This document shows, piece by piece, positions 1 to 64,000 of a stretch of 64,000 nucleotides of DNA. Both the position numbers and the translations under genes were made by a program. Below the pieces are notes generated by a model. The model did not search any database and was not told the origin of the DNA. It saw only the letters and a list, made by a program, of their open reading frames with translations. How positions within the stretch are numbered: the stretch's first letter is position 1; each line of letters starts with the position of its first letter. Source of the stretch: an uncultured Pelagibacteraceae bacterium (GTDB lineage Bacteria; Pseudomonadota; Alphaproteobacteria; Pelagibacterales; Pelagibacteraceae); contig CACNYD010000002.1 in assembly GCA_902624635.1 (NCBI GenBank), forward strand, positions 1 through 64,000. Direction: 5' to 3'.

Positions 1-200
1 AATGCATTAAGTTTCTCTAATTCATCACTTAGAGATTTATCAGTATTTAGCTCCTGGATGTTATCTTCTGTTTCACTCTCTTCTTTATTAGATTGGTTAG
101 CTTGTTTCGCACTTACACCACTCATGATAGCTTTCGTGCCTAAATATAAAACAAAAAATAAAATAGGAATTACTAATCCAAGGAAAATTAATTTTTCCAT
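1..200 (-). CDS. Small membrane protein with possible SHOCT tail (3' end outside window)
   Basis: The reading frame opens with ATG at 200 and runs off the left edge without a stop, so only about 66 codons are visible. Residues 2-22 form one hydrophobic segment (MEKLIFLGLVIPILFF...), followed by a polar, acidic linker rich in Ser, Glu and Asn. The last visible residues (SLSDELEKLNA) resemble the start of a SHOCT domain, a short C-terminal oligomerisation module often found on small membrane proteins; this part is inference. The stop codon of the next upstream gene is only 3 bp away, so the two small membrane proteins are probably co-transcribed. No function is recognised. Confidence 0.6.
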   Translation of the reverse strand, partial: MEKLIFLGLVIPILFFVLYLGTKAIMSGVSAKQANQSNKEESETEDNIQELNTDKSLSDELEKLNA

Positions 201-203
201 TAT

Positions 204-407
204 TTAATCGTCATCCTCTTCTCTCCAATTTTTTTCGTACATTAACCATGCTGCATATATAACTGAAAATGTACCTACTATCATACCATAATCGAACCCT
301 GTTTGTTGATCGTATAAGTGCCATCCTAATTGCGTCGCTCCAATGGTAGGGACTGTTAAAATTAAAAATATAATAGCAATTCTATAAGGATATTTAGGTT
401 TCTTCAC
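204..407 (-). CDS. Small two-helix membrane protein, unknown function
   Basis: This 67-residue protein has a basic N-terminus (MKKPKYPYR), a hydrophobic segment at about residues 9-29, a second at about 41-57, and an acidic end (REEDDD). That predicts a hairpin in the inner membrane. I recognise no family. It lies 3 bp before the next small membrane protein and downstream of folD on the same strand, so it is probably the tail of that operon. The clean start, the plausible topology and the absence of a competing frame support a real gene, but there is no functional clue. Confidence 0.6.
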   Translation of the reverse strand: MKKPKYPYRIAIIFLILTVPTIGATQLGWHLYDQQTGFDYGMIVGTFSVIYAAWLMYEKNWREEDDD

Positions 408-444
408 AATATTAAACTACCAAAAAATCGATTCGGTTGTAACT

Positions 445-1290
445 TTAAAGTTGCGATCTTTTGAAACACTCTACAGTATTTTTTAACAAACAAGCAATGG
501 TCATTGGTCCAACTCCGCCGGGAACTGGTGTTAACGCTTTAGCATTTTTTGAAACTTCATCAAATGCAACATCGCCAACAATACCTTTATCTGTTTTATT
601 AATTCCAACGTCAATCACGATTGAATCTTTTTTAACCCAATCTCCTTTAACAAGTTCGGGAATACCTACTGCAGCAATAATTATATCTGCCTCTAAACAT
701 TCAGCCTTGAGATCTTTTGTTTTAGAGTGGGTAATGGTGACAGTACAATTTTCTTTTAGAAGAAGTTGAGTCATTGGTTTTCCATTAAGATTAGATCTTC
801 CAACTACAACTGCTTTTTTTCCACTTAAGTTTGGTTCAATTTTTTTAATTAAAAGATAACATCCTAAAGGTGTACATGGCACAGAACTTTCATAACCTGA
901 GGAAAGATTACCAACATTCATAGGATGAAATCCATCAACGTCTTTAGATGGATGAATGGCTTCAATAATTTTTTGTTTATCTATATGTTTTGGCAGAGGT
1001 AACTGAACTAAAATACCTGAAACACTTTTATCCTTATTTAATTCATCTATCTTTTCTAATATAACTTTTTCTTCTACGGTATCTGGATACTTAATTACAT
1101 CAGACTTCAAACCAACTTCTTTTGCTGATTTTTCTTTGTTCCTAACGTATATTTGACTTGGGGTAAGATCTCCAATCAAAATAACTGTTAAACCTGGAAC
1201 TTTATCATATTTATTTTTTAATTCAGTTACTTCTTGTTTAAGTTCCTCTCTTAATTCAGCTGCTGCTTTTTTTCCGTCAATTAAAATCAT
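445..1290 (-). CDS. folD: Bifunctional methylenetetrahydrofolate dehydrogenase/cyclohydrolase FolD
   Basis: FolD interconverts 5,10-methylene-THF, methenyl-THF and 10-formyl-THF in the cytoplasm using NADP(H). With the start at 1290 the protein has 281 residues, normal for the family. The YVRNK motif (Tyr48, Lys52) carries the catalytic Lys, SGILVQLPLP follows near residue 90, the Rossmann motif VVVGRSNLNGKP is mid-protein, and PVPGGVGPMTIACL lies near the end. The open frame extends upstream to 1347, but those extra 19 residues run through the end of the YggT gene and do not match FolD N-termini, so ATG 1290 is chosen. It lies 5 bp after the yggT-type stop, in one operon with the MscS gene. 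Confidence 0.96.
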   Translation of the reverse strand: MILIDGKKAAAELREELKQEVTELKNKYDKVPGLTVILIGDLTPSQIYVRNKEKSAKEVGLKSDVIKYPDTVEEKVILEKIDELNKDKSVSGILVQLPLPKHIDKQKIIEAIHPSKDVDGFHPMNVGNLSSGYESSVPCTPLGCYLLIKKIEPNLSGKKAVVVGRSNLNGKPMTQLLLKENCTVTITHSKTKDLKAECLEADIIIAAVGIPELVKGDWVKKDSIVIDVGINKTDKGIVGDVAFDEVSKNAKALTPVPGGVGPMTIACLLKNTVECFKRSQL

Positions 1291-1295
1291 AAGTA

Positions 1296-1586
1296 TTAAA
1301 ATATTAATGGTGCGATGTAGAGCTTCATACACATTTCTATAAACCAAATCAATAGAAGTAATATAATTGGTGAGATATCTAAGGATCCTAAATTAGGTAA
1401 AAAACGTCTAATTTTATTAAGAATAGGATCCGTTAAACGATAAGTTAATTCTAAAATTGAATAAACAAGTCTGTTTTGTGTATTTAAAACATTAAAGGCA
1501 ACTAACCAACTCACGATTACATTTGCTATTACAACATAGGAATAAAGTTTTAATATTTGTAAAGCTAAATAAAAAATGGCTATCAT
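1296..1586 (-). CDS. YggT family integral membrane protein
   Basis: This is a 96-residue protein with two hydrophobic segments (about 5-30 and 70-92) around the family signature RLTDPILNKIRRFLPNLGSLDISPI. YggT proteins are small inner-membrane proteins linked in some bacteria to osmotic stress and membrane or division proteins; the biochemical role is not established. The start overlaps the stop of the MscS gene by 4 bp (ATGA), and folD follows 5 bp after its stop, which indicates translational coupling. The link with an osmotic-stress channel gene fits the proposed osmotic role, but this is inference. Confidence 0.85.
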   Translation of the reverse strand: MIAIFYLALQILKLYSYVVIANVIVSWLVAFNVLNTQNRLVYSILELTYRLTDPILNKIRRFLPNLGSLDISPIILLLLIWFIEMCMKLYIAPLIF

Positions 1587-2668
1587 TTTTTTTCTATATA
1601 GATAGAGGAACTTGGGAATGCAAAAGATGCTTTGTTTTTTTCAACAATCTTTTTTATTTCAATCGCTAATTTCTCTTTTACTGATAACCACTCATTCCAA
1701 CTGTCTGATTTAGTAAAACAACGAACATACATATCAATTGAACTATCTGAGAATTTGTCAACTCTCACTGCAATTCCTATACTTGTATTAAAGTCTTCAC
1801 TTTTTTGAATGTGCTCCTCAATTTCATCTCTTATAGTTTTTAATTGATCAACCGTAGTGTCATATTGGAGAGTTATAATCCAACTGATTAACCAATTAGA
1901 TGTTTCACTAACATTGACAACTGCGTTTTCAGCAAATTGAAAATTAGGAATTATTGCTAGTGATTTATCAAACTTTCTAATTGTTGTTGATCTAAATCCT
2001 ATTTTTTCAACTATGCCCTCTATAATTCCCTCTACCAATATCCAATCACCTATTTTAAATCTTTTTTCAACTAAAACTAAAATACCTGAAATCAAATTTT
2101 TAAATAAATCTTGAGCACCTAGAGCTACTGCAACGCCAAATAAACCAAGACCAGCAATAATTGGTCCTATCTTTATTCCCCACAGTTCTAATACTGCGGC
2201 TAGACCTAAAATAAAAATAAGTATTTTTAAGGATTTAATTATCCAGCCAATTAACTCTCTTGTTAAAATTTTATCAAGTCCACTTAAAATATAAGACACA
2301 GGTTCAATAATTTGATGTATCACCCAAAAAATTAAAATTGTTATTAAAGTTCTATTTATTGTGTCTACAACTTCTCTGCCTTCAATAGAAAAGGTCATGT
2401 AATAACTTGCTATAAAAAAACCTAAAACAATAGGTAAGAATCTTGCTGGTCCAATCATTGCAGACACAAAAGTATCATCTAATTTATTGGTAGTTCTTTT
2501 AGAAATTATCTCTAATTTTTTAATAATAAGCTTACTAATTATTCCTCTAAAAATTAAAAAGATTAAAAATATTCCAATACCAATTAATATCTGAAAAATA
2601 TCTACTCCCAATATCCCTCTGTTCCAGACTGATAAAAAGACCTCAGAAAAATTATTTATTATTTCCAT
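1583..2668 (-). CDS. Mechanosensitive ion channel, MscS family
   Basis: This 361-residue inner-membrane protein has several N-terminal hydrophobic helices (about 20-40, 70-90, 105-125, 140-160). They are followed by the pore-lining helix and beta domain typical of MscS: GLGLFGVAVALGAQDLFKN (about 175-193), then VEKRFKIGDWILVEG. The C-terminal alpha/beta domain is complete. Such channels open on hypo-osmotic shock to release solutes. It is longer than E. coli MscS (286 aa), with one or two extra N-terminal helices, as in many marine homologues. It starts 2 bp after the hemD stop and overlaps the yggT-type start by 4 bp. Confidence 0.92.
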   Translation of the reverse strand: MEIINNFSEVFLSVWNRGILGVDIFQILIGIGIFLIFLIFRGIISKLIIKKLEIISKRTTNKLDDTFVSAMIGPARFLPIVLGFFIASYYMTFSIEGREVVDTINRTLITILIFWVIHQIIEPVSYILSGLDKILTRELIGWIIKSLKILIFILGLAAVLELWGIKIGPIIAGLGLFGVAVALGAQDLFKNLISGILVLVEKRFKIGDWILVEGIIEGIVEKIGFRSTTIRKFDKSLAIIPNFQFAENAVVNVSETSNWLISWIITLQYDTTVDQLKTIRDEIEEHIQKSEDFNTSIGIAVRVDKFSDSSIDMYVRCFTKSDSWNEWLSVKEKLAIEIKKIVEKNKASFAFPSSSIYIEKK

Positions 2669-2670
2669 AA

Positions 2671-3369
2671 TTAAATTTTATATAACAAAAATTCCTCTTC
2701 TCCAGGATTAAAAAGAAATATCTTTTTCCACTTAATTTCATTTAGTTTAGCTGATGTTTTTTCACCTATACACATCAAATTGGTACTCATCCAAAGACTC
2801 TCTAATTGGTTAAATTTTATAAACTTTAAAAAACTCGATGCACTATTTTGTGAATAAACGTAAACCATATCAGGCATATTGAGCTTCAACTTATTAATAA
2901 AATCATTATCAAATTTTTCATTATGTACAGTTTCATAGTTTATCAATCTTTTAACGTCATATCCTTCATTTTGGAGCAGATTATCAAGGTCCACTGAAAT
3001 GTTTTCTCCACTTACATAAATTAATTTACCCTCTGTTTTATCAAAATTCTGTAATATCAATTCTTTTAAATTTAGAACGTTCCCTTCTGCTGCAATAGTA
3101 TTAGAAAAACCATGACCTCTCGCTTCTTTTTCAGTTGAATTTCCAACGCAAAAACATTTTATTTTTTTATCTAACCTGTTTAAATCTAAAAATCTCACAG
3201 CATTAGAACTTGTAAAAACAATGCCCCTAAATTCAGAAAGATCTATTTTTTCATGAAGAATCTTTTTAATAGATAATAAAGGTAAATGTGAAACCTTATG
3301 ACCAAGAGACTGGAACTTAATTATCATTTCAGAACAATCTTCTATAGGTCTGGTTAATAGAATATGCAT
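2671..3369 (-). CDS. hemD: Uroporphyrinogen-III synthase
   Basis: HemD closes and inverts ring D of hydroxymethylbilane to make uroporphyrinogen III. The family has low sequence conservation. Supporting features here are the N-terminal LLTRPIEDC, the VFTSSNAVRFL segment near residues 51-61, the two-lobed alpha/beta pattern and the length of 232 residues. The strongest support is position: it starts 1 bp after the stop of hemC, the preceding pathway enzyme. The hemC-hemD pair divergent from tsaD is a conserved alphaproteobacterial arrangement. Confidence 0.88.
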   Translation of the reverse strand: MHILLTRPIEDCSEMIIKFQSLGHKVSHLPLLSIKKILHEKIDLSEFRGIVFTSSNAVRFLDLNRLDKKIKCFCVGNSTEKEARGHGFSNTIAAEGNVLNLKELILQNFDKTEGKLIYVSGENISVDLDNLLQNEGYDVKRLINYETVHNEKFDNDFINKLKLNMPDMVYVYSQNSASSFLKFIKFNQLESLWMSTNLMCIGEKTSAKLNEIKWKKIFLFNPGEEEFLLYKI

Positions 3370-3370
3370 T

Positions 3371-4288
3371 TTACCTTTTATAAGAATTTTTTGATTTTGT
3401 TTTTAAAATTTGACCTATCTCATTTCCGAGTTCTTTAAAATTTTCTAATTTGTCGGATTTTTTTTCATAAAATCTTTGTGAACCATCTAATGAAAAAAGT
3501 TCAGCTTCCACTGTAATTTTGCTTTCATCTATTTTAGAATGAATACCAACGGCTGTTTCACAATCTCCTTCTAAAATTTTTAAAATATTTCTTTCTGCAT
3601 GTGCTCTTTTATAAGTCTCTTTGTGATTAATTTTTTTTAACATTGAGATCATATCTTTATCATTTTCTCTACACTGTATAGCAATTATACCTTGTCCTGC
3701 ACTTGGTATTATTTCTGCAATAGAAAAAATTTGTGAAATTTTGTCTTCTAATTTCAAGTGCTTTATTCCAGCATAAGACAAAATTATTGCATCATAATCA
3801 CCATTCATTAATTTTTTTATTCTAGTATCAACATTTCCCCTTATAAGTTTACAATTAAAATCAGACCTAATTTTTTTTATTTGAAACTGGCGTCTATAAG
3901 AAGATGTTCCAATAACCGCATTCTGTTTTAAATCTTTAAATTTTTTATCTCCATTAATTATTACAATCTCTCGCGCATCAGTTCTTTCGAGAAATGTATC
4001 TGTTAAAAGACCCTTTGTCTCAATTGCCGGCATGTCTTTAAGTGCATGGACTGCAATATCAATATTATTTTTTTGAAGTTCTTGTTCAATGCTACTTGAA
4101 AACAAACCTTTCCCACCAACTTCAGATAATCTCATATCTTTTATCTCATCTCCTTTGGTTGAAATTTTTTCAATAAATACATCTTCATCAGCAAAATTGG
4201 TTACCTCAATAATTTTGTCTTTTACTTTTTGAGCATATAATAATGCTAACTTGCTTCCTCGAGATCCAATCTTTATTTTCTTTTTCAT
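3371..4288 (-). CDS. hemC: Porphobilinogen deaminase (hydroxymethylbilane synthase)
   Basis: HemC polymerises four porphobilinogens into hydroxymethylbilane in the cytoplasm. The 305-residue length is normal. Visible hallmarks are KIGSRGSKLALLYAQ at the N-terminus, KDMP (about 100), the substrate-arginine region GTSSYRRQ and RGNVDTR, and the dipyrromethane-cofactor Cys243 in LEGDCETAVG. hemD follows directly. The 55 bp between its start and that of tsaD must contain both divergent promoters. Confidence 0.96.
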   Translation of the reverse strand: MKKKIKIGSRGSKLALLYAQKVKDKIIEVTNFADEDVFIEKISTKGDEIKDMRLSEVGGKGLFSSSIEQELQKNNIDIAVHALKDMPAIETKGLLTDTFLERTDAREIVIINGDKKFKDLKQNAVIGTSSYRRQFQIKKIRSDFNCKLIRGNVDTRIKKLMNGDYDAIILSYAGIKHLKLEDKISQIFSIAEIIPSAGQGIIAIQCRENDKDMISMLKKINHKETYKRAHAERNILKILEGDCETAVGIHSKIDESKITVEAELFSLDGSQRFYEKKSDKLENFKELGNEIGQILKTKSKNSYKR

Positions 4289-4343
4289 AAAAAAATCATT
4301 TCTTACTTGTATTGGGATTGTACAATTATTAAAAACTATTTGA

Positions 4344-5417
4344 ATGAATAAAAAACCCTTAATTCTCGGAATTGAAACTAGCTGTGATGAAACTGCGGCA
4401 TCCTTAATATCAGAAAATGAGGAAGGAATACCAATAATTCTATCTAATGTTATTTCTAGCCAAACAGAAGTGCATAAAGAATTTGGTGGGGTTGTTCCTG
4501 AACTTGCTGCTAGATCACATTTAGAAAAAATTGATTGGATTGTTCAAAAAGCTTTGAATGAAAGTGGAAAAAAGATTGAAGAAATAGATGCAGTTGCGGC
4601 AACTGCTGGACCGGGATTAATTGTGTGTTTATCTGTTGGATTAAGTTTTGGTAAAACTTTTGCTAATTTAATTAATAAACCATTTATTGCAGTTAATCAT
4701 TTAGAAGGTCATGCTTTGAGTCCAAGAATAAATTCAAGATTAGATTATCCATATTTATTTTTATTAATTTCAGGTGGACATTCGCAGTTTTTAAATGTTC
4801 AAGGACTTGGAAATTATAAAAGATTGGGAACTACCATAGATGATGCTTTAGGTGAAGCATTTGATAAAACTGCAAAATTATTAGGAATAGAATTTCCTGG
4901 CGGTCCCAAAATTGAAGTTTTGGCTGATAAGGGAAATCCTGAAAAGTATGAGTTACCAAAACCAATTATTAGTAGAGGAGGTTGTAACTTATCATTTGCT
5001 GGTTTGAAGACTGCAGTGTTAAAAATATCAAAAAAAATAAAAACAGAACAAGATAAATTTGATTTGGCAGCCTCCTTTCAAAAAACAATAATAGAAATCC
5101 TGTATAAAAAAACTAAAATTGCTTTTTTAGAATTTGAAAAAAAAAATAATCTAAAAAAAAAAATTTTTGTTGTTGCTGGTGGTGTTGCTGCTAACAACAA
5201 AATTAGATCAATGTTAATTAATCTATGTAGAGAAAAAAATTATGAAAGTATATTTCCTCCAATAGAACTCTGCGGTGATAATGCTGCAATGATAGGAGTG
5301 GTGGGTTTGGAAAAATTTAAATTAAATCAATTCAATGAATTAGATTATCCAGCAAAACCTCGATGGGCATTAGATGAAAAAGCAAATTTTTTAAAAGGAG
5401 CAGGTGTAAAATTGTAA
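4344..5417 (+). CDS. tsaD: tRNA N6-threonylcarbamoyladenosine transferase TsaD
   Basis: TsaD transfers the threonylcarbamoyl group to A37 of ANN-decoding tRNAs, working with TsaB, TsaC and TsaE. The 357-residue protein has the ASKHA start LGIETSCDETAAS and the metal-binding pair His119/His123 in NHLEGHAL. It also has LISGGHSQ, the FPGGP segment and a C-terminal CGDNAAMIG. All key residues are present. Its stop overlaps the start of the EVE-domain gene (TAATG), so those two genes are translationally coupled. Confidence 0.97.
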   Translation: MNKKPLILGIETSCDETAASLISENEEGIPIILSNVISSQTEVHKEFGGVVPELAARSHLEKIDWIVQKALNESGKKIEEIDAVAATAGPGLIVCLSVGLSFGKTFANLINKPFIAVNHLEGHALSPRINSRLDYPYLFLLISGGHSQFLNVQGLGNYKRLGTTIDDALGEAFDKTAKLLGIEFPGGPKIEVLADKGNPEKYELPKPIISRGGCNLSFAGLKTAVLKISKKIKTEQDKFDLAASFQKTIIEILYKKTKIAFLEFEKKNNLKKKIFVVAGGVAANNKIRSMLINLCREKNYESIFPPIELCGDNAAMIGVVGLEKFKLNQFNELDYPAKPRWALDEKANFLKGAGVKL

Positions 5418-5830
5418 TGCAATATTGGTTACTTAAATCTGAACCTGATGTTTGGTCAATTGATCAACAAAAAAAGGCTGGTAAAAAAGGAGCACCCTGG
5501 GATGGTGTAAGAAATTATCAAGCATCTAAGAATTTAAAAAGCATGAAAAAAGGTGATAAATGTTTTTTTTATCATTCAAATATTGGAAAAGAAATTGTTG
5601 GAATTGTAGAGGTTGTTAAAGAACACTACATTGATAAAACAGATAAATCTGGAAGATTTGTTGCGGTAACAGTTAAATTTTTGAAAAGACTTGATAATCC
5701 TGTCTCTTTAGAAGAAATTAAAAAAAACAAGGAATTAAGCCATTTATCTTTAATTAAACAAAGTAGATTATCTGTAATGCCTATTGACAGTAAAAGCTGG
5801 AAGATTTTAAATAATATGAGTAAATATTAA
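5417..5830 (+). CDS. EVE domain-containing protein
   Basis: This 137-residue protein is a stand-alone EVE domain: [14 protein letters not shown] at the N-terminus, [13 protein letters not shown] at about 29-41, [10 protein letters not shown] at about 47-56, and a central VGIVEVV strand. EVE is a PUA-like fold thought to read modified bases in nucleic acids; the substrate of this bacterial branch is not known. Its start overlaps the tsaD stop (TAATG) and it ends 4 bp before acsA. Placement after tsaD is common in Alphaproteobacteria. Confidence 0.9.
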
Positions 5831-5834
5831 AAAT

Positions 5835-7922
5835 ATGCCAAAAATTAGGAAATCAAAAAAGAAAAAAATAAAAAAGAGAAAAAATAAAAAATTTTCAAAA
5901 AAAAGAGGTAAAATTAAAAGAATTTCAAAAGCTAAGAAACCTTCTGCTAAAAGATCTGAAAAGAAAAATATTGATAAAACTTCATCTAACGGTCAGATTA
6001 TCAAAACTAAACCCGAATGGATTAAAAGAAGTTTAGCAAATAAATCCCAATATCAAAAAAAATATTCCGAATCTATTAAAAATAATAATTCATTTTGGAA
6101 TAAAGAGGGAAAAAGAATTACATGGATTAAACCTTACAAAAAAATTAAAGATGTTAAATATAGTAAAGACGAAGTAAAAATTAAATGGTTTGAAGATGGT
6201 ACTCTTAATGCGTCTGCTAACTGTATTGATCGTCATTTAAAAGATAAAAAAGATAAAACTGCAATTATATGGGTGGGAGATGATCCTAAAGATACTCAAA
6301 AAATCTCTTATAAACAATTACATCAAAAAGTTTCGAAGGCTGCAAATGGTCTAAAAAAACTAGGGATACAAAAAGGAGACCGCGTCACTATTTATTTGAC
6401 GATGATTCCTGAATTAGCAATCTTAATGTTAGCCTGTGCAAGAATAGGCGCTATACACTCGATAATTTTTGGAGGCTTCTCTGCAGAATCAATTTCGGGA
6501 AGAGTAAATGATTGTAAATCAGAATACATAATTACTGCAGATGAGGGAGTGAGAGGAGGCAAAACTATTCCTTTAAAAGCGACAACAGATGAAGCTTTGT
6601 CTAATTGTCCAGATGTAAAAAAATGTATTGTAGTAAAGAGAACTGGTAATTATGTTTACTGGGAACAAGATCGAGACGTTTGGTATCACGATTTGATTAA
6701 AGATGTCCCAAATTATTGTGAACCTGAAGAAATGAGTGCAGAAGATCCTTTATTTATTCTTTATACCTCTGGATCAACTGGAAAACCTAAGGGTGTTTTA
6801 CATACCACAGGTGGGTATATGGTTTATGCTTCAATGACTCATCAATATATATTTAATTATAAACCAAATGATATTTATTGGTGTACTGCAGATATTGGAT
6901 GGGTAACTGGTCATAGTTATATAATTTATGGACCGCTAGCAAATGGTGCAACAACTATTATGTTTGAAGGCGTACCTAATTATCCAGATAGCTCAAGATG
7001 GTGGCAGATAGTAGATAAATATAAAGTTAATACTTTTTATACGGCACCGACGGCTATAAGAGCTTTGATGAGAGAAGGTGATGGTCCTGTTAATAAAACT
7101 TCTAGAAAATCCTTAAAATTATTAGGAACTGTTGGAGAACCCATTAATCCAGAGGCATGGATGTGGTATTATAATGTTGTTGGAAATTCTAAATGTCCAA
7201 TAGTCGATACATGGTGGCAGACAGAGACGGGAGGAATTTTAATAGCACCACAAACTGGTGCAATTCCGCTTAAACCTGGTTCAGCAACAAAACCTTTTTA
7301 TGGAATTAAACCAGTGTTAGTCAATAAAGATGGTAAAGAAATAAAAGGTGAGGGTGAAGGTAGACTTTGTATTGCTCAATCTTGGCCTGGTCAAATGAGA
7401 ACTGTATATGGTGACCATCAAAGATTTATTGATACATACTTTTCACAGTTTGATGGAAAATATTTTACTGGAGATGGATGTAAGAGAGATAAAGATGGTT
7501 ACTATTGGATAACCGGTAGAGTAGATGATGTAATTATTGTGTCTGGTCATAATTTAGGCACTGCTGAAATTGAAAGTGCCTTTGTTGCCCACCCCAAAGT
7601 AGCTGAGGCTGCAGTGGTTGGGTATCCTCATGATATTAAAGGTAATGGTTTATATTGTTATGTCACTCTCAATGCAGGTGAAAGTGAGACCGGTGATTTA
7701 GATAGGGAACTTAAACTTTGGGTCAGAAAACAAATAGGGCCTTTGGCAACACCTGATCTGATTCATTTCACACCAGGGCTTCCAAAAACAAGATCTGGAA
7801 AAATTATGAGAAGAATTTTAAGAAAAATTGCGGCAAATGAACATGGACAACTAGGTGATACAACTACTCTTGCTGATCCAGGTGTAGTCGATAGTTTAGT
7901 AGAAAATAGAAAAAATATTTAA
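5835..7922 (+). CDS. acsA: Acetyl-CoA synthetase with unusual lysine-rich N-terminal extension
   Basis: Acs activates acetate to acetyl-CoA through acetyl-AMP. The core from about residue 55 matches bacterial Acs along its whole length: [11 protein letters not shown] (about 310-320), [20 protein letters not shown], and [11 protein letters not shown] with the regulatory and catalytic Lys656. The total of 695 residues exceeds the usual ~650 because of the first ~48 residues, in which 27 are Lys or Arg. The next in-frame ATG lies deep in the core, so the extension can only be avoided with a non-ATG start. The gene starts 4 bp after the EVE gene and its stop overlaps that of the convergent unknown gene. 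With the downstream symporter it forms an acetate-use locus. Confidence 0.95.
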
Positions 7923-8563
7923 AATTTTATTCTTTCATTAAATTCTTTTTTTACAACATCCCATTTTAGAATCACTGAGTTAAGAACTATTTTACGATCT
8001 AAATTTTTTAAATCCTCTGCGATTGGTGCCCACTTATATAAAGATAAAGCACTAGGATTAAATGGTAAATCATTATGATAATCATCCCAATTGATATTTT
8101 GTATTCTTTCATCAAAACTTTTTTTTGCATTTTTTATTATTTCTAATGGCATTTTATTTGAAATTTCGTCATCTAAAATTTTGAAAAAAATATCTTTTGC
8201 TTTTTCAGTTTCTTGATAATTAAAATTTGCTTTCAATTTTGAAAATGTAAAAAATGTCAGATCCTGAAGAGCTACTGCATAAATATTCCACTTAGCGAGG
8301 TTTACTGAATCCATAAATGTATCATCTTCGAAATGAAGAACATACCTAGTCCCCATCCTTGTTTTAAGGTATCCGTAAAGAGTAACCTGGCTCACCCAAG
8401 CAGATTTGGTTTGAATAAAGGTTTTAAGTTCATTTAAGTTGCTAATTTTGCCCTTGGGGATGAAAGCTTTAAACATGGCAAAAAGATAAATCTTAAAATC
8501 ATGCCATGTTAAGTCTTTCCATGTTAATTTGTATTTTCCCATAAAAAACCCTGTTTTTGACAC
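7919..8563 (-). CDS. Conserved-looking protein of unknown function beside acetate genes
   Basis: This 214-residue soluble protein is rich in Trp, Lys and Phe, with no signal peptide, membrane helix or motif that I recognise. The N-terminal part contains [20 protein letters not shown], the middle [26 protein letters not shown], and the end is helical and charged. Either Met1 (8563) or Met8 (8542) could start it. It is convergent with acsA, sharing 4 bp at the stops, and divergent from the symporter operon across 104 bp. That position suggests a link with acetate uptake, but the sequence gives no direct evidence of function. Confidence 0.75.
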
Positions 8564-8667
8564 TTATAACCAGAAAACGCTATTAAATTTACCAATTTTA
8601 ACACTTTAAATCTATTTGATAATGGTTATGGTTTTGGCCAGTTATAACTAAAAAGAGAGAGGTATAA

Positions 8668-8928
8668 ATGTCAAAACAAGAACAACATTGGGAAAAATCA
8701 AAAGGTTTGTTATTGATTACATTAGCAATTTGGTTTGTTTTCTCAATTGGCATCTTCCTATTCGGGGCTGAAATGAATGAGGTGACGGGACCATTCGGTT
8801 ATCCGTTAACTTACTGGTTTACTTGTCAAGGTTCTCTAGGATTATTTGTAGTACTAATTTTTTGGTTTGCAAATAGACAAGAAAAAATTGATGAAGAATT
8901 TGGCTTTTCAGAAAGAGGAGATGACTAA
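8668..8928 (+). CDS. Small subunit of Na+/solute (acetate-type) symporter, DUF4212
   Basis: This 86-residue protein has two transmembrane helices (about 13-33 and 53-70) and matches the DUF4212 small-subunit pattern: HWEKSKGLLLITLAIWFVFS at the N-terminus and FGYPLTYWFTCQGSLGLF in the middle. Such proteins accompany the VC_2705-type sodium:solute symporters. A strong purine-rich ribosome-binding site (GAGAGAGG, 8655-8662) lies 5 bp before the ATG, stronger than most in this window. Its stop overlaps the start of the large subunit (TAATG). Confidence 0.88.
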   Translation: MSKQEQHWEKSKGLLLITLAIWFVFSIGIFLFGAEMNEVTGPFGYPLTYWFTCQGSLGLFVVLIFWFANRQEKIDEEFGFSERGDD

Positions 8929-10778
8929 TGATTAAAGGTAATTTTATAGACAATTTGCCTAAGGTTTATGGAATCTATACAGGTGGTTTTTTAGCTTTCA
9001 TAATCATTATGGCAATTGGAGAGCAGATGGGTATGTCGAAGTATGCAATCGGAGTTTGTTTTGTTGCTTTTACAGTATTCATCTATGCATTAATCGGTTG
9101 GCTATCACGGACAGCTCAAGCTGATGCATATTACGTAGCTGGTAGACAAGTACCAACGGTCTTCAACGGAATGGCAACTGCAGCAGACTGGATGTCTGGT
9201 GCCTCATTTGTTGCAATGGCAGGTGGTATTTACTTCAAAGGTTATGGATATATGGCATTACTTGTTGGTTGGACTGGTGGTTATGTATTAGTTGCATCTT
9301 TATTAGCACCATACTTAAGAAAATTTGGCTGTTACACAGTTCCAGATTTCATAGGTACAAGATACGGTGGTAATACAGCAAGGTTGCTTGCAGTAATAGT
9401 TTTAACAGTTGCTTCATTTACTTATGTGACTGCGCAAATTAATGCTACGGGTACTATTGCATCTGTTGCACTTGATATTCCATTTGAGTACGCTGTATAC
9501 GTTGGATTAATAAGTATCTTATTATGTTCAATGTTAGGTGGTATGAGAGGAGTTACTTGGACACAGGTTGCACAATACATTGTACTAATTATAGCTTACT
9601 TACTTCCAGTATTCTGGATCAGTAACAAAATGGGTGCAGGTTTCTTTCCACACTTTATGTTAGCTGATGAAGTAGCTAGAATTGGAGATTTAGAGCAGCA
9701 GTTTGGTATTATTAAAAACTCTCCAGAGAATTTAGCAATGCTAAAAGAGGCTACTAAAGTACAACCAGGTGAAGCAAAATGGGTCTTGTCGGGCATCACT
9801 AAAGCTCACTCTGAAGTTAACGCTACACCTTGGAAATTTATTTCATTAGCGATTTGTATGATGGCTGGAACAGCCTCATTACCTCACGTAATGATGAGAT
9901 ATTTTACTACACCAAGCGTAAAAGCAGCTAGAAAATCAGTTGGATGGTCTTTATTCTTTATTTTCCTACTTTATTCTTCTGCTCCAATGTTAGCTACACT
10001 TTCTAAACTGTCTTTGATGGATCCATCATTACCAACTGGTATTATTGGTAAATCAATAACAGAAGTCGAAGCTCTAGAATGGTATAAAAACTGGAACCAA
10101 GCAAAACTAATGTTAGTTCAAGACTTTAACGGAAATGGACTTCTTGAATTAAACGAGTTTTTCATGGGTGGTAAAGCCGTTGTATTAGCAACTCCAGAGA
10201 TAGCCGGGTTACCTTATGTAATTTCAGGACTTGTTGCTGCTGGAGGTATGGCAGCTGCCATGTCAACAGCCGATGGTTTGATTCTGGCGATTGCGAACGC
10301 TATATCACATGATGTTTACTACAAAATCATTGATCCAAAAGCGGAAACTTCAAAACGATTAGTTGTTGCAAGGGTATTACTTGTAGTAATTGGTTTTGCT
10401 GGAGCAACTGTGTCAGCAATGGGTATCAAACAAATTTTAGGTTCAGTTATTTGGGCCTTTGATTTTGCTATGTCTGGATTATTCTTCCCACTTGTACTTG
10501 GTGTATGGTGGAAAAGAGCTAACAAAGAAGGTGCTATAGCTGGAATGGCTCTAGGTCTAATTTCAGGTACTGCTTATTTAGTTTATTTAGAAGCTTATGG
10601 TGGTGCTGAAATTTTAGGAATAGGTCAAGCTACATTCGGTATAGTTGGCGCTTCAGTTAGTTTGGTAGCTATGGTAGTTGTAAGTTTAATGACTTCAGCA
10701 CCTAACGCTGCTACACAGAGAATGGTTGATGAGGTTCGTGTACCGGCTGGTAAATCGATCCTTGGCAGACAACACTAA
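8928..10778 (+). CDS. Sodium:solute symporter large subunit (ActP-like, probably acetate)
   Basis: This 616-residue, multi-helix inner-membrane protein belongs to the solute:sodium symporter family. It has an SSS core with YYVAGRQVPTVFNGMATAADWMSG (residues about 67-90), the conserved helix ATAADWMSGASF, and GGMAAAMSTADGLILAIANA near 450-470. A polar insertion of about 100 residues in the middle (about 240-290) is typical of the VC_2705 subfamily. Acetate is the likely substrate from the family and the nearby acsA. It is co-translated with the small subunit and followed 11 bp later by a strong intrinsic terminator. Codon choice looks richer in G/C than neighbours, consistent with high expression. 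Confidence 0.9.
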   Translation: MIKGNFIDNLPKVYGIYTGGFLAFIIIMAIGEQMGMSKYAIGVCFVAFTVFIYALIGWLSRTAQADAYYVAGRQVPTVFNGMATAADWMSGASFVAMAGGIYFKGYGYMALLVGWTGGYVLVASLLAPYLRKFGCYTVPDFIGTRYGGNTARLLAVIVLTVASFTYVTAQINATGTIASVALDIPFEYAVYVGLISILLCSMLGGMRGVTWTQVAQYIVLIIAYLLPVFWISNKMGAGFFPHFMLADEVARIGDLEQQFGIIKNSPENLAMLKEATKVQPGEAKWVLSGITKAHSEVNATPWKFISLAICMMAGTASLPHVMMRYFTTPSVKAARKSVGWSLFFIFLLYSSAPMLATLSKLSLMDPSLPTGIIGKSITEVEALEWYKNWNQAKLMLVQDFNGNGLLELNEFFMGGKAVVLATPEIAGLPYVISGLVAAGGMAAAMSTADGLILAIANAISHDVYYKIIDPKAETSKRLVVARVLLVVIGFAGATVSAMGIKQILGSVIWAFDFAMSGLFFPLVLGVWWKRANKEGAIAGMALGLISGTAYLVYLEAYGGAEILGIGQATFGIVGASVSLVAMVVVSLMTSAPNAATQRMVDEVRVPAGKSILGRQH

Positions 10779-10789
10779 ATAATCTTTTT

Positions 10790-10815
10790 AAGGGGCGATT
10801 AATTTCGCCCCTTTT
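10790..10815 (+). terminator. Intrinsic terminator after the symporter operon
   Basis: A 9-bp G/C-rich stem (AAGGGGCGA at 10790-10798 pairing with TCGCCCCTT at 10805-10813) with a 6-nt loop is followed by a T run. It is one of only two clear intrinsic terminators in the window. Confidence 0.88.
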
Positions 10816-10847
10816 AATTTCCTTCTTTTTCCAATATAAATTTTCAT

Positions 10848-11192
10848 ATGTCGGCTAATTTTCATCCTTTAGTATATATAATCGACTATATTCTTGGGGT
10901 AATCATGTGGACTTTGATTGGAAGGGTTGCGATGAATATTTTTCAAAGAGAAAACTCACAATTTTTTTTTATGAGAATCTTTGTTAAATTTACTAATCCC
11001 CTAATTAACATATTTAAACCAATAACTCCGTCTTTTATAATACAGCCAATTGTGCCTCTTTACGTTGCGTGGTTTTTTTTCATGATAAGGTTTTACTTTA
11101 TGCCTTGGGTTCTAGGATACTCGGTGATGGGTATGTTGTCATTTCCATTAGAAAGTGAGATTTCAAGACAAATTTATCAATTTTTTAATTAA
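10848..11192 (+). CDS. YggT-like integral membrane protein
   Basis: This 114-residue protein is strongly hydrophobic, with helices at about 8-30 and 66-90 and perhaps a third at 90-105. Between them, the stretch VKFTNPLINIFKPITPSFI resembles the YggT signature (T-[DN]-P-[IL]-x3-[IRF]-x2-x-P), so I read it as a divergent YggT family member. That is inference from pattern only. It sits alone after a terminator and 40 bp before rpe. The short AT-rich spacer upstream should hold its promoter. Confidence 0.6.
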   Translation: MSANFHPLVYIIDYILGVIMWTLIGRVAMNIFQRENSQFFFMRIFVKFTNPLINIFKPITPSFIIQPIVPLYVAWFFFMIRFYFMPWVLGYSVMGMLSFPLESEISRQIYQFFN

Positions 11193-11232
11193 ATTAAATT
11201 TTAAAATTTGGTACTAGTTAATTTAATAATCT

Positions 11233-11892
11233 ATGAAAAAAATACAGATTTCACCCTCAATATTATCTGCTGACTTTAGTCAATTAGGAAATGAGATTAA
11301 GAGACTCGAAGATGCAGGTGCAGATATGATACATGTTGATGTAATGGATGGTCATTTCGTTCCTAATTTAACTATTGGGCCTCCAGTCATTAAGACTCTT
11401 AGAAAATATTCAGAATTAACCTTTGATGTGCATTTGATGATTTCGCCTGTCCATAAATATATAAAAGATTTTGCAGATGCAGGAGCTGATATAATTACTA
11501 TACACCCTGAGGCCACTGATAATTTATCAGAATCAGTCAAACATATTAAAAGTTTTAAGAAAAAAGTTGGTATTTCTCTAAATCCAAATACAGATATTAA
11601 CATAATTGAAAATGAATTAAAAAACGTGGATTTGATTTTAGTCATGAGTGTATATCCAGGTTTTGGGGGGCAGAAATTTATTCCTGACGTTATTAAAAAA
11701 ATTGAATTATTAAAAAAACTTAAAGATGATAAGAATTATAAGTATGATATTGAAGTGGACGGTGGAATAAATTTTTCAAATTCAAAAGATGTAATAAACG
11801 CTGGCGCAAATATTCTTGTATCAGGAACTACAATATTTAAAGAAAACAACGGAAACATTAAAAAGAATATAGAAACACTTAAAGAAGTGTAG
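11233..11892 (+). CDS. rpe: Ribulose-phosphate 3-epimerase
   Basis: Rpe interconverts ribulose 5-phosphate and xylulose 5-phosphate in the pentose phosphate pathway. The 219-residue TIM barrel shows SPSILSADF at the start, HVDVMDGHFVPN (metal and substrate ligands, about 35-46), FDVHLMI, MSVYPGFGGQ (about 138-147) and DGGIN with the phosphate-binding GGI near 177. All are intact. It starts the rpe-heparinase-purH run and its stop lies 1 bp before the next ATG. Confidence 0.97.
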   Translation: MKKIQISPSILSADFSQLGNEIKRLEDAGADMIHVDVMDGHFVPNLTIGPPVIKTLRKYSELTFDVHLMISPVHKYIKDFADAGADIITIHPEATDNLSESVKHIKSFKKKVGISLNPNTDINIIENELKNVDLILVMSVYPGFGGQKFIPDVIKKIELLKKLKDDKNYKYDIEVDGGINFSNSKDVINAGANILVSGTTIFKENNGNIKKNIETLKEV

Positions 11893-11893
11893 A

Positions 11894-13519
11894 ATGCTGT
11901 TAGATGTATTTTTTGAAACTTTAAATGAGTTTGCAGAAATAATAAAAAAAAAATTCAGAGGTATTTATCAAAATTCAAGTTTATACGAAAAAAAAATTTC
12001 TAAAACATTTGATAATGAGTTCATATACAAACCAAGTCCTCACCTACTTTCATCGATAATCAAATATCAAAATAAAAAATATAAAATTGAAGATTTTGAA
12101 CTAGAAACAGTTTGGAATAGTCAAATTAAACCTAAAGATTTTAAAAAATTAAATAATTTTTTTTGGTTATTCAGTCTTGACCTGAAATCCTCAAAAAAAT
12201 CTGTGAAAAAAGTTATAACAAATTGGATAACTAATAACAGTCACTTTAAAAAAGAAAGTTGGGAATTTGATATGACCGCTAAACGTATTATTTCCTGCTT
12301 ATCAAATCACCCACTTACTTATGACGATAATGATAAAGAATACAGATTAATGTTCGATCACATGATACAAAAGCAAACAAATCATTTATTAAACGAAATA
12401 AAAAACTCTAAAGATTTGGAAAACAAAATAATTGGTTGTTCAGCAATAATTTTAGCAGGGCTATGTTACAAAATTGAAAAAAGCTATTTAGATACCGGTT
12501 TAAATTTTCTAAAAAAAATTACTAATTCCTCAATAGATAACCAAGGATTTACAAATTCACGAAACATAAAACAGTTAATATTTTTTTTAAAATATTTTAT
12601 AATTATAAGAGAATGGTTTAAAGAGTCTCAGGTTGAGGTTCCAGATCACATAGAAGAAAACATTTATTATTTTGGACAAAGTTATGCTTTCATAAGACAA
12701 AATATAAACGCAGATCTTTTGTTTAATGGTAATAATAAGTCTAATACAGAAGATTTTGATCATTACTTAAGGAGGCTTGGTTATAAATTTAAAAATGAAA
12801 GTAAAGATTGTGGTGGATATATAGTTTTAAAGAATAAAAAAATTTGCCTAGCAATGGATACAGGATCTTCACCTAATCCCAAGTATACTCAGGATTATCA
12901 GTCAGGCGCTCTTTCATTTGAAATAATTTCTAACGGAAAGAAACTTATAACTAATTGTGGTTACTACAAAAAAAATAATCAAAATCTTAATGAAATATCA
13001 AAATCTTCAGCTGCACACAGCACATTAATAATCGATGACAATTCCTCGTGCAAATTTATAAAAAGTAAAGATAAGTTAATTTTAAAAACAGGTTTAAAAA
13101 TTACTCAAAAAAATTCTGTATTTGAGAAAAATTATTGGAAAATTAATGCTGCTCATGACGGATATTTAAAAAAATTTAAATCAATTCATGAGAGAAATAT
13201 TGAATTTTTTCCTGAGCAAATGAAATTTGTTGGAAATGATAAGATTATTAGAAAAAAAAATAATTTTAATTTCAAGTTTGATATTCGATTTCATTTGGAA
13301 CCAAATATTAAATTGATGAAAACTCAAGATAATAAATCCATTTTAATAGAGTTAGAAGATGAGGGTTGGAAATTTACCTGTGATAATTATGAAATTAATA
13401 TTGATAATGGATTATACTTCGGTAATAAAAATTCATATATTGAGAACCAGAATATTTTCGTATCTGGAATATTGAATAATAATGAAGAGAACGTTAAATG
13501 GGAAATAAAACAGATATAA
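11894..13519 (+). CDS. Heparinase II/III-like family protein
   Basis: The 541-residue protein has an alpha-helical N-terminal half (alpha/alpha toroid) and a beta-rich C-terminal half. The junction contains DCGGYIVLKNKKICLAMD and SGALSFEIISNGKKLITNCG, then SSAAHSTLIIDD, which are typical of the heparinase II/III C-terminal domain. No signal peptide is evident, unlike secreted polysaccharide lyases. A gene of this kind between rpe and purH is a recurrent alphaproteobacterial arrangement. The substrate is unknown; turnover of a cell-envelope or sulfated polymer is possible but unproven. Its TAA overlaps the purH ATG. Confidence 0.85.
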   Translation: MLLDVFFETLNEFAEIIKKKFRGIYQNSSLYEKKISKTFDNEFIYKPSPHLLSSIIKYQNKKYKIEDFELETVWNSQIKPKDFKKLNNFFWLFSLDLKSSKKSVKKVITNWITNNSHFKKESWEFDMTAKRIISCLSNHPLTYDDNDKEYRLMFDHMIQKQTNHLLNEIKNSKDLENKIIGCSAIILAGLCYKIEKSYLDTGLNFLKKITNSSIDNQGFTNSRNIKQLIFFLKYFIIIREWFKESQVEVPDHIEENIYYFGQSYAFIRQNINADLLFNGNNKSNTEDFDHYLRRLGYKFKNESKDCGGYIVLKNKKICLAMDTGSSPNPKYTQDYQSGALSFEIISNGKKLITNCGYYKKNNQNLNEISKSSAAHSTLIIDDNSSCKFIKSKDKLILKTGLKITQKNSVFEKNYWKINAAHDGYLKKFKSIHERNIEFFPEQMKFVGNDKIIRKKNNFNFKFDIRFHLEPNIKLMKTQDNKSILIELEDEGWKFTCDNYEINIDNGLYFGNKNSYIENQNIFVSGILNNNEENVKWEIKQI

Positions 13520-15054
13520 TGAGAAAGATTAGGTCAGCTTTAATATCATTATCTGATAAATCTAATCTTAAGCCCTTATTAAAAGAGCTGAGAAGGAACA
13601 ATATCAAAATAATAAGTTCTGGCGGAACATTTAAAGCAATCAAGAAACTTAAATTTAAATGTTTAGATGTTTCAGATTTTACAGGCTTTAAAGAAATACT
13701 TAACGGAAGAGTCAAAACTTTACACCCAAAAATACATGCAGGAATTTTGAACAAAAGAAATAATAAGTCTCACTTTAGTGATATTAAAAAAAATAATTTT
13801 GAGAATATTGATTTAGTAATAGTAAATTTCTATCCATTTGAAAAAACGATTGAACAAACTAAAAACCATTCAAAAATAATAGAAAATATTGATGTTGGTG
13901 GACCTACTATGGTTAGAGCTGCTGCAAAAAATTATAATGATGTGACTGTAATTACATCTGTTGATCATTATTCAGGACTTATAAATGAATTAAAGAAAAA
14001 CAAGGGTAGCACTTCTCTCAAATTTAGAGAAAAAATGTCTAGATTAGCATTTGGTGAGACTGCTTATTACGATGCTGTAATTTCTAACTATTTCAACAAG
14101 TTTAATAATATCAATTTTCCTAAAAGAAAAATTCTTTATACTAATTTAGTAGAAAATCTTAGGTATGGAGAAAACCCTCATCAAATAGGCGCCTTCTATT
14201 CTCAAAAAGTGAAAAATAAATTAGAGCAATTACATGGAAAAACTTTAAGTTATAATAATTACAGTGATATTTTTGCTGCACTTACTATTTCAAAATCACT
14301 ACCAAAAAATACTGGTACAGCTATTGTTAAACATGGAAATCCTTGTGGGGTCTCAGCTTTAAAAAATAATTTAGATAGCTATAAATCAGCATTAGAATCC
14401 GATCCGATAAGCGCATTTGGTGGTATTATTTCGTGTAACTATAAAATTACTCAAAAACTCGCATTAATTTTAAATAAAATTTTTCTTGAAGTAGTCGTGG
14501 CAAATGGTTTTGAAAAAAAAGCTCTTAAAATATTAAAATCTAAAAGGAATTTAAGGCTTATAGATTCATCAAAAATTACTTTCAATGAAATTTGGAAATT
14601 TAACTCTGTAGATAATTTTACACTAATACAATCAGAAGATAGAAAAATTTTTTCAAAGAAAGATTTTAGAATTGTTTCGAAAAAAAAACCGAATAAATCT
14701 CAACTTGATAATTTAATGTTTGCATTTAATGTTTGTCGTTATGCAAAATCTAATGCTATCGTTCTTGCTAGTAATAAATCTACCGTTGGTATAGGTTCGG
14801 GTCAACCCAGTAGATTAGACAGTTGTGAGATTGCAATAGATAAAATGAACAAATTTTCAAAAATTAAAAATGATATTGTAGCTGCATCAGACGCTTTTTT
14901 TCCATTTGTTGATGGGGTAGAAAAACTAGTCCAGTCAGGAATTAGTGCTATTATTCAGCCTGCTGGATCAATAAGAGATAAGGAAATTATAAAATTTGCT
15001 AACGAAACAAATACTGTTTTGATTTTTTCAAAAACTCGTCATTTTAGACATTAA
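13519..15054 (+). CDS. purH: Bifunctional AICAR transformylase/IMP cyclohydrolase PurH
   Basis: PurH performs the last two steps of IMP synthesis. With ATG 13519 the product is 511 residues. The N-terminal MGS-like cyclohydrolase domain (about 1-195) shows ALISLSDKSNL, SSGGTFKAI and GRVKTLHPKIHAGIL. The C-terminal transformylase has LRYGENPHQ, KHGNPCGVS and DAFFPFVDGVE. The frame is open to 13498, but the TAATG overlap with the preceding stop and the MRKIRSALIS start fit family N-termini better. It converges with phhB, overlapping by 11 bp. Confidence 0.96.
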   Translation: MRKIRSALISLSDKSNLKPLLKELRRNNIKIISSGGTFKAIKKLKFKCLDVSDFTGFKEILNGRVKTLHPKIHAGILNKRNNKSHFSDIKKNNFENIDLVIVNFYPFEKTIEQTKNHSKIIENIDVGGPTMVRAAAKNYNDVTVITSVDHYSGLINELKKNKGSTSLKFREKMSRLAFGETAYYDAVISNYFNKFNNINFPKRKILYTNLVENLRYGENPHQIGAFYSQKVKNKLEQLHGKTLSYNNYSDIFAALTISKSLPKNTGTAIVKHGNPCGVSALKNNLDSYKSALESDPISAFGGIISCNYKITQKLALILNKIFLEVVVANGFEKKALKILKSKRNLRLIDSSKITFNEIWKFNSVDNFTLIQSEDRKIFSKKDFRIVSKKKPNKSQLDNLMFAFNVCRYAKSNAIVLASNKSTVGIGSGQPSRLDSCEIAIDKMNKFSKIKNDIVAASDAFFPFVDGVEKLVQSGISAIIQPAGSIRDKEIIKFANETNTVLIFSKTRHFRH

Positions 15055-15388
15055 TAATTTTGTCAATTTTTGCAGCTAATATAAAATCATTTTCAGATAA
15101 ACCCTCGATAGCATGAGTTGTAATATTAATCTTGGCATATCCCCATCCAAACATAATGTCTGGATGATGTCCCTCATCCTCTGAAATTCTTCCCACCTCA
15201 TTTACAAATTTTTGACTTTCTATAAAATTTTTAAACTCAAATTTTTTTTCCAAAAGATAAACTTTTTTATCATTTTGAACAATTTCCCAGCCATCTACTT
15301 TTTTTTGATATTTATGAATTTCAGAAATATCAAAAGCCTTAACACCACCTTCACAAGGAACACATTTTTTGTCTAATAAATCACTCAT
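15044..15388 (-). CDS. phhB: Pterin-4a-carbinolamine dehydratase
   Basis: This 114-residue protein matches the PCD/DCoH family, which dehydrates 4a-hydroxy-tetrahydropterins. It has KFEFKNFIESQKFVNEVGRISEDEGHHPDI, written here as two parts: KNFIESQKFVNEVG and the active-site EGHHPD. The later INITTHAIEGLSENDF carries the third active-site His. ATG 15388 is preferred over the longer frame to 15445 because the extra residues overlap the methyltransferase gene and match nothing. Its 3' end overlaps purH by 11 bp in convergent orientation. No phenylalanine hydroxylase gene is in the window. Confidence 0.9.
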   Translation of the reverse strand: MSDLLDKKCVPCEGGVKAFDISEIHKYQKKVDGWEIVQNDKKVYLLEKKFEFKNFIESQKFVNEVGRISEDEGHHPDIMFGWGYAKINITTHAIEGLSENDFILAAKIDKIINV

Positions 15389-15396
15389 AAATAAAA

Positions 15397-16131
15397 TTAT
15401 ACTTTTTTTAACATCATTATTCCATTCCAAAAACTTGGATGACAATGGTTATTAGCAGTCTTTATCTCTTTTATAATTCTATATTTAGACTTAGTTTTAT
15501 TTATAAAGTCTAAAGTGCCCTCATACACTTCATCAAAATTTATGTCATCAATTAATACCAAAGATCCAACATTTAAGAAATTGTCGGCTATTTCTAGGTT
15601 CTTAAATTGATTATCATAAGAATGCTCTCCGTCATAAAAGTAAAAATCAAATTTATCTATGGTATGGTCTAAAGATTCAAAATATTTTTCATAATCTTGC
15701 TCAAAAAAAAAATGATTGCTTTTTTTTGAATTTTCAAAATTCTTAATGAAATCATTTTTTGGTCCTGTAAATTGTGAAAAATTATCAACACCAATTACTT
15801 TACATTGGGTATTAATCATCCCTGCAACTAAGGAAAAGCCTTTCCAACATCCAATATTTAAGTAAACCTGATTTTTAGATAAATTTTTACATATTCTGTT
15901 TATCAAGTATCCAATAGCGTATGTTGACATGCTATCTATCTTAATTAATTCTTTTCTTAAGTCTAAATCAATCTTTTCTTTGTTTATAATACAATTATCA
16001 AAAACATAATTTTTTTCTTTTTTAAAAATTTTATAAAAAGATTTTATAAATCTAAATTTATAAGAAGATCTGTAATCATCTTTTGGACTAACTTTGAAAC
16101 TTATGTCATCAAATATATTTTCAATATTCAT
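15397..16131 (-). CDS. Class I SAM-dependent methyltransferase (Methyltransf_24/TylF-like)
   Basis: The 244-residue protein has a Rossmann-type SAM-binding motif VYLNIGCWKGFSL (about 90-102), the acidic ribose-binding VIGVDNF, and FYFYDGEHSYDNQFKNL plus LVLIDDINF. These resemble the Methyltransf_24/TylF-like group that O-methylates sugars or small molecules; the substrate is not deducible. Its composition is very Lys/Asn/Ile/Phe-rich. It lies between tRNA-Gly and phhB, with a sulfotransferase on the other side of the tRNA, which suggests accessory DNA. It begins 19 bp after the tRNA 3' end and may be read from the tRNA promoter. Confidence 0.75.
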   Translation of the reverse strand: MNIENIFDDISFKVSPKDDYRSSYKFRFIKSFYKIFKKEKNYVFDNCIINKEKIDLDLRKELIKIDSMSTYAIGYLINRICKNLSKNQVYLNIGCWKGFSLVAGMINTQCKVIGVDNFSQFTGPKNDFIKNFENSKKSNHFFFEQDYEKYFESLDHTIDKFDFYFYDGEHSYDNQFKNLEIADNFLNVGSLVLIDDINFDEVYEGTLDFINKTKSKYRIIKEIKTANNHCHPSFWNGIMMLKKV

Positions 16132-16150
16132 TTACAGACAATTTTAATTT

Positions 16151-16225
16151 TGGAGCGGGCAAAGGGGGTCGAACCCTCGACCTTCTCGTTGGCAACGAGA
16201 CGCTCTACCACTGAGCTATGCCCGC
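16151..16225 (-). tRNA. tRNA-Gly (anticodon GCC)
   Basis: The minus-strand sequence folds as a tRNA. The acceptor arm is GCGGGCA/TGCCCGC, the D arm is AGCTCAGTGGTAGAGC, and the anticodon stem CTCGT/ACGAG surrounds the loop with anticodon GCC. The T arm is GAGGGTTCGAACCCCC, and the discriminator U is followed by an encoded CCA. Length is 75 nt including CCA. Confidence 0.97.
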
Positions 16226-16273
16226 AATATAATTTAATATAGAGAAAGTAAATTATTATTTCAAGAAATTAAG

Positions 16274-17125
16274 TTATTTATAATCTAATTCAATTAAATT
16301 CTTTTTAAAAATATTATTTAATTTCTTAACAAATTCTTTATCAAAGTTTTTTTGCCAATTATTCTTTGGACCTAAATGGAAAAAAGGTATCTTTTTTTTT
16401 TCTTCTCGTGAGATAATGGACTCATTAAACCCGTTTGTTTCCTCTATTTTTTTTAAGTTTTCAAAAGAAGTAGTGTTAACAGCGTTTTTGGCTTTTTCCC
16501 TACTAAATCCACTTTTATCATTTGTTAGTTTATTTATGAATTCTATTACCTCTTTAAAAACAAAAAAAGTTTCTGACAATAAATCTTCATATTTTAAAAA
16601 TTTTGTTGGTAATAGGTTGTTATTTTTCCAAGATTGATAATTTAATTCCCAAGAACTTATAAATTGATAATCACTATAATCCTTTTTCTTCTTAAAATCA
16701 TAAGTAAAGTTTTTTTTATCTTGCATCACTTCTAAAGCTTTATCGTGATCGATTTGAAAATGTCTGGACATGGAGTCTATAACATTTCTAGGATCTCTTA
16801 CTATGTAAATTCCACCAAGTGAATTAGCTCGATTTGTAAAATCATAATTTCCCAATTTCACTAAAGCATTATGTGTCTTGAAAAATTTTATCTTTCGGTC
16901 TTCATTAATTTTTTCTTGCGCTAAGACCCATAATCTCGAAGTACTTCCTGGTATTGATAAATCATAATCAAAATTTTCAAAATATTTTTTTACAGGAAAC
17001 TGTTGAATATTCTTTAAATGATTATCACCAAGAAAAATGCCGTCTTTTGTATAATAATAAGCACTTATCAACGATCTTAACCATGTGTTTCCATTTTTAG
17101 GATATGAGGCGAGCCAAATTATCAT
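16274..17125 (-). CDS. Sulfotransferase family protein (paralogue 1)
   Basis: This 283-residue protein is predicted to transfer sulfate from PAPS to a hydroxyl or amine. The 5'-phosphosulfate loop SYPKNGNTW is at residues 7-15, the candidate catalytic His85 is in FFKTHN, and the 3'-phosphate site RDPRNVIDS is at 110-118. KYEDLL lies mid-protein, and a C-terminal GPKNNWQKNF replaces the usual KGxxGDWK loop. No signal peptide or membrane helix is visible. It is one of four related copies in the window, all on the minus strand. It sits 48 bp from tRNA-Gly and is divergent from the LON-domain gene across 50 bp. The acceptor is unknown. Confidence 0.86.
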   Translation of the reverse strand: MIIWLASYPKNGNTWLRSLISAYYYTKDGIFLGDNHLKNIQQFPVKKYFENFDYDLSIPGSTSRLWVLAQEKINEDRKIKFFKTHNALVKLGNYDFTNRANSLGGIYIVRDPRNVIDSMSRHFQIDHDKALEVMQDKKNFTYDFKKKKDYSDYQFISSWELNYQSWKNNNLLPTKFLKYEDLLSETFFVFKEVIEFINKLTNDKSGFSREKAKNAVNTTSFENLKKIEETNGFNESIISREEKKKIPFFHLGPKNNWQKNFDKEFVKKLNNIFKKNLIELDYK

Positions 17126-17175
17126 ATGTTTATCTTTAAATTATTTTTATATTATTAAAACATATTTGATAAATT

Positions 17176-17817
17176 ATGAAACTTCCAAAAACCATACCTG
17201 TTTTTCCGCTTAGTAATTTTATAATTTTTCCTAAAACTTCAGTGCCTTTAAACATTTTTGAACCAAGATATATAGATATGGTCAATGATAGTATGAAAGC
17301 AGATAAGTTTATAGGCATGGTCCAACCAAAAATTACAAAGAATTTTGATGATAATAAATTACCTTCACTTCATAAAGTAGGTTGTTTGGGTAAAATTATA
17401 AGCTTCAAAGAAGCTGATGATGGAAGATATTTAATTGATTTAAAGGGTGTAATTAGATTTGAAATCAAAAAAGAAATCGACTCATATAAAAAGTATAGGA
17501 AATTTGAGATAAATTTTGAGAATTTTTTAGATGATTTAGAGGAAAAAAAAGAAAACTTAAAATTTTCTGATCTGGAACTTATTTTTAAAGATTTGAAAAC
17601 TTTATTTGAAAAAAGAGGATTTATTATTAATTGGAAAGCTTTAGAAAAACAAAGTCTAGACGAAACAATAAATGCTCTAGCAATGACATCACCATTTAGT
17701 TTGGAAGAAAAACAAGTTTTATTAGAGGCCAAGAATCTACAAATTAGAAAAACAAAAATTTCTGAAATTTTAAATACTTATACTTACGATCAATTTGATA
17801 ATACCACTCTTCAGTAA
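17176..17817 (+). CDS. LON substrate-binding (N-terminal) domain protein
   Basis: The 213-residue protein resembles the N-terminal domain of Lon protease without the ATPase or peptidase parts: IPVFPLSNFIIFPKTSVPLNIFEPRY at 7-32 (two motifs, FPLSNFIIFP and LNIFEPRY), GCLGKIISFKEADDGRYLI at about 75-93, then a helical bundle. Such stand-alone proteins are common in Alphaproteobacteria; a role in substrate recognition is assumed, not shown. It converges with the UbiH-like gene, with 1 bp between the stops. Confidence 0.88.
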   Translation: MKLPKTIPVFPLSNFIIFPKTSVPLNIFEPRYIDMVNDSMKADKFIGMVQPKITKNFDDNKLPSLHKVGCLGKIISFKEADDGRYLIDLKGVIRFEIKKEIDSYKKYRKFEINFENFLDDLEEKKENLKFSDLELIFKDLKTLFEKRGFIINWKALEKQSLDETINALAMTSPFSLEEKQVLLEAKNLQIRKTKISEILNTYTYDQFDNTTLQ

Positions 17818-17818
17818 A

Positions 17819-18901
17819 TTAAATTTGTAAACCCATATCAGCAATATTTTTAAAATATTTGTTTAGTATTCTATTTCGTCCAATTAATCTTGCTGTTGAA
17901 TCAATTAAATCATCTCCGATCTTATTTTCAGAATTAAAATATTCATAAATAAAATTAATTCCCTCTGAAAAAATAAAATTTTTACTTTTTACGTTATTCT
18001 GAAATTCAACACATACACTTTGATCTATGGGTAAGCCAAGTTTTATTTTGCAATCAATTATTTTTAAAAATTCTTTTATATCTCTGATTGACATATTAAA
18101 ACCCTGACCAGCTAAAGGGTGAAGTTTATGCAACAAATCACCAAAGGCTAAAATGTTATCTTTATAATATTCCCTTAAATTTATTGATTTTAACTCAAAT
18201 TTTGAAATCTTATGAATTTTCTTTATTTTGTATTTTGGATTAAATTTATTAATAATTTTATTGATCTCTAATTCAGTTTTATTTTTTTTCATTCTTGCAG
18301 AATAAACGATTGAAGTTTTATCTTTTGATATTGGAAGAAATGCTATTGGACCATCATTTGTAAAAATTTGTATTGCTTCATTATTAAACGATAATTTTAA
18401 GTGATCTATAATTGTTGTGAATGCAATGCTATTGTATTTTTTTTCAAATTTTTTTGAAAAATATTTTTTTGTAATTTCATTTCTAATGTCGCAATTAATT
18501 ATCAAGTCATAATTTAAATTATCTGATTTTGTGTATTTTGTATATTTTTTGAATTTAAAAAATTTATTCTTTTTAAGTTCGATAATAAGTTGATTAAATA
18601 TTTTTTGATTCTGCAATATTGAAAAAAGATTGTCTTTTTGATCCTCGAATTTTAAAATTTCTTTATTATTAGAGTTTTCTGTAAAAATTTTTATTTTTTT
18701 GATTGGCCACAACAATTTTTTAATATTTGATATTTCCTTATTAAAATAATCAATATTTGATTTTGAAATTCCAATTGTGCGAGTAGTATCTATTCTGGTA
18801 TTTTTTTTCTTATAAGATAGATCAACAAATATCTCTTTTTTAACCAGGCCTTTTGCCAAAGCTAAACTTGTAAGGTTATCACCCAATATACATACTTTCA
18901 T
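17819..18901 (-). CDS. UbiH/VisC-like FAD-dependent monooxygenase, divergent
   Basis: The 360-residue protein matches the ubiquinone hydroxylase group mainly through its second FAD motif, FGDLLHKLHPLAGQGFNMSIRD (split as FGDLLHKLHP and LAGQGFNMSIRD, about 265-286), and the flanking C-terminal helices. The N-terminal dinucleotide motif is poor: ILGDNLTSLALAKG lacks the normal GxGxxG. ATG 18901 is chosen because the longer frame to 18940 runs into the ftsK start. Ring hydroxylation in ubiquinone synthesis is the likely role, but the degraded motif leaves doubt. It is divergent from ftsK, with only 30 bp between the starts. Confidence 0.7.
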   Translation of the reverse strand: MKVCILGDNLTSLALAKGLVKKEIFVDLSYKKKNTRIDTTRTIGISKSNIDYFNKEISNIKKLLWPIKKIKIFTENSNNKEILKFEDQKDNLFSILQNQKIFNQLIIELKKNKFFKFKKYTKYTKSDNLNYDLIINCDIRNEITKKYFSKKFEKKYNSIAFTTIIDHLKLSFNNEAIQIFTNDGPIAFLPISKDKTSIVYSARMKKNKTELEINKIINKFNPKYKIKKIHKISKFELKSINLREYYKDNILAFGDLLHKLHPLAGQGFNMSIRDIKEFLKIIDCKIKLGLPIDQSVCVEFQNNVKSKNFIFSEGINFIYEYFNSENKIGDDLIDSTARLIGRNRILNKYFKNIADMGLQI

Positions 18902-18931
18902 AATAAATTTAATTTTAACAAGAAAAATTAG

Positions 18932-21052
18932 ATGATACAAAGTGATAAATTTGATTCACTTAAAATGAACATTAAAAAAATTGTTAATATAACTCTTCTT
19001 TTTATTGCTAAAAGGTTAACAGAAATATTTGGTTTTCTAATATTATCTGCGGGTATCTTTTTGTTTGTCTCATTAGTTTCATATTCGCCAGAGGATCCAA
19101 ATTTTATATTTCCTGAGAATACTGAAATCAGGAATCTTTTGGGTTTTAGAGGAAGTTATATTTCTGATATTTTTTTTCAATCAATTGGTTTAGTTTCTTA
19201 TTTAGTCTCTTTAACATTAATTTTTACTGGAATAAATATCATCTTAAAAAAAGATTTTTTTTTAATAATTGAAAATATTTTTTACTCAATTTTATATTCA
19301 ATTTTTGGATCACTATTTTTAAACTATTTTTATAATACCACTTTTGCCTTATTCATTAACGGTAACGGAGGTTTTATTGGAGACTATTTGAATGAGAATT
19401 TTTTTAAAAGTTTAATAGGTATAAACGAAAATATATCCTATTATTTTTTAATCATCTTAATAATCATACTTTTTTTACTTAGTATAAATTTTAGTCTTAA
19501 GAAATTTTTTAATTTTCTTAGAAAAATTAATTTTCTGAATCTTAAGAATAATAAAAATTATACTGACAAAAGTGAAGTTATTAATGAATATATTCCACAA
19601 GAAGAAATTAAAAATTTAATTCAAGAAGATTTACCTTTTATAAAAGCTGATGAGATAAAAAAAACTGAAATACAAAAATTTAAATTACCAAGCCTTGATT
19701 TACTTAAAATTCCGTCTAAAAAAGAAAGAGAGAATTCTGAAAAAGATCAATCAAGTGATTCTGAATTTTTAGAAAAAATATTATTGGACTTTGGTGTTAA
19801 TGGAAAAATAAAAAAAATAAGTCACGGACCTGTCGTTACATTGAATGAATTTGAACCTGCTGCTGGTGTAAAGGTTTCGAAGATTATAAATCTATCTGAT
19901 GACATCGCGAGAAATACTAGTTCAGAGTCAGCTAGAATTTCAACAATTCCAGGAAGTAACACTGTTGGAATTGAATTACCTAATTCATCAAGAGAAAATG
20001 TTTACTTGAGTGAGATTTTAAATAAATCTGACTTCAGGAAAAAAGAAATTAAATTACCAATCGCTTTAGGTAAAAGTATATCTGGAACCCCAATAGTTGG
20101 GGATTTATCTTCAATGCCTCATTTGTTAATAGCTGGAACAACTGGGTCTGGAAAATCAGTTTGCATCAACACAATAATATTATCGCTGCTTTACCGTCAT
20201 ACTCCGGAAAGATGTAAATTTATTTTAATTGATCCAAAAATGCTTGAACTATCAACGTACGAAGGTGTGCCCCATCTTTTATGTCCAGTGATAACAGAAG
20301 CAAAAAAAGCAGCCTCTGTTCTAGGATGGGTGGTTAAAGAGATGGAAAATAGATACAGACTTATGACTAAAGAAGGAGTTAGAAATATAGATGGTTATAA
20401 CTCAAAACATAAACTTCCAATGCCTTACATAGTTGTAGTAGTTGATGAAATGTCAGATCTGATGTTGGTAGCAGGAAAAGAAATTGAAAGCTATATTCAA
20501 AAATTATCTCAAATGGCAAGAGCAGCTGGTATACACATTATCATGGCTACTCAAAGACCAAGCGTTGACGTGATTACCGGAACAATTAAAGCAAACTTTC
20601 CTACACGAATATCTTTCCAAGTAACATCTAAAATAGATAGTAGAACTATATTAGGAGAACAAGGTGCTGAACAATTATTGGGTAGAGGTGACATGCTATA
20701 CATGTCATCTGCCAACAAAGTCATAAGAATTCATGCACCATTTGTTTCTGACAATGAGATTGAAAATATTAACAATTCTTTAAGATCTCAAGCAGAACCA
20801 GATTATGTAGACGAAATTCTAAATTTTGCAGATGAAAAGGAAATGGGCGAAGCATCTAAAAATATAAGCGATAAAGATGAGCTTTATCAAAAAGCTGTAG
20901 AAATAATAAAATCTGAAAGGAAAGCATCAACATCTTTTTTACAAAGAAAACTACAAATTGGATATAATCGAGCAGCAAGAATAATTGATATGATGGAAGA
21001 AGAAGGAATTGTGAGTAAGGCCAATCATGTAGGAAAACGTGATGTTCTTTAA
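18932..21052 (+). CDS. ftsK: DNA translocase FtsK
   Basis: FtsK pumps DNA at the septum and activates XerCD-dif recombination. The 706-residue protein has four N-terminal membrane helices (about 35-60, 85-110, 115-140, 165-190) and a short charged linker. The motor domain carries Walker A GTTGSGKS (402-409), the Walker B region VVVDEMSDLM, and MATQRPSVDVITG. The C-terminal gamma winged helix (about 640-706, QRKLQIGYNRAARI) reads KOPS sites. It is shorter than E. coli FtsK because the linker is small. ATG 18965 (Met12) is an alternative start. TAATG couples it to lolA. Confidence 0.96.
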   Translation: MIQSDKFDSLKMNIKKIVNITLLFIAKRLTEIFGFLILSAGIFLFVSLVSYSPEDPNFIFPENTEIRNLLGFRGSYISDIFFQSIGLVSYLVSLTLIFTGINIILKKDFFLIIENIFYSILYSIFGSLFLNYFYNTTFALFINGNGGFIGDYLNENFFKSLIGINENISYYFLIILIIILFLLSINFSLKKFFNFLRKINFLNLKNNKNYTDKSEVINEYIPQEEIKNLIQEDLPFIKADEIKKTEIQKFKLPSLDLLKIPSKKERENSEKDQSSDSEFLEKILLDFGVNGKIKKISHGPVVTLNEFEPAAGVKVSKIINLSDDIARNTSSESARISTIPGSNTVGIELPNSSRENVYLSEILNKSDFRKKEIKLPIALGKSISGTPIVGDLSSMPHLLIAGTTGSGKSVCINTIILSLLYRHTPERCKFILIDPKMLELSTYEGVPHLLCPVITEAKKAASVLGWVVKEMENRYRLMTKEGVRNIDGYNSKHKLPMPYIVVVVDEMSDLMLVAGKEIESYIQKLSQMARAAGIHIIMATQRPSVDVITGTIKANFPTRISFQVTSKIDSRTILGEQGAEQLLGRGDMLYMSSANKVIRIHAPFVSDNEIENINNSLRSQAEPDYVDEILNFADEKEMGEASKNISDKDELYQKAVEIIKSERKASTSFLQRKLQIGYNRAARIIDMMEEEGIVSKANHVGKRDVL

Positions 21053-21600
21053 TGATTAATAAATTAATTTTTTTGTTTCTTTTATTTTCAATGGTTGAGG
21101 CTTCAGCAAATTTTAAAGAAAAGATTATTCAAAATTTAGAAACTACTAATACCTTAACATTTAACTTTGAACAAAACATTAATGGTAAAACAGAAAATGG
21201 TCATTGCGCTCTTTCATATCCACAAAAAATATTTTGTAAATATAATTTAAATAATGGTAAAATTTTAGTTTCTAATGGTAAATCCATAGTCGTTAAAACT
21301 AACAGTAGCTATTACGTATATCCGCTTAAACGAACACCATTAAATCTTATATTAAATAAAAAATTTTTAATTAACAAAATTGAAAATTTGAATGAAAGAA
21401 TTTTAGATAATAAATTTGTAAATTATAAGTTTTCTGAAGAAGATTTTGAGGTAAATATTTTCTTTGATTATAATACTCTTGATTTGATAGGTTGGCAAAC
21501 TACAGATATTTATCAAAATCTTAGTATCACCTTTTTAGATTCAGTTAAAAAAAATCAAAAATTAAATAGTAATTTGTTTGTTTTACCTCAACAAAATTAG
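21052..21600 (+). CDS. lolA: Outer-membrane lipoprotein carrier LolA-like protein
   Basis: LolA ferries lipoproteins through the periplasm to the outer membrane. This 182-residue protein has a signal peptide (hydrophobic 4-16, likely cut after VEASA, about residue 19). It also has the LolA-type half-barrel pattern: LTFNFEQNINGKTENGHCALSYPQKI split across 35-60, and SNGKSIVVKTNSSYYVYPL near 80-98. Sequence conservation is modest, but the ftsK-lolA coupling (TAATG) is the usual alphaproteobacterial order. Its end overlaps the convergent GNAT gene by 4 bp. Confidence 0.85.
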   Translation: MINKLIFLFLLFSMVEASANFKEKIIQNLETTNTLTFNFEQNINGKTENGHCALSYPQKIFCKYNLNNGKILVSNGKSIVVKTNSSYYVYPLKRTPLNLILNKKFLINKIENLNERILDNKFVNYKFSEEDFEVNIFFDYNTLDLIGWQTTDIYQNLSITFLDSVKKNQKLNSNLFVLPQQN

Positions 21601-22100
21601 ATTGAGACAGATTCCGTTTTATAAATTCTCATACCCCTTGAAATATAATTATTTAATGCATTTTTATGGTCTAAAGAACAAGTATGTACCCAGACTCTAT
21701 TAGTATTTTCAGAAAAAGAATTTTTTATAGCTGATGTCAAAAGGAAAGAGCCTAATTTTTTATTTTGATATTCTTTAAGTAGACCAAGATAAGCAATTTC
21801 TGTCTCCTTTTTTTCCTTATGTAAAATAAGTTCAAAATATCCAGCCATATCATCAGCTTTTTTAAGAATATAAGTTTTTACCTTTTGATCAGAAATATAT
21901 TCAATCCACTGTTTATCAGTCCAAACTAAACGATCTGTCCATCGATGTTCTTTACCTATATTTTTGTAAAAAAACTTATTAATTTGAAAATCTGCTGGAT
22001 TACTGAAATCAACATAACAATCTTCTGGAGAAGATTCTGGTTCTTTTAAGTCTCTAAGTGAATTTATTTCTAAGTAATTTCTCTCAATTTTAATACTCAC
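21597..22100 (-). CDS. GNAT family N-acetyltransferase
   Basis: The 167-residue protein has the GNAT core: the beta4 strand ETEIAYLGLLKEYQNKKLGSFLL (about 100-122), with the acetyl-CoA pyrophosphate loop reduced to EYQNKKLG (canonical Q/RxxGxG/A), then VWVHTCSLDHKNALNNYISRGM near the end. The substrate is unknown. Its ATG overlaps the HIT gene stop by 4 bp, so it is the last gene of the mcl-mtkAB-HIT run, although a functional link with those enzymes is not shown. Confidence 0.8.
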   Translation of the reverse strand: MSIKIERNYLEINSLRDLKEPESSPEDCYVDFSNPADFQINKFFYKNIGKEHRWTDRLVWTDKQWIEYISDQKVKTYILKKADDMAGYFELILHKEKKETEIAYLGLLKEYQNKKLGSFLLTSAIKNSFSENTNRVWVHTCSLDHKNALNNYISRGMRIYKTESVSI

Positions 22101-22462
22101 TCCACCATCTTACCGACTTTTTCACCCCCAAACAAATGAAAATGCAAATGAGGCACTTCTTGACCCCCATGTTCAGAAACATTTACCAAAGCTCTATAAC
22201 CTTTACCTGTATCTACTGATATTCCAAGTTTTTTCGCAACTATGTTTATACCTTTTAACAAACCAACTATTTCTTCTGAGGATGCTTTTTCACTAAAATC
22301 ATCAAGGTCAATATATTTCCCTTTGGGTATTACAAGTGCATGAATTTTTTTTTGTGGGTTAATATCGTGAAAAGACAAAACATAATCGTCCTCATAAATC
22401 TTTTTACAAGGAATTTCCCCTCTTAAAATTTTAGCAAAAATATTATTATTATCGTAAATCAT
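22097..22462 (-). CDS. HIT family protein (HinT-like nucleotide hydrolase)
   Basis: This 121-residue protein has the complete histidine triad VPHLHFHLFGG (His105, His107, His109) and the family N-terminus NIFAKILRGEIPCKKIYEDD. HinT proteins hydrolyse purine nucleoside phosphoramidates or acyl-adenylates. The start directly abuts the mtkB stop and its own stop overlaps the GNAT gene, so it is co-transcribed with both. Confidence 0.93.
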   Translation of the reverse strand: MIYDNNNIFAKILRGEIPCKKIYEDDYVLSFHDINPQKKIHALVIPKGKYIDLDDFSEKASSEEIVGLLKGINIVAKKLGISVDTGKGYRALVNVSEHGGQEVPHLHFHLFGGEKVGKMVE

Positions 22463-23350
22463 CTAAATTTTTTCTAGAACTGATTTAACGGTATCTCCCA
22501 TTACAGAGGGGTTTTTTGATATAGTTACTCCACACTGTTTTAAAATCTCAACTTTTTCTATAGCACTTTCTCCGTAGGCTGAAACTATTGCACCTGCATG
22601 ACCCATAACTCTTCCTTTGGGTGCAGTTAATCCAGCAATATATCCAATTACTGGTTTTTTCATATTCTCTTTTGCAAATTCACCTGCTGCAACTTCTTGG
22701 GGGCCACCTATTTCTCCAATCATTAAAATTACATCGGTTTCATCATCAGTTTCAAATTTTTCGATTATATCTCTAAATGAACTTCCGTTAATAGGATCTC
22801 CACCAATGCCAACACTTGTTGAAATTCCAATATTTAAATTCTTTAACTGTTGTGCTGCTTCATATCCTAAAGTTCCTGATCGACTTATAATTCCAACTCT
22901 TCCTTCCTTATAAATATGACCAGGCATTATTCCTAACATTGATTTTCCCGGACTTATAATTCCTGCACAATTTGGTCCGACCAATGTCATTTTTTCAGTT
23001 CTTGAATATCTTCTCATATATCTTTTGATCTTAATCATATCGTGTGATGGAATGCCGTCTACTATAGCTACACACGTTTTTATTCCAGCATCGGCTGCCT
23101 CCATTGCAGAGTCTGCTGCAAAAGCTGGTGGCACAAATAATATTGATGCTGTTGCGCCAGTATTTTTTACGGCATCTTTTACAGTATCAAATACAGGTCT
23201 ATCTAAATGTTTTTGACCACCTTTACCGGGTGTAACACCACCAACTACATTTGAACCATATTTGATCATTTCTTCAGCATGGAAAGTTCCCATTTTTCCT
23301 GTAAAGCCTTGAATTATTATTTTTGTATCTTTATGAATTATTACAGACAT
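22463..23350 (-). CDS. mtkB: Malate-CoA ligase (malate thiokinase) alpha subunit
   Basis: The 295-residue protein belongs to the succinyl-CoA synthetase alpha family: CoA-binding fold with GVTPGKGG, GPNCAGIISPG (about 125-135) and the phospho-His251 in GHAGAIVSAYG. I prefer malate-CoA ligase over SucD for three reasons. It sits directly downstream of malyl-CoA lyase. The inserted MRRYSRTEKM before the GPN motif and MLGIMPGHIY recall methylotroph MtkB. The genes of the usual mdh-sucCD-sucAB cluster are absent here. Malate + ATP + CoA gives malyl-CoA. Specificity is inferred, and succinyl-CoA synthetase remains the alternative. Confidence 0.82.
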   Translation of the reverse strand: MSVIIHKDTKIIIQGFTGKMGTFHAEEMIKYGSNVVGGVTPGKGGQKHLDRPVFDTVKDAVKNTGATASILFVPPAFAADSAMEAADAGIKTCVAIVDGIPSHDMIKIKRYMRRYSRTEKMTLVGPNCAGIISPGKSMLGIMPGHIYKEGRVGIISRSGTLGYEAAQQLKNLNIGISTSVGIGGDPINGSSFRDIIEKFETDDETDVILMIGEIGGPQEVAAGEFAKENMKKPVIGYIAGLTAPKGRVMGHAGAIVSAYGESAIEKVEILKQCGVTISKNPSVMGDTVKSVLEKI

Positions 23351-23351
23351 T

Positions 23352-24512
23352 TTATTTTAATGCTGCTACAGCTTTGTTAGCAGCCTCCTCTAACGTACTA
23401 GCCTCAATGTAATTTAACTTACTCTCTTTTAATATCTTATTACCTTTTTCAACATTTGTTCCGGCTAGTCTGATTACTAAAGGAACTTTAATTTCTATTT
23501 TTTCTAATGCTTGTACTATTCCCTCGGCTACCCAATCACATCGGTTTATTCCTGCAAAAATATTTACAAGAATTACTTTTACTTTCTTATCCATTGTGAT
23601 GAGTCTAAATGCCTTTACTATTTTTTCAGGCGTCGCTCCTCCACCAACATCAAGAAAATTGGCTGGTTCCCCTCCTGCCAATTTAATCATATCCATTGAT
23701 GCCATTGCTAATCCAGCGCCATTAATTATGTTTCCTATATTTCCATCTAAACTTACATAATTTAAACCTCTGTCAGAAGCGTAAACTTCTTTTTCATCCT
23801 CCTGTGTTTTATCTCTTAATTCAGATACCTTATCTCTTCTGAACATGGCATTATTGTCAAAACTCATCTTACAGTCTAATGCCAGTATTTGTTTTTGTTT
23901 TGAAATTACTAATGGGTTTACCTCAACCATTGTTGCATCTAATTCGCTAAAAGCTTTTGCGCAGCCTATAATAGTTTCCGAGACCCTTCTAACTAATTCT
24001 GGTTCTATTCCTAATCCAAAAGCTAGTTCTCTTGCTTGAAAATCTTGTATACCAACAGCTACTTCTATTTTAGATCTGATAATTGAGTCTGGTTTTTCTT
24101 TAGCAATTTCTTCTACACTCATTCCACCTTCTGTTGAAGCTACAATCATTATACTTTCAGAGCTTCTGTCAAAAACCAATCCTAGATATAATTCTTTTTC
24201 AATATCTGTTGCCTCTTCTATATAAATTCTATTTACAATTTTACCTTGAGGACCTGTTTGATTAGTTACTAATTTTTTTCCTAAAAGTTTGTCTGTTGCT
24301 TGAGCAACTTCTAGGGGCGAATTACAAACGATTACCCCTCCAGCTTTTCCTCTTGCACCAGAATGAATTTGTGCTTTAACAACCCATTTCGATCCACCAA
24401 TTTCTCTGGCTTTGTTTTCTGCTGTCTCTGGACTATAAACTATTCCTCCTCTTGGAATAGTAACTCCAAAACTTGCTAAAATTTCTTTTGCTTGATATTC
24501 GTGGATATCCAT
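23352..24512 (-). CDS. mtkA: Malate-CoA ligase (malate thiokinase) beta subunit
   Basis: The 386-residue protein has an N-terminal ATP-grasp domain (DIHEYQAKEILASFGV, then KAQIHSGARGKAGGV near 46-60) and a C-terminal CoA-ligase domain (FLDVGGGATPEKI, about 285-297; ILVNIFAGINRCDWVAEGI, about 311-329). It pairs with the alpha subunit 1 bp downstream and starts 2 bp after the mcl stop, so the three genes form a tight operon. Assignment to malate rather than succinate follows from that operon. It falls in the size range of both enzymes, so length alone does not separate them. Confidence 0.82.
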   Translation of the reverse strand: MDIHEYQAKEILASFGVTIPRGGIVYSPETAENKAREIGGSKWVVKAQIHSGARGKAGGVIVCNSPLEVAQATDKLLGKKLVTNQTGPQGKIVNRIYIEEATDIEKELYLGLVFDRSSESIMIVASTEGGMSVEEIAKEKPDSIIRSKIEVAVGIQDFQARELAFGLGIEPELVRRVSETIIGCAKAFSELDATMVEVNPLVISKQKQILALDCKMSFDNNAMFRRDKVSELRDKTQEDEKEVYASDRGLNYVSLDGNIGNIINGAGLAMASMDMIKLAGGEPANFLDVGGGATPEKIVKAFRLITMDKKVKVILVNIFAGINRCDWVAEGIVQALEKIEIKVPLVIRLAGTNVEKGNKILKESKLNYIEASTLEEAANKAVAALK

Positions 24513-24514
24513 AT

Positions 24515-25453
24515 TTATTTATTATTTATTAATTTATCTATATTTACAATATTTTCTGCCATTCTTGCTGATGCAGCATCAATCATTCTTCCATCAAGTT
24601 GAGCTGCTCCCTTTCCCTCTTTAGCAGCCTTTTCAAGCTCTTCTAAAATTCTTTTTGCTTTACTCACTTCTGACTCTGGTGGAGAAAATACTTTGTTTGC
24701 TAATTCAATTTGTGAAGGATGGATTGCCCATTTTCCCTCTATTCCAATGGCTGCTCCTCTTTTTGCAGCCGCAACATATGCATCAGGATCATTAAAATCT
24801 CCAAATGGTCCATCAATTGCTCTTAGACCGTATGCCCTACAAGTCATAACTAGTTCTGATAATCCGTGATGCCATTGGTCTCCGGGATAATCTGGATTGA
24901 GCCCTCCTATCACAACAGTTCTTGCTCTTAAACTTGCTGCATAATCTGCAACACCAAAGTGTAAAGCCTCAAGTCTCTCACTTGATTTTGCTATTTCCTT
25001 AATGTTGGACATACCCAAAGCTGTTTCAATCAAGCATTCGATTCCAATTTTATTTTTAATTTTTTTATGTGTCTCAATTTGAGTTAACAAGCAATCAACC
25101 ATGTAAACATCACTATCTGTTCCTGCTTTGGGTACAAGAATTGTATCAACATTTTCTCCAGCTTGTTCAACTATTTCCACTAAATCACTATACATGTAAT
25201 GAGTGTCTAAACTATTTATTCTGACTGAAATTGTTTTACCTTTTTCCCTCCAATTCATTTCATTTAAAGCTTTTATTACATTTGCTCTAGCTGAAACTTT
25301 ATCATTTGGAGAGACTGCATCTTCTAAATCTAAAAATATATAATCAGCGTCTGAATTAAGTGCCTTCTCAAACATTTTTGGAGATGAACCTGGAACTGCT
25401 AGTTCGCTTCTTTGAAGTCTTGATTTTGCGGGTCTATAAAATTTATGGCTCAT
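24515..25453 (-). CDS. mcl: L-malyl-CoA lyase (HpcH/HpaI/CitE family)
   Basis: The 312-residue TIM barrel is of the CitE-like lyase group: RSELAVPGSSPKMFEKAL at the N-terminus, DYIFLDLEDAVSPNDK (Mg ligands, about 37-52), ISVRINSLDTHY (about 75-86), IGIECLIETALGM and HFGVADYAAS in the middle, and GKWAIHPSQIELANKVF near 238-254. These match methylotroph malyl-CoA lyase closely. It would split malyl-CoA into glyoxylate and acetyl-CoA, downstream of the linked mtkAB products. Glyoxylate could feed glycine synthesis, which matters in glycine-requiring SAR11 cells (inference). It heads the operon. Confidence 0.88.
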   Translation of the reverse strand: MSHKFYRPAKSRLQRSELAVPGSSPKMFEKALNSDADYIFLDLEDAVSPNDKVSARANVIKALNEMNWREKGKTISVRINSLDTHYMYSDLVEIVEQAGENVDTILVPKAGTDSDVYMVDCLLTQIETHKKIKNKIGIECLIETALGMSNIKEIAKSSERLEALHFGVADYAASLRARTVVIGGLNPDYPGDQWHHGLSELVMTCRAYGLRAIDGPFGDFNDPDAYVAAAKRGAAIGIEGKWAIHPSQIELANKVFSPPESEVSKAKRILEELEKAAKEGKGAAQLDGRMIDAASARMAENIVNIDKLINNK

Positions 25454-25537
25454 TTTTTTTAGGCAGTATATATTTTCTAAATTAAGAATATACTTATTCT
25501 TTTTATAAGTATTTTTGATGAAAAATTTTGAGCCTTG

Positions 25538-25753
25538 CTAGTTTTTTAAAACCCCATATTTACTGAATTTATACCAAGCTCTCTCATGGAAGTAATATAA
25601 GAACATTTTTGTTAAAACTTCTATCCCTGCAATAGTTCCAGCCCAATCAAATTTTCCAGTTATTAACCAAGCTATTAAGAATGTGTCTAAACTAGCTATT
25701 ATTCTCCATGTTATAGTTTTTGCTAAATGTCTTTTTTTTTCGACGTGTTTCAT
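25538..25753 (-). CDS. DUF2061 family small membrane protein
   Basis: This 71-residue protein matches DUF2061: KKRHLAKTITWRIIASLDTF, WLITGKFDWAGTIAGIEVLTK (split), and YYFHERAWYKF at the end, with two hydrophobic segments (about 15-33 and 38-55). The function is unknown; homologues are often near sulfate-assimilation genes, which are not seen here. It lies 15 bp after hisE on the same strand and may be the last gene of the histidine run. Confidence 0.88.
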   Translation of the reverse strand: MKHVEKKRHLAKTITWRIIASLDTFLIAWLITGKFDWAGTIAGIEVLTKMFLYYFHERAWYKFSKYGVLKN

Positions 25754-25768
25754 AATTGCCTCTCTAAT

Positions 25769-26041
25769 TTATTTTTTTCTTTTATTTAGTTCCGCAATTA
25801 CATCTTCTATCTTAACATTATTTGCCTCTAAAAACATAATTAAATGATAAAAAACATCAGCTGCCTCATGAATTTTATTGGAATTTTGCTCAATAGCTTC
25901 TATTAACTCTTTAACTTCCTCCAAAACTTTTTCTTTAGCCAAATTTTTATCTTTTAAAAGTTTATTGGTATAAGACCCCTCTACTGGATTTTTTTTTCTT
26001 TCTCTAGCGAGTAAAATAAGATCTTCTATAATTTTAAGCAT
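25769..26041 (-). CDS. hisE: Phosphoribosyl-ATP pyrophosphatase
   Basis: HisE removes pyrophosphate from phosphoribosyl-ATP, the second step of histidine synthesis. The 90-residue all-helical MazG-like protein shows SYTNKLLKDKNLAKEKVLEEVKELIEA (two parts), with EExxE metal ligands near 40-44 and AADVFYHLIMFLE near 60-72. It starts 1 bp after hisF. hisI, the next enzyme, is not in the window. Confidence 0.94.
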   Translation of the reverse strand: MLKIIEDLILLARERKKNPVEGSYTNKLLKDKNLAKEKVLEEVKELIEAIEQNSNKIHEAADVFYHLIMFLEANNVKIEDVIAELNKRKK

Positions 26042-26042
26042 G

Positions 26043-26795
26043 TTAGATTCTAACAGGTATATCTTTTGAAGCCAAATATTCCTTCACTTCATTTATGGAA
26101 TAAGTTCCATAATGAAATATTGAAGCTGCAAGAACAGCACTAGCTCCAGAATTTATACCTTCAAACAAATGATCTAAAGTTCCCACACCCCCTGATGCTA
26201 TAACTGGAATATTAACATTTGATGTAATTTTTTTCATTAACTCAATATCATATCCTGATTTAGTTCCATCTTTATCCATTGATGTAACTAGCAATTCTCC
26301 TGCTCCACTATCTTCCATTTGTTTTGCATATTTAAGTGCATCGATACTGCTATTATTTCTTCCGCCATGGGTAAACACTTCCCACTTTTCCCCGTTTTTT
26401 TTCGCATCGATCGCAACTACAATACATTGAGACCCAAATTTTTTTGAACTATCAATAACAACTTTTGGATTTTCAACTGCAGCAGTGTTTATTGAAACTT
26501 TATCGGCTCCACAATTAAGTAATTTGTTAATATCCTCAACACTTCTAACACCACCTCCAACAGTCAATGGAACAAAACATTTTTTTGATGTTTTTTTAAC
26601 TACATCATAAATAGTGTCTCTATTTTCATTCGAAGCAGTAATATCTAAAAAACAAATTTCATCTGCACCGCCATCACTATAAATTTTAGCTTGTTCTACA
26701 GGGTCACCTGCATCTTTTAGATCTACAAAGTTAATTCCTTTAACAATACGGCCATTTTTAACATCCAGACAAGGTATTATTCTATTTTTAAGCAT
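26043..26795 (-). CDS. hisF: Imidazole glycerol phosphate synthase, cyclase subunit HisF
   Basis: HisF uses ammonia from HisH to form IGP and AICAR. The 250-residue (beta/alpha)8 barrel has [19 protein letters not shown] at the start (Asp11 catalytic), FLDITAS, GGGVRS (about 81-86), [12 protein letters not shown] (Asp about 130) and ASGGVG near 200. ATG 26795 is chosen; the two codons upstream begin with TTG and fall just after the stop of the 29-codon ORF. It is separated from hisA by that small ORF. Confidence 0.96.
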
Positions 26796-26797
26796 TA

Positions 26798-26887
26798 TCA
26801 AAAAAACATTCTATATAAAAAATTAACACTCACAAAACTCATTATGATAACTAAAAGATAGAGACTAATATAATCAATAGGCTTCAT
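26798..26887 (-). CDS. 29-residue single-helix membrane peptide between hisA and hisF (putative)
   Basis: An ATG at 26887 directly follows the hisA TAA and opens a 29-codon frame ending in TGA at 26798-26800. hisF begins 2 bp later. The peptide starts [10 protein letters not shown] and continues with a hydrophobic run to residue 29, predicting a single membrane helix. The exact fit between two stop/start junctions (TAA-ATG and TGA-TA-ATG) suggests that it is translated to carry ribosomes from hisA to hisF. It resembles no family I know and could be chance in AT-rich DNA. Confidence 0.45.
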
Positions 26888-27604
26888 TTAATTTATTTCC
26901 ATTGCTAAATCTTCTAATTTAATATCACCATCATATATTGCTTTTCCAACTATTATGCCTTCAATGTTTTTTAAACTTTTAGCTTTTTTAATGTCATTAA
27001 TTGATGAAACTCCACCAGATATAATTACTGGACAATTTGATATCTCTGCAACTCTTGATGTTTCATCAAAATTTGGACTTTGCTTCATGCCATCTCGATT
27101 TATATCAGTATAAATCAATCTACTAACACCATAATTATTAACTTTTTTTAGATAATCTAAAGTCAACTGATTTGAATTTTCTTTCCATCCCGATACTGAT
27201 AAATAACCATCTTTAGCATCTAAACCTAGAGCAATTTTATTTGGAAATTTTTCACAAGATTTTTTTAAAAAATTTTTATCCTTAATAGCAGCACTACCTA
27301 AAATTACCTTATCAACACCAACATCAATATATTTTTTAATACTCTCAAAATTTCTAACACCTCCACCAATCTCAACTTTTAAATCAGATTTTATTACAAT
27401 TTGTTTAATTATTTCGATGTTAACAGTTTCTCCTATTAGGGCGCCATCTAAGTCAACAATGTGTAAATTTTTAAAGCCATAGTCTTTAAATTTTCTTGCC
27501 TGGTCACTAGGTGAAATTTCATATTCAGTTTTATTTGTAAAATCCCCTTTAATTAACCTGACACATTTCTTATCCTTAATGTCTATAGCAGGAAATATTT
27601 TCAT
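26888..27604 (-). CDS. hisA: Phosphoribosylformimino-AICAR ribotide isomerase HisA
   Basis: HisA isomerises ProFAR to PRFAR, the substrate of HisF/HisH. The 238-residue barrel shows FPAIDIKDKKCVRLIKGDF (catalytic Asp near 8), HIVDLDGAL, EIGGGVRNFESIKKY (phosphate-binding GGG), YTDINRDGM (Asp near 127) and ISGGVSSINDI. Start ATG 27604 follows the stop of the upstream dehydrogenase gene within a few bases; the preceding TTG is not used. It is the paralogue of hisF in the same operon. Confidence 0.95.
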   Translation of the reverse strand: MKIFPAIDIKDKKCVRLIKGDFTNKTEYEISPSDQARKFKDYGFKNLHIVDLDGALIGETVNIEIIKQIVIKSDLKVEIGGGVRNFESIKKYIDVGVDKVILGSAAIKDKNFLKKSCEKFPNKIALGLDAKDGYLSVSGWKENSNQLTLDYLKKVNNYGVSRLIYTDINRDGMKQSPNFDETSRVAEISNCPVIISGGVSSINDIKKAKSLKNIEGIIVGKAIYDGDIKLEDLAMEIN

Positions 27605-27606
27605 GA

Positions 27607-28893
27607 TCAATTTTTGGTAATTATACCTATTTCACCTTTTTCTTCTAACGCCAATAAAATTGCATTTTCCTCTTTCAGATACATTATATCTCTGATCCTT
27701 TGTCCAATATATATCTTTTCATAAAAAATTAATTTTTCAAATTTTTTATCCAATTTTACTCTAAAAAGAGAATGTCCCCAAAGACTTGAAACTATAAAAT
27801 TATTTTGCCAAAAATTTGAAAAACTATTAGGCAATTTAATTAATTCAGAAATTCCAATGGCCTTTAAAAAATTAAAGACAGGTTCTTCATAACCAAAATC
27901 AAAATGATCTTTTAAGAATTTAGGTTCGGTATTCTTAGGGCCATATGGCTCTCCATAAGAAGCTACTGGCCAACCATAATTTTTATTGATTTTTATATTG
28001 TTAATCTCATCACCACCTCTAGGACCATGCTCGGTAGAAAGTATCATCTTACCATTCGTCCAGAGACCTTGGGTGTTTCTATGACCACTAGAAATAATCT
28101 TAGGCTCTTCATTATCAAATCCTATAAATAATATTTTTCCAATGATAGAGTTGTCTTTTACTTTGATAGGATTGTTTTGTCCTATTGTTATTAACAAACC
28201 ATTTTTATCATTTAAAGAAAATTTCTGTATTCTACCTCCATGAGGTTGGTAAAAATTTTGAACTGAGCATTCTTTGGATGAATAAATATTATCAAATTTC
28301 AGTTCCTCTTCACTTATTAGCGCTTTAGATATATTCCAGTTATAACAACTGTCTTGCGCAAGATTTCCGTGTGAAACATATAAATAGTCATCTACTATCA
28401 AAATATCTAAAACTTTATCTAATTTAAGGTCTGTTTTTTTCTTATTTAATATTATTTTTTTATTGTTTGAAAAAAGATTTTTTTTATCAAGGAAATAAAT
28501 ATTTCCAATATAATCACTTATTACAAGCTGATCATCTGTATCATCAAAAAAATAGCTAAAAAAATGCGTCATCTGGCTATCTTTTTTTTTTACAATGAAC
28601 TCGATTTTGGGTTTATCTGTCTCAAAACTCTTATCGAAAATTAATTTTTTTTTTTTTAACTTGAGATTAATTTGTTGAGTTTCTGGAATAAACTTTTCAT
28701 TATAATCATTGAAAAGATTATTTGTTATTGACCAAAAATTATAATTATTTTTTTTTAAAGTTCTTACAATTACTTTTGATTTTATCGGCAAATTTTGAAA
28801 AATAATTTCTGAAATATTTAAAAAATTATATCTGATAATAATCAATGAAATAATTAAAAAAATAATTATAAAATAAAAAATTTTTTTCATCAT
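27607..28893 (-). CDS. PQQ-dependent sugar dehydrogenase-like protein, membrane-anchored
   Basis: This 428-residue protein has an N-terminal hydrophobic anchor or uncleaved signal (about 5-24), then a six-bladed propeller of the glucose/sorbosone dehydrogenase type. QPHGGRIQKF holds the candidate catalytic His, SGHRNTQGLW follows at about 272-281, and EHGPRGGDEINNIKINKNYGWP (two parts) is near 292-313. It is expected in the periplasm, oxidising an aldose if PQQ is available. It is embedded in the his operon between hisH (4-bp ATGA overlap) and hisA (2 bp), which is unusual. The first third is poorly conserved. Confidence 0.83.
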   Translation of the reverse strand: MMKKIFYFIIIFLIISLIIIRYNFLNISEIIFQNLPIKSKVIVRTLKKNNYNFWSITNNLFNDYNEKFIPETQQINLKLKKKKLIFDKSFETDKPKIEFIVKKKDSQMTHFFSYFFDDTDDQLVISDYIGNIYFLDKKNLFSNNKKIILNKKKTDLKLDKVLDILIVDDYLYVSHGNLAQDSCYNWNISKALISEEELKFDNIYSSKECSVQNFYQPHGGRIQKFSLNDKNGLLITIGQNNPIKVKDNSIIGKILFIGFDNEEPKIISSGHRNTQGLWTNGKMILSTEHGPRGGDEINNIKINKNYGWPVASYGEPYGPKNTEPKFLKDHFDFGYEEPVFNFLKAIGISELIKLPNSFSNFWQNNFIVSSLWGHSLFRVKLDKKFEKLIFYEKIYIGQRIRDIMYLKEENAILLALEEKGEIGIITKN

Positions 28894-29516
28894 AAATTAA
28901 TAAAATTATCAATAATTTTAAGTCCAGATTTATCGCTTTTTTCAGGATGAAACTGAGTTCCAAAAATATTTTCTTTTTCAACAGAACAAACAATATTTGA
29001 TGAATAATCTGTTGTTGCTAAAATTACACTTTTATCTTTAGGAATAAATTCATAGCTGTGTACAAAATACATATGCGAATTATTTTCTATATTTTGAAAA
29101 ATCTTACTATCCTTAACTATGTTAATTTGATTCCAACCAATATGAGGAAGTTTAAATTTTCCATTTTGATTATCTATTTTTGTGACTTTTCCTGAGATCC
29201 AGCCTAATCCTTTCGTTTCACTTTCCTCATAACCAACATCAGCAAACATCTGCAAACCAACACAAATTCCAAGAAGTGGTTTTTTATTACTTATTGCGAT
29301 TTCATTCAAAGTGTCTTTAAGACCTTTAATTTTATTTAAAGCTTCTACACAACTTTTAAATGAGCCCTGCCCTGGTAAAACAATTTTATCACTTGATTTT
29401 ATCTTATTTAAATCTGAAGTTACCTCTATATTTACTTTATCTTTAGCAACTTCTTTAAAAGAGTTTATTACTGAGCTTATGTTACCAGATTTATAATCAA
29501 CAATTGTGACATTCAT
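28890..29516 (-). CDS. hisH: Imidazole glycerol phosphate synthase, glutaminase subunit HisH
   Basis: HisH hydrolyses glutamine and channels ammonia to HisF. The 208-residue class I amidotransferase has the oxyanion strand LPGQGSF (47-53), nucleophile Cys85 in GICVGLQMF, and His190/Glu192 in QFHPEKSDKSG. All catalytic residues are present. It lies 5 bp after hisB and overlaps the dehydrogenase gene by 4 bp, so its partner hisF is three genes further on. Confidence 0.95.
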   Translation of the reverse strand: MNVTIVDYKSGNISSVINSFKEVAKDKVNIEVTSDLNKIKSSDKIVLPGQGSFKSCVEALNKIKGLKDTLNEIAISNKKPLLGICVGLQMFADVGYEESETKGLGWISGKVTKIDNQNGKFKLPHIGWNQINIVKDSKIFQNIENNSHMYFVHSYEFIPKDKSVILATTDYSSNIVCSVEKENIFGTQFHPEKSDKSGLKIIDNFINL

Positions 29517-29521
29517 TAAAC

Positions 29522-30112
29522 TTATAAAGAACCTTTTGTAGAGGGAATTGTTTTTTTATTCCTTGGATCTATTTCCAACGCAGTTCTTAAAGACCTTGCA
29601 AGTCCTTTATAGCAAGACTCGATAATGTGGTGACTGTTATCACCATAAATATTTTCAACGTGTAAAGTAATTCCAGCTGCTTGCGAAAATGCTTGAAACC
29701 ATTCTTTAAAAAGTTCTGTATCCATCTCTCCAAGCTTCTCAACTTTTAAATTTACTTTCCAAATTAAATAGGGTCTGTTTGAAATATCAATTGCAACACG
29801 TGATAAAGTTTCATCCATAGGGATCATTGCATGAGCATATCTTCTAATTCCAACAGATTTTTTCAATGCTTTTTTTAAAGCCTCACCAATAGCAATACCT
29901 GTATCTTCGGTTGTATGATGTAAATCAATATGAGTGTCACCTTTAGCTTTTATATTCATGTCTATTGAAGAATGCTTCGATAGTTGTTCAAGCATGTGGT
30001 TTAAAAAACCTATTCCTGTGTCAATTTTGTATTTACCTTTGCCATCAATATTTAAATCAACACTAATGCTTGTTTCTTTTGTTTTCCTGTTTATTTTGCC
30101 TTTACGGTTCAT
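29522..30112 (-). CDS. hisB: Imidazoleglycerol-phosphate dehydratase
   Basis: HisB dehydrates IGP to imidazole acetol phosphate. The 196-residue protein is the monofunctional form without the phosphatase domain. It has the duplicated metal motif [17 protein letters not shown] (about 66-82) and [19 protein letters not shown] (about 157-175), plus [13 protein letters not shown] near 36-48. It is the first gene of the his run and diverges from hslV over a 91-bp spacer. Confidence 0.96.
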
Positions 30113-30203
30113 AATTAAAAATAGGTATACATATATTATTCAATTATAGCAATAATACTAAACCTGGGCTTGAACTATAAAATTTAATATCCACTTATAA
30201 GCT

Positions 30204-30719
30204 ATGACAACAATTGTATTAGTTAGAAAAAACAATGAGGTGGTAGTAGCTGGTGACGGACAAGTGAGTATGGGGAATACTGTTGTAAAAAGTACTGCCT
30301 CGAAAGTCAGAAAAATTGAAAAAAGAGATGTTGTGGCTGGTTTTGCTGGTTCAACAGCTGATGCATTAACATTATTTGAAAGATTAGAAGGTAAGTTAGA
30401 GAAACATGCTGGTAACTTGTCTAGAGCTGCTGTTGAATTGGCTAAAGATTGGAGAACAGACAAATATTTAAGAAGATTAGAGGCGTTAATGGCGGTTGGG
30501 GATAAAAATAACAGTTATATAATTTCAGGTACCGGTGATGTTTTAGAACCAGAGGGAGATGTTATTGGCATTGGTTCTGGAGGCAATTATGCTTTAGCTG
30601 CAGGAAAAGTTTTAATGGAAAGTAATATATCTGCGGAAGAAGTTGCAAAAAAAGCAATAAAAGTTGCAGCTGATATTTGTGTTTTCACAAATGAAAACGT
30701 TAAGGTTGAAAAAATATAA
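30204..30719 (+). CDS. hslV: ATP-dependent protease peptidase subunit HslV
   Basis: HslV forms the double-hexamer proteolytic core of HslUV. The 171-residue protein begins [20 protein letters not shown], so the processed N-terminal Thr2 is the nucleophile, with [13 protein letters not shown] and [22 protein letters not shown] following. [16 protein letters not shown] lies near 126-141. The hisB-hslV-hslU neighbourhood is typical of Alphaproteobacteria. TAATG couples it to hslU. Confidence 0.97.
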
Positions 30720-32092
30720 TGGATAAATCAAACGTAACTCAATTACATCCTAAAGGAGATCAACAAAGTGAAGAGGCTTCATTAGTAAGCTCTCTATCAC
30801 CAAGAGAAATTGTTTCTGAATTAGATAGATTTGTTGTTGGTCAAAATAAAGCTAAAAGAGCAGTTGCGGTTGCTTTAAGAAATAGATGGAGAAGGCAAGC
30901 TTTAAAAGGTGAAATGAGAAATGAAGTTTTGCCTAAAAATATTTTAATGATTGGACCGACAGGTGTTGGAAAAACAGAAATTTCAAGAAGACTTTCTAAA
31001 TTAGCAGAAGCGCCTTTTGTAAAAGTTGAAGCAACTAGATTCACCGAAGTTGGTTATGTAGGAAGAGATGTTGAACAAATTGTGAGAGATCTAGTTGAAA
31101 TTGCAATTTCAATGGAAAAAATCAAAAAAAGAAAAGAGGTTTATGCAAAAGCACAGAAATTAGCTGAGGAAAAGGTATTGGATGCTTTAGTTGGGAAAAA
31201 AGCAAGTATGGCAACTAGAGAAAGCTTTAGAAAAAGACTTAGAGATGGTGATTTAGATAATAATGAAATAGAGATAGCTGTAAGTGAAAGTGGTGGAAAT
31301 AGCACATCTTTTGAAATTCCTGGAATGCCTGGTGCCAACGTTGGAATGATCAATATTGGAGAAATGCTTGGTAGATCCATGGGTAAGCAGGAAAAAAAGA
31401 AAAAAATGACAGTAAAAGAGTCTCATGAAATTTTAATAAATGATGAGTCTGACAAATTAATTGAGCAAGATAAAATAATTAAAGCTGCAAAAATATCCAC
31501 AGAAAATAATGGGATAGTTTTTTTAGATGAAATTGACAAAATCTCTGGAAGAACTGATAGAATTGGAGGGGATGTATCTAGAGAAGGTGTGCAAAGAGAT
31601 TTATTACCTTTAATTGAGGGGACAACAGTTAATACAAAATATGGACCTATAAAAACTGATCACATATTATTCATCGCGTCTGGTGCTTTCCAATTAGCCA
31701 AGCCTTCTGATTTACTTCCCGAGTTACAAGGTAGACTACCAATCAGAGTTGAGTTAGAGGCTTTATCAAGTGATGATTTTAAAAGAATCCTTAAAGAGCC
31801 TGATTTTAGTTTAATTAAACAGTATGTAGCTTTGTTAAAAACTGAGAATGTTGAGCTTGAGTTTACTGAAGATGGAATTGATGCAATCGCTAATATTGCT
31901 TCTGAAGTGAATGCAACTGTTGAGAATATTGGTGCTAGAAGATTACACACAATAATAGAAAAAATCCTTGATGAGATTAGTTTTACAGCAACAGATAGGT
32001 CTGGTGAAAAAATCTCAATAAATAAAGAATATATAAATAAAAATCTTGATAATCTTGTTAAAGATACAGATTTATCAAAATTTATTTTATAA
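30719..32092 (+). CDS. hslU: ATP-dependent protease ATPase subunit HslU
   Basis: HslU unfolds substrates for HslV. The 457-residue AAA+ protein has [17 protein letters not shown] (27-42), Walker A GPTGVGKT (79-86), an I-domain insertion (about 110-240), Walker [11 protein letters not shown], and a sensor-2 GARRLHT. The C-terminal DLSKFIL tail docks into HslV. It has about 22 extra N-terminal residues compared with E. coli HslU, containing [15 protein letters not shown]. The gene converges with a sulfotransferase 2 bp away, with no visible terminator. Confidence 0.97.
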
Positions 32093-32094
32093 GA

Positions 32095-32943
32095 TTAAAG
32101 ATAATTAAGTTCTAACATTTCTTTTTCAAATGTATTTTCAATTTTTTCAATCAGGGAATTGTCTAAATTATTTTTCCAGTTATTTTTTTTTCCTAAATTA
32201 AAAAAAGGTATATTTTCACTGTTTTTTTCATTTTTTTTTGACTCGAAGAAACCTTCTTTTTTTTCTAGTTTTTGCATTTTATCAAAATCAGTAGATGCAA
32301 TAGAGTTTGCTAATTTTTTTTTATCAATTGATATTTTTGAATTTCCAAGTTTGTAAATAAAATTTAAAACACTAACCAAAATTTTTTCAGGATCCTCTAA
32401 TAAGTCCTCATATTTTACTAGCATATATCTATTAAATTTACTTAATTGTTTCCAAGAATTATAATGAAAATTCCAGGAACCTACATGGGTTGGTGGATGA
32501 GTTTTGGAGTCTACTCCGATAATTAATTTATTTGTAATGTCAATTACAGATTGTTCTTTTGTTTTTTTAAAATGTTTCGAGTAAGATGTTACAACATTTC
32601 TAGGATCTCTAACAATATATATTGCACCAAGTGTAGTTTCAAAACTTAAAAATTTATAATTTCCAATTGAAGTGCAACTGCTATGAGTTTTTACAAATTG
32701 TATACTATTTTTGTTTCCTAATTTATGTATAAATTTCTGAGCCTTTATATAATCTTTAATTTGTTCAGATAGATTTTTGCTTTCTATGCCTATTTTATCG
32801 AAAATAAATTTATTAGGAAATTGAATAGTGTTTTTAAGTAAATCAAAATTAAATAACCCATCATTTGAGTATAAATAAGAGGATATCAAAGATCTCAAAT
32901 AAGTATTTCCACTTTTGGGAAAAGATGCTAACCAAACAATCAT
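32095..32943 (-). CDS. Sulfotransferase family protein (paralogue 2), coupled to TPR gene
   Basis: The 282-residue protein has the PAPS loop SFPKSGNTY (7-15), His87 in FVKTHS, RDPRNVVTS (112-120), KYEDLL and a C-terminal GKKNNWKNNL. Its ATG overlaps the stop of the upstream TPR gene by 4 bp, so the two proteins are co-translated and probably act together. It is related along its whole length to the three other copies in this window, and its Tyr15 replaces the Trp seen in those. The acceptor is unknown. Confidence 0.86.
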   Translation of the reverse strand: MIVWLASFPKSGNTYLRSLISSYLYSNDGLFNFDLLKNTIQFPNKFIFDKIGIESKNLSEQIKDYIKAQKFIHKLGNKNSIQFVKTHSSCTSIGNYKFLSFETTLGAIYIVRDPRNVVTSYSKHFKKTKEQSVIDITNKLIIGVDSKTHPPTHVGSWNFHYNSWKQLSKFNRYMLVKYEDLLEDPEKILVSVLNFIYKLGNSKISIDKKKLANSIASTDFDKMQKLEKKEGFFESKKNEKNSENIPFFNLGKKNNWKNNLDNSLIEKIENTFEKEMLELNYL

Positions 32944-34157
32944 TCTAATTTTGAGTCAATAAAATTTGATTTAAAAATATCATCTGAAATTTTTTTATAT
33001 GTTTTATCATGTATTTTTTGGGCAAAATATAACCAATTTCTAAAAACTAAAATATCTTGTAGAAAAAAGCCTGTAAGAGATACATTTGAATTTTTAAAAA
33101 TATTAAGATTAGGATTATTTTTATCAAAATTTTCTTCAATGGTAGACCAGTCTTTTTCAAGATCTGAATATTTGCTATTCAATTTTTTAAATCCCGGATA
33201 TAAATTTCCAAATTCTGTACATCCTTTTTTTATCTGAATGTTAGCATTGAAATTTATTTTATTTTTTAATTCTTTTTTGATCGAGTCTGCTTGTTTTAAA
33301 CTCTCACAATAGATTAAACCTTTATACATATCATTAATATTTGGTCTTAACTCAATCATGCATTTACGAGTGAGATTTTGTTTAAAATTATATTGATTAA
33401 AAAAAACGTGAAGTCTGATTAGATCTATTACATTCTTTACACTTATTTGTATCTTAAAACAATCAAAACAAAATTTTGGGATAGCTTTGAATTTGTTGAA
33501 AATTTTTTTATGTCTTGAGCAATTCAAATATCTAGAGCTTCTCCTGTAAAGTTGGGTAGCATCATATTCTATTAACCCAAAATTTTTTTTAATTATAGCG
33601 TTTGAATTATTGTAAAATTTTGCGATTTCACCTTCTAGATCTTGATTAAAGTCAAGACTGTTATTTAACCTTCGAATTTCATTATTTAATTTAACATATA
33701 TATTTTCACCAACTGCCTCATGCATTGTTAAAGCATTAATTAGATTACTTTTTGCTTGATTATTGTTTTTATTAAATTTCAAACATTTAATGAAATATTC
33801 TATGGACTCTTTTACTCTACCTAAATTAAACATAGAAGCGCCAATAAAATTATAAGGTTGGTCAAATTCAGGATTAATATCAATAACCCTTCTAAAATCT
33901 TCTATAGATTTTTCTATGTTTCCAATATTAAAGTGACTTAAGGCTCTTAAATTATAAACACCAAAATCTTTATTGTTGTACAAAAGTATTTTACTAGTAC
34001 TTTCAATGCAATCATTAAAATAATTTAAAGAAAACTCAGCCTTTGCTTTCAAATAATATAAGTTTAATTTTTCGCTACTATTGGTTAATGCTTTATTAAT
34101 AATTTCAAGTGCTTTTTTTGAGTATCCATTATTTATCAACTCATTAATTTGTTTCAT
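32940..34157 (-). CDS. TPR-repeat protein with C-terminal cysteine-rich domain, sulfotransferase partner
   Basis: This 405-residue protein has about four TPR units in residues 1-150 (for example DFGVYNLRALSHFNIGNIEK and QPYNFIGASMFNLGRVKES). A second region I do not recognise follows. It contains SSRYLNCSRHKKIF, FCFDCFKI (a C-x20-C-x2-C arrangement, possibly metal-binding), KCMIELRPN, YCESLKQAD and KKGCTEFGNLYPGF. No signal peptide is seen. It overlaps the sulfotransferase start by 4 bp, so it may present the substrate or scaffold the enzyme (inference). It starts 1 bp after the Smr gene stop. Confidence 0.8.
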   Translation of the reverse strand: MKQINELINNGYSKKALEIINKALTNSSEKLNLYYLKAKAEFSLNYFNDCIESTSKILLYNNKDFGVYNLRALSHFNIGNIEKSIEDFRRVIDINPEFDQPYNFIGASMFNLGRVKESIEYFIKCLKFNKNNNQAKSNLINALTMHEAVGENIYVKLNNEIRRLNNSLDFNQDLEGEIAKFYNNSNAIIKKNFGLIEYDATQLYRRSSRYLNCSRHKKIFNKFKAIPKFCFDCFKIQISVKNVIDLIRLHVFFNQYNFKQNLTRKCMIELRPNINDMYKGLIYCESLKQADSIKKELKNKINFNANIQIKKGCTEFGNLYPGFKKLNSKYSDLEKDWSTIEENFDKNNPNLNIFKNSNVSLTGFFLQDILVFRNWLYFAQKIHDKTYKKISDDIFKSNFIDSKLE

Positions 34158-34158
34158 T

Positions 34159-34590
34159 TTATTTTTTTTTTAAATAAATATAAAATGCTCCATCTCCACC
34201 ATCTTCAATTTTTGCATCTTTTATTTCAATAATTTTTTTCATTAATTCTTGATTACTTTTGATATAATTAGGTACAGAATATTTCAAAATACTAAAATCT
34301 TTTGAAACATATGGATCTTTTTCAACATTTGAATGAAGTCCTTTTCCTGTGACAACTTTAATTTGTGAAACATTATTTTGATAACAATCATCTATTAGTC
34401 TAGTGATAGTTTTATTGGCTTGTTCTAGGGTAAAACCATGAAGATCTATATGTTTAACCTTCGATATTTCTTTTTTTATAAATTTCAGATCTTTGTTTGG
34501 TAATTTTTCATCACTTGATAAAAATTCTTCCCAGTCTTTTATGTCTTTTTCTGAAATGTTTTTATCTTTGTCTGAAATATTACTGGTCAC
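34159..34590 (-). CDS. Smr domain protein
   Basis: The 143-residue protein carries a small MutS-related (Smr) domain: KHIDLHGFTLEQANKTI (about 46-62), IKVVTGKGLHS (about 78-88, nucleotide-binding loop) and GGDGAFYIYLKK at the end. Smr domains are nucleases or nucleic-acid binding modules; some cleave RNA on stalled ribosomes. The acidic, Lys/Asp-rich N-terminal 40 residues are likely disordered. It starts directly after the Tim44-like gene stop. In related bacteria mltA lies between these two genes and is absent here. Confidence 0.88.
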   Translation of the reverse strand: MTSNISDKDKNISEKDIKDWEEFLSSDEKLPNKDLKFIKKEISKVKHIDLHGFTLEQANKTITRLIDDCYQNNVSQIKVVTGKGLHSNVEKDPYVSKDFSILKYSVPNYIKSNQELMKKIIEIKDAKIEDGGDGAFYIYLKKK

Positions 34591-35187
34591 TTACGTGAGA
34601 GTATCTACTAACTGCCAATTTGGATTATTAGTGCTGGTATCTCTAGAAAATACCCAGGTATCATAGATCTTTTTAATCTTCTCTGGGTCTCCAGATACTA
34701 TCTTTTTATCTTTATCCCTAATACAAGTTATAACTTCGCCTACAAATTCGACAGTTACCTGCAAAATTTTTCCTAAAAACTTATGTTCTTTAATGTTAGC
34801 AGAGTTTACTCCAATAAAAGTGATTTCAGCAAGATGACCTCTTTTATCTCTCTCTTTTAGTGCAGTGTTAAATTGATCATAAATTTTGTTACTTAATAAG
34901 GGTTTGCTTGTAGTCAATTTATTATCACTATCACCAAAGTCCGTAATGATAGTTTCATATGCTATTTTAGCGCCTGTTAAGAAGTCTTTTTTTGCATTTT
35001 CGTCAAAATCATTTTTTTTATTTATTTTTGTTTCAGGATTTATATTTTTCATCATTTCCTCAAACTGAGGTGAAGCTTTTCCATCAAAACCTGTTCTTTT
35101 TCCCAGAATTCCCCTAAGTCTTAAAAAGATGAATCCTGCAATCATCGCTAATAAAATAATATCAATATATTCAAAACTATAATTCAT
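34591..35187 (-). CDS. Tim44-like domain membrane protein
   Basis: The 198-residue protein has one N-terminal hydrophobic segment (about 5-27), a short polar linker containing GKRTGFDGKASP, and a Tim44/TimA-type domain (about 70-198) with FLTGAKIAYETIITDFGDSD and an immunoglobulin-like C-terminal fold ending VFSRDTSTNNPNWQLVDT. The bacterial proteins are thought to act at the inner membrane, possibly in import or assembly; the function is not settled. It is divergent from fxsA, 57 bp apart, the usual alphaproteobacterial layout. Confidence 0.88.
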   Translation of the reverse strand: MNYSFEYIDIILLAMIAGFIFLRLRGILGKRTGFDGKASPQFEEMMKNINPETKINKKNDFDENAKKDFLTGAKIAYETIITDFGDSDNKLTTSKPLLSNKIYDQFNTALKERDKRGHLAEITFIGVNSANIKEHKFLGKILQVTVEFVGEVITCIRDKDKKIVSGDPEKIKKIYDTWVFSRDTSTNNPNWQLVDTLT

Positions 35188-35244
35188 GGATTAAATTTAA
35201 TTACTATGTTGATTAATTTCAACTAACAATTACATTAAAGACAA

Positions 35245-35670
35245 ATGAACACAGTACTTTTAGCTGTTATTTTAATCCCAATAGTTGAGATTTACCTTTT
35301 TATAAAGATTGGGTCTCAAATAGGTGCATTTAGCACCATATTTATGGTATTTTTCACTGCAGTTGTGGGAGTTTACTATGCTAGATACGAAGGTATTAAC
35401 ACTCTTAGATCTGGAATGATGCAAATATTTAAAAATCAAATTCCAGCCCACGAGTTAATTTCTGGTGCTGCAATAGCATTTGCTGCTGTTCTATTAATCA
35501 TACCAGGATTTGCAACTGACTTAATTGGTTTCCTATTAATCATTCCAATAACACGAAAGTTAATATTAGGAAAATTTAACAAAAAATTTGAAAATAAAGA
35601 AATGAAAAAGAGTGATTTTATTGAGGGGGAATTTGAAGATATAGAAGATGACAATGACAGAAAAATTTAA
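35245..35670 (+). CDS. fxsA: FxsA family membrane protein
   Basis: This 141-residue protein has FxsA family features: LIPIVEIYLFIKIGSQIG (about 11-28), ARYEGINTLR, and LLIIPGFATDLIGFLLIIP (two hydrophobic segments, about 78-98), with an acidic cytoplasmic tail EGEFEDIEDDND. FxsA in E. coli modulates exclusion of phage T7 by F plasmid; its native role is unknown. The last 23 bp overlap the secB start. Confidence 0.9.
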   Translation: MNTVLLAVILIPIVEIYLFIKIGSQIGAFSTIFMVFFTAVVGVYYARYEGINTLRSGMMQIFKNQIPAHELISGAAIAFAAVLLIIPGFATDLIGFLLIIPITRKLILGKFNKKFENKEMKKSDFIEGEFEDIEDDNDRKI

Positions 35671-36076
35671 AATTTTAGCGAAATATATAAAAGATATGTC
35701 CAGTGAAACACCAGATGTTGAAACTTATATGTCTACAGGAAATAATTTGGGTAAATATCAATTAGATATTGATATCAAATCGATAGCTTTAAAAAATAAA
35801 ATGATTGAAGTAAATATAACCTTAAAATTTCAACACAAAGATACTCAAGTCAAAAAATCTAATTTTGAGATTGTTTACGCGACAGCAGTAAAAATAGATG
35901 AGTCCATAAAAGAAAAAAAAGACCTAGAAAAGATTGTACTATGTGATGTGCCCAATTCTATTTATCCAGATTTAGAAAAATCATTTTTGGACATGATGCA
36001 TAATTCTGGATTTCCAAATATAAAATTAGAAAAAAAAATTAATTTTACAAAACTTTATTTAGAAAGATTTAATTAA
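35648..36076 (+). CDS. secB: Protein-export chaperone SecB
   Basis: SecB holds preproteins unfolded for SecA. The 142-residue protein shows YIKDMSSETPDVETYM (about 11-26), VNITLKFQHKD, FEIVYATAVKID and the SecA-contact region LCDVPNSIYPDLEK. ATG 35648 or ATG 35654 may be used; both lie inside the fxsA frame. This is one of the few proteins in the window present mainly in Proteobacteria. It converges with dnaQ with a 4-bp overlap of the stops. Confidence 0.93.
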   Translation: MTMTEKFKILAKYIKDMSSETPDVETYMSTGNNLGKYQLDIDIKSIALKNKMIEVNITLKFQHKDTQVKKSNFEIVYATAVKIDESIKEKKDLEKIVLCDVPNSIYPDLEKSFLDMMHNSGFPNIKLEKKINFTKLYLERFN

Positions 36077-36735
36077 TAAAAGTTTTTTTTAAGAGACGTC
36101 TTTAAATAAATTTGATGATTTTTAAGCTCCTCAGGAGATGGTTTAATGACCTTTGTAGAGTAGATAACTTTTCCAGTATTTAATTTTGAAACATCTTCCT
36201 CCTTGTTTTTAAAGTCTAAAGTTGGCTCTTTTTGATCTATCAGATTTATATAAACCTTAGCTAGCAAATCGCAATCGATAAGCGCAGTATGTTGAACTCT
36301 TTTAGAGTTGTCTATCCTATATCTCTTACATAATGCATCCAAGCTAATTTGAGATCCAGGAAATTTATTTCTAGCTAGAGATACCGTGTCTACTACTTCA
36401 TTATCAATTTTATTTTTCCCAATGATTTTAAGTTCATTATTCAAATGAGATAAATCAAATTCTGCGTTATGAATTATTAATCTTTTATCTTTTATAAATC
36501 TTAGAAAATCATCAACTATTTCTCCAAATTTCATTTTGTCAGATAAAAAACTATCTGAATATCCATGTACTTCAAAAGCCTTTTCAGAAACTTTTCTTTC
36601 TGGATTTAAATAGCAGTGAAATCTATTTTTTGTTGGTATTAGATTGTCTAATTCAATACATCCAATTTCCACAATTCTATGTCCCTCTTTTACCGAAATA
36701 CCAGTTGTTTCTGTGTCTAGAACAATTTCTTTCAT
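36073..36735 (-). CDS. dnaQ: DNA polymerase III epsilon subunit (3'-5' exonuclease)
   Basis: DnaQ proofreads for the replicative polymerase. The 220-residue protein has DEDDh exonuclease motifs: Exo I VLDTETTG (5-12), Exo II IIHNAEFDLSHLNNEL and Exo III RVQHTALIDCDLLAKVY. The C-terminal ~40 residues would bind the alpha subunit. It overlaps coaE by 4 bp (ATGA), part of the ppsR-maf-aroE-coaE-dnaQ block that runs left from the proposed origin. Confidence 0.95.
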   Translation of the reverse strand: MKEIVLDTETTGISVKEGHRIVEIGCIELDNLIPTKNRFHCYLNPERKVSEKAFEVHGYSDSFLSDKMKFGEIVDDFLRFIKDKRLIIHNAEFDLSHLNNELKIIGKNKIDNEVVDTVSLARNKFPGSQISLDALCKRYRIDNSKRVQHTALIDCDLLAKVYINLIDQKEPTLDFKNKEEDVSKLNTGKVIYSTKVIKPSPEELKNHQIYLKTSLKKNFY

Positions 36736-37301
36736 ATTAAGTTTTCCTTAATCTTTTTTACTCTTATTTTAACAGAATTTTTATTAAAATTGTTATTAAT
36801 TATGAATTGAGACTTTTTTCTTTTTAAGTCAAGTGACAGTTGAATCTTTTTAAAATTATTTAGTATCTTCATATTAAAATTTTTTCTTTTTTTAAGTCTT
36901 CTTAAAATTTCATATTTGTTAGATTCCACAAAAATTAATATATCTTTTTTTTTATTAATTTTATTCTCTAATAAAAGAGGAATATCTAAAACTACAATTT
37001 TCATTTTTTTATTTTTTTTTAAAAAAACATTCATTTTTTTTCTAACTTCGTAATGGACAATTTTAATAATCTTTTTTAGATTCCTCTTGTTAGATAGAAT
37101 TGCATTAATAATTTCTTTTTTTTTAATGGGAAAAGTATCAAAATAAAATGGAAGTTCTTTTTTTAATTTTTTAAAAACTTTTCTATTATTTTTATAAATT
37201 CTTGTAACCTCCAAATCAGCGTTAAATACAGGATAACCAAAACATTTAGCCACGTGAGTTTTGCCAGCGCCTATATCACCTAAAATACCTATTCTTTTCA
37301 T
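36732..37301 (-). CDS. coaE: Dephospho-CoA kinase
   Basis: CoaE phosphorylates dephospho-CoA at the ribose 3'-OH, the last step of CoA synthesis. The 189-residue P-loop kinase has GILGDIGAGKTHVAK (4-18), the substrate region FNADLEV, and LDIPLLLENKINKK (about 98-111). The sequence is extremely Lys/Asn-rich but the core motifs are intact. It overlaps aroE and dnaQ by 4 bp each. Confidence 0.93.
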   Translation of the reverse strand: MKRIGILGDIGAGKTHVAKCFGYPVFNADLEVTRIYKNNRKVFKKLKKELPFYFDTFPIKKKEIINAILSNKRNLKKIIKIVHYEVRKKMNVFLKKNKKMKIVVLDIPLLLENKINKKKDILIFVESNKYEILRRLKKRKNFNMKILNNFKKIQLSLDLKRKKSQFIINNNFNKNSVKIRVKKIKENLI

Positions 37302-38092
37302 GAGTCTAAATAATTTTTTAAATCTTCATTAATTTCAGGTTTAACATTGTGCCATAATTTAAATGCTTCAAAAGCCTGATAAATAAACATCATTTTACCA
37401 TTTGAAACTTGACAGCCTAAACTTTTTCCGGCTTTCAAAAAATTAGTTTCCTTTGGATTGTAAATAACATCGTAAAAAAATTTTTCTTTATTTATGTCTT
37501 TTAAATTCAAACCTATATCATCTTCTTTACTAAGACCCAAACTAGTGGCATTAACAATCATATCAAATTCTGGTTGATCTCCCCAATCAACTACGCTGAT
37601 ATTTGGAAAATTTTTTTTAAGCCTTAAAGCTTTTTGCTTAGTTCTATTGCTTACTACTATTTTCGCAACACCTAATTTTTCTAATGCATAAATCATTGAA
37701 GGTACCACGCCACCAGCCCCTAATAAAAATATTATTTTATTTTTTAGATTAAATCGGGTTTCCCTTAAACTTAACTCAAAACCTTTTATGTCTGTGTTGT
37801 GACCTAGTATTTTTTTGTTATGCATGTATATGGTGTTAACAGATTGGGTAATTTGAGACTCTTCACTAAGAGCATCTAAAAAAGGAATAACATCACTTTT
37901 AAAAGGAACAGTAACATTTATCCCGTTTAATTTGTTGTTTTTAATTTCTAAAATAACTTCTTGAATTTCACTTTTATCTATTTTTTTTTTATCGTAATTC
38001 GCATTGATATTATTTTTTTTAAACCAAAAATTATGTAATTTAGGTGAAAGTGAATGTTCAATAGGGTTTCCAATTACAAGAAATTTTTTCAT
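37298..38092 (-). CDS. aroE: Shikimate dehydrogenase (NADP+)
   Basis: AroE reduces 3-dehydroshikimate in the aromatic amino-acid pathway. The 264-residue protein has GNPIEHSLSPKLHNFWF (substrate loop, 7-23), INVTVPFKSDV with the catalytic Lys, NTDIKGF, the NADP-binding LLGAGGVVPSM and VSNRTKQKA, and KMMFIYQAFEAFKLW near the end. It overlaps maf and coaE by 4 bp on each side. Confidence 0.95.
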   Translation of the reverse strand: MKKFLVIGNPIEHSLSPKLHNFWFKKNNINANYDKKKIDKSEIQEVILEIKNNKLNGINVTVPFKSDVIPFLDALSEESQITQSVNTIYMHNKKILGHNTDIKGFELSLRETRFNLKNKIIFLLGAGGVVPSMIYALEKLGVAKIVVSNRTKQKALRLKKNFPNISVVDWGDQPEFDMIVNATSLGLSKEDDIGLNLKDINKEKFFYDVIYNPKETNFLKAGKSLGCQVSNGKMMFIYQAFEAFKLWHNVKPEINEDLKNYLDS

Positions 38093-38673
38093 TTATAATT
38101 ATCTAAATATTTTTTGATTTTTTCTATCGGAAGACCCATTATTGTATTTTCGTTTCCATCGATACTTGAAAATAACTTTCTTCCCTCACCCTCGATTTGG
38201 TAAACATTATAAGCATATAACGCTTCATCTGAAATTTTTGCTAAATAATTTTTTAGATCGTCTTCTCCCATTTTTTTCATCACTAAAATTGCTTTATCCG
38301 TGTGGTTCCATATCATTGATCCATTCTTAGAAATACATACGGAGCTAATCAAATAATGTTTTTTACCATTAAGTTTTTTTAAAATTTTCAGTGCCTCATT
38401 TCTATCATTGGGTTTTGATATTAGCTCCCCTTCTAAATCTATAACACTATCGGCCCCTAAAACTAAAGAATCATTATAATTATTACTTACTTTGTTAGCT
38501 TTTAGTTCAGCTAAATTTTTAGATATTATTTCTGGTGAAGCTTTTTCTTTTAATAAACTTAATTTAACAGTTTCTTCATCAACATTGGATGGTTTTACCT
38601 CATTTAAAATATTATAATCATCAAGTATTTTTTTTCTAACCTTACTTTTAGAAGCCAGAATAATTTTAGACAT
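38089..38673 (-). CDS. maf: Maf family nucleotide pyrophosphatase
   Basis: Maf-type enzymes hydrolyse non-canonical or modified nucleoside triphosphates. The 194-residue protein shows IILASKSKVRKKIL (3-16), SNVDEE, LGADSVIDLEGELISKPND (Asp and Lys catalytic region, about 70-88) and a C-terminal GNENTIMGLPI. It overlaps ppsR by 8 bp and aroE by 4 bp. The exact nucleotide substrate cannot be read from the sequence. Confidence 0.94.
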   Translation of the reverse strand: MSKIILASKSKVRKKILDDYNILNEVKPSNVDEETVKLSLLKEKASPEIISKNLAELKANKVSNNYNDSLVLGADSVIDLEGELISKPNDRNEALKILKKLNGKKHYLISSVCISKNGSMIWNHTDKAILVMKKMGEDDLKNYLAKISDEALYAYNVYQIEGEGRKLFSSIDGNENTIMGLPIEKIKKYLDNYK

Positions 38674-39490
38674 TTTCTTTATATATTTCGTATATTTTTA
38701 TAACTGAAGCTGCTGTTTCCTCCACAGATTTTCTTGTTACATCAATAGTTGGCCATTTATATTTTTTAAAAGTATTTTTTGCCATGTCCACTTCTTTTTT
38801 TATTTGATCTAAATCAGTGTATAATTTGTTAGTATTCTCCTTAAGAGAATTCATTCTATTCTTTCTTATTTCCACCAACCTTTCTGGTTCAGTGTTTAAT
38901 CCAACGACACATGAAGCTCTAGGGTTTCTTTTCAAAATTTCAGGAATAGAATTTTCATTAATTAAAGGTATATTAGAAGTTTTAAGGCCTTTATTGGCCA
39001 GAAAAATTGCTGTGGGTGTTTTGCTCGTTCTACTAACTCCCAATAAAATTATATCAGATTTTTTTATTTCTTTGATCAGGTTACCGTCATCATGATTCAT
39101 GGTGAATTGAATTGCCTCAATCCTTTTATAATAATTCTCATTCAGAACGTATTGACCGCTTGGCTGATGAAGTGCTTTTTGATTTAAAAGCTTTGAAAAA
39201 CTTAATATTAAGTCACCTAAAACTCCAAAACAAGGAATTTTTTTTATATCGCTATTTTTGGCGAGGTATTTTGCTAGGTTGCTATCAACAATAGAATATA
39301 AAATAATTGCATTTTTTTCCTTCTTTGCATTTTCTAAAATTTTTAAAATTTGATTTTCCGTTCTTGTAAAAGAATAAGTATGTATTTTATAATCTATGTT
39401 TTTAAATTGAGCTTTAATAGCTGTAAAAATACGATCTAAAGTTTCACCAGTTGCATCAGAAATAAGATAAATTTGATATAAGTTACTCAT
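38666..39490 (-). CDS. ppsR: Pyruvate phosphate dikinase/PEP synthase regulatory protein (DUF299)
   Basis: The 274-residue DUF299 protein is a bifunctional kinase/phosphorylase that controls pyruvate phosphate dikinase or PEP synthase. Features are the N-terminal LISDATGETLDRIF (9-22) and the P-loop-like LLGVSRTSKTPTAIFLANKG (about 148-167). The same family is called RP001 in the alphaproteobacterial origin literature, where it lies across oriC from hemE, exactly as here. It is the first gene of the leftward ppsR-maf-aroE-coaE-dnaQ block. Confidence 0.94.
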   Translation of the reverse strand: MSNLYQIYLISDATGETLDRIFTAIKAQFKNIDYKIHTYSFTRTENQILKILENAKKEKNAIILYSIVDSNLAKYLAKNSDIKKIPCFGVLGDLILSFSKLLNQKALHQPSGQYVLNENYYKRIEAIQFTMNHDDGNLIKEIKKSDIILLGVSRTSKTPTAIFLANKGLKTSNIPLINENSIPEILKRNPRASCVVGLNTEPERLVEIRKNRMNSLKENTNKLYTDLDQIKKEVDMAKNTFKKYKWPTIDVTRKSVEETAASVIKIYEIYKENV

Positions 39491-39772
39491 GTATAAATTA
39501 TGTATAAATCTGTATTATTTTTATCATATTGAACAAATTTCATATTTTAAAATTTATGTTGTAAAACAATGATTTTATTAACAATATTAAACATGTTGAG
39601 ATCTTTAGTAGCCATTTAATGTATTTAGTTAATAAGCTTCAATTTTGAGTATATATTTATTAAAATTTTAATCCTAAATGTTAATAAGATGTTAATATAA
39701 TGTTCAATAAATTTAATCACCAATATTCACAAAGTATACTAACATTACAATTAATTATATTTAATTATTAAT
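39491..39772. other. Candidate chromosomal replication origin (oriC)
   Basis: This is the longest gene-free stretch in the window, very AT-rich, between divergent ppsR (RP001/DUF299) and hemE. That is the position of oriC in Caulobacter and Rickettsia. DnaA-box-like nonamers are TTATTAACA at 39575-39583 (plus), the same word on the minus strand at 39679-39687, and near matches at 39690-39698 and 39723-39731 (ATATTCACA). A TTAA-N7-TTAA word, the CtrA half-site pair, is at 39681-39695. Genes run away on both sides. None of this is proof; the nonamers match only the relaxed TTATNNACA form. Confidence 0.6.
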
Positions 39773-40774
39773 ATGTCTCCAATTGAGGAAGTAATAATAA
39801 ATAAAAAAAACAATATTAATCCTATCTGGATTATGAGACAAGCCGGAAGGTATTTACCAGAATTTAGAGAAATAAGAAAACAAAATCCTGATTTTATAAA
39901 GCTTTGTCTTAATGAAAAATTATCTAGTGAGATTACTTTACAACCTTTAAAGAGATATGATTTAGATGCAGCAATAATCTTTTCAGATATTTTAATGTTA
40001 CCATATGGTTTAAACCAAAATGTAGAATTTAAAAAAAATATTGGCCCAATACTTGGAAATCTAGATTTAAATGAAATTTCTAAAATTCAAGAGATCGATT
40101 TTATAGAAAAAGTAAATCCAGTTTATCAATTAATTAAACTAGTAAGCAGTTCTCAGTTAACCAAGAATAAAAGCACAATAGGTTTTATAGGTGCGCCTTG
40201 GACTTTATTAGTTTATATGTTAAATAAAAAATCTCCGAAATCTGGATTGAATAATAATTTTTTTAAAGACGATATTTTAATTAGTAAAATTTTAACAATT
40301 TTAGAAAAATTCTTAAAGATTCATATTAAAAATCAAATTGATAACGGTGCCCAGATCATACAGATTTTTGACAGTTGGGCTGGTTTACTTGAAAATAAAG
40401 ACCTACATAAATATGTATATGAACCTACCTGTAATTTAGTTAATTATGTTAAATCTTTAAATGTACCAGTAATTTGTTTTCCGAGAGGCATAAAAAAATA
40501 TAAAGATTTTTGTGAAATTGTTCAACCAAGTGTGATTTGTATAGATTATGATGTAGATCCTAGGAAAATTGAAAAAGAAATTAGTATTCCTGTACAAGGA
40601 GGACTGGATCCTAAAGTTTTACTTTCAGATAAAGAAAATTTGAAAAAAGAGGCAAAAAGATACCTAGATATATTTAAAGATCATCCTTATATTTTTAATT
40701 TAGGTCACGGTATTTTGCCTGAAACAGATACTGGTATGATGGATTATTTAGTAAAAATAGTTAAGGATTATTAA
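39773..40774 (+). CDS. hemE: Uroporphyrinogen decarboxylase
   Basis: HemE removes four carboxyl groups from uroporphyrinogen III to give coproporphyrinogen III. The 333-residue protein has the signature PIWIMRQAGRYLPEFRE (16-32), DAAIIFSDILMLPYG (Asp catalytic, about 64-78), FIGAPWTLLVYML, QIFDSWAGLL and NLGHGILPETD. It heads the hemE-hemH-hemG-rho run to the right of the candidate origin and lies 1 bp before hemH. Confidence 0.96.
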   Translation: MSPIEEVIINKKNNINPIWIMRQAGRYLPEFREIRKQNPDFIKLCLNEKLSSEITLQPLKRYDLDAAIIFSDILMLPYGLNQNVEFKKNIGPILGNLDLNEISKIQEIDFIEKVNPVYQLIKLVSSSQLTKNKSTIGFIGAPWTLLVYMLNKKSPKSGLNNNFFKDDILISKILTILEKFLKIHIKNQIDNGAQIIQIFDSWAGLLENKDLHKYVYEPTCNLVNYVKSLNVPVICFPRGIKKYKDFCEIVQPSVICIDYDVDPRKIEKEISIPVQGGLDPKVLLSDKENLKKEAKRYLDIFKDHPYIFNLGHGILPETDTGMMDYLVKIVKDY

Positions 40775-40775
40775 T

Positions 40776-41888
40776 ATGGATTATACACACCCAAAAAGAA
40801 AAACCAAAGTCGTATTTGTTCAGCTTGGATCACCAGCTGCGCCAACCACTAAAGCTTTAAGAACATATCTACGAAAATTTTTAGGAGATCCAAGGGTTAT
40901 TGATATTAATCCATGGCTTTGGAAAATTATTTTAAATTTTTTTGTATTGCCTTTTAGACCACAAAAATCTGCTAAGCTCTATGCAAGGATTTGGGATGGT
41001 AAAAGTTTTCCATTAATTACAAATACTAGAGATTTTACTAAAAATGTAAGCGAAGAATTAAAAAAAATCGATCCAGAAGGTTATGTTGAAGTGAATCACG
41101 CTTTCCTTTTATCTCCCCCGTACGTAAATGAGGTCTATGATAGTTGGGAGGAGGATTTAAAAAAAGGTATTGGAGCCACAAAGCTTCTTGTAATTCCGAT
41201 GTTTCCCCAATATTCTGAAAGCACTATAGCTTCTGGCATAGATGCTTTAGCAAAAGAATTATCTAAAAGAGTGAAAATACCAACTTTTGAAGTCATAACA
41301 AATTTTCACAGAACCCACGCATTTATTGATAATTCAGTAAAACAAGTCGACACAAAATTAAATGAGTTAATTAGTCAAGGAAAGAAAATTGACAGTTTAA
41401 TAATAACTTTTCATGGAATGCAAAAAAGAAGAATTGTTAACAAAGGAGACGATTACTACCGACATTGTTATGAAACGTTCTGCCTAATTACCAAAAATCT
41501 GAAATACATTAAACCAGAGCAATGTATGATGAGTTTCCAAAGTCGTTTTGGTTCAGAGGAATGGATAACACCTTATACTGAGGATGTAGTCAAAAAGTTA
41601 ATATCCGATGGAAAAAAAGAAATTGCGATTTATTCACCAAGTTTTGTTGCGGATTGTTTAGAAACTACTGATGAGCTAGGCCATGAACTGGTTAATGAAG
41701 CAAAGGAATTGGGTGGCAATATCTACCCAGTGGAATGTCTTAATACAAATGAAAATTGGTGTAAAGATTTTGCAAAATATACTTTTGTGCAAGCAGAAGG
41801 TTCAGCTCAAGATAAAGAGGATATCGAATATCAGCTTGATAAAAAATATTATCAAGAGATGCCACAACAAGTTATGAATAAAAATTAG
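40776..41888 (+). CDS. hemH: Ferrochelatase
   Basis: HemH inserts Fe2+ into protoporphyrin IX. The 370-residue protein has VVFVQLGSPAAPTTKALRTYLR (split), the active-site LIITFHGMQKRR (His about 213), YRHCYETFCLI, SFQSRFG and FVADCLETTDEL. The C-terminus is about 25 residues longer than short bacterial forms. It lies between hemE and hemG and completes a late-heme gene group together with hemG. Confidence 0.95.
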   Translation: MDYTHPKRKTKVVFVQLGSPAAPTTKALRTYLRKFLGDPRVIDINPWLWKIILNFFVLPFRPQKSAKLYARIWDGKSFPLITNTRDFTKNVSEELKKIDPEGYVEVNHAFLLSPPYVNEVYDSWEEDLKKGIGATKLLVIPMFPQYSESTIASGIDALAKELSKRVKIPTFEVITNFHRTHAFIDNSVKQVDTKLNELISQGKKIDSLIITFHGMQKRRIVNKGDDYYRHCYETFCLITKNLKYIKPEQCMMSFQSRFGSEEWITPYTEDVVKKLISDGKKEIAIYSPSFVADCLETTDELGHELVNEAKELGGNIYPVECLNTNENWCKDFAKYTFVQAEGSAQDKEDIEYQLDKKYYQEMPQQVMNKN

Positions 41889-41898
41889 TATTCTTAAA

Positions 41899-42426
41899 AT
41901 GCCCAATACTCTAATAATTTATTCAAGTACTGATGGACATACAAAAACAATTTGTAGAAGGTTAACAAATTTTTTAAAAGATGGAAACGAGATCAAAATC
42001 ATACCCCTAGATGAGGCAAAAAAATTTAAATTATCAGAATTTAAAAAAATAATAATAGGTGCAAGCATAAGGTACGGTAAACACTCTAAGGAACTTTATA
42101 AATTTGTTGATTTAAATAAAGATGTTCTAAACCAAAAACAAAGCGTTTTTTTTTCAGTAAACGTAGTCGCAAGAAAACCGGAGAAAAGTATGCCTGAAAC
42201 CAATCCATACATTAAAAAATTTTTAAAAACTTCTAATTGGAAGCCAAAAAAAATAGGAGTTTTTGCAGGCAAGGTAGATTATCCAAACTATGGTTTTTTC
42301 GACAAATACATAATTAAACTAATAATGTTTATTACAAATGGTCCAACAGACACTTCGCAATCTTATGAGTTCACAGATTGGTCAAAAGTGGATGAATTTG
42401 CTCAAGAATTAAGCTTGAGTTGTTGA
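41899..42426 (+). CDS. hemG: Protoporphyrinogen oxidase HemG (flavodoxin type)
   Basis: HemG oxidises protoporphyrinogen IX to protoporphyrin IX using FMN and the quinone pool. The 175-residue flavodoxin-fold protein has the FMN loop LIIYSSTDGHTKTI (4-17), IIIGASIRYGKHSKELYKF (about 52-70), and FFSVNVVARKPEKS with the long loop characteristic of HemG, then FAGKVDYPNYGFFDKYII. Most Alphaproteobacteria use the unrelated HemJ, often encoded at this position next to hemE/rho. It ends 105 bp before rho. Confidence 0.88.
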   Translation: MPNTLIIYSSTDGHTKTICRRLTNFLKDGNEIKIIPLDEAKKFKLSEFKKIIIGASIRYGKHSKELYKFVDLNKDVLNQKQSVFFSVNVVARKPEKSMPETNPYIKKFLKTSNWKPKKIGVFAGKVDYPNYGFFDKYIIKLIMFITNGPTDTSQSYEFTDWSKVDEFAQELSLSC

Positions 42427-42531
42427 AAAACCACTAAATTAGAGGTTATTTTAAATCTAAGCAATACTCTTGTAAAAGTTGTAATAGTATATATATTAAT
42501 TAGGTTATTAAATCCTTAATAATTTCTAATC

Positions 42532-43800
42532 ATGAACATTCAAGAACTTAAACTTAAATCATCTGAACAACTTATTACTCAAGCAGAGGAACTTGGTATT
42601 GAGAACGCAAGCACACTCAGAAAACAAGAAATTCTCTTTGCAATTCTTAAAAAGGTCGCCGAGAAAGAGGAAATCACAGGAGCTGGTGTTTTACAATTAC
42701 TACAGGATGGATTTGGCTTTTTAAGAGCAATGGAATCAAACTATCTACCTGGTCCTGACGATATCTATGTCAGTCCAAGTCAAATAAGAAAATTTGGTTT
42801 AAGAACTGGAGACACAGTGGAAGGTCCTGTAAGAGCTCCGAAAGAAGGTGAAAGATATTTCGCCTTATTGCAAGTTAGTAAAATAAATTTTGAAGAGCCC
42901 GATAAATCTAGACACAAAATAGCATTCGACAACTTAACTCCTTTGTACCCAGATAAACAGCTAGTTATGGAAGTTGAGGTGGCAAAACCAGATAAAAAAC
43001 AGGATTTAACACCAAGGTTAATAGACCTTGTTAGCCCAATTGGAAAAGGTCAAAGATCAATAATAATTTCTCCACCTAAAGCAGGAAAGACTATGATTTT
43101 ACAAAGCATTGCAAACTCAATCGCTAAAAATTATCCAGAATGTTATCTGATCGTTTTATTGATTGATGAACGTCCAGAAGAAGTAACAGATATGCAAAGA
43201 ACTGTTAAAGGTGAAGTTATTAGCTCAACCTTTGATGAACCTGCGCAAAGACACGTTGCAGTAGCTGAAATGGTAATAGAAAAGGCTAAAAGGCTTACTG
43301 AACATAAGAAAGATGTCGTAATACTACTAGACTCAATAACAAGATTAGGTCGAGCGTATAACGCTGTTATACCAAGCTCAGGAAAAGTATTAACCGGTGG
43401 TGTAGATGCTAATGCACTACAAAGACCCAAAAGATTTTTTGGTGCTGCGAGAAATATAGAGGAAGGTGGATCCTTAACCATTATATCTACTGCCTTGATA
43501 GATACAGGAAGTAGGATGGATGAAGTAATTTTTGAAGAATTTAAGGGAACTGGAAATAGCGAAACTGTATTAGATAGAAAAATTGCTGATAAAAGAATTT
43601 ATCCTGCTATTGATATAACAAAATCAGGTACTAGAAGAGAGGAATTATTATTTGATAAAAATGATCTTCAAAAAATGAATGTTTTAAGAAGAATAATTGC
43701 TCCGATGGGAACAATGGATGCAATTGAGTTTATTAGTTCTAAGTTAAAAGATACTAAAAACAATTCTGATTTTTTCAATTCAATGAATAAACCTAGTTAA
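42532..43800 (+). CDS. rho: Transcription termination factor Rho
   Basis: The 422-residue hexameric RNA helicase has an N-terminal [19 protein letters not shown] helix bundle, the RNA-binding cold-shock-like domain with [23 protein letters not shown] (split), Walker A SPPKAGKT (about 183-190), the Walker B region [17 protein letters not shown], and R-loop/Q-loop [14 protein letters not shown]. The 105-bp leader before it is AT-rich with no gene; rho leaders are often autoregulatory. Rho may be especially important here because intrinsic terminators are rare in this window. It ends 1 bp from a convergent sulfotransferase. Confidence 0.97.
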
Positions 43801-43801
43801 T

Positions 43802-44644
43802 TCATAGATAGCCAAGTTCAATTAATTCATCTTTAAGCTCAGCTTCTAGCTCTCTTCTAATGTCTTCTGGAAGTGAATCTTCCCAATTATTATCGGGACC
43901 TTTATTAAAAAATTTAACTTTTTCATTGGTTCCTTTTACAAAAACGTTTTCAGTAAATTTACCATCTTCCTCAAATTTTTTTAAAGCTTCAAAAGAAGTT
44001 GACTTGATAATGCTTTCTTTTTTTATATCTGAGACCTCAAAATCTATAAAATTTTTTAGAAATGCTATAATTTTATCAATTTCATTATGTATATTTTTTA
44101 CTAAATCCTCATATTTGATAATCAATAAATTCTCGTTATCTTTTGTCCAGAATCTATAATGTTCTTTCCACGAACCAAGATATGTAATTACGTTTCCACC
44201 TTTTAACTCAATTTCTTTACCAGGAGAAAGAATTTTCGATGTGAGAAGAAACTTCTTAGAATCTTCAATAGATTTACCGAAGTGGTTTGATATGGAGTCA
44301 ATAAGATTTCTAGGATCTCTAATAATGTAAATCGTAGCTCGTGTGCATTCTTTATTAGTAAAAGGATAATTGTCAACTTTACAGTTTAAATGATGTGTTT
44401 TGAAAAATTTTATTTTAGTGTCTAAATTAATTCTTTCTTGAGATGTAATCCAATGCTTTTTGATTTCGTGAATATTATTATAATCTTGTGTGAAGTATTC
44501 TAAAAATTGTCTTTGTGGATATTGGTCAATTTTTTTTATGCTGGAAAAATCAAATATTCCATCTTCAGTATAGATTAGGGAAGAAATTATAGATCTGACC
44601 CATGTATTTCCACTCTTCGGATATGATGCTACCCAAATAATCAT
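43802..44644 (-). CDS. Sulfotransferase family protein (paralogue 3)
   Basis: The 280-residue protein has SYPKSGNTW (7-15), His84 in FFKTHH, RDPRNLIDS (109-117), KYEDLV and FNKGPDNNWEDSL near the C-terminus, all positions of PAPS and acceptor binding. It lies on the opposite strand between rho and mnmE, which are usually adjacent in Alphaproteobacteria, with 1 bp to rho and 38 bp to mnmE. It therefore looks inserted. Its C-terminus ends in a Glu-rich helix and LIELGYL. Confidence 0.86.
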   Translation of the reverse strand: MIIWVASYPKSGNTWVRSIISSLIYTEDGIFDFSSIKKIDQYPQRQFLEYFTQDYNNIHEIKKHWITSQERINLDTKIKFFKTHHLNCKVDNYPFTNKECTRATIYIIRDPRNLIDSISNHFGKSIEDSKKFLLTSKILSPGKEIELKGGNVITYLGSWKEHYRFWTKDNENLLIIKYEDLVKNIHNEIDKIIAFLKNFIDFEVSDIKKESIIKSTSFEALKKFEEDGKFTENVFVKGTNEKVKFFNKGPDNNWEDSLPEDIRRELEAELKDELIELGYL

Positions 44645-44682
44645 AAAAGTTTATAATTATATAAAATAAAAAACCAAATTAT

Positions 44683-46014
44683 ATGACAATTTACGCATTA
44701 TCTAGTGGGCCTGGTATTTCTGGCGTTGCTGTTGTGAGAATCTCAGGTCCAGATTCTTCAAAAGTAGTGAAATTACTGACGAAGCATGAATTGCCAGCTC
44801 CGAGAGTGGCCACCCTTCGAAAAATAAACAATATCAACACTTCTGAGCTTATTGATGAGGGGTTAATTTTGTGGTTTCCTGGCCCTGAGAGCTACACAGG
44901 TGAAGATATGGTCGAAATTCAGATTCATGGTGGTAAAGCAGTCGTAGAGGCGCTTTTAAATGCTCTTTCAAATATAAAAGAGTGCCGACTTGCAGACCCT
45001 GGTGAGTTTACAAAACTCGCTTTTCAAAACGGTAAAATAAATTTGCTAAAAGCAGAAAGTATAGCCGATTTGATTTCAGCAGAGACCGAAATTCAGAGAT
45101 TGCAAGCCGTAAAAATGATGAAAGGAAAATCCTCAGAAAAATTTAATGAGTTGAGAAAGAAATTATTAAAAATTTTGTCATTCGTTGAAGCAAAAATAGA
45201 TTTTCCTGACGAAGATTTACCAGAAGAAAATTTAAAAAAGATAAAAGAAGATTCCTTGGATGTTTTAAATGAGATTAACAGAATTTTGAATGATCAAAAA
45301 GTTGGAGAAATAATACGTGAAGGTTTTAAAATTGCAATCGTAGGACCAACCAATGCCGGTAAGTCCAGCCTATTGAATAATTTATCAAACAGGGAAGTTG
45401 CTATAGTCTCTGAAATTGCTGGTACAACAAGAGACGTTGTCGAAACTCATCTAAACATAGACGGTTATCCAGTTATAATTTCAGACACAGCAGGCATAAG
45501 AGACTCTAAGGATGAAATTGAAAAAAAAGGGATAAAATTATCATTAAAAAAAGCTGAAAACGCTGATTTAAAGCTAGTAGTGGTGGATGCTAAAAGTATT
45601 GATTTAAGCGGATTTTTGAATGATTTATTAAAAAAAGATGCCATTCTAGTTATAAACAAATCTGATCTGTTGAAAGGAAAATTAGATCCCGAAATTTCTA
45701 AATTCAATCATGTTTTAATTTCATTAAAGGATAATCTAAATATAGATAAATTAATTTTAAAAATAAAAAATAATTTAGAAAATAAATTTATATCTGAGGA
45801 AGATATTTTAATTACAAGAGAAAGGCACAGACAACATTTGCTACAGTGTGTTGAACACCTGAATAATTTTTCAGATAAAAATGATAAAAAGGATTTCGAC
45901 AAAGGAGCTGAGGATTTAAGGTTAGCTACGAGACAATTAGGTATGATTGTCGGTAAAGTCGATGTAGAGGAGATATTAGGTAGTATTTTCAACGATTTTT
46001 GTATTGGAAAATAA
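44683..46014 (+). CDS. mnmE: tRNA uridine-5-carboxymethylaminomethyl modification GTPase MnmE
   Basis: MnmE and MnmG modify the wobble uridine of several tRNAs. The 443-residue protein has the formyl-THF-binding N-terminal domain (TIYALSSGPGISGVAVVRIS, split) and the GTPase motifs G1 GPTNAGKS (221-228), G2 GTTRD, G3 DTAG and G4 NKSD. The C-terminal FCIGK holds the catalytic Cys440. Its partner gene mnmG follows after 116 bp that include an exact T8A8 tract (46073-46088), possibly part of the mnmG promoter. Confidence 0.97.
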   Translation: MTIYALSSGPGISGVAVVRISGPDSSKVVKLLTKHELPAPRVATLRKINNINTSELIDEGLILWFPGPESYTGEDMVEIQIHGGKAVVEALLNALSNIKECRLADPGEFTKLAFQNGKINLLKAESIADLISAETEIQRLQAVKMMKGKSSEKFNELRKKLLKILSFVEAKIDFPDEDLPEENLKKIKEDSLDVLNEINRILNDQKVGEIIREGFKIAIVGPTNAGKSSLLNNLSNREVAIVSEIAGTTRDVVETHLNIDGYPVIISDTAGIRDSKDEIEKKGIKLSLKKAENADLKLVVVDAKSIDLSGFLNDLLKKDAILVINKSDLLKGKLDPEISKFNHVLISLKDNLNIDKLILKIKNNLENKFISEEDILITRERHRQHLLQCVEHLNNFSDKNDKKDFDKGAEDLRLATRQLGMIVGKVDVEEILGSIFNDFCIGK

Positions 46015-46130
46015 TAGCCATTTTATGGGGTTTTTTTGAAGCTTTTTATTGATTTTCGTTGATAAATAACACTTTTTTTTAAAAAAAACAGAAATCTTGT
46101 AAATATCTTAATCGAATATAAATTTAGCCC

Positions 46131-48002
46131 ATGAAAAAAGATTTAAAGTTTGATGTAGTTGTAATCGGCGGTGGTCATGCCGGGTGCGAAGCTGCAGCGG
46201 CCTCAGCAAGGCTTGGTGTAAATACCGCTTTGTTTACACATAATAAAAATACAATCGGAGAAATGTCATGTAATCCGGCTATAGGTGGTCTAGGTAAAGG
46301 TCACCTGGTTAGAGAAATTGATGCTTTAGATGGAGTTATGGGCGAGGTTGCTGACAAGTCTGGAATACAATTTAGATTACTAAATAGAAGTAGAGGACCT
46401 GCGGTAAGAGGCCCACGAACTCAATCTGATAGATCATTATATCGTAAATATATGCAAGAAAAACTTGTAAACTACTGTAATTTAACGATTTTTTCAGATC
46501 CTGTAATAAAGTTTATTTTTGAAAAAAACCAAATAAGTGGATTTATAACACTTAATGGTAACAAAGTGAGTTGTAACAAGTTAATCTTGACAACGGGCAC
46601 TTTTTTGAATGGTTTGATACATATAGGCGATGAAAGAACTCCTGCTGGACGATTTAATGAAAAACCGAGTACAGGCCTAAGTGAGCAGTTAGAAAAGTAT
46701 AGTTTCAAAATCGGAAGATTAAAAACAGGGACACCTCCTAGACTAGATTCTAGAACAATTAATTTTAAAAATTTGGAAAAACAATTTGCTGATGAAGATC
46801 CATATTTTTTTTCTTTTCTGACCAAAAAAAATTTAAACAAACAAGTGTCTTGTTCCATGACTTATACTAACGAAAAGGTTCACAAAATAATTGAAAAGAA
46901 TTTATCTAAGAGTGCAATGTATTCTGGAAGCATACAAGGCGTTGGTCCAAGATATTGTCCTTCTATCGAGGATAAAATAGTAAAATTCGCTGATAAGACA
47001 AGACATCAAATATTTCTAGAGCCTGAGGGTCTAAATGATCATACTATTTACCCTAATGGCATATCTACATCTCTACCTGAGGTTGTGCAATATGAAATAC
47101 TCAATAATATCAGTGGTTTAGAGAATGTAAAAGTTATTAGACCAGGATATGCTATAGAATATGACTATATTGATCCAAGAGAGCTCTTTTTAACACTTGA
47201 GACAAAAAAAATAAAAAATCTTTATCTCGCTGGTCAAATTAATGGAACTACAGGTTATGAGGAAGCAGCTGCTCAAGGACTTATAGCGGGAATTAATGCT
47301 GCTTTATCTTTAAGGAATATGGAACCTTTTATTTTAGATAGATCAGATGCATACATTGGCGTTATGATAGATGACTTAGTTACCAAAGGTGTTGCGGAGC
47401 CTTATAGAATGTTTACATCTCGAGCAGAGTACAGACTAAGTCTTAGATCAGATAATGCAGACTTAAGACTTACCCATAAAGGAATTAAAATTGGTTTAAT
47501 AGCAGGAAATAGAAAACAACTCTTTGAGGATAAATTTAATAAATTAAGCAAAATATCTCTACAAATGTCTAATTTAAACATTTCGCCCTCTAAGGCAGAT
47601 AAATTTGGAATAAAAATAGCTAAAGACGGTGTTTTTAGATCAGCAGAAGAAATTCTTACCCAAAAAAGTGTTAATATGATAAAAATTAGGAATATTTGGC
47701 CTGAAATTCCTGATTATGGTAATGAAATTGATGAACAGATTGAGATTAACTCTCATTACAGAGGATATTTAAAGAAACAAAAGGCTGATATTTTAGCTTT
47801 TAAACGAGATGAGAATTTAACAATACCAGATAATATTGATTATGATCAATTTTCAGGCCTGTCTAATGAAGTAAAAGCTAAATTCAAAGAAATAAGGCCT
47901 AAAACTATGGGTCAGGCTTTAAGAATCGATGGAATAACACCTGCAGCCGTATATATTTTGTTGTCACATGTCAAAAGAAAGTCTATTAAGCATATAGCTT
48001 AA
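46131..48002 (+). CDS. mnmG: tRNA uridine-5-carboxymethylaminomethyl modification enzyme MnmG (GidA)
   Basis: The 623-residue FAD protein has [19 protein letters not shown] (9-27), [18 protein letters not shown] (about 47-64), [27 protein letters not shown], the signature [10 protein letters not shown], the second signature YEEAAAQGL, and a helical C-terminal MnmE/tRNA-binding domain. All hallmarks are intact. Its stop overlaps the rsmG ATG (TAATG), the classic gidA-gidB-parA-parB order near bacterial origins. Confidence 0.97.
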
Positions 48003-48649
48003 TGGATAACTTAATTTTAAATTCTTATTCCAAAATTTCCAATTTGAATGTTTCACGTGAAACTTGTAATGAGCTTGAGAGCTTAATTACGATGATACAG
48101 GAAAAAAATCAGGAAATTAACATTATAAGTAAAAAAATGTATGAAAAAGGGGCAATAAGAGAGCGTCATATAATAGATTCTGCACAAATTGTTGATTTTG
48201 TTGATTTAAATTGCAATACAACCTCAGATTTAGGTACAGGAGGTGGAATGCCAGGATTAATAGTGGCTATAGTGATGAAAAAAATTAAAAATGACATGAA
48301 AGTAAACCTCTATGAAAAAAGCTACCACAAATGTGTTTTCCTGAGAGAAGTTTCAAAAAAATTAAATTTAAATACAGAAATAATTCAGAAAGATATTTTT
48401 TCACTTAGAAATATTGAAACAGGAACAATTATGTCAAGGGCGTTTAAGCCAATGCCTGTGATTTTAAACTTAGTTAATGAAAATTTTAAAAAATATAAAA
48501 ATATTATTTTTTTTATGGGAAGTAGTGGAAGAAAAATTCTTAATGAAACACTTCAAGAGTGGGATTTAGATTATGAAGAAAAAAAAAGTTTAACAAGTGA
48601 CGACTCATTTATATTAAATATTAGAAAAATAAAAAAAAAAGTTTCATGA
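48002..48649 (+). CDS. rsmG: 16S rRNA m7G527 methyltransferase RsmG (GidB)
   Basis: RsmG methylates G527 of 16S rRNA. The 215-residue protein has NVSRETCNELESLI at the N-terminus, AIRERHIIDSAQI, SAM motif TSDLGTGGGMPGLIVAI (about 77-93) and YEKSYHKCVFLREV, then SRAFKPM. The codons for NVSRET contain the parS site. It is coupled to mnmG by TAATG and overlaps parA by 4 bp. Confidence 0.95.
   Translation: MDNLILNSYSKISNLNVSRETCNELESLITMIQEKNQEINIISKKMYEKGAIRERHIIDSAQIVDFVDLNCNTTSDLGTGGGMPGLIVAIVMKKIKNDMKVNLYEKSYHKCVFLREVSKKLNLNTEIIQKDIFSLRNIETGTIMSRAFKPMPVILNLVNENFKKYKNIIFFMGSSGRKILNETLQEWDLDYEEKKSLTSDDSFILNIRKIKKKVS
48049..48064. other. parS: parS centromere-like ParB-binding site inside rsmG
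   Basis: TGTTTCACGTGAAACT differs from the bacterial consensus parS (TGTTTCACGTGAAACA) at the last base only. The inner 14 bp (48050-48063) are a perfect palindrome. It lies within the early rsmG codons, about 1.4 kb before parB and about 8.4 kb from the candidate origin. Confidence 0.9.
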
Positions 48650-49440
48650 AAATTATTTCAATTATAAATCAAAAGGGTGGGGTTGGAAAAACAACAACTG
48701 TAATAAATTTAGCGTCCGCGTTATCCCAACTTGGAAAAAAAATTTTAGTAATCGATCTAGATCCTCAAGGGAATGCTACTACAGGACTGGGATTATCCAA
48801 CACCTCTCAATCCGATCAGACAATTTATGGGATTCTCAATGGCACAATGTCAATTTCAAACGTAATTAAAAAAACAGAGTTCCAAAATCTTGATTTAATA
48901 TCATCCAATGTAGATCTGTCTGGACTGGAGGTTGAAACCGCTGGAGATAGTGACAGAGCCTTTATTCTTAAAGCTAAATTAACCGCGTTTTTAAATGATT
49001 CTAGAGGATTATATGATTATATTCTCATTGATTGCCCTCCTTCTTTGAGTCTTCTAACTGTAATGGCTTTGGTATCATCTAACTCACTGCTTGTGCCATT
49101 ACAAACAGAATTTTTTGCTTTAGAAGGACTAACACAGCTTATGAAGACTATAGAGAGGATAAAAATTAACTTGAATCCTGAATTAGATATTCAAGGCATA
49201 CTTTTAACTATGTATGATCGAAGAAATAAACTTTCTTCACAGGTTGAACAGGAAGCGAGAGATTATTTCAAAGATAAAGTTTACCAAACGGTAATACCTC
49301 GAAATGTAAGATTATCAGAAGCACCATCTCATGGTATTCCGGTATTGATTTATGATAAGAATTGTCCAGGAAGTAAGTCATATTATAGTTTTACAGATGA
49401 GTTCTTGGCACAAGAAAATAAAGTTGGGAGTGCAGCGTAA
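48646..49440 (+). CDS. parA: Chromosome-partitioning ATPase ParA
   Basis: ParA moves ParB-parS complexes on the nucleoid. The 264-residue Walker-type ATPase has the deviant Walker A KGGVGKTT (10-17), VIDLDPQGNATTGLG (about 36-50), IDCPPSLSLLTVMAL (Walker B, about 125-139) and VIPRNVRLSEAPSHGIPV near 216-233. It is coupled to rsmG by a 4-bp overlap and to parB by TAATG. Size and motifs fit a chromosomal Soj type rather than a plasmid type. Confidence 0.97.
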   Translation: MKIISIINQKGGVGKTTTVINLASALSQLGKKILVIDLDPQGNATTGLGLSNTSQSDQTIYGILNGTMSISNVIKKTEFQNLDLISSNVDLSGLEVETAGDSDRAFILKAKLTAFLNDSRGLYDYILIDCPPSLSLLTVMALVSSNSLLVPLQTEFFALEGLTQLMKTIERIKINLNPELDIQGILLTMYDRRNKLSSQVEQEARDYFKDKVYQTVIPRNVRLSEAPSHGIPVLIYDKNCPGSKSYYSFTDEFLAQENKVGSAA

Positions 49441-50282
49441 TGAACAAAATAAAAAAAGGGTTGGGCAGAGGATTATCTTCCTTAATCGGTGAAACTAAAA
49501 TTGAGAATAAAACAAATAATTTAAGCTTAGCCGACATAGTCCCTAACAAATATCAACCAAGAAAAAATTTTGATGAAGAGAACTTAAATGATTTAGTTAA
49601 TTCAATAAAAGAACGTGGTGTTATTCAGCCAATTATAGTTAGAAAATCTAATACGAATAATTCTAAATATGAGATTATAGCTGGAGAAAGAAGGTGGTTG
49701 GCTGCACAAAAAGCGGGACTTAATGAAATTCCTGTAGTCGTTACAGATGCCGACGATCTAAAATCATTAGAATTTGCAATAGTTGAAAACGTGCAAAGGC
49801 ATGATTTAAATCCTTTAGAAGAAGCACAAGGTTATAAAAGATTGATAGATGAATTTGCTTATGATCAAGATAAAGTATCAAAATTTATAGGTAAAAGCAG
49901 AAGTTATATTTCTAACTCATTAAGATTACTTAATTTACCCAAAGAAGTTCTTGATTTTGTAGAACAAAAAAAAATCACAGCTGGTCATGCAAAGATATTA
50001 GTAGGACTAGATAATGCTACTTTTCTAGCAAATAAATTTATTGAAAAAAAATTATCTGTTAGACAAGCTGAAAATTTGGTTAAAATATTTAGAAAAACTA
50101 AAAGAAATACCTCCAGTAGAGTAGACTCAAATATTAGAGATTTAGAAAACTCTATATCTGAAAAAATCGGACTCAGTGTCTCTATTAAAAATAATAAAAA
50201 CAATAAAGGTAAAATATCATTTTATTACAAAGAGCTTGATCAATTAAACAAGATTATTGATATTATTAAATCTGGATATTAG
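49440..50282 (+). CDS. parB: Chromosome-partitioning protein ParB
   Basis: ParB is a CTPase that loads at parS and spreads. The 280-residue protein has an N-terminal ParA-contact segment KKGLGRGLSSLIGE (4-17), the CTP motifs QPRKNFDEENLNDLV, GVIQPIIVR (C-motif), GERRWLAAQKAG and ENVQRHDLNPLEEA, then the helix-turn-helix that reads parS (SKFIGKSRSYISNSLRLL), and a C-terminal dimerisation region. It converges with holA, overlapping by 17 bp. Confidence 0.96.
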   Translation: MNKIKKGLGRGLSSLIGETKIENKTNNLSLADIVPNKYQPRKNFDEENLNDLVNSIKERGVIQPIIVRKSNTNNSKYEIIAGERRWLAAQKAGLNEIPVVVTDADDLKSLEFAIVENVQRHDLNPLEEAQGYKRLIDEFAYDQDKVSKFIGKSRSYISNSLRLLNLPKEVLDFVEQKKITAGHAKILVGLDNATFLANKFIEKKLSVRQAENLVKIFRKTKRNTSSRVDSNIRDLENSISEKIGLSVSIKNNKNNKGKISFYYKELDQLNKIIDIIKSGY

Positions 50283-51264
50283 TATTTTCAACTTTATCTA
50301 AAATCATATTGTTTATGATTTGATTAGAAATCTGAGGATTTTTTTTAATTAAACTCTCAGTATTGTTTAGATCTATAATAAAATTATCAATATCATTCAA
50401 TCCCCATATTTTGATCTGTTGCTTAATTATATTTTTATCCTTCCAGAATATTGGAGGTTTAAATGAGTTAATTACTTGATCAATATTATTATTTTCATTC
50501 AAATTTAATCTTAACCTTCTTAGTCTCTTTAGCTTGTTTAAAAAAGTTCTTAAAATTAGAATATTATCCTCGCTAGATGGGATATTTTCATTAAGAATAT
50601 TGAGAGTTCTTTTTTTATTTTTGCTTAAACAATTATCTACTAACTCTCCAGCACTGTAATTTTCGCTTAGATTTGTTAATTTTAAAATATCTTCTAATTC
50701 TAATTTTTTATTGTTTTTACTTAGGTTAATAATTTTTTGTAATTCATTTTTAAGATTAATTCTGTCTCCTTGAGCCCTTTCAACAATTAAATTTAAATTT
50801 TCTTGTGATAAATTTATTTTGTTTTCATTTAAAATTTTTCTGGCAATTGTGGCTAGTGTCTGGCTCGTATCCTCATAAAATGGAATTGTAAGTGTTCGCT
50901 TATCCTTCTCGAAAAAGTTACGAATTTTTGATTTTTTTTCCAATCTTTTGGCTATAAGTATAAAAACTTCACCCTCGATTTTAGTCTCAATAATCTCCTC
51001 AATTATATTTAAAGCCTTATCAGTAACATCGGAAATTATAATTAATTTCTCGTTCTCAAAAAAAGACTTTGAATATATACTTTCAAAAAAGATTTCCTTG
51101 TTAGTTATAATTTCTTTTTCTGTATATCTGTAAGTGTTTCCTTTATTAAAATTTTTAAAATGTGTTTTTATTATTTCTAATTTTAGTCCCTCATTTTCAC
51201 CATAAAACAAAAAAAAATTGGCTTTTTCCTTAAATTTACTAATCTCAAAATGTTTAGAGATCAT
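50266..51264 (-). CDS. holA: DNA polymerase III delta subunit
   Basis: HolA opens the sliding clamp in the clamp loader. The 332-residue protein shows the delta N-terminal pattern FFLFYGENEGLKLEII, the core region IIISDVTDKAL and VFILIAKRLEKKSKIRNFFEK, and helical domains II-III with RAQGDRINLKNELQKIINL. Sequence conservation in this family is low; position (holA next to lptE and leuS, opposite parB) is the usual alphaproteobacterial order and supports the call. It overlaps lptE by 11 bp. Confidence 0.9.
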   Translation of the reverse strand: MISKHFEISKFKEKANFFLFYGENEGLKLEIIKTHFKNFNKGNTYRYTEKEIITNKEIFFESIYSKSFFENEKLIIISDVTDKALNIIEEIIETKIEGEVFILIAKRLEKKSKIRNFFEKDKRTLTIPFYEDTSQTLATIARKILNENKINLSQENLNLIVERAQGDRINLKNELQKIINLSKNNKKLELEDILKLTNLSENYSAGELVDNCLSKNKKRTLNILNENIPSSEDNILILRTFLNKLKRLRRLRLNLNENNNIDQVINSFKPPIFWKDKNIIKQQIKIWGLNDIDNFIIDLNNTESLIKKNPQISNQIINNMILDKVENTNIQI

Positions 51265-51721
51265 TTTGAATAGTGTTAAAAAATATGTTCATATCCTGTA
51301 AAATTTTTGAGATCATGTTTTTTTCAATATTATTCTTATATTGATTTAGCTCAAATTTATTGTCCATTGAATTAAATGGCGATTCTTTTAAGAATTTCTT
51401 TGCAAAAATCTTACCATTTTTTTTATTCGTTAAAATCATATTAACTTCTAAAATAAGTTTATAACTAGAGGCATTACCTTTTTTGTCTTTTGAAATTATA
51501 TTTTCTTTTTTAAAACTTTTTAATTCTAAATCAAAAATATTTTTTGCATCATTTTTTTTAAATTTTTCTATTTTACTGATAATCGATAGGTTTATTTTTT
51601 TATTTCCAGAATATTTTATTGTATCAATTTTGAAGTTATCTTTTTGATTAGTTTGGTAGATTGGATTATAACCACAACTAAACAGAAAGATTAAAATTAA
51701 TAAGTATTTTAAGTTTTTCAT
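51254..51721 (-). CDS. lptE: LPS-assembly lipoprotein LptE
   Basis: LptE plugs the LptD translocon in the outer membrane. The 155-residue protein has a lipoprotein signal with lipobox LFSC (Cys16), then CGYNPIYQ, the usual GYxPxY start of mature LptE. The remainder is Lys/Asn/Ile-rich with alternating strands. Conservation beyond the N-terminus is weak, but the leuS-lptE-holA order supports the assignment. It directly abuts the leuS stop. Confidence 0.87.
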   Translation of the reverse strand: MKNLKYLLILIFLFSCGYNPIYQTNQKDNFKIDTIKYSGNKKINLSIISKIEKFKKNDAKNIFDLELKSFKKENIISKDKKGNASSYKLILEVNMILTNKKNGKIFAKKFLKESPFNSMDNKFELNQYKNNIEKNMISKILQDMNIFFNTIQNDL

Positions 51722-54262
51722 TTATTTAATAATAAAGTTAATTAACTTATTTTCTATATATATTGTCTTGATAAGCACTTTATTTTCAAGGTATTTTTTT
51801 ATTTGTTCATCTTTCTGAATATTTTTAATCAATGTTTCTTTATTAATTGATTTGTTTATCGAAAAAACTTTTCTTTTTTTTCCATTTATTTGAGCGACAA
51901 CATTGAATACTTCCTTTTCTAAAAATTTTTGTTCTATTTGTGGCCATTGAATATCTTGTAAAGGTTGTTTTAACTGTTCAAGACATTCGCTTGAGAAGTG
52001 CGGAATTATAGGATTGAGTACTTTTAAAATATTGACATAATTTTTTTCAAAATTATTTCCCCAATCGTCTTTATTTAATTGCTGGTTATAAAAAGCATAG
52101 ATTTTATGGACTGATGCAATTACAACGTTAAAACCAAAGCGTTCTAAATCATTGTTTATTTTATAAATAATCTGATTAGTAAATTTTTCTAGACCTTCAT
52201 CAAATTTAGAAAATTTTTTTTTATTCAGAATTATTTTTTCATGTAAGGTCCATAATTTTTGTAGAAATTTATATGAAGCACTAATCCCGGTGTCGGACCA
52301 TTGGACATCCTTTTCTGGTGGGCTGTCAGACAAGATAAATAACCTTACTGCATCAGCACCATACATTTTGATAATTTTTTCAGGATCAATAGTATTTTTT
52401 TTTGATTTGGACATTGACTCAGAGGGACCAACAATAACTTTTTTTGAAGGATCTTTACTTTGGTAAAAATTTTTACCATCTTCACTAATTACATCATCAG
52501 GATAAATCCAATTATTATTTTCGTCTTTAAATGTTCTATGACACACCATGCCCTGAGTGAATAAACCTTTAAATGGTTCTTTCAGTTTTGTGTTTTTATT
52601 ATCTAAGCTTATAGCTCTCATAAAAAAACGTGAGTAAAGTAGATGTAATATTGCATGCTCAACTCCACCAATATATTGATCAACAGGCATCCAATAATCA
52701 GTATCATTTTTCTCAAATGGTTCTTCTTTACTCTGTGCTGAACAAAATCTCAGATAATACCAAGAGGAGTCAACAAAAGTATCTAATGTATCAGTTTCTC
52801 TTTGACAAATTTTTCCATCAATAACAACTTTTTTCCATTCATCATGAGAATCTAGAGGGTTACCATTAGTGTTGAGGTTAATATTTTCAGGAAGTCTGAC
52901 AGGTAAATTTTTTTCAGGTATTTTTACAACATTATTTTTTTCATCATAAGCTATAGGAATTGGGCAACCCCAGTATCTTTGTCTAGATATTCCCCAATCT
53001 TTAAGTCTATAATTTGTTTTTTTTTTTCCTAATTTTTTCTCTTCAATAATTTTAATAGTTTCACTTATTGATTTTTCAGGTACATCAAGATCATTTAAAA
53101 ATTTAGAATTAATTATTTTTCCCGGTCCCGTGTAAGCTTCATTCTCAACTTGATAATTTGCATCTTCATTTTTTGGTCTTACAACCGTTTTAATTTCGAG
53201 ATTATATTTCTTTGCAAAATCAAAATCTCTTTGGTCATGAGCAGGACAACCAAAAACTGCTCCAAATCCATAATCCATTAAAACAAAATTAGCAAAATAA
53301 ACTGGGACTTTATTTTTGTTATCCAAAGGATTTATGGCTAAAAGTTCAGTTTTAAAACCAATTTTAGTTGCTTGAGCAATTGACTCTTCTGTAGTACCGG
53401 TTTTGGAACATTCATTTTTAAATTTAATGAAGTCTTTATTATTATCATAATATTTAGATAGAGGATGATCCACTGAAAGGGCTAAAAAAGAAAATCCAAA
53501 TAAAGTATCTGGTCTGGTAGTGTAGCATTTTATTGATTTGACATTTTCAGAACCCTCAATTTTAAAATCTATTTCACAACCAAATGACTTACCAATCCAA
53601 TTTTTTTGCATTATTTTCACTTTATCCGGCCATTCATTTAGTTCATTGAGATCGCTTAAAAGTTCTTCTGAAAAATGTGAAATTTTAAAAAACCATTGAT
53701 TAAGTTTTTTTCTTTCAACTAAAGCACCAGATCTCCAACCTTTTCCATCTATTACTTGCTCATTAGCTAAAACTGTTTTATCAACTGGGTCCCAATTTAC
53801 GTAACTTTCTTTTCTATAAACAAGACCTTTATCAAAAAGGTCTAAAAATATTTTTTGTTGATGTTTATAATAATCAGGTGAACATGTTGAAACTTCCCTA
53901 TCCCAGTCTATAGATAGACCCAACATCATAAGTTGAGATTTCATTATTTTAATATTATCCTCTGTCCAATTTTTTGGATTTAAATTATTTTGTTTTGCTG
54001 CATTTTCTGCAGGCATTCCAAAAGAATCCCAGCCCATCGGATGGAGTACATTATTTCCCTTTAAACTTTTATATCTGGAGAGAACATCACCAATCGTATA
54101 ATTTCTTACATGTCCCATATGAATTTTCCCAGAGGGATAAGGGAACATTTCTAAACAATAAAATTTTTTTTTATTTTTATTTATTAATGACTTAAAAGTT
54201 TTATTTTTTAACCAATATTTTTGCCATTTATCTTCAACTGTCTTAAAATTATATCTTTCCAC
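51722..54262 (-). CDS. leuS: Leucyl-tRNA synthetase
   Basis: The 846-residue class I synthetase has HIGH motif [15 protein letters not shown] (about 42-56), a CP1 editing domain with the TTRPDTLFG signature and [16 protein letters not shown], the catalytic [15 protein letters not shown], and KMSKS variant [17 protein letters not shown]. It is close in length to the E. coli enzyme (860). The C-terminal anticodon-binding helical domain is complete. Neighbouring DUF3576 upstream and lptE-holA downstream form a conserved operon. Confidence 0.98.
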
Positions 54263-54285
54263 AATTAATGATTTTTTATTTTCTT

Positions 54286-54846
54286 TTAATCTTTATCTCC
54301 AATTATATATGGATTTTCTTTTTTATTTTTTTCAATTGCATCTTTTCTATATTTGGTAGCTTTCTTTAGGATATTTAAATTTAAATCTGCAACTAAATCA
54401 TTATTATTTTTACTAATTGAACAATTTGTTAAATTTTGAGAGCACTTCTTTAAAAAAACATTAATGTCTAAAGCATCTGATCTAATTTCATTTGTTAAAA
54501 ATCTAACAGAAATTTTTACCGCCTCATTTGGTGACCCGCTTTCGCTGTACCAATCAGTTATAACAATTCCACCGCTATAATTTGCAGAAACTAATGGCAT
54601 AAAATCTAGTGTATCTAAAGTTGCCCTCCATAACGGATTTGAACTAGCAAACTCATAATTAGTTCCAGAGTTTGAGCCGCCCATGAGCCTAAAACCTCTA
54701 CCTTCCTCGACATTTTTTTTGACTCTTTCTCTAGGATCTGGGGGAAAATCTTTTGCACTAACTTTTTTAGGTTTGAGCGCTTGACAACCTGTTTGGGTCA
54801 AGAAAATTAGTATAGATAGTAGAATTAATATATTTCTAGAGATCAT
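54286..54846 (-). CDS. DUF3576 family lipoprotein
   Basis: With ATG 54846 the product is 186 residues with a hydrophobic signal (about 5-17) and a lipobox-like TQTGC, noncanonical in having Gln at -3. It is followed by the family pattern: [30 protein letters not shown] (split), ADYSGG-like [14 protein letters not shown] and the later [11 protein letters not shown]. The longer frame to 54948 adds an unlikely second hydrophobic leader and is rejected. The function is unknown; the gene regularly precedes leuS in Alphaproteobacteria. Confidence 0.88.
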
Positions 54847-55020
54847 AATATTAGGTTTATTAACATAAATTGTTATGTTTAAAATTAGAATATGTCTCAT
54901 TAAAAGTGTTAGTAAATAGTGAAGAAAAGTGATGCAAAAATACAACACTATAATAAATTTTTGGCGAAGATTACATAATAAGCTAAGAATTATCCCATTA
55001 TTTGCTAAAAAAGCGGTGTT

Positions 55021-55042
55021 TATAATTAATTATAAAAAGGAG
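55021..55042 (+). promoter_or_regulatory. Probable -10 element and strong Shine-Dalgarno of the porin gene
   Basis: TATAAT at 55021-55026 is an exact -10 hexamer, and AAGGAG at 55037-55042 lies 7 nt before the porin ATG, the best ribosome-binding site in the window. I see no good -35 hexamer at 16-18 bp, so the promoter call is weaker than the ribosome-site call. Confidence 0.5.
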
Positions 55043-55049
55043 TACATTT

Positions 55050-55985
55050 ATGAACAATCTAAAAAAAGTAGGATTAACTGCGTTAGCTACTACTTTAGTT
55101 TCTTCAGCTTCATTTGCTGGTGAACTAACTGTAACTGGTAGTGCAGCATTATCTTACACTGGTCTTAGCACCAACTCACACACTAATCCTTGGGCTCAAA
55201 ATAACAGCATCAAGTTTAATGGTGGTGGAGATCTAGATAATGGTATGACAGTATCTGTCTACTATGAACTAGACCAAGGAAACAATGTTTTTGATGACTA
55301 CAACCTAAAACTAGGTATGGGTGATGCAGGAACTTTGTCTTTCTCAGGTAACTCATCTAGCTCAAGTGGTGTTGACAAACTAAAAGATATCGTACCAACA
55401 GCTTACTCAGCAGTTTACGAAGCAACAGACTCTACTGATAGTGGTTTAATTGATGCTTCAGGAAACGCTCAAGCAGGTCAATGGGGTTACGATGTAACAG
55501 CAGGTGGATTTGATCTATCTATGTCATACAACCCGCAACCAGGTGCTGCAGGTAAAGCTGCTGAAACTGGTTACGCAGTTAAATACTCAGGTTTAATGGA
55601 TGGTTTAACATTAAGCGCTGGTTATTTTGATGATGGTGATGAAGCTGAAAACGATACATATGGTATAGAATATACTATGGGTAATGTAACAGCTGCTTAC
55701 CAAATAACTAAAGTTGACTACACAGCTACTTCAAACACTGACGAAGACGCAACTCACTACGGTGTATCTGTAGCGATTAATGAAGACTTTTCAGTATCTG
55801 CTGGTAGACAAGAAATTGAATTTGATGGCCAAGGAGAAGACGAAGTAAACTCTGGTTTTGGTGCATCTTACACAATGGGTTCAATCTCAATGTCTGGTGG
55901 ATTCAACAAAAATGAAAGTAAAGGTGGAAGTGGAACTGCAGAAGATATCGAAGCTACTATCTTTGCAATCTCATTTGCATTCTAA
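55050..55985 (+). CDS. Outer-membrane porin (Gram-negative porin family)
   Basis: The 311-residue precursor has a clear signal peptide (KK at 5-6, hydrophobic 8-19, cleavage after ASFA, residue 23). The mature barrel has alternating amphipathic strands, many Gly/Ser/Asn/Asp turns, no Cys, and a terminal Phe (ISFAF) for BAM recognition. Start motif GELTVTGSAALSYTG and FNGGGDLDNGMTVSVYYELD (split) are typical of general porins. The composition (Gly, Ser, Ala, Asp) and codons are richer in G/C than neighbouring genes, with a strong Shine-Dalgarno and terminator. That suggests very high expression. Small size (~288 mature) predicts about 14-16 strands. Confidence 0.9.
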   Translation: MNNLKKVGLTALATTLVSSASFAGELTVTGSAALSYTGLSTNSHTNPWAQNNSIKFNGGGDLDNGMTVSVYYELDQGNNVFDDYNLKLGMGDAGTLSFSGNSSSSSGVDKLKDIVPTAYSAVYEATDSTDSGLIDASGNAQAGQWGYDVTAGGFDLSMSYNPQPGAAGKAAETGYAVKYSGLMDGLTLSAGYFDDGDEAENDTYGIEYTMGNVTAAYQITKVDYTATSNTDEDATHYGVSVAINEDFSVSAGRQEIEFDGQGEDEVNSGFGASYTMGSISMSGGFNKNESKGGSGTAEDIEATIFAISFAF

Positions 55986-55997
55986 TCATCTGATTAG
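55982..55997 (+). repeat. Short inverted repeat spanning the porin stop codon
   Basis: CTAATCA (55982-55988) and TGATTAG (55991-55997) are perfect complements separated by 2 nt and include the TAA stop. In RNA the loop would need to open to 4 nt. It may be part of a tandem 3' structure with the terminator that begins 9 bp later. Confidence 0.5.
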
Positions 55998-56005
55998 CTA
56001 ATTTT

Positions 56006-56040
56006 AAAAAGGCCCCTTAATTTTAAGGGGCCTTTTTTTT
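56006..56040. terminator. Strong bidirectional intrinsic terminator between porin and ThiE-like gene
   Basis: Long inverted repeat: AAAAAGGCCCCTTA pairs with TAAGGGGCCTTTTT around a 4-nt loop, followed by eight or more T. Because A runs precede it, it also works for the minus-strand gene that ends at 56039. Confidence 0.92.
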
Positions 56041-56572
56041 ATTCAAAAAAAGAAATAGCCGCAAAACCAAACGGATTTATCATACGAAGCTTTTTAATAT
56101 TGGTATTATTAATACCCCCCAATGATATATCTTTCATAGAAGTAAACTCTTTTAGTTTTAGGTACTTATAAATATTCAATTGTTTGTTATTTTTATCTTT
56201 AAATAGTGGAGAAATGAAAATTTCCTGAACATTTTGAAGTTCTTTAATTCTAATTTCTTTATAGTTGTGTGCCGACCCTAAAATTTTAAAGTTTTTTTTT
56301 AACTTTGTTAACTTAAAACTTAAATCTTTATTATAAGATGAAATATATATACCATTTGCACCAATTTTTGTTGCTAATTCGAGATTATTACTTATATAAA
56401 AGTTTCTTTGATTTTTCTTGCAAAAATTACGTAGCTTGATCAAAGCACCTTTTGATGTTTCTTTATCTTTATTTCTCCATATAAAAGATATATTTTTATT
56501 TTTATTAATTAAATTTGAATATTCAAATTTGTCTATAAAATAATATTTTTTAAAATTTTTAATATGCATCAT
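56039..56572 (-). CDS. Short ThiE/TenI-like protein
   Basis: The 177-residue protein shows a TIM-barrel pattern of the thiamine phosphate synthase/TenI family: IGANGIYISS (cf. GADGVHLGQ), ILGSAHNYKEI (cf. IIGxSxHxxxE), EIFISPLFKDKNNK (cf. YVxxGPVFPTxTK) and SLGGINNTNIKKL (cf. AIGGIxxxN). It is about 30 residues shorter than ThiE and several substrate residues are changed, so catalytic function is doubtful. The start may be 56572 or 56569. ATG 56569 is divided from the divergent yggS ATG (56564) by no bases at all. Confidence 0.7.
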   Translation of the reverse strand: MMHIKNFKKYYFIDKFEYSNLINKNKNISFIWRNKDKETSKGALIKLRNFCKKNQRNFYISNNLELATKIGANGIYISSYNKDLSFKLTKLKKNFKILGSAHNYKEIRIKELQNVQEIFISPLFKDKNNKQLNIYKYLKLKEFTSMKDISLGGINNTNIKKLRMINPFGFAAISFFE

Positions 56573-57229
56573 ACGCAGATTAATTTAATTGAAATAGAGG
56601 ATAAAATTAAGAGTAAAATAAATGAATTATCTTTATCAGGATATAATCCTAAGGTTATTGCCGTATCAAAAACTTTTTTAGAGCCTGATATACTGCCATT
56701 ATTGGAAAATGGACACCTTGATTTTGGTGAAAATAAAGTTCAAGAGGCTCAAAAAAAATGGATAGGTCTGAAGGAGAGATTTAAAAAAGTTAATCTTCAT
56801 ATGTTAGGTAGATTGCAAACAAATAAAGTTAAATCCGCAGTTGATTTATTTGATTATATACATTCTCTGGACAGTCAAAAACTTGCAAATAAATTAGCTG
56901 ATGAAATTCATAAAAAAAATAAAAAGGTCAGAATTTTTATTCAAGTTAATTTAGGTAAAGAAAAGCAAAAGTCCGGTATTGATGCTGCTGACTTAGAATC
57001 TTTTCATAAAAATTGTTTATTATTAAAATTAGACATAATAGGCACTATGTGTATTCCCCCAGATAACACAGACCCCAAACCATTTTTTAAAAAATTATTA
57101 GACTTAAATAATAGCTTGGGTCTTAAAGAAATAAGTATGGGTATGAGTAACGACTACTTGAATGCTTTAGAATATAAATCAACATATTTAAGAATTGGCA
57201 CAGGTATATTTGGCAAAAGAACTAATTAA
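56564..57229 (+). CDS. PLP homeostasis protein (YggS/PROSC family)
   Basis: The 221-residue TIM barrel binds pyridoxal phosphate without catalysis and buffers PLP. Features are PKVIAVSKTFLEPD with PLP-binding Lys36, FGENKVQEAQKKW (about 54-66), HMLGRLQTNKVKSAV (about 77-91), IQVNLGKEKQKSGI and LKEISMGMSNDYLNAL, with RIGTGIFGKR at the end. The start codon sits back-to-back with the divergent ThiE-like gene. It overlaps the convergent L,D-transpeptidase-like gene by 8 bp. Confidence 0.94.
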   Translation: MHHTQINLIEIEDKIKSKINELSLSGYNPKVIAVSKTFLEPDILPLLENGHLDFGENKVQEAQKKWIGLKERFKKVNLHMLGRLQTNKVKSAVDLFDYIHSLDSQKLANKLADEIHKKNKKVRIFIQVNLGKEKQKSGIDAADLESFHKNCLLLKLDIIGTMCIPPDNTDPKPFFKKLLDLNNSLGLKEISMGMSNDYLNALEYKSTYLRIGTGIFGKRTN

Positions 57230-57719
57230 TTTTGATTTTTGTCTTATTATTAATTAATTTAGATAAAATTAAAAAGTCTTTTTTATTCAAAGTAATACAC
57301 CCATTTGTAGGAAAAAAGTTCTTCGTTAAATGCAAAAAGATAGCACTCCCTTTAAACTTAATTACATTTTCATAATTATATTTTATTAAAATTAGTAAAT
57401 CGTATTTATTATCTTTCCTGTATAGTTTTTCATATCTAACTTTAAGATTTTTTTTTATTTTAATTAATTTGTTATAGAATTTGCTTTTTGGGTCATCACA
57501 CCAACCCATATTTTTTTTAATTGGTATCGATTTAATTTTTGAAAATGGTTTTTGAGTCCTATCTGCCCTATAATATATATTACCTAATCTGAATGTACCC
57601 GTTGGTGTTGCAAAGTCACCCTCTCTCTTTTTTTTATTAAATCCTTTTTTTCCAATAGAACACCTAAATTTAAAATCATCAACTAAAAGTGTATCTTTAT
57701 TTTTGACAATAATTAACAT
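57222..57719 (-). CDS. L,D-transpeptidase-like (YkuD) protein
   Basis: The 165-residue protein has a YkuD domain with GFNKKKREGDFATPTGTF (about 25-42), the GSAIFLHL segment with His130, and PTNGCITL with nucleophile Cys141. That is the HXn(S/T)xGC pattern of a subfamily common in Alphaproteobacteria, in which the usual SHGC becomes T(E/N)GC. No signal peptide is visible, which is odd for a peptidoglycan enzyme. It diverges from a regulator gene only 11 bp away. Confidence 0.82.
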   Translation of the reverse strand: MLIIVKNKDTLLVDDFKFRCSIGKKGFNKKKREGDFATPTGTFRLGNIYYRADRTQKPFSKIKSIPIKKNMGWCDDPKSKFYNKLIKIKKNLKVRYEKLYRKDNKYDLLILIKYNYENVIKFKGSAIFLHLTKNFFPTNGCITLNKKDFLILSKLINNKTKIKIN

Positions 57720-57730
57720 ATTTTAAAAAA

Positions 57731-58291
57731 ATGAGCTTTCGAATTTTAATAATATACGAATATCAAATTTTATACCAAGTATTAAATGAAATTAGTGAAA
57801 GTTTAAATTTTGAGATTATTCAATCTAACAATAAGGACTTAAAAGAATTTAAGTATGATCCAAAAAATAACTATTTAATTGTCTCAAAAAAAAAAATTGA
57901 AGGAATTAAGAACAGTTTAATCTTAGATAATTTACCCATTAGAATTGAAAAACTCATTGAAATAATTAACATAAAGTTTTTAAAAGATAAATTTTTAGAT
58001 CAATCACATATAAAAATAGGTAAATATAATTTAGATTTAAACTCTAGAAAAATTTCAGTCGGGGACAAAAGTTTAGATTTAACAGAAAGAGAAACAAATT
58101 TAATAATTTTTATTAAAGATAAAAAAAATGTAACAGTTAAAGAATTGCAAAAAATGGTTTGGGACTATTCACCAGATTTAGATACTCATACTGTTGAAAC
58201 ACACATTTATAGATTGAGGAAAAAAATGAGAGAAACTTTTGGTAATGAAAGTTTTATTATAAATACAAGCAATGGTTATTCGATAGATTAG
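57731..58291 (+). CDS. OmpR/PhoB-type winged-helix regulator with degenerate receiver
   Basis: The 186-residue protein ends in a complete OmpR-type DNA-binding domain (about 95-186): KISVGDKSLDLTERETNLI, VTVKELQKMVWDYSPDLDTHTVETHIYRLRKKM (split) and a C-terminal SNGYSID hairpin. The N-terminal ~85 residues keep a receiver-like order (RILIIYEYQ, YLIVSKKK, LPIRIEKLIEII). However, they lack the acidic pair and phospho-acceptor Asp, and the domain is shorter than the usual ~120. It is therefore probably phosphorylation-independent. No kinase gene is adjacent. Confidence 0.85.
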   Translation: MSFRILIIYEYQILYQVLNEISESLNFEIIQSNNKDLKEFKYDPKNNYLIVSKKKIEGIKNSLILDNLPIRIEKLIEIINIKFLKDKFLDQSHIKIGKYNLDLNSRKISVGDKSLDLTERETNLIIFIKDKKNVTVKELQKMVWDYSPDLDTHTVETHIYRLRKKMRETFGNESFIINTSNGYSID

Positions 58292-58294
58292 TGA

Positions 58295-59221
58295 TTAAAT
58301 CCTTGCACCTATTTTTTGAATAATCTTTGAGGATAACTCTGTTCCTTTAATTAAACATTCTTTAGTACTTAGTTGGTTAATAATACCATGAAGATATCCT
58401 GCAGCAAATAAATCTCCAGCTCCAGTTAAATCTTTTATCTTCAAATTGGGTTGAGCGTTGACCTCTATAATCTGGTCCTGAGTTATTGAAACCGCACCCT
58501 TTTCGCCTCTTGTAATTACAACATTTTTTTTAATTTCTTTTGAAAATGAGATTGCCTCTCCAAATGTTTTTGAGCTAATTAAGGATAATATTTCTTGTTC
58601 ATTTGCAAAAATAATATCTAATTTATTCTTAACTAATTCCAAAAAATGTGACTTGTGTCTTTCTACACAAAAAAGATCTGAAAGTGACATAGCAACTTTT
58701 TTTGAGTTAGCAATAGCTTTATCAAAGGCTTTTTTTGGATCACCTTCATCCCACAAATAACCCTCTAAAAAAACCATTTCTGCATTTTTTATATGTTTCT
58801 CTTTGATGTCGTTATCATTAACTTTTCCAGCTGTACCAAGAAATGTACACATTGTTCTCTCAGAGTCAGGTGTTATTAAAATCAAACAAGACCCAGTTGG
58901 CATTTCTTCTTGTTTTTTTTCATATAAGTATTTTACTTTTTCCTTTTTTAAACCATCCTCATATTTCTCACCAAGACTATCATCGCTTATTTTTCCAATA
59001 AATCCTACTTCATTTCCTAATTGAGACAGGCCAACTATTGAATTAGCAACAGATCCGCCTGAAATGGTTTCCTCAATTTTTAAAGATTTAAGTAATTCTT
59101 TAAATTCTATTTCATCTATTAATTTCATAGTGCTCTTTGTTAATAAATGTTGTGCTAAAAATTCATCTGATACTTTACAAAGCACATCAACAATAGCGTT
59201 TCCAATACCTAATATTTTCAT
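58295..59221 (-). CDS. PfkB family kinase, adenosine kinase-like
   Basis: The 308-residue ribokinase-fold protein has GIGNAIVDVLCKV (5-17), GGSVANSIVGLSQLG (about 55-69), GFIGKISDDSLGE, PTGSCLILITPDSERTMCTFLG (split), ANEQEI, and the catalytic anion hole DLTGAGDLFAAGYL (about 265-278). The pattern resembles the adenosine kinase-like group frequent in Alphaproteobacteria; the exact sugar or nucleoside is not certain. Its start overlaps the nth stop by one base. Confidence 0.88.
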   Translation of the reverse strand: MKILGIGNAIVDVLCKVSDEFLAQHLLTKSTMKLIDEIEFKELLKSLKIEETISGGSVANSIVGLSQLGNEVGFIGKISDDSLGEKYEDGLKKEKVKYLYEKKQEEMPTGSCLILITPDSERTMCTFLGTAGKVNDNDIKEKHIKNAEMVFLEGYLWDEGDPKKAFDKAIANSKKVAMSLSDLFCVERHKSHFLELVKNKLDIIFANEQEILSLISSKTFGEAISFSKEIKKNVVITRGEKGAVSITQDQIIEVNAQPNLKIKDLTGAGDLFAAGYLHGIINQLSTKECLIKGTELSSKIIQKIGARI

Positions 59222-59874
59222 TAAGGTTTTTTTGCAATAAATGGTTTTTTTCGATTAGGATAGCAAGAAGTACAAATTTTACAACTTAATCCATAACAAT
59301 CTCTGGCTTTACAATATTCTCTTCCATAATAGATTATCTGTAAATGTAATTTGTTCCAATATTTTTTTGGAAATAACCTTTTAAGATCATTTTCTGTTTG
59401 GACAACATTCTTTCCATTTGTTAATCCCCATCTCTGAGCTAACCTATGAATGTGGGTATCAATGGGAAAAGCTGGATGACCAAAACCTTGAGACATTACT
59501 ACACTTGCAGTTTTATGTCCTACACCGGGTAATTTTTCCAGTTCTTCAAAAGTTTTTGGTACCTTACCGTGATAATCTTTAACTAGTATTCTTGATAAAT
59601 TATAAATACTTTTGGCTTTAATTCGAAAGATACCAATTTTTTTTATTAAAGTTTCTATTTTTTTTTTTCCTAATTTAACAAAGTGCTCAGGTTTATGATA
59701 TTTTGGATAAATATTCTTAGTCACATTATTTACATTTACATCTGTGCATTGGGCTGAAAGAAGAACAGATATCAATAAAGTAAATACGTTACGACTCTTG
59801 AGGGGTACCTTAATACTTGGATATATTTTATTAAGTATTTTTAGTATTATTTTTGCTCTTTGCACCTCATTCAT
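59221..59874 (-). CDS. nth: Endonuclease III, with atypical cysteine cluster
   Basis: Nth removes oxidised pyrimidines and nicks abasic sites. With ATG 59874 the protein has 218 residues: LLISVLLSAQCTDVNVN (helix B), the helix-hairpin-helix LPGVGHKTASVVM with catalytic Lys, and FPIDTHIHRLAQRWG with catalytic Asp. The C-terminal 4Fe-4S region reads CKARDCYGLSCKICTSC, which does not follow the canonical C-x6-C-x2-C-x5-C spacing. The longer frame to 59934 is an overlap with dapB and is rejected. TAATG couples it to dapB. Confidence 0.92.
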   Translation of the reverse strand: MNEVQRAKIILKILNKIYPSIKVPLKSRNVFTLLISVLLSAQCTDVNVNNVTKNIYPKYHKPEHFVKLGKKKIETLIKKIGIFRIKAKSIYNLSRILVKDYHGKVPKTFEELEKLPGVGHKTASVVMSQGFGHPAFPIDTHIHRLAQRWGLTNGKNVVQTENDLKRLFPKKYWNKLHLQIIYYGREYCKARDCYGLSCKICTSCYPNRKKPFIAKKP

Positions 59875-60656
59875 TATTTGAAATTCATTAAGTCTCTCAT
59901 CGAATATAAGCCAGGTTTCTTTTTCATTAACCAACTCGCAGCTGCAAGCGCACCCTCTGAGTATAATGCTCTATCAAATGCTTCATGATTAAGTCTTATT
60001 ATTTCTTTACCACTAGAAAATAAAACCTCATGTTCACCAATAACTCTCCCTTTTCTGATTGAATTAAAATTTATTTTTTTTCCATAAGGAAATTTTTTTT
60101 TATTTAAATATTTTTTACCGATAATTCCATAGAGGTTTTGATTTTTTCCAATTGCAATTCCCTGACCCAACATTAATGCTGTACCTGATGGGTGATCTTT
60201 TTTGAATTTGTGATGAGCTTCAAAAATTTTACTTTGAAAATTATTACCTAAAGATTTTGATGCAATTTCAGTTAGATACATTAAAAGGTTAATTCCAAGA
60301 CTCATATTTCCAGCTTTTAGAATTGGAATTTTTTTTGAAATTCTTTTTATTATATTTTCTTCTTTTAAAGTGAAGCCTGTAGTTCCAATTACCACTCTTC
60401 TTTTCTGTTTAGAAGCAATGTTAAGAACTTCAAGCGTACATTTTGGGATTGTAAAATCTATAATAACATCGCTTTTTCTAAAAGTCTCTGCATTATTCAA
60501 TTTGGGTACAATGCCAAATATTTTTTTCTTATGTATCTTATTTTCTGTGAGACTATTAATTTTGAATCTATTATCCTTACTTGCAGATTTAATTAATTGT
60601 TTTCCCATTCTACCTAAGCAGCCTGTAATCGTTAAATTTATTTTTTTATTTTTCAT
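59874..60656 (-). CDS. dapB: 4-hydroxy-tetrahydrodipicolinate reductase
   Basis: DapB reduces HTPA in lysine/diaminopimelate synthesis. The 260-residue protein has the NAD(P) motif ITGCLGRMGKQLI (10-22), DVIIDFTIPKCTLEV (about 63-77), VIGTTGF, the catalytic signature EAHHKFKKDHPSGTAL (about 142-157) and HEAFDRALYSEGALAAASW near 225-243. It overlaps the sulfotransferase stop by 11 bp and couples to nth. The dnaK-dnaJ-dapB order is known in Alphaproteobacteria. Confidence 0.96.
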   Translation of the reverse strand: MKNKKINLTITGCLGRMGKQLIKSASKDNRFKINSLTENKIHKKKIFGIVPKLNNAETFRKSDVIIDFTIPKCTLEVLNIASKQKRRVVIGTTGFTLKEENIIKRISKKIPILKAGNMSLGINLLMYLTEIASKSLGNNFQSKIFEAHHKFKKDHPSGTALMLGQGIAIGKNQNLYGIIGKKYLNKKKFPYGKKINFNSIRKGRVIGEHEVLFSSGKEIIRLNHEAFDRALYSEGALAAASWLMKKKPGLYSMRDLMNFK

Positions 60657-61488
60657 ATTGAAAAAATTTTAAGTCATTTTTGTAATATTCATTCATTTTT
60701 TTAATCATGCTCTCATCTAAATTTTTTTTCCAGTCATTTTCTGGCCCCTGATAAAAGAATTTTATTTTTCTATTGTCTTTTAAAGAATATACGTTTTCAC
60801 CAAACTTACCCTCATTTTCTATGTTTTGAAGGCTTTTAAAATTAGTAGTATCAATTGCATTATTAAGTTTTTTTTGATCAATTTTATTGTCAAATCTCAT
60901 TAAAGTATTAACAAAAGCTACTAGTTTTTTAAAAGTTTGAGTTGGATCTTTAACCATATCTTCGTACCTGATTGTAACTCTCCGAAAAAGCTTGCTACTT
61001 AACCAAGATCTGTAATTAATTCTCCAAGAGTTAACGATATTTGTCTTCGCATAGTTTTTTAAATGTGGATAGTCTTCTAATACTTTATTTTCATCTTGCA
61101 TAAATTTTAATGCTTTATCATAAGTGTCTAAATCGTTGTGATTTTTAACTGAAGTAATAACATTTCTAGGGTCTCTAATAACATAGATAACTCCCAACGA
61201 ATATTCAGGTTTTGTAAAATCATTTCCAAAAGCAGTTATTAAAGAATTATGAGTTTTTAAAAACTTTACTTTTTTTTGATCACAAATATCCTTTTGAGAA
61301 TCCTCCCAATGTTTATGGATTTCCCCTTGTTTAACTTTTTCTTTAAAAAATTGCTTATTTGGATAATCTTCAATTAATTTTAATTTATTTATGTCAAAAA
61401 TTCCATTTTCACAAAAATAATAAGCAGTTAGAAAAGATCTTACCCATGTATTTCCACTTTTTGGATATGAAGCAATCCAGATAATCAT
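60646..61488 (-). CDS. Sulfotransferase family protein (paralogue 4)
   Basis: The 280-residue protein has SYPKSGNTW (7-15), His80 in FLKTHN, RDPRNVITS (105-113), RYEDMV and FYQGPENDWKKNL at the C-terminus, so all PAPS-binding segments are present. It sits between dnaJ and dapB on the same strand, overlapping dapB by 11 bp and lying 69 bp after dnaJ, as if inserted into that operon. It ends ...KFFQYEK, unlike the LGYL/LNYL endings of paralogues 2 and 3. Confidence 0.86.
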   Translation of the reverse strand: MIIWIASYPKSGNTWVRSFLTAYYFCENGIFDINKLKLIEDYPNKQFFKEKVKQGEIHKHWEDSQKDICDQKKVKFLKTHNSLITAFGNDFTKPEYSLGVIYVIRDPRNVITSVKNHNDLDTYDKALKFMQDENKVLEDYPHLKNYAKTNIVNSWRINYRSWLSSKLFRRVTIRYEDMVKDPTQTFKKLVAFVNTLMRFDNKIDQKKLNNAIDTTNFKSLQNIENEGKFGENVYSLKDNRKIKFFYQGPENDWKKNLDESMIKKMNEYYKNDLKFFQYEK

Positions 61489-61557
61489 ATTTATTTATTA
61501 AACTAGGTATTAATTATTTCAACTTAAATATTTTATGATGAACTGTAGCTGAATATA

Positions 61558-62685
61558 TTAACTTTTCCAAAAATCTTTTGCTTTTTGAAAAAATTTTTTA
61601 ATACTTGGATTAGATTTATCATTTTCTATTTCCCTAAATTTTTCTAAAAGACTTTTTTGTTCTTTATTTAAGAACACTGGAACCTCGGTTTTAATTTGTA
61701 CATATAAATCTCCAAAATCACCTCTACGCATAAAAGGCATACCTTTACCTTTCAATCTAAACTGTTTACCATCCTGAGTTCCATCAGGTATTCTTATTTT
61801 TGCTTTTTTTCCATCAATTGTTGGTATTTCTATTGTTGTACCTAATGCTGCATCAGCAATGGAAATTGGAAATTCAAAAAATAAGTTTACATCAGATCTT
61901 TTAAATAATTCATGAGATTTTACATTTATAAATAAATATAAATCCCCACTAGCACCACCCCTCGTTCCTGCTTCACCTTTACCAGCTAGTCTAATTCTTG
62001 TTCCATCATCAACACCTTTTGGTATTGTTACAGATATCTTTTTTGAGGTTTGAGTATTTCCTTGTCCATTACAGTCCGAGCAGGGGTTGGTTATTTCCTC
62101 CCCACTTCCAGCACATTGAGGACATGTTTGTTGAACTGTAAAAAATCCTTGATTAGATCTTACTCTTCCATTTCCTCCACAGTAAGTACATCTATCAGGA
62201 CTAGATCCAGGCTTAGATCCATTTCCTTTACAAGTGTTACATTTTTCTGAAGTCGAAAATTGTATGTTTTGCTTTTTCCCTGAAAAGGCCTCTTCAAGTG
62301 TAATAGATAAGTCGTATCTTAGATCTGAGCCTCGATTATTTGAGTTTCTTCCTCTAGAGCTTCTTCTTCCACTCCCAAAGTCACCAAAAAAATCCTCAAA
62401 TATGTCTGAAAAATCTGCACCACTGAATCCTCCAAAACCTCCTTGACTACCGCCACCATTTTCAAATGCAGCATGACCAAAGTTATCATAATTCTCTTTT
62501 TTAGATTTATCGGAAAGAACTCCGTAAGCCTCGCTTGCTTCCTTAAACTTGTCTTCTGCTCCTTTATCACCAGGGTTTTTATCTGGGTGATATTTTACTG
62601 CTAACTTTCTATATGCGGATTTTAACTCTTCGGGGGAGGCGCTTTTATTTACACCGAGGACGTCATAATAATCTCTTTTTGCCAT
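61558..62685 (-). CDS. dnaJ: Chaperone protein DnaJ
   Basis: The 375-residue co-chaperone has the J domain with HPD at 33-35 ([10 protein letters not shown]) and a Gly/Phe-rich linker (about 75-115). The four zinc-centre repeats are [24 protein letters not shown] and CSDCNGQG, and the C-terminal substrate domains are present. All domains of a type I DnaJ are present. It starts 27 bp after the dnaK stop, in the standard dnaKJ operon. Confidence 0.98.
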
Positions 62686-62712
62686 TTAATACCCCGGACA
62701 GATAAACGTATG

Positions 62713-64000
62713 TTAAGCACTCTTCTCTTTATTTTCGTCTTTTACTTCCTCAAAATCAGCATCAACAACATTGTCCTCTTTTTTTCCTTTATCATCTTTA
62801 CCATCATCTTTGTTGGAATCCGGTTTAGTATTTTGTTGTGATTTATATATTGCCTCACCAAGTTTCATTGAAGCTTGAACCAGTGATTCTGTTTTTTTCT
62901 TGATATCATCAGTGTTTTCACTCTTAAGAGCCTCTTTTAACTGGCTTGAAGCATCTTCAATAGCTTTTTTGTCAGCATCGGATACTTTAGAGCCATGTTC
63001 TTTAAGATTTTTATCTGTTGAATGAATTAAAGTATCGGCTTGATTCCGTACATCAACAGACTCCCTTTTCTTTTTATCAGCTTCTTTATTGGCTTCAGCA
63101 TCTTTTACCATTTTTTCAATTTCTTCATCACTTAGACCACCTGAAGCTTGGATTTGAATTTTTTGTTCTTTACCAGTGCCTTTATCTTTTGCTGAAACAT
63201 TTACGATACCATTTGCATCAATATCAAATGTAACCTCAATTTGAGGAACACCTCTAGGCGCAGGTGCAATTCCAACAAGCTCGAAGTTTCCTAAAATTTT
63301 ATTATCACTCGCCATCTCTCTTTCTCCTTGTAACACTCTAATAGAAACAGCAGGCTGATTATCTTCAGCAGTCGAGAATACTTGGCTTTTTTTAGTTGGT
63401 ATTGTCGTATTTTTTTCGATTAATTTTGTAGAAACCCCACCTAAAGTCTCTATACCTAAAGACAAAGGTGTTACATCTAACAATAATACGTCTTTAACAT
63501 CACCTTGTAGAACACCTGCTTGAATTGCAGCACCCATTGCTACAACCTCGTCAGGATTAACGCTCTTATTAGGTTCTTTGCCGAAGAAGTTTTTAACCTC
63601 TTCGATTACTTTAGGCATTCTAGTCATACCACCAACCATTACAACTTCATCAATTTCATTAGCTGTTATACCAGCATCTTTTAATGCTGTTTTGCAAGGT
63701 GGAATTGTTCTTGCTATAAGATCTTCAACTAGCGCTTCAAGTTTTGCTCTTGTAAGTTTTAGATTAATATGTTTTGGACCAGTTTTGTCGGCTGTAATAA
63801 ATGGCAAATTAATATCAGTTTGTTCAGCTGAAGATAATTCAATCTTAGCTTTTTCCGCTGCCTCTTTTAATCTTTGAAGAGCAAGCTTATCTGATTTCAA
63901 ATCTATTCCGTTATCTTTTTTAAATTCCGCAATTAAATATTCAACAACAGAATTATCAAAATCTTCACCACCTAAAAATGTATCTCCATTAGTTGATTTA
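62713..64000 (-). CDS. dnaK: Molecular chaperone DnaK (5' third outside window)
   Basis: The visible 429 codons start in the middle of the ATPase domain ([16 protein letters not shown], equal to about residue 220 of E. coli DnaK) and reach the stop. Visible parts are the rest of the nucleotide-binding domain ([35 protein letters not shown]), the linker [16 protein letters not shown], the substrate-binding beta domain, the helical lid and the acidic EE-type tail ending KDENKEKSA. The 5' end lies beyond 64000. The frame has no internal stop before the edge. Confidence 0.97.

What the first reader, a model, noticed from the sequence alone, without database searches (positions are those of the whole stretch)
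39491..39772. Candidate replication origin between ppsR (RP001/DUF299) and hemE
Directly seen: a 282-bp gene-free AT-rich gap, the longest in the window, divergently flanked by ppsR and hemE. It has two exact TTATTAACA nonamers (39575-39583 plus, 39679-39687 minus), two near matches, and a TTAA-N7-TTAA word at 39681-39695. Known: in Caulobacter and Rickettsia the origin lies between hemE and RP001. Inference: the SAR11 origin has kept this place but lost strong DnaA boxes, perhaps relying on relaxed boxes.
Basis: partly seen in the sequence, partly recalled or inferred. Interest (0 to 1): 0.7.

Follow-up and report, generated by a model that had tools for sequence, protein, structure and literature searches.

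The report
SAR11 chromosome replication origin
This short gene-free stretch is very probably where a SAR11 ocean bacterium starts copying its chromosome; comparison with over a hundred relatives shows docking sites for the starter protein and the likely strand-opening site, in the same place as in other Alphaproteobacteria.

Summary
In detail: the 282-bp ppsR|hemE gap and the named words are at the stated coordinates. The window is SAR11 (Pelagibacteraceae). In the window alone the boxes barely exceed chance, and TTAA-N7-TTAA is chance level. Comparison settles it. The gap is exactly 282 bp in 58 of 110 relatives. That box is followed by a 4-nt spacer and an NTA-triplet run resembling DnaA-trios. 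In a complete relative the gap is the genome-wide box maximum, and the only good parS site lies 8 kb away, as in Caulobacter. Orientation-corrected GC skew places the origin at hemE within about 30-40 kb and disfavours dnaA (62 kb away), whose upstream gap has no exact box. The elements persist where ppsR or hemE is gone from the gap. Likely mechanism: DnaA assembles on weak boxes and opens the duplex at the triplet run beside hemE, without CtrA. This is a new member of a known kind, the alphaproteobacterial hemE-linked oriC. No read-depth or binding data were available.

The parts
39491..39772 (.). proposed oriC: the whole ppsR|hemE gap
   Evidence: gap length 261-284 bp in 110 relatives, 58 of them 282 bp; conserved boxes; box maximum in complete relative G003
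39499..39507 (-). B1, weak DnaA box beside ppsR (TATGTATAA here; TGTTAATAA in many relatives)
   Evidence: alignment columns; one mismatch to TTATNCACA
39575..39583 (+). B2, relaxed DnaA box TTATTAACA
   Evidence: 82 of 103 distinct gaps identical; alternatives TTATCAACA, TTATTCACA, once TTATCCACA
39679..39687 (-). B3, first box of the phased array (TGTTAATAA on + strand)
   Evidence: alignment; array matrix ranks this place first genome-wide in G003
39690..39698 (-). B4, second box of the array, 11 bp on
39701..39709 (-). B5, third and most degenerate box of the array, 11 bp on
39723..39731 (+). B6, near-canonical DnaA box (ATATTCACA here; TTATTCACA in most relatives)
   Evidence: columns 80-100% conserved in 40 representatives
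39732..39735 (+). 4-nt spacer, variable sequence, fixed length
39736..39753 (+). triplet run ATA-CTA-ACA-TTA-CAA-TTA, candidate DnaA-trios (bound strand is the minus strand) and unwinding site
   Evidence: A at every third base 88-100% conserved; strict three-trio rule met in 31 of 40 representatives but not in the window
48049..48064 (.). parS, TGTTTCACGTGAAACT, inside rsmG, 8.3 kb from hemE
   Evidence: only site with at most 2 mismatches to TGTTTCACGTGAAACA in 1.2 Mb of G003; same region in G000, G063, G043, G035
48646..50282 (+). parA (48646-49440) and parB (49440-50282), named by recognition of the translated sequence
   Evidence: ORFs

Best explanation
The gap is the chromosomal replication origin (oriC) of this SAR11 bacterium. 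DnaA binds relaxed boxes: B2, the phased minus-strand array B3-B5, and near-canonical B6. From B6 the DnaA filament extends across a fixed 4-nt spacer onto a triplet run (39736-39753) beside the hemE start codon and opens the duplex there, so that helicase can be loaded. Forks leave both ways and meet about half a chromosome away; parS 8 kb off moves the new origins apart. Control would rest on DnaA itself, as CtrA is absent. Shown by computation: location evidence, conserved boxes, spacing, spacer register, triplet conservation, parS. Inferred: DnaA binding, strand opening, helicase loading. I put the origin itself at about 0.92 and opening at the triplet run at about 0.75.
For: Conserved gap length and boxes. 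Box maximum in G003, and in the G063 and G035 segments. Matrices trained on distant relatives rank the gap first genome-wide in G003 (array 38.9 against 15.6 bits; box+trio 27.5 against 17.7) and the array matrix also in another genus. In other genera the box-to-triplet spacer is 4, 7 or 10 nt, not the neighbouring values. Third-base A conservation. Skew and gene orientation. parS 7-9 kb away in five genomes of the genus. No exact box upstream of dnaA. Elements kept where hemE is missing from the gap or ppsR is lost. DnaA domain IV aligns to E. coli DnaA without gaps.
Against: The window's own box count is only weakly above chance and its triplet run is interrupted after two trios. G043 and G040 segments have other places with as many boxes. 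Skew cannot resolve better than some 30-40 kb and GC3 change points differ between single genomes. In G040 parS lies 18.7 kb away on the other side. Overall identity of the gap is not above that of other intergenic gaps. No experimental data.
Confidence: 0.82

Rival explanations
1. The origin lies near dnaA, 60-63 kb downstream in this genus, and the gap is merely a conserved intergenic region.
For: Many bacteria have oriC beside dnaA (general knowledge). The raw skew minimum of G003 lies between hemE and dnaA.
Against: No exact TTATNNACA box in the gap upstream of dnaA in G000 or G003; corrected skew 3.4 ln units worse; genes between hemE and dnaA are already mostly co-directional with replication from hemE; parS is 8 kb from hemE.
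Confidence: 0.05
2. The gap is a divergent promoter region of ppsR and hemE; the conserved words are regulator or promoter sites, some perhaps bound by DnaA as a transcription factor.
For: The gap sits between two divergent genes, and promoters must lie in it. The triplet run ends about 20 nt before the hemE start and contains -10-like words.
Against: The block is kept where the gap borders rho instead of hemE and where ppsR is lost. Triplet register, phased array, skew and parS are not explained by promoters. Promoters and an origin can overlap, so this is partly compatible with the best explanation.
Confidence: 0.06
3. The gap is oriC, but strands open elsewhere in it (for example the AT-rich stretch 39640-39678), and the triplet run is an AT-rich accident.
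For: The whole gap is 84% AT. The window's run is interrupted and 9 of 40 representatives fail the strict rule. A matrix of the triplets alone is not specific in G003.
Against: A at every third base is 88-100% conserved while first bases vary. Fixed register after the box in other genera. GC-richer Alphaproteobacteria have CTACTACC-like runs at the like place, and the sister family CTACTACTACTACC.
Confidence: 0.18

Closest known systems
Caulobacter crescentus Cori and Rickettsia oriC (origins between hemE and COG1806/RP001; PMC1914354)
   Same: Same two flanking genes, AT-rich gap, weak DnaA boxes (Caulobacter G- and W-boxes, PMC4468827), parS about 8 kb away in Caulobacter (PMC6399470).
   Different: Shorter (282 bp against 383-404 bp for the Caulobacter and Rickettsia examples in PMC1914354), no CtrA regulator and no meaningful CtrA sites, different relaxed box (TTATTAACA).
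Basal unwinding system (BUS) of bacterial origins: DnaA-box, spacer, DnaA-trios (Bacillus subtilis; PMC8287927, PMC6669920)
   Same: Box, short spacer, then triplets with the trio strand and orientation of 3'-GAT-5'; conserved in relatives.
   Different: Triplet run is A/T-rich and interrupted in the window (ATA CTA ACA TTA CAA TTA); lies beside hemE rather than beside dnaA.
Phased low-affinity DnaA box arrays (as in E. coli oriC)
   Same: Same-strand weak 9-mers at regular 11-bp steps.
   Different: Only three boxes; the E. coli comparison is from general knowledge and was not checked here.

Membership tests
Alphaproteobacterial hemE|COG1806 oriC | lies between or beside hemE and ppsR (COG1806) | tested here: met
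Alphaproteobacterial hemE|COG1806 oriC | cluster of DnaA boxes, more than chance and more than elsewhere in the genome | tested here: met
   met by comparison and in G003, G063, G035; weak in the window itself
Alphaproteobacterial hemE|COG1806 oriC | AT content above genome average | tested here: met
   84.0% against 70.8% for the window
Alphaproteobacterial hemE|COG1806 oriC | GC-skew switch at the site | tested here: met
   within about 30-40 kb in complete relative G003
Alphaproteobacterial hemE|COG1806 oriC | CtrA binding sites (present in Caulobacter; not in all members) | tested here: not met
   single TTAA-N7-TTAA at chance level, no CtrA-family regulator over cut-off; variable feature, so not excluding
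Alphaproteobacterial hemE|COG1806 oriC | IHF binding site | not tested
   no IHF scan was run
Alphaproteobacterial hemE|COG1806 oriC | replication starts here in vivo | not testable with these tools
   needs read depth or marker frequency
Basal unwinding system (BUS) | DnaA box followed within 16 bp by at least three consecutive NAN trios | tested here: inconclusive
   met in 31 of 40 representatives, not in the window (two, then interrupted)
Basal unwinding system (BUS) | fixed box-to-trio register, conserved across relatives | tested here: met
   spacers 4, 7, 10 in other genera, shuffles 0.13-0.24; periodic conservation
Basal unwinding system (BUS) | DnaA-dependent strand separation needing box and trios | not testable with these tools
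   needs purified DnaA

The most novel reading that the evidence does not exclude
Alphaproteobacterial origins share one ancestral unwinding block (box, short spacer, triplet run beside hemE), which SAR11 keeps in a fixed-length, CtrA-free, minimal form with re-tuned relaxed boxes, and which stays in place even where one flanking gene, hemE or ppsR, has been lost.
Probability: 0.5. Interest if true: 0.6.

Novelty: new member of a known kind. Interest (0 to 1): 0.45.

Why it matters
[quoted passage not shown] subscription papers and origin databases were not searchable). A base-level map makes initiation testable and gives a fixed anchor for growth-rate estimates from metagenomes; a method that places the origin at dnaA, as GRiD does (PMC7852909), would be off by about 62 kb. 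It also suggests what a minimal alphaproteobacterial origin needs once CtrA control is gone.

Tried and rejected
Raw cumulative GC skew cannot separate hemE from dnaA. TA3 skew was inconsistent between genomes. TTAA-N7-TTAA as a CtrA site: rejected. Higher overall conservation of the gap than of other intergenic gaps: not found. The triplet matrix alone is not specific in G003. The strict BUS rule fails in the window itself. The SAR11 matrix finds a match at P <= 0.05 in 13 of 29 other Alphaproteobacteria, some at other places or on the other strand, so class-wide homology is a reading and not a proof. The stretch 15055-15396 that first looked like a longer gap lies inside a TTG-start ORF.

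Full report
WHAT WAS CHECKED. The gap 39491-39772 lies between ppsR (-) and hemE (+), is 282 bp and 84% AT, and is the longest stretch without an ORF of 50 aa or more. In the window alone the box signal is modest: P = 0.025 for TTATNCACA with one mismatch allowed, P = 0.08 for exact TTATNNACA; the repeated exact word gives P = 0.0013 but was chosen after the fact. TTAA-N7-TTAA occurs 16 times in the window and in 19% of shuffled gaps.

SETTING. The window is contig 2, bases 1-64000, of a 959-kb, 20-contig genome that is 79% complete; its relatives are named Pelagibacteraceae, i.e. SAR11. By recognition of the translations, genes run maf, aroE, coaE and dnaQ beyond ppsR, and hemH, rho, mnmE, mnmG, rsmG, parA, parB beyond hemE. 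hemE and COG1806 (ppsR) flank the Caulobacter and Rickettsia origins (PMC1914354).

COMPARATIVE ANATOMY. Gaps of 110 loci (the window's own and those of relatives) are 261-284 bp long, 58 of them exactly 282. The alignment of 103 distinct gaps shows B2 TTATTAACA (82 of 103; alternatives TTATCAACA, TTATTCACA and once TTATCCACA), a minus-strand array of three boxes at 11-bp steps (B3-B5), a plus-strand box B6 (TTATTCACA in most relatives, ATATTCACA here) and a box-like B1 beside ppsR. Over 40 representatives under 85% identity, B6 columns are 80-100% conserved, the next four bases vary, and then A is 88-100% conserved at every third base from 39738 to 39753, mostly after T. On the other strand this is the DnaA-trio pattern of the basal unwinding system, consensus 3'-GAT-5' (PMC8287927, PMC6669920). 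The window's own triplets are ATA CTA ACA TTA CAA TTA, so the strict rule of three consecutive trios is met in 31 of 40 representatives but not here.

SPECIFICITY. In the complete relative G003 (1.2 Mb) no other place has as many boxes by either definition; the same holds for the 200-kb segments of G063 and G035, but not for G043, G040 or the window's own 144 kb. Matrices trained only on relatives with at most 78% hemE identity rank the gap first genome-wide in G003 for the array (38.9 against 15.6 bits) and for box+trio (27.5 against 17.7); the array matrix also ranks it first in the segment of G040, another genus. In 14 gaps of other genera, a box followed by two NTA triplets occurs at spacers 4, 7 and 10 (5, 4 and 4 genomes) and 12 (2 genomes), and at none of the other spacers from 0 to 12; shuffles average 0.13-0.24. 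Same-strand box pairs at 11 bp occur in 5 of the 14 against 0.38 expected; 23 bp also gives 5.

WHERE THE ORIGIN LIES. Raw cumulative GC skew of G003 peaks 608 kb from hemE, half the genome, and has its minimum 31 kb from hemE on the dnaA side. dnaA lies 60-63 kb from hemE in this genus, so raw skew does not decide. With gene orientation fitted as a covariate the best origin is 10 kb from hemE, almost equal from about -40 to +25 kb, and the dnaA site is 3.4 ln units worse. Gene orientation changes at hemE, not at dnaA. The only site with at most two mismatches to TGTTTCACGTGAAACA in G003 lies 8.0 kb from hemE; the window has it at 8.3 kb (48049-48064) and three more genomes of the genus at 7.1-8.8 kb (G043 with a second one nearby); in G040 it lies 18.7 kb away on the other side. 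Caulobacter parS is about 8 kb from its origin (PMC6399470). The gap upstream of dnaA holds no exact TTATNNACA box in G000 or G003.

INDEPENDENCE FROM THE FLANKING GENES. In genus g9 hemE is not beside ppsR and the gap borders rho, yet a block TTATAAACATGACCTAATAACA is kept. In the sister family f2 ppsR was found in none of 30 genomes, yet the gap between a maf-like gene and hemE keeps CACAGG plus CTACTACTACTACC-type runs beside the hemE start. Other Alphaproteobacteria show similar blocks beside hemE, e.g. CCCCGTTATTCACAGGGATAAACAACTACTACC in L309; the SAR11 matrix finds a match at P <= 0.05 in 13 of 29, not always at that place.

PROTEINS. DnaA domain IV of this genome aligns to E. coli DnaA (1J1V) without gaps, with NRDHTTIIHS where E. 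coli has GRDHTTVLHA; the three other SAR11 genera read have GRDHTTVIHA. Of four OmpR-type regulators of G003, one is PhoB and none reaches a CtrA cut-off, in line with the reported lack of ctrA in Pelagibacter (PMC2877005).

VERDICT. The gap is very probably the SAR11 oriC (about 0.92); opening at the triplet run beside hemE is likely but not shown (about 0.75). It is a new member of a known kind. Read depth, DnaA binding and replication assays were not available, and origin databases such as DoriC could not be consulted, so a prior prediction of this location may exist.

Noticed in passing
L336-L344 (sister family f2 of the same order), upstream of hemE: ppsR was found in none of 30 f2 genomes, but the gap beside hemE keeps box-like words and CTACTAC-type triplet runs.
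   Followed up: partly
L272, L273 (genus g9, G009 and G022): hemE is not beside ppsR; the gap borders rho, and the best hemE match elsewhere in the genome has only about 30% identity, so heme synthesis may be altered or lost.
   Followed up: no
39560-39568 and 39634-39646: TGTAAAACA and AAGCTTCAATTTT are strongly conserved in the gap; their role is unknown.
   Followed up: no
58067-58276: Part of a gene for an OmpR-type DNA-binding protein whose relative in G003 (186 aa) matches response regulators only in its C-terminal half; it may be an orphan regulator.
   Followed up: no
L183 (dnaA of this genome): The DnaA recognition motif is NRDHTTIIHS in this genus but GRDHTTVIHA in the other SAR11 genera read; it may be linked to box preference.
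   Followed up: no
43802-44644: A sulfotransferase-like gene (by recognition) on the minus strand sits between rho and mnmE, inside the otherwise conserved origin neighbourhood.
   Followed up: no
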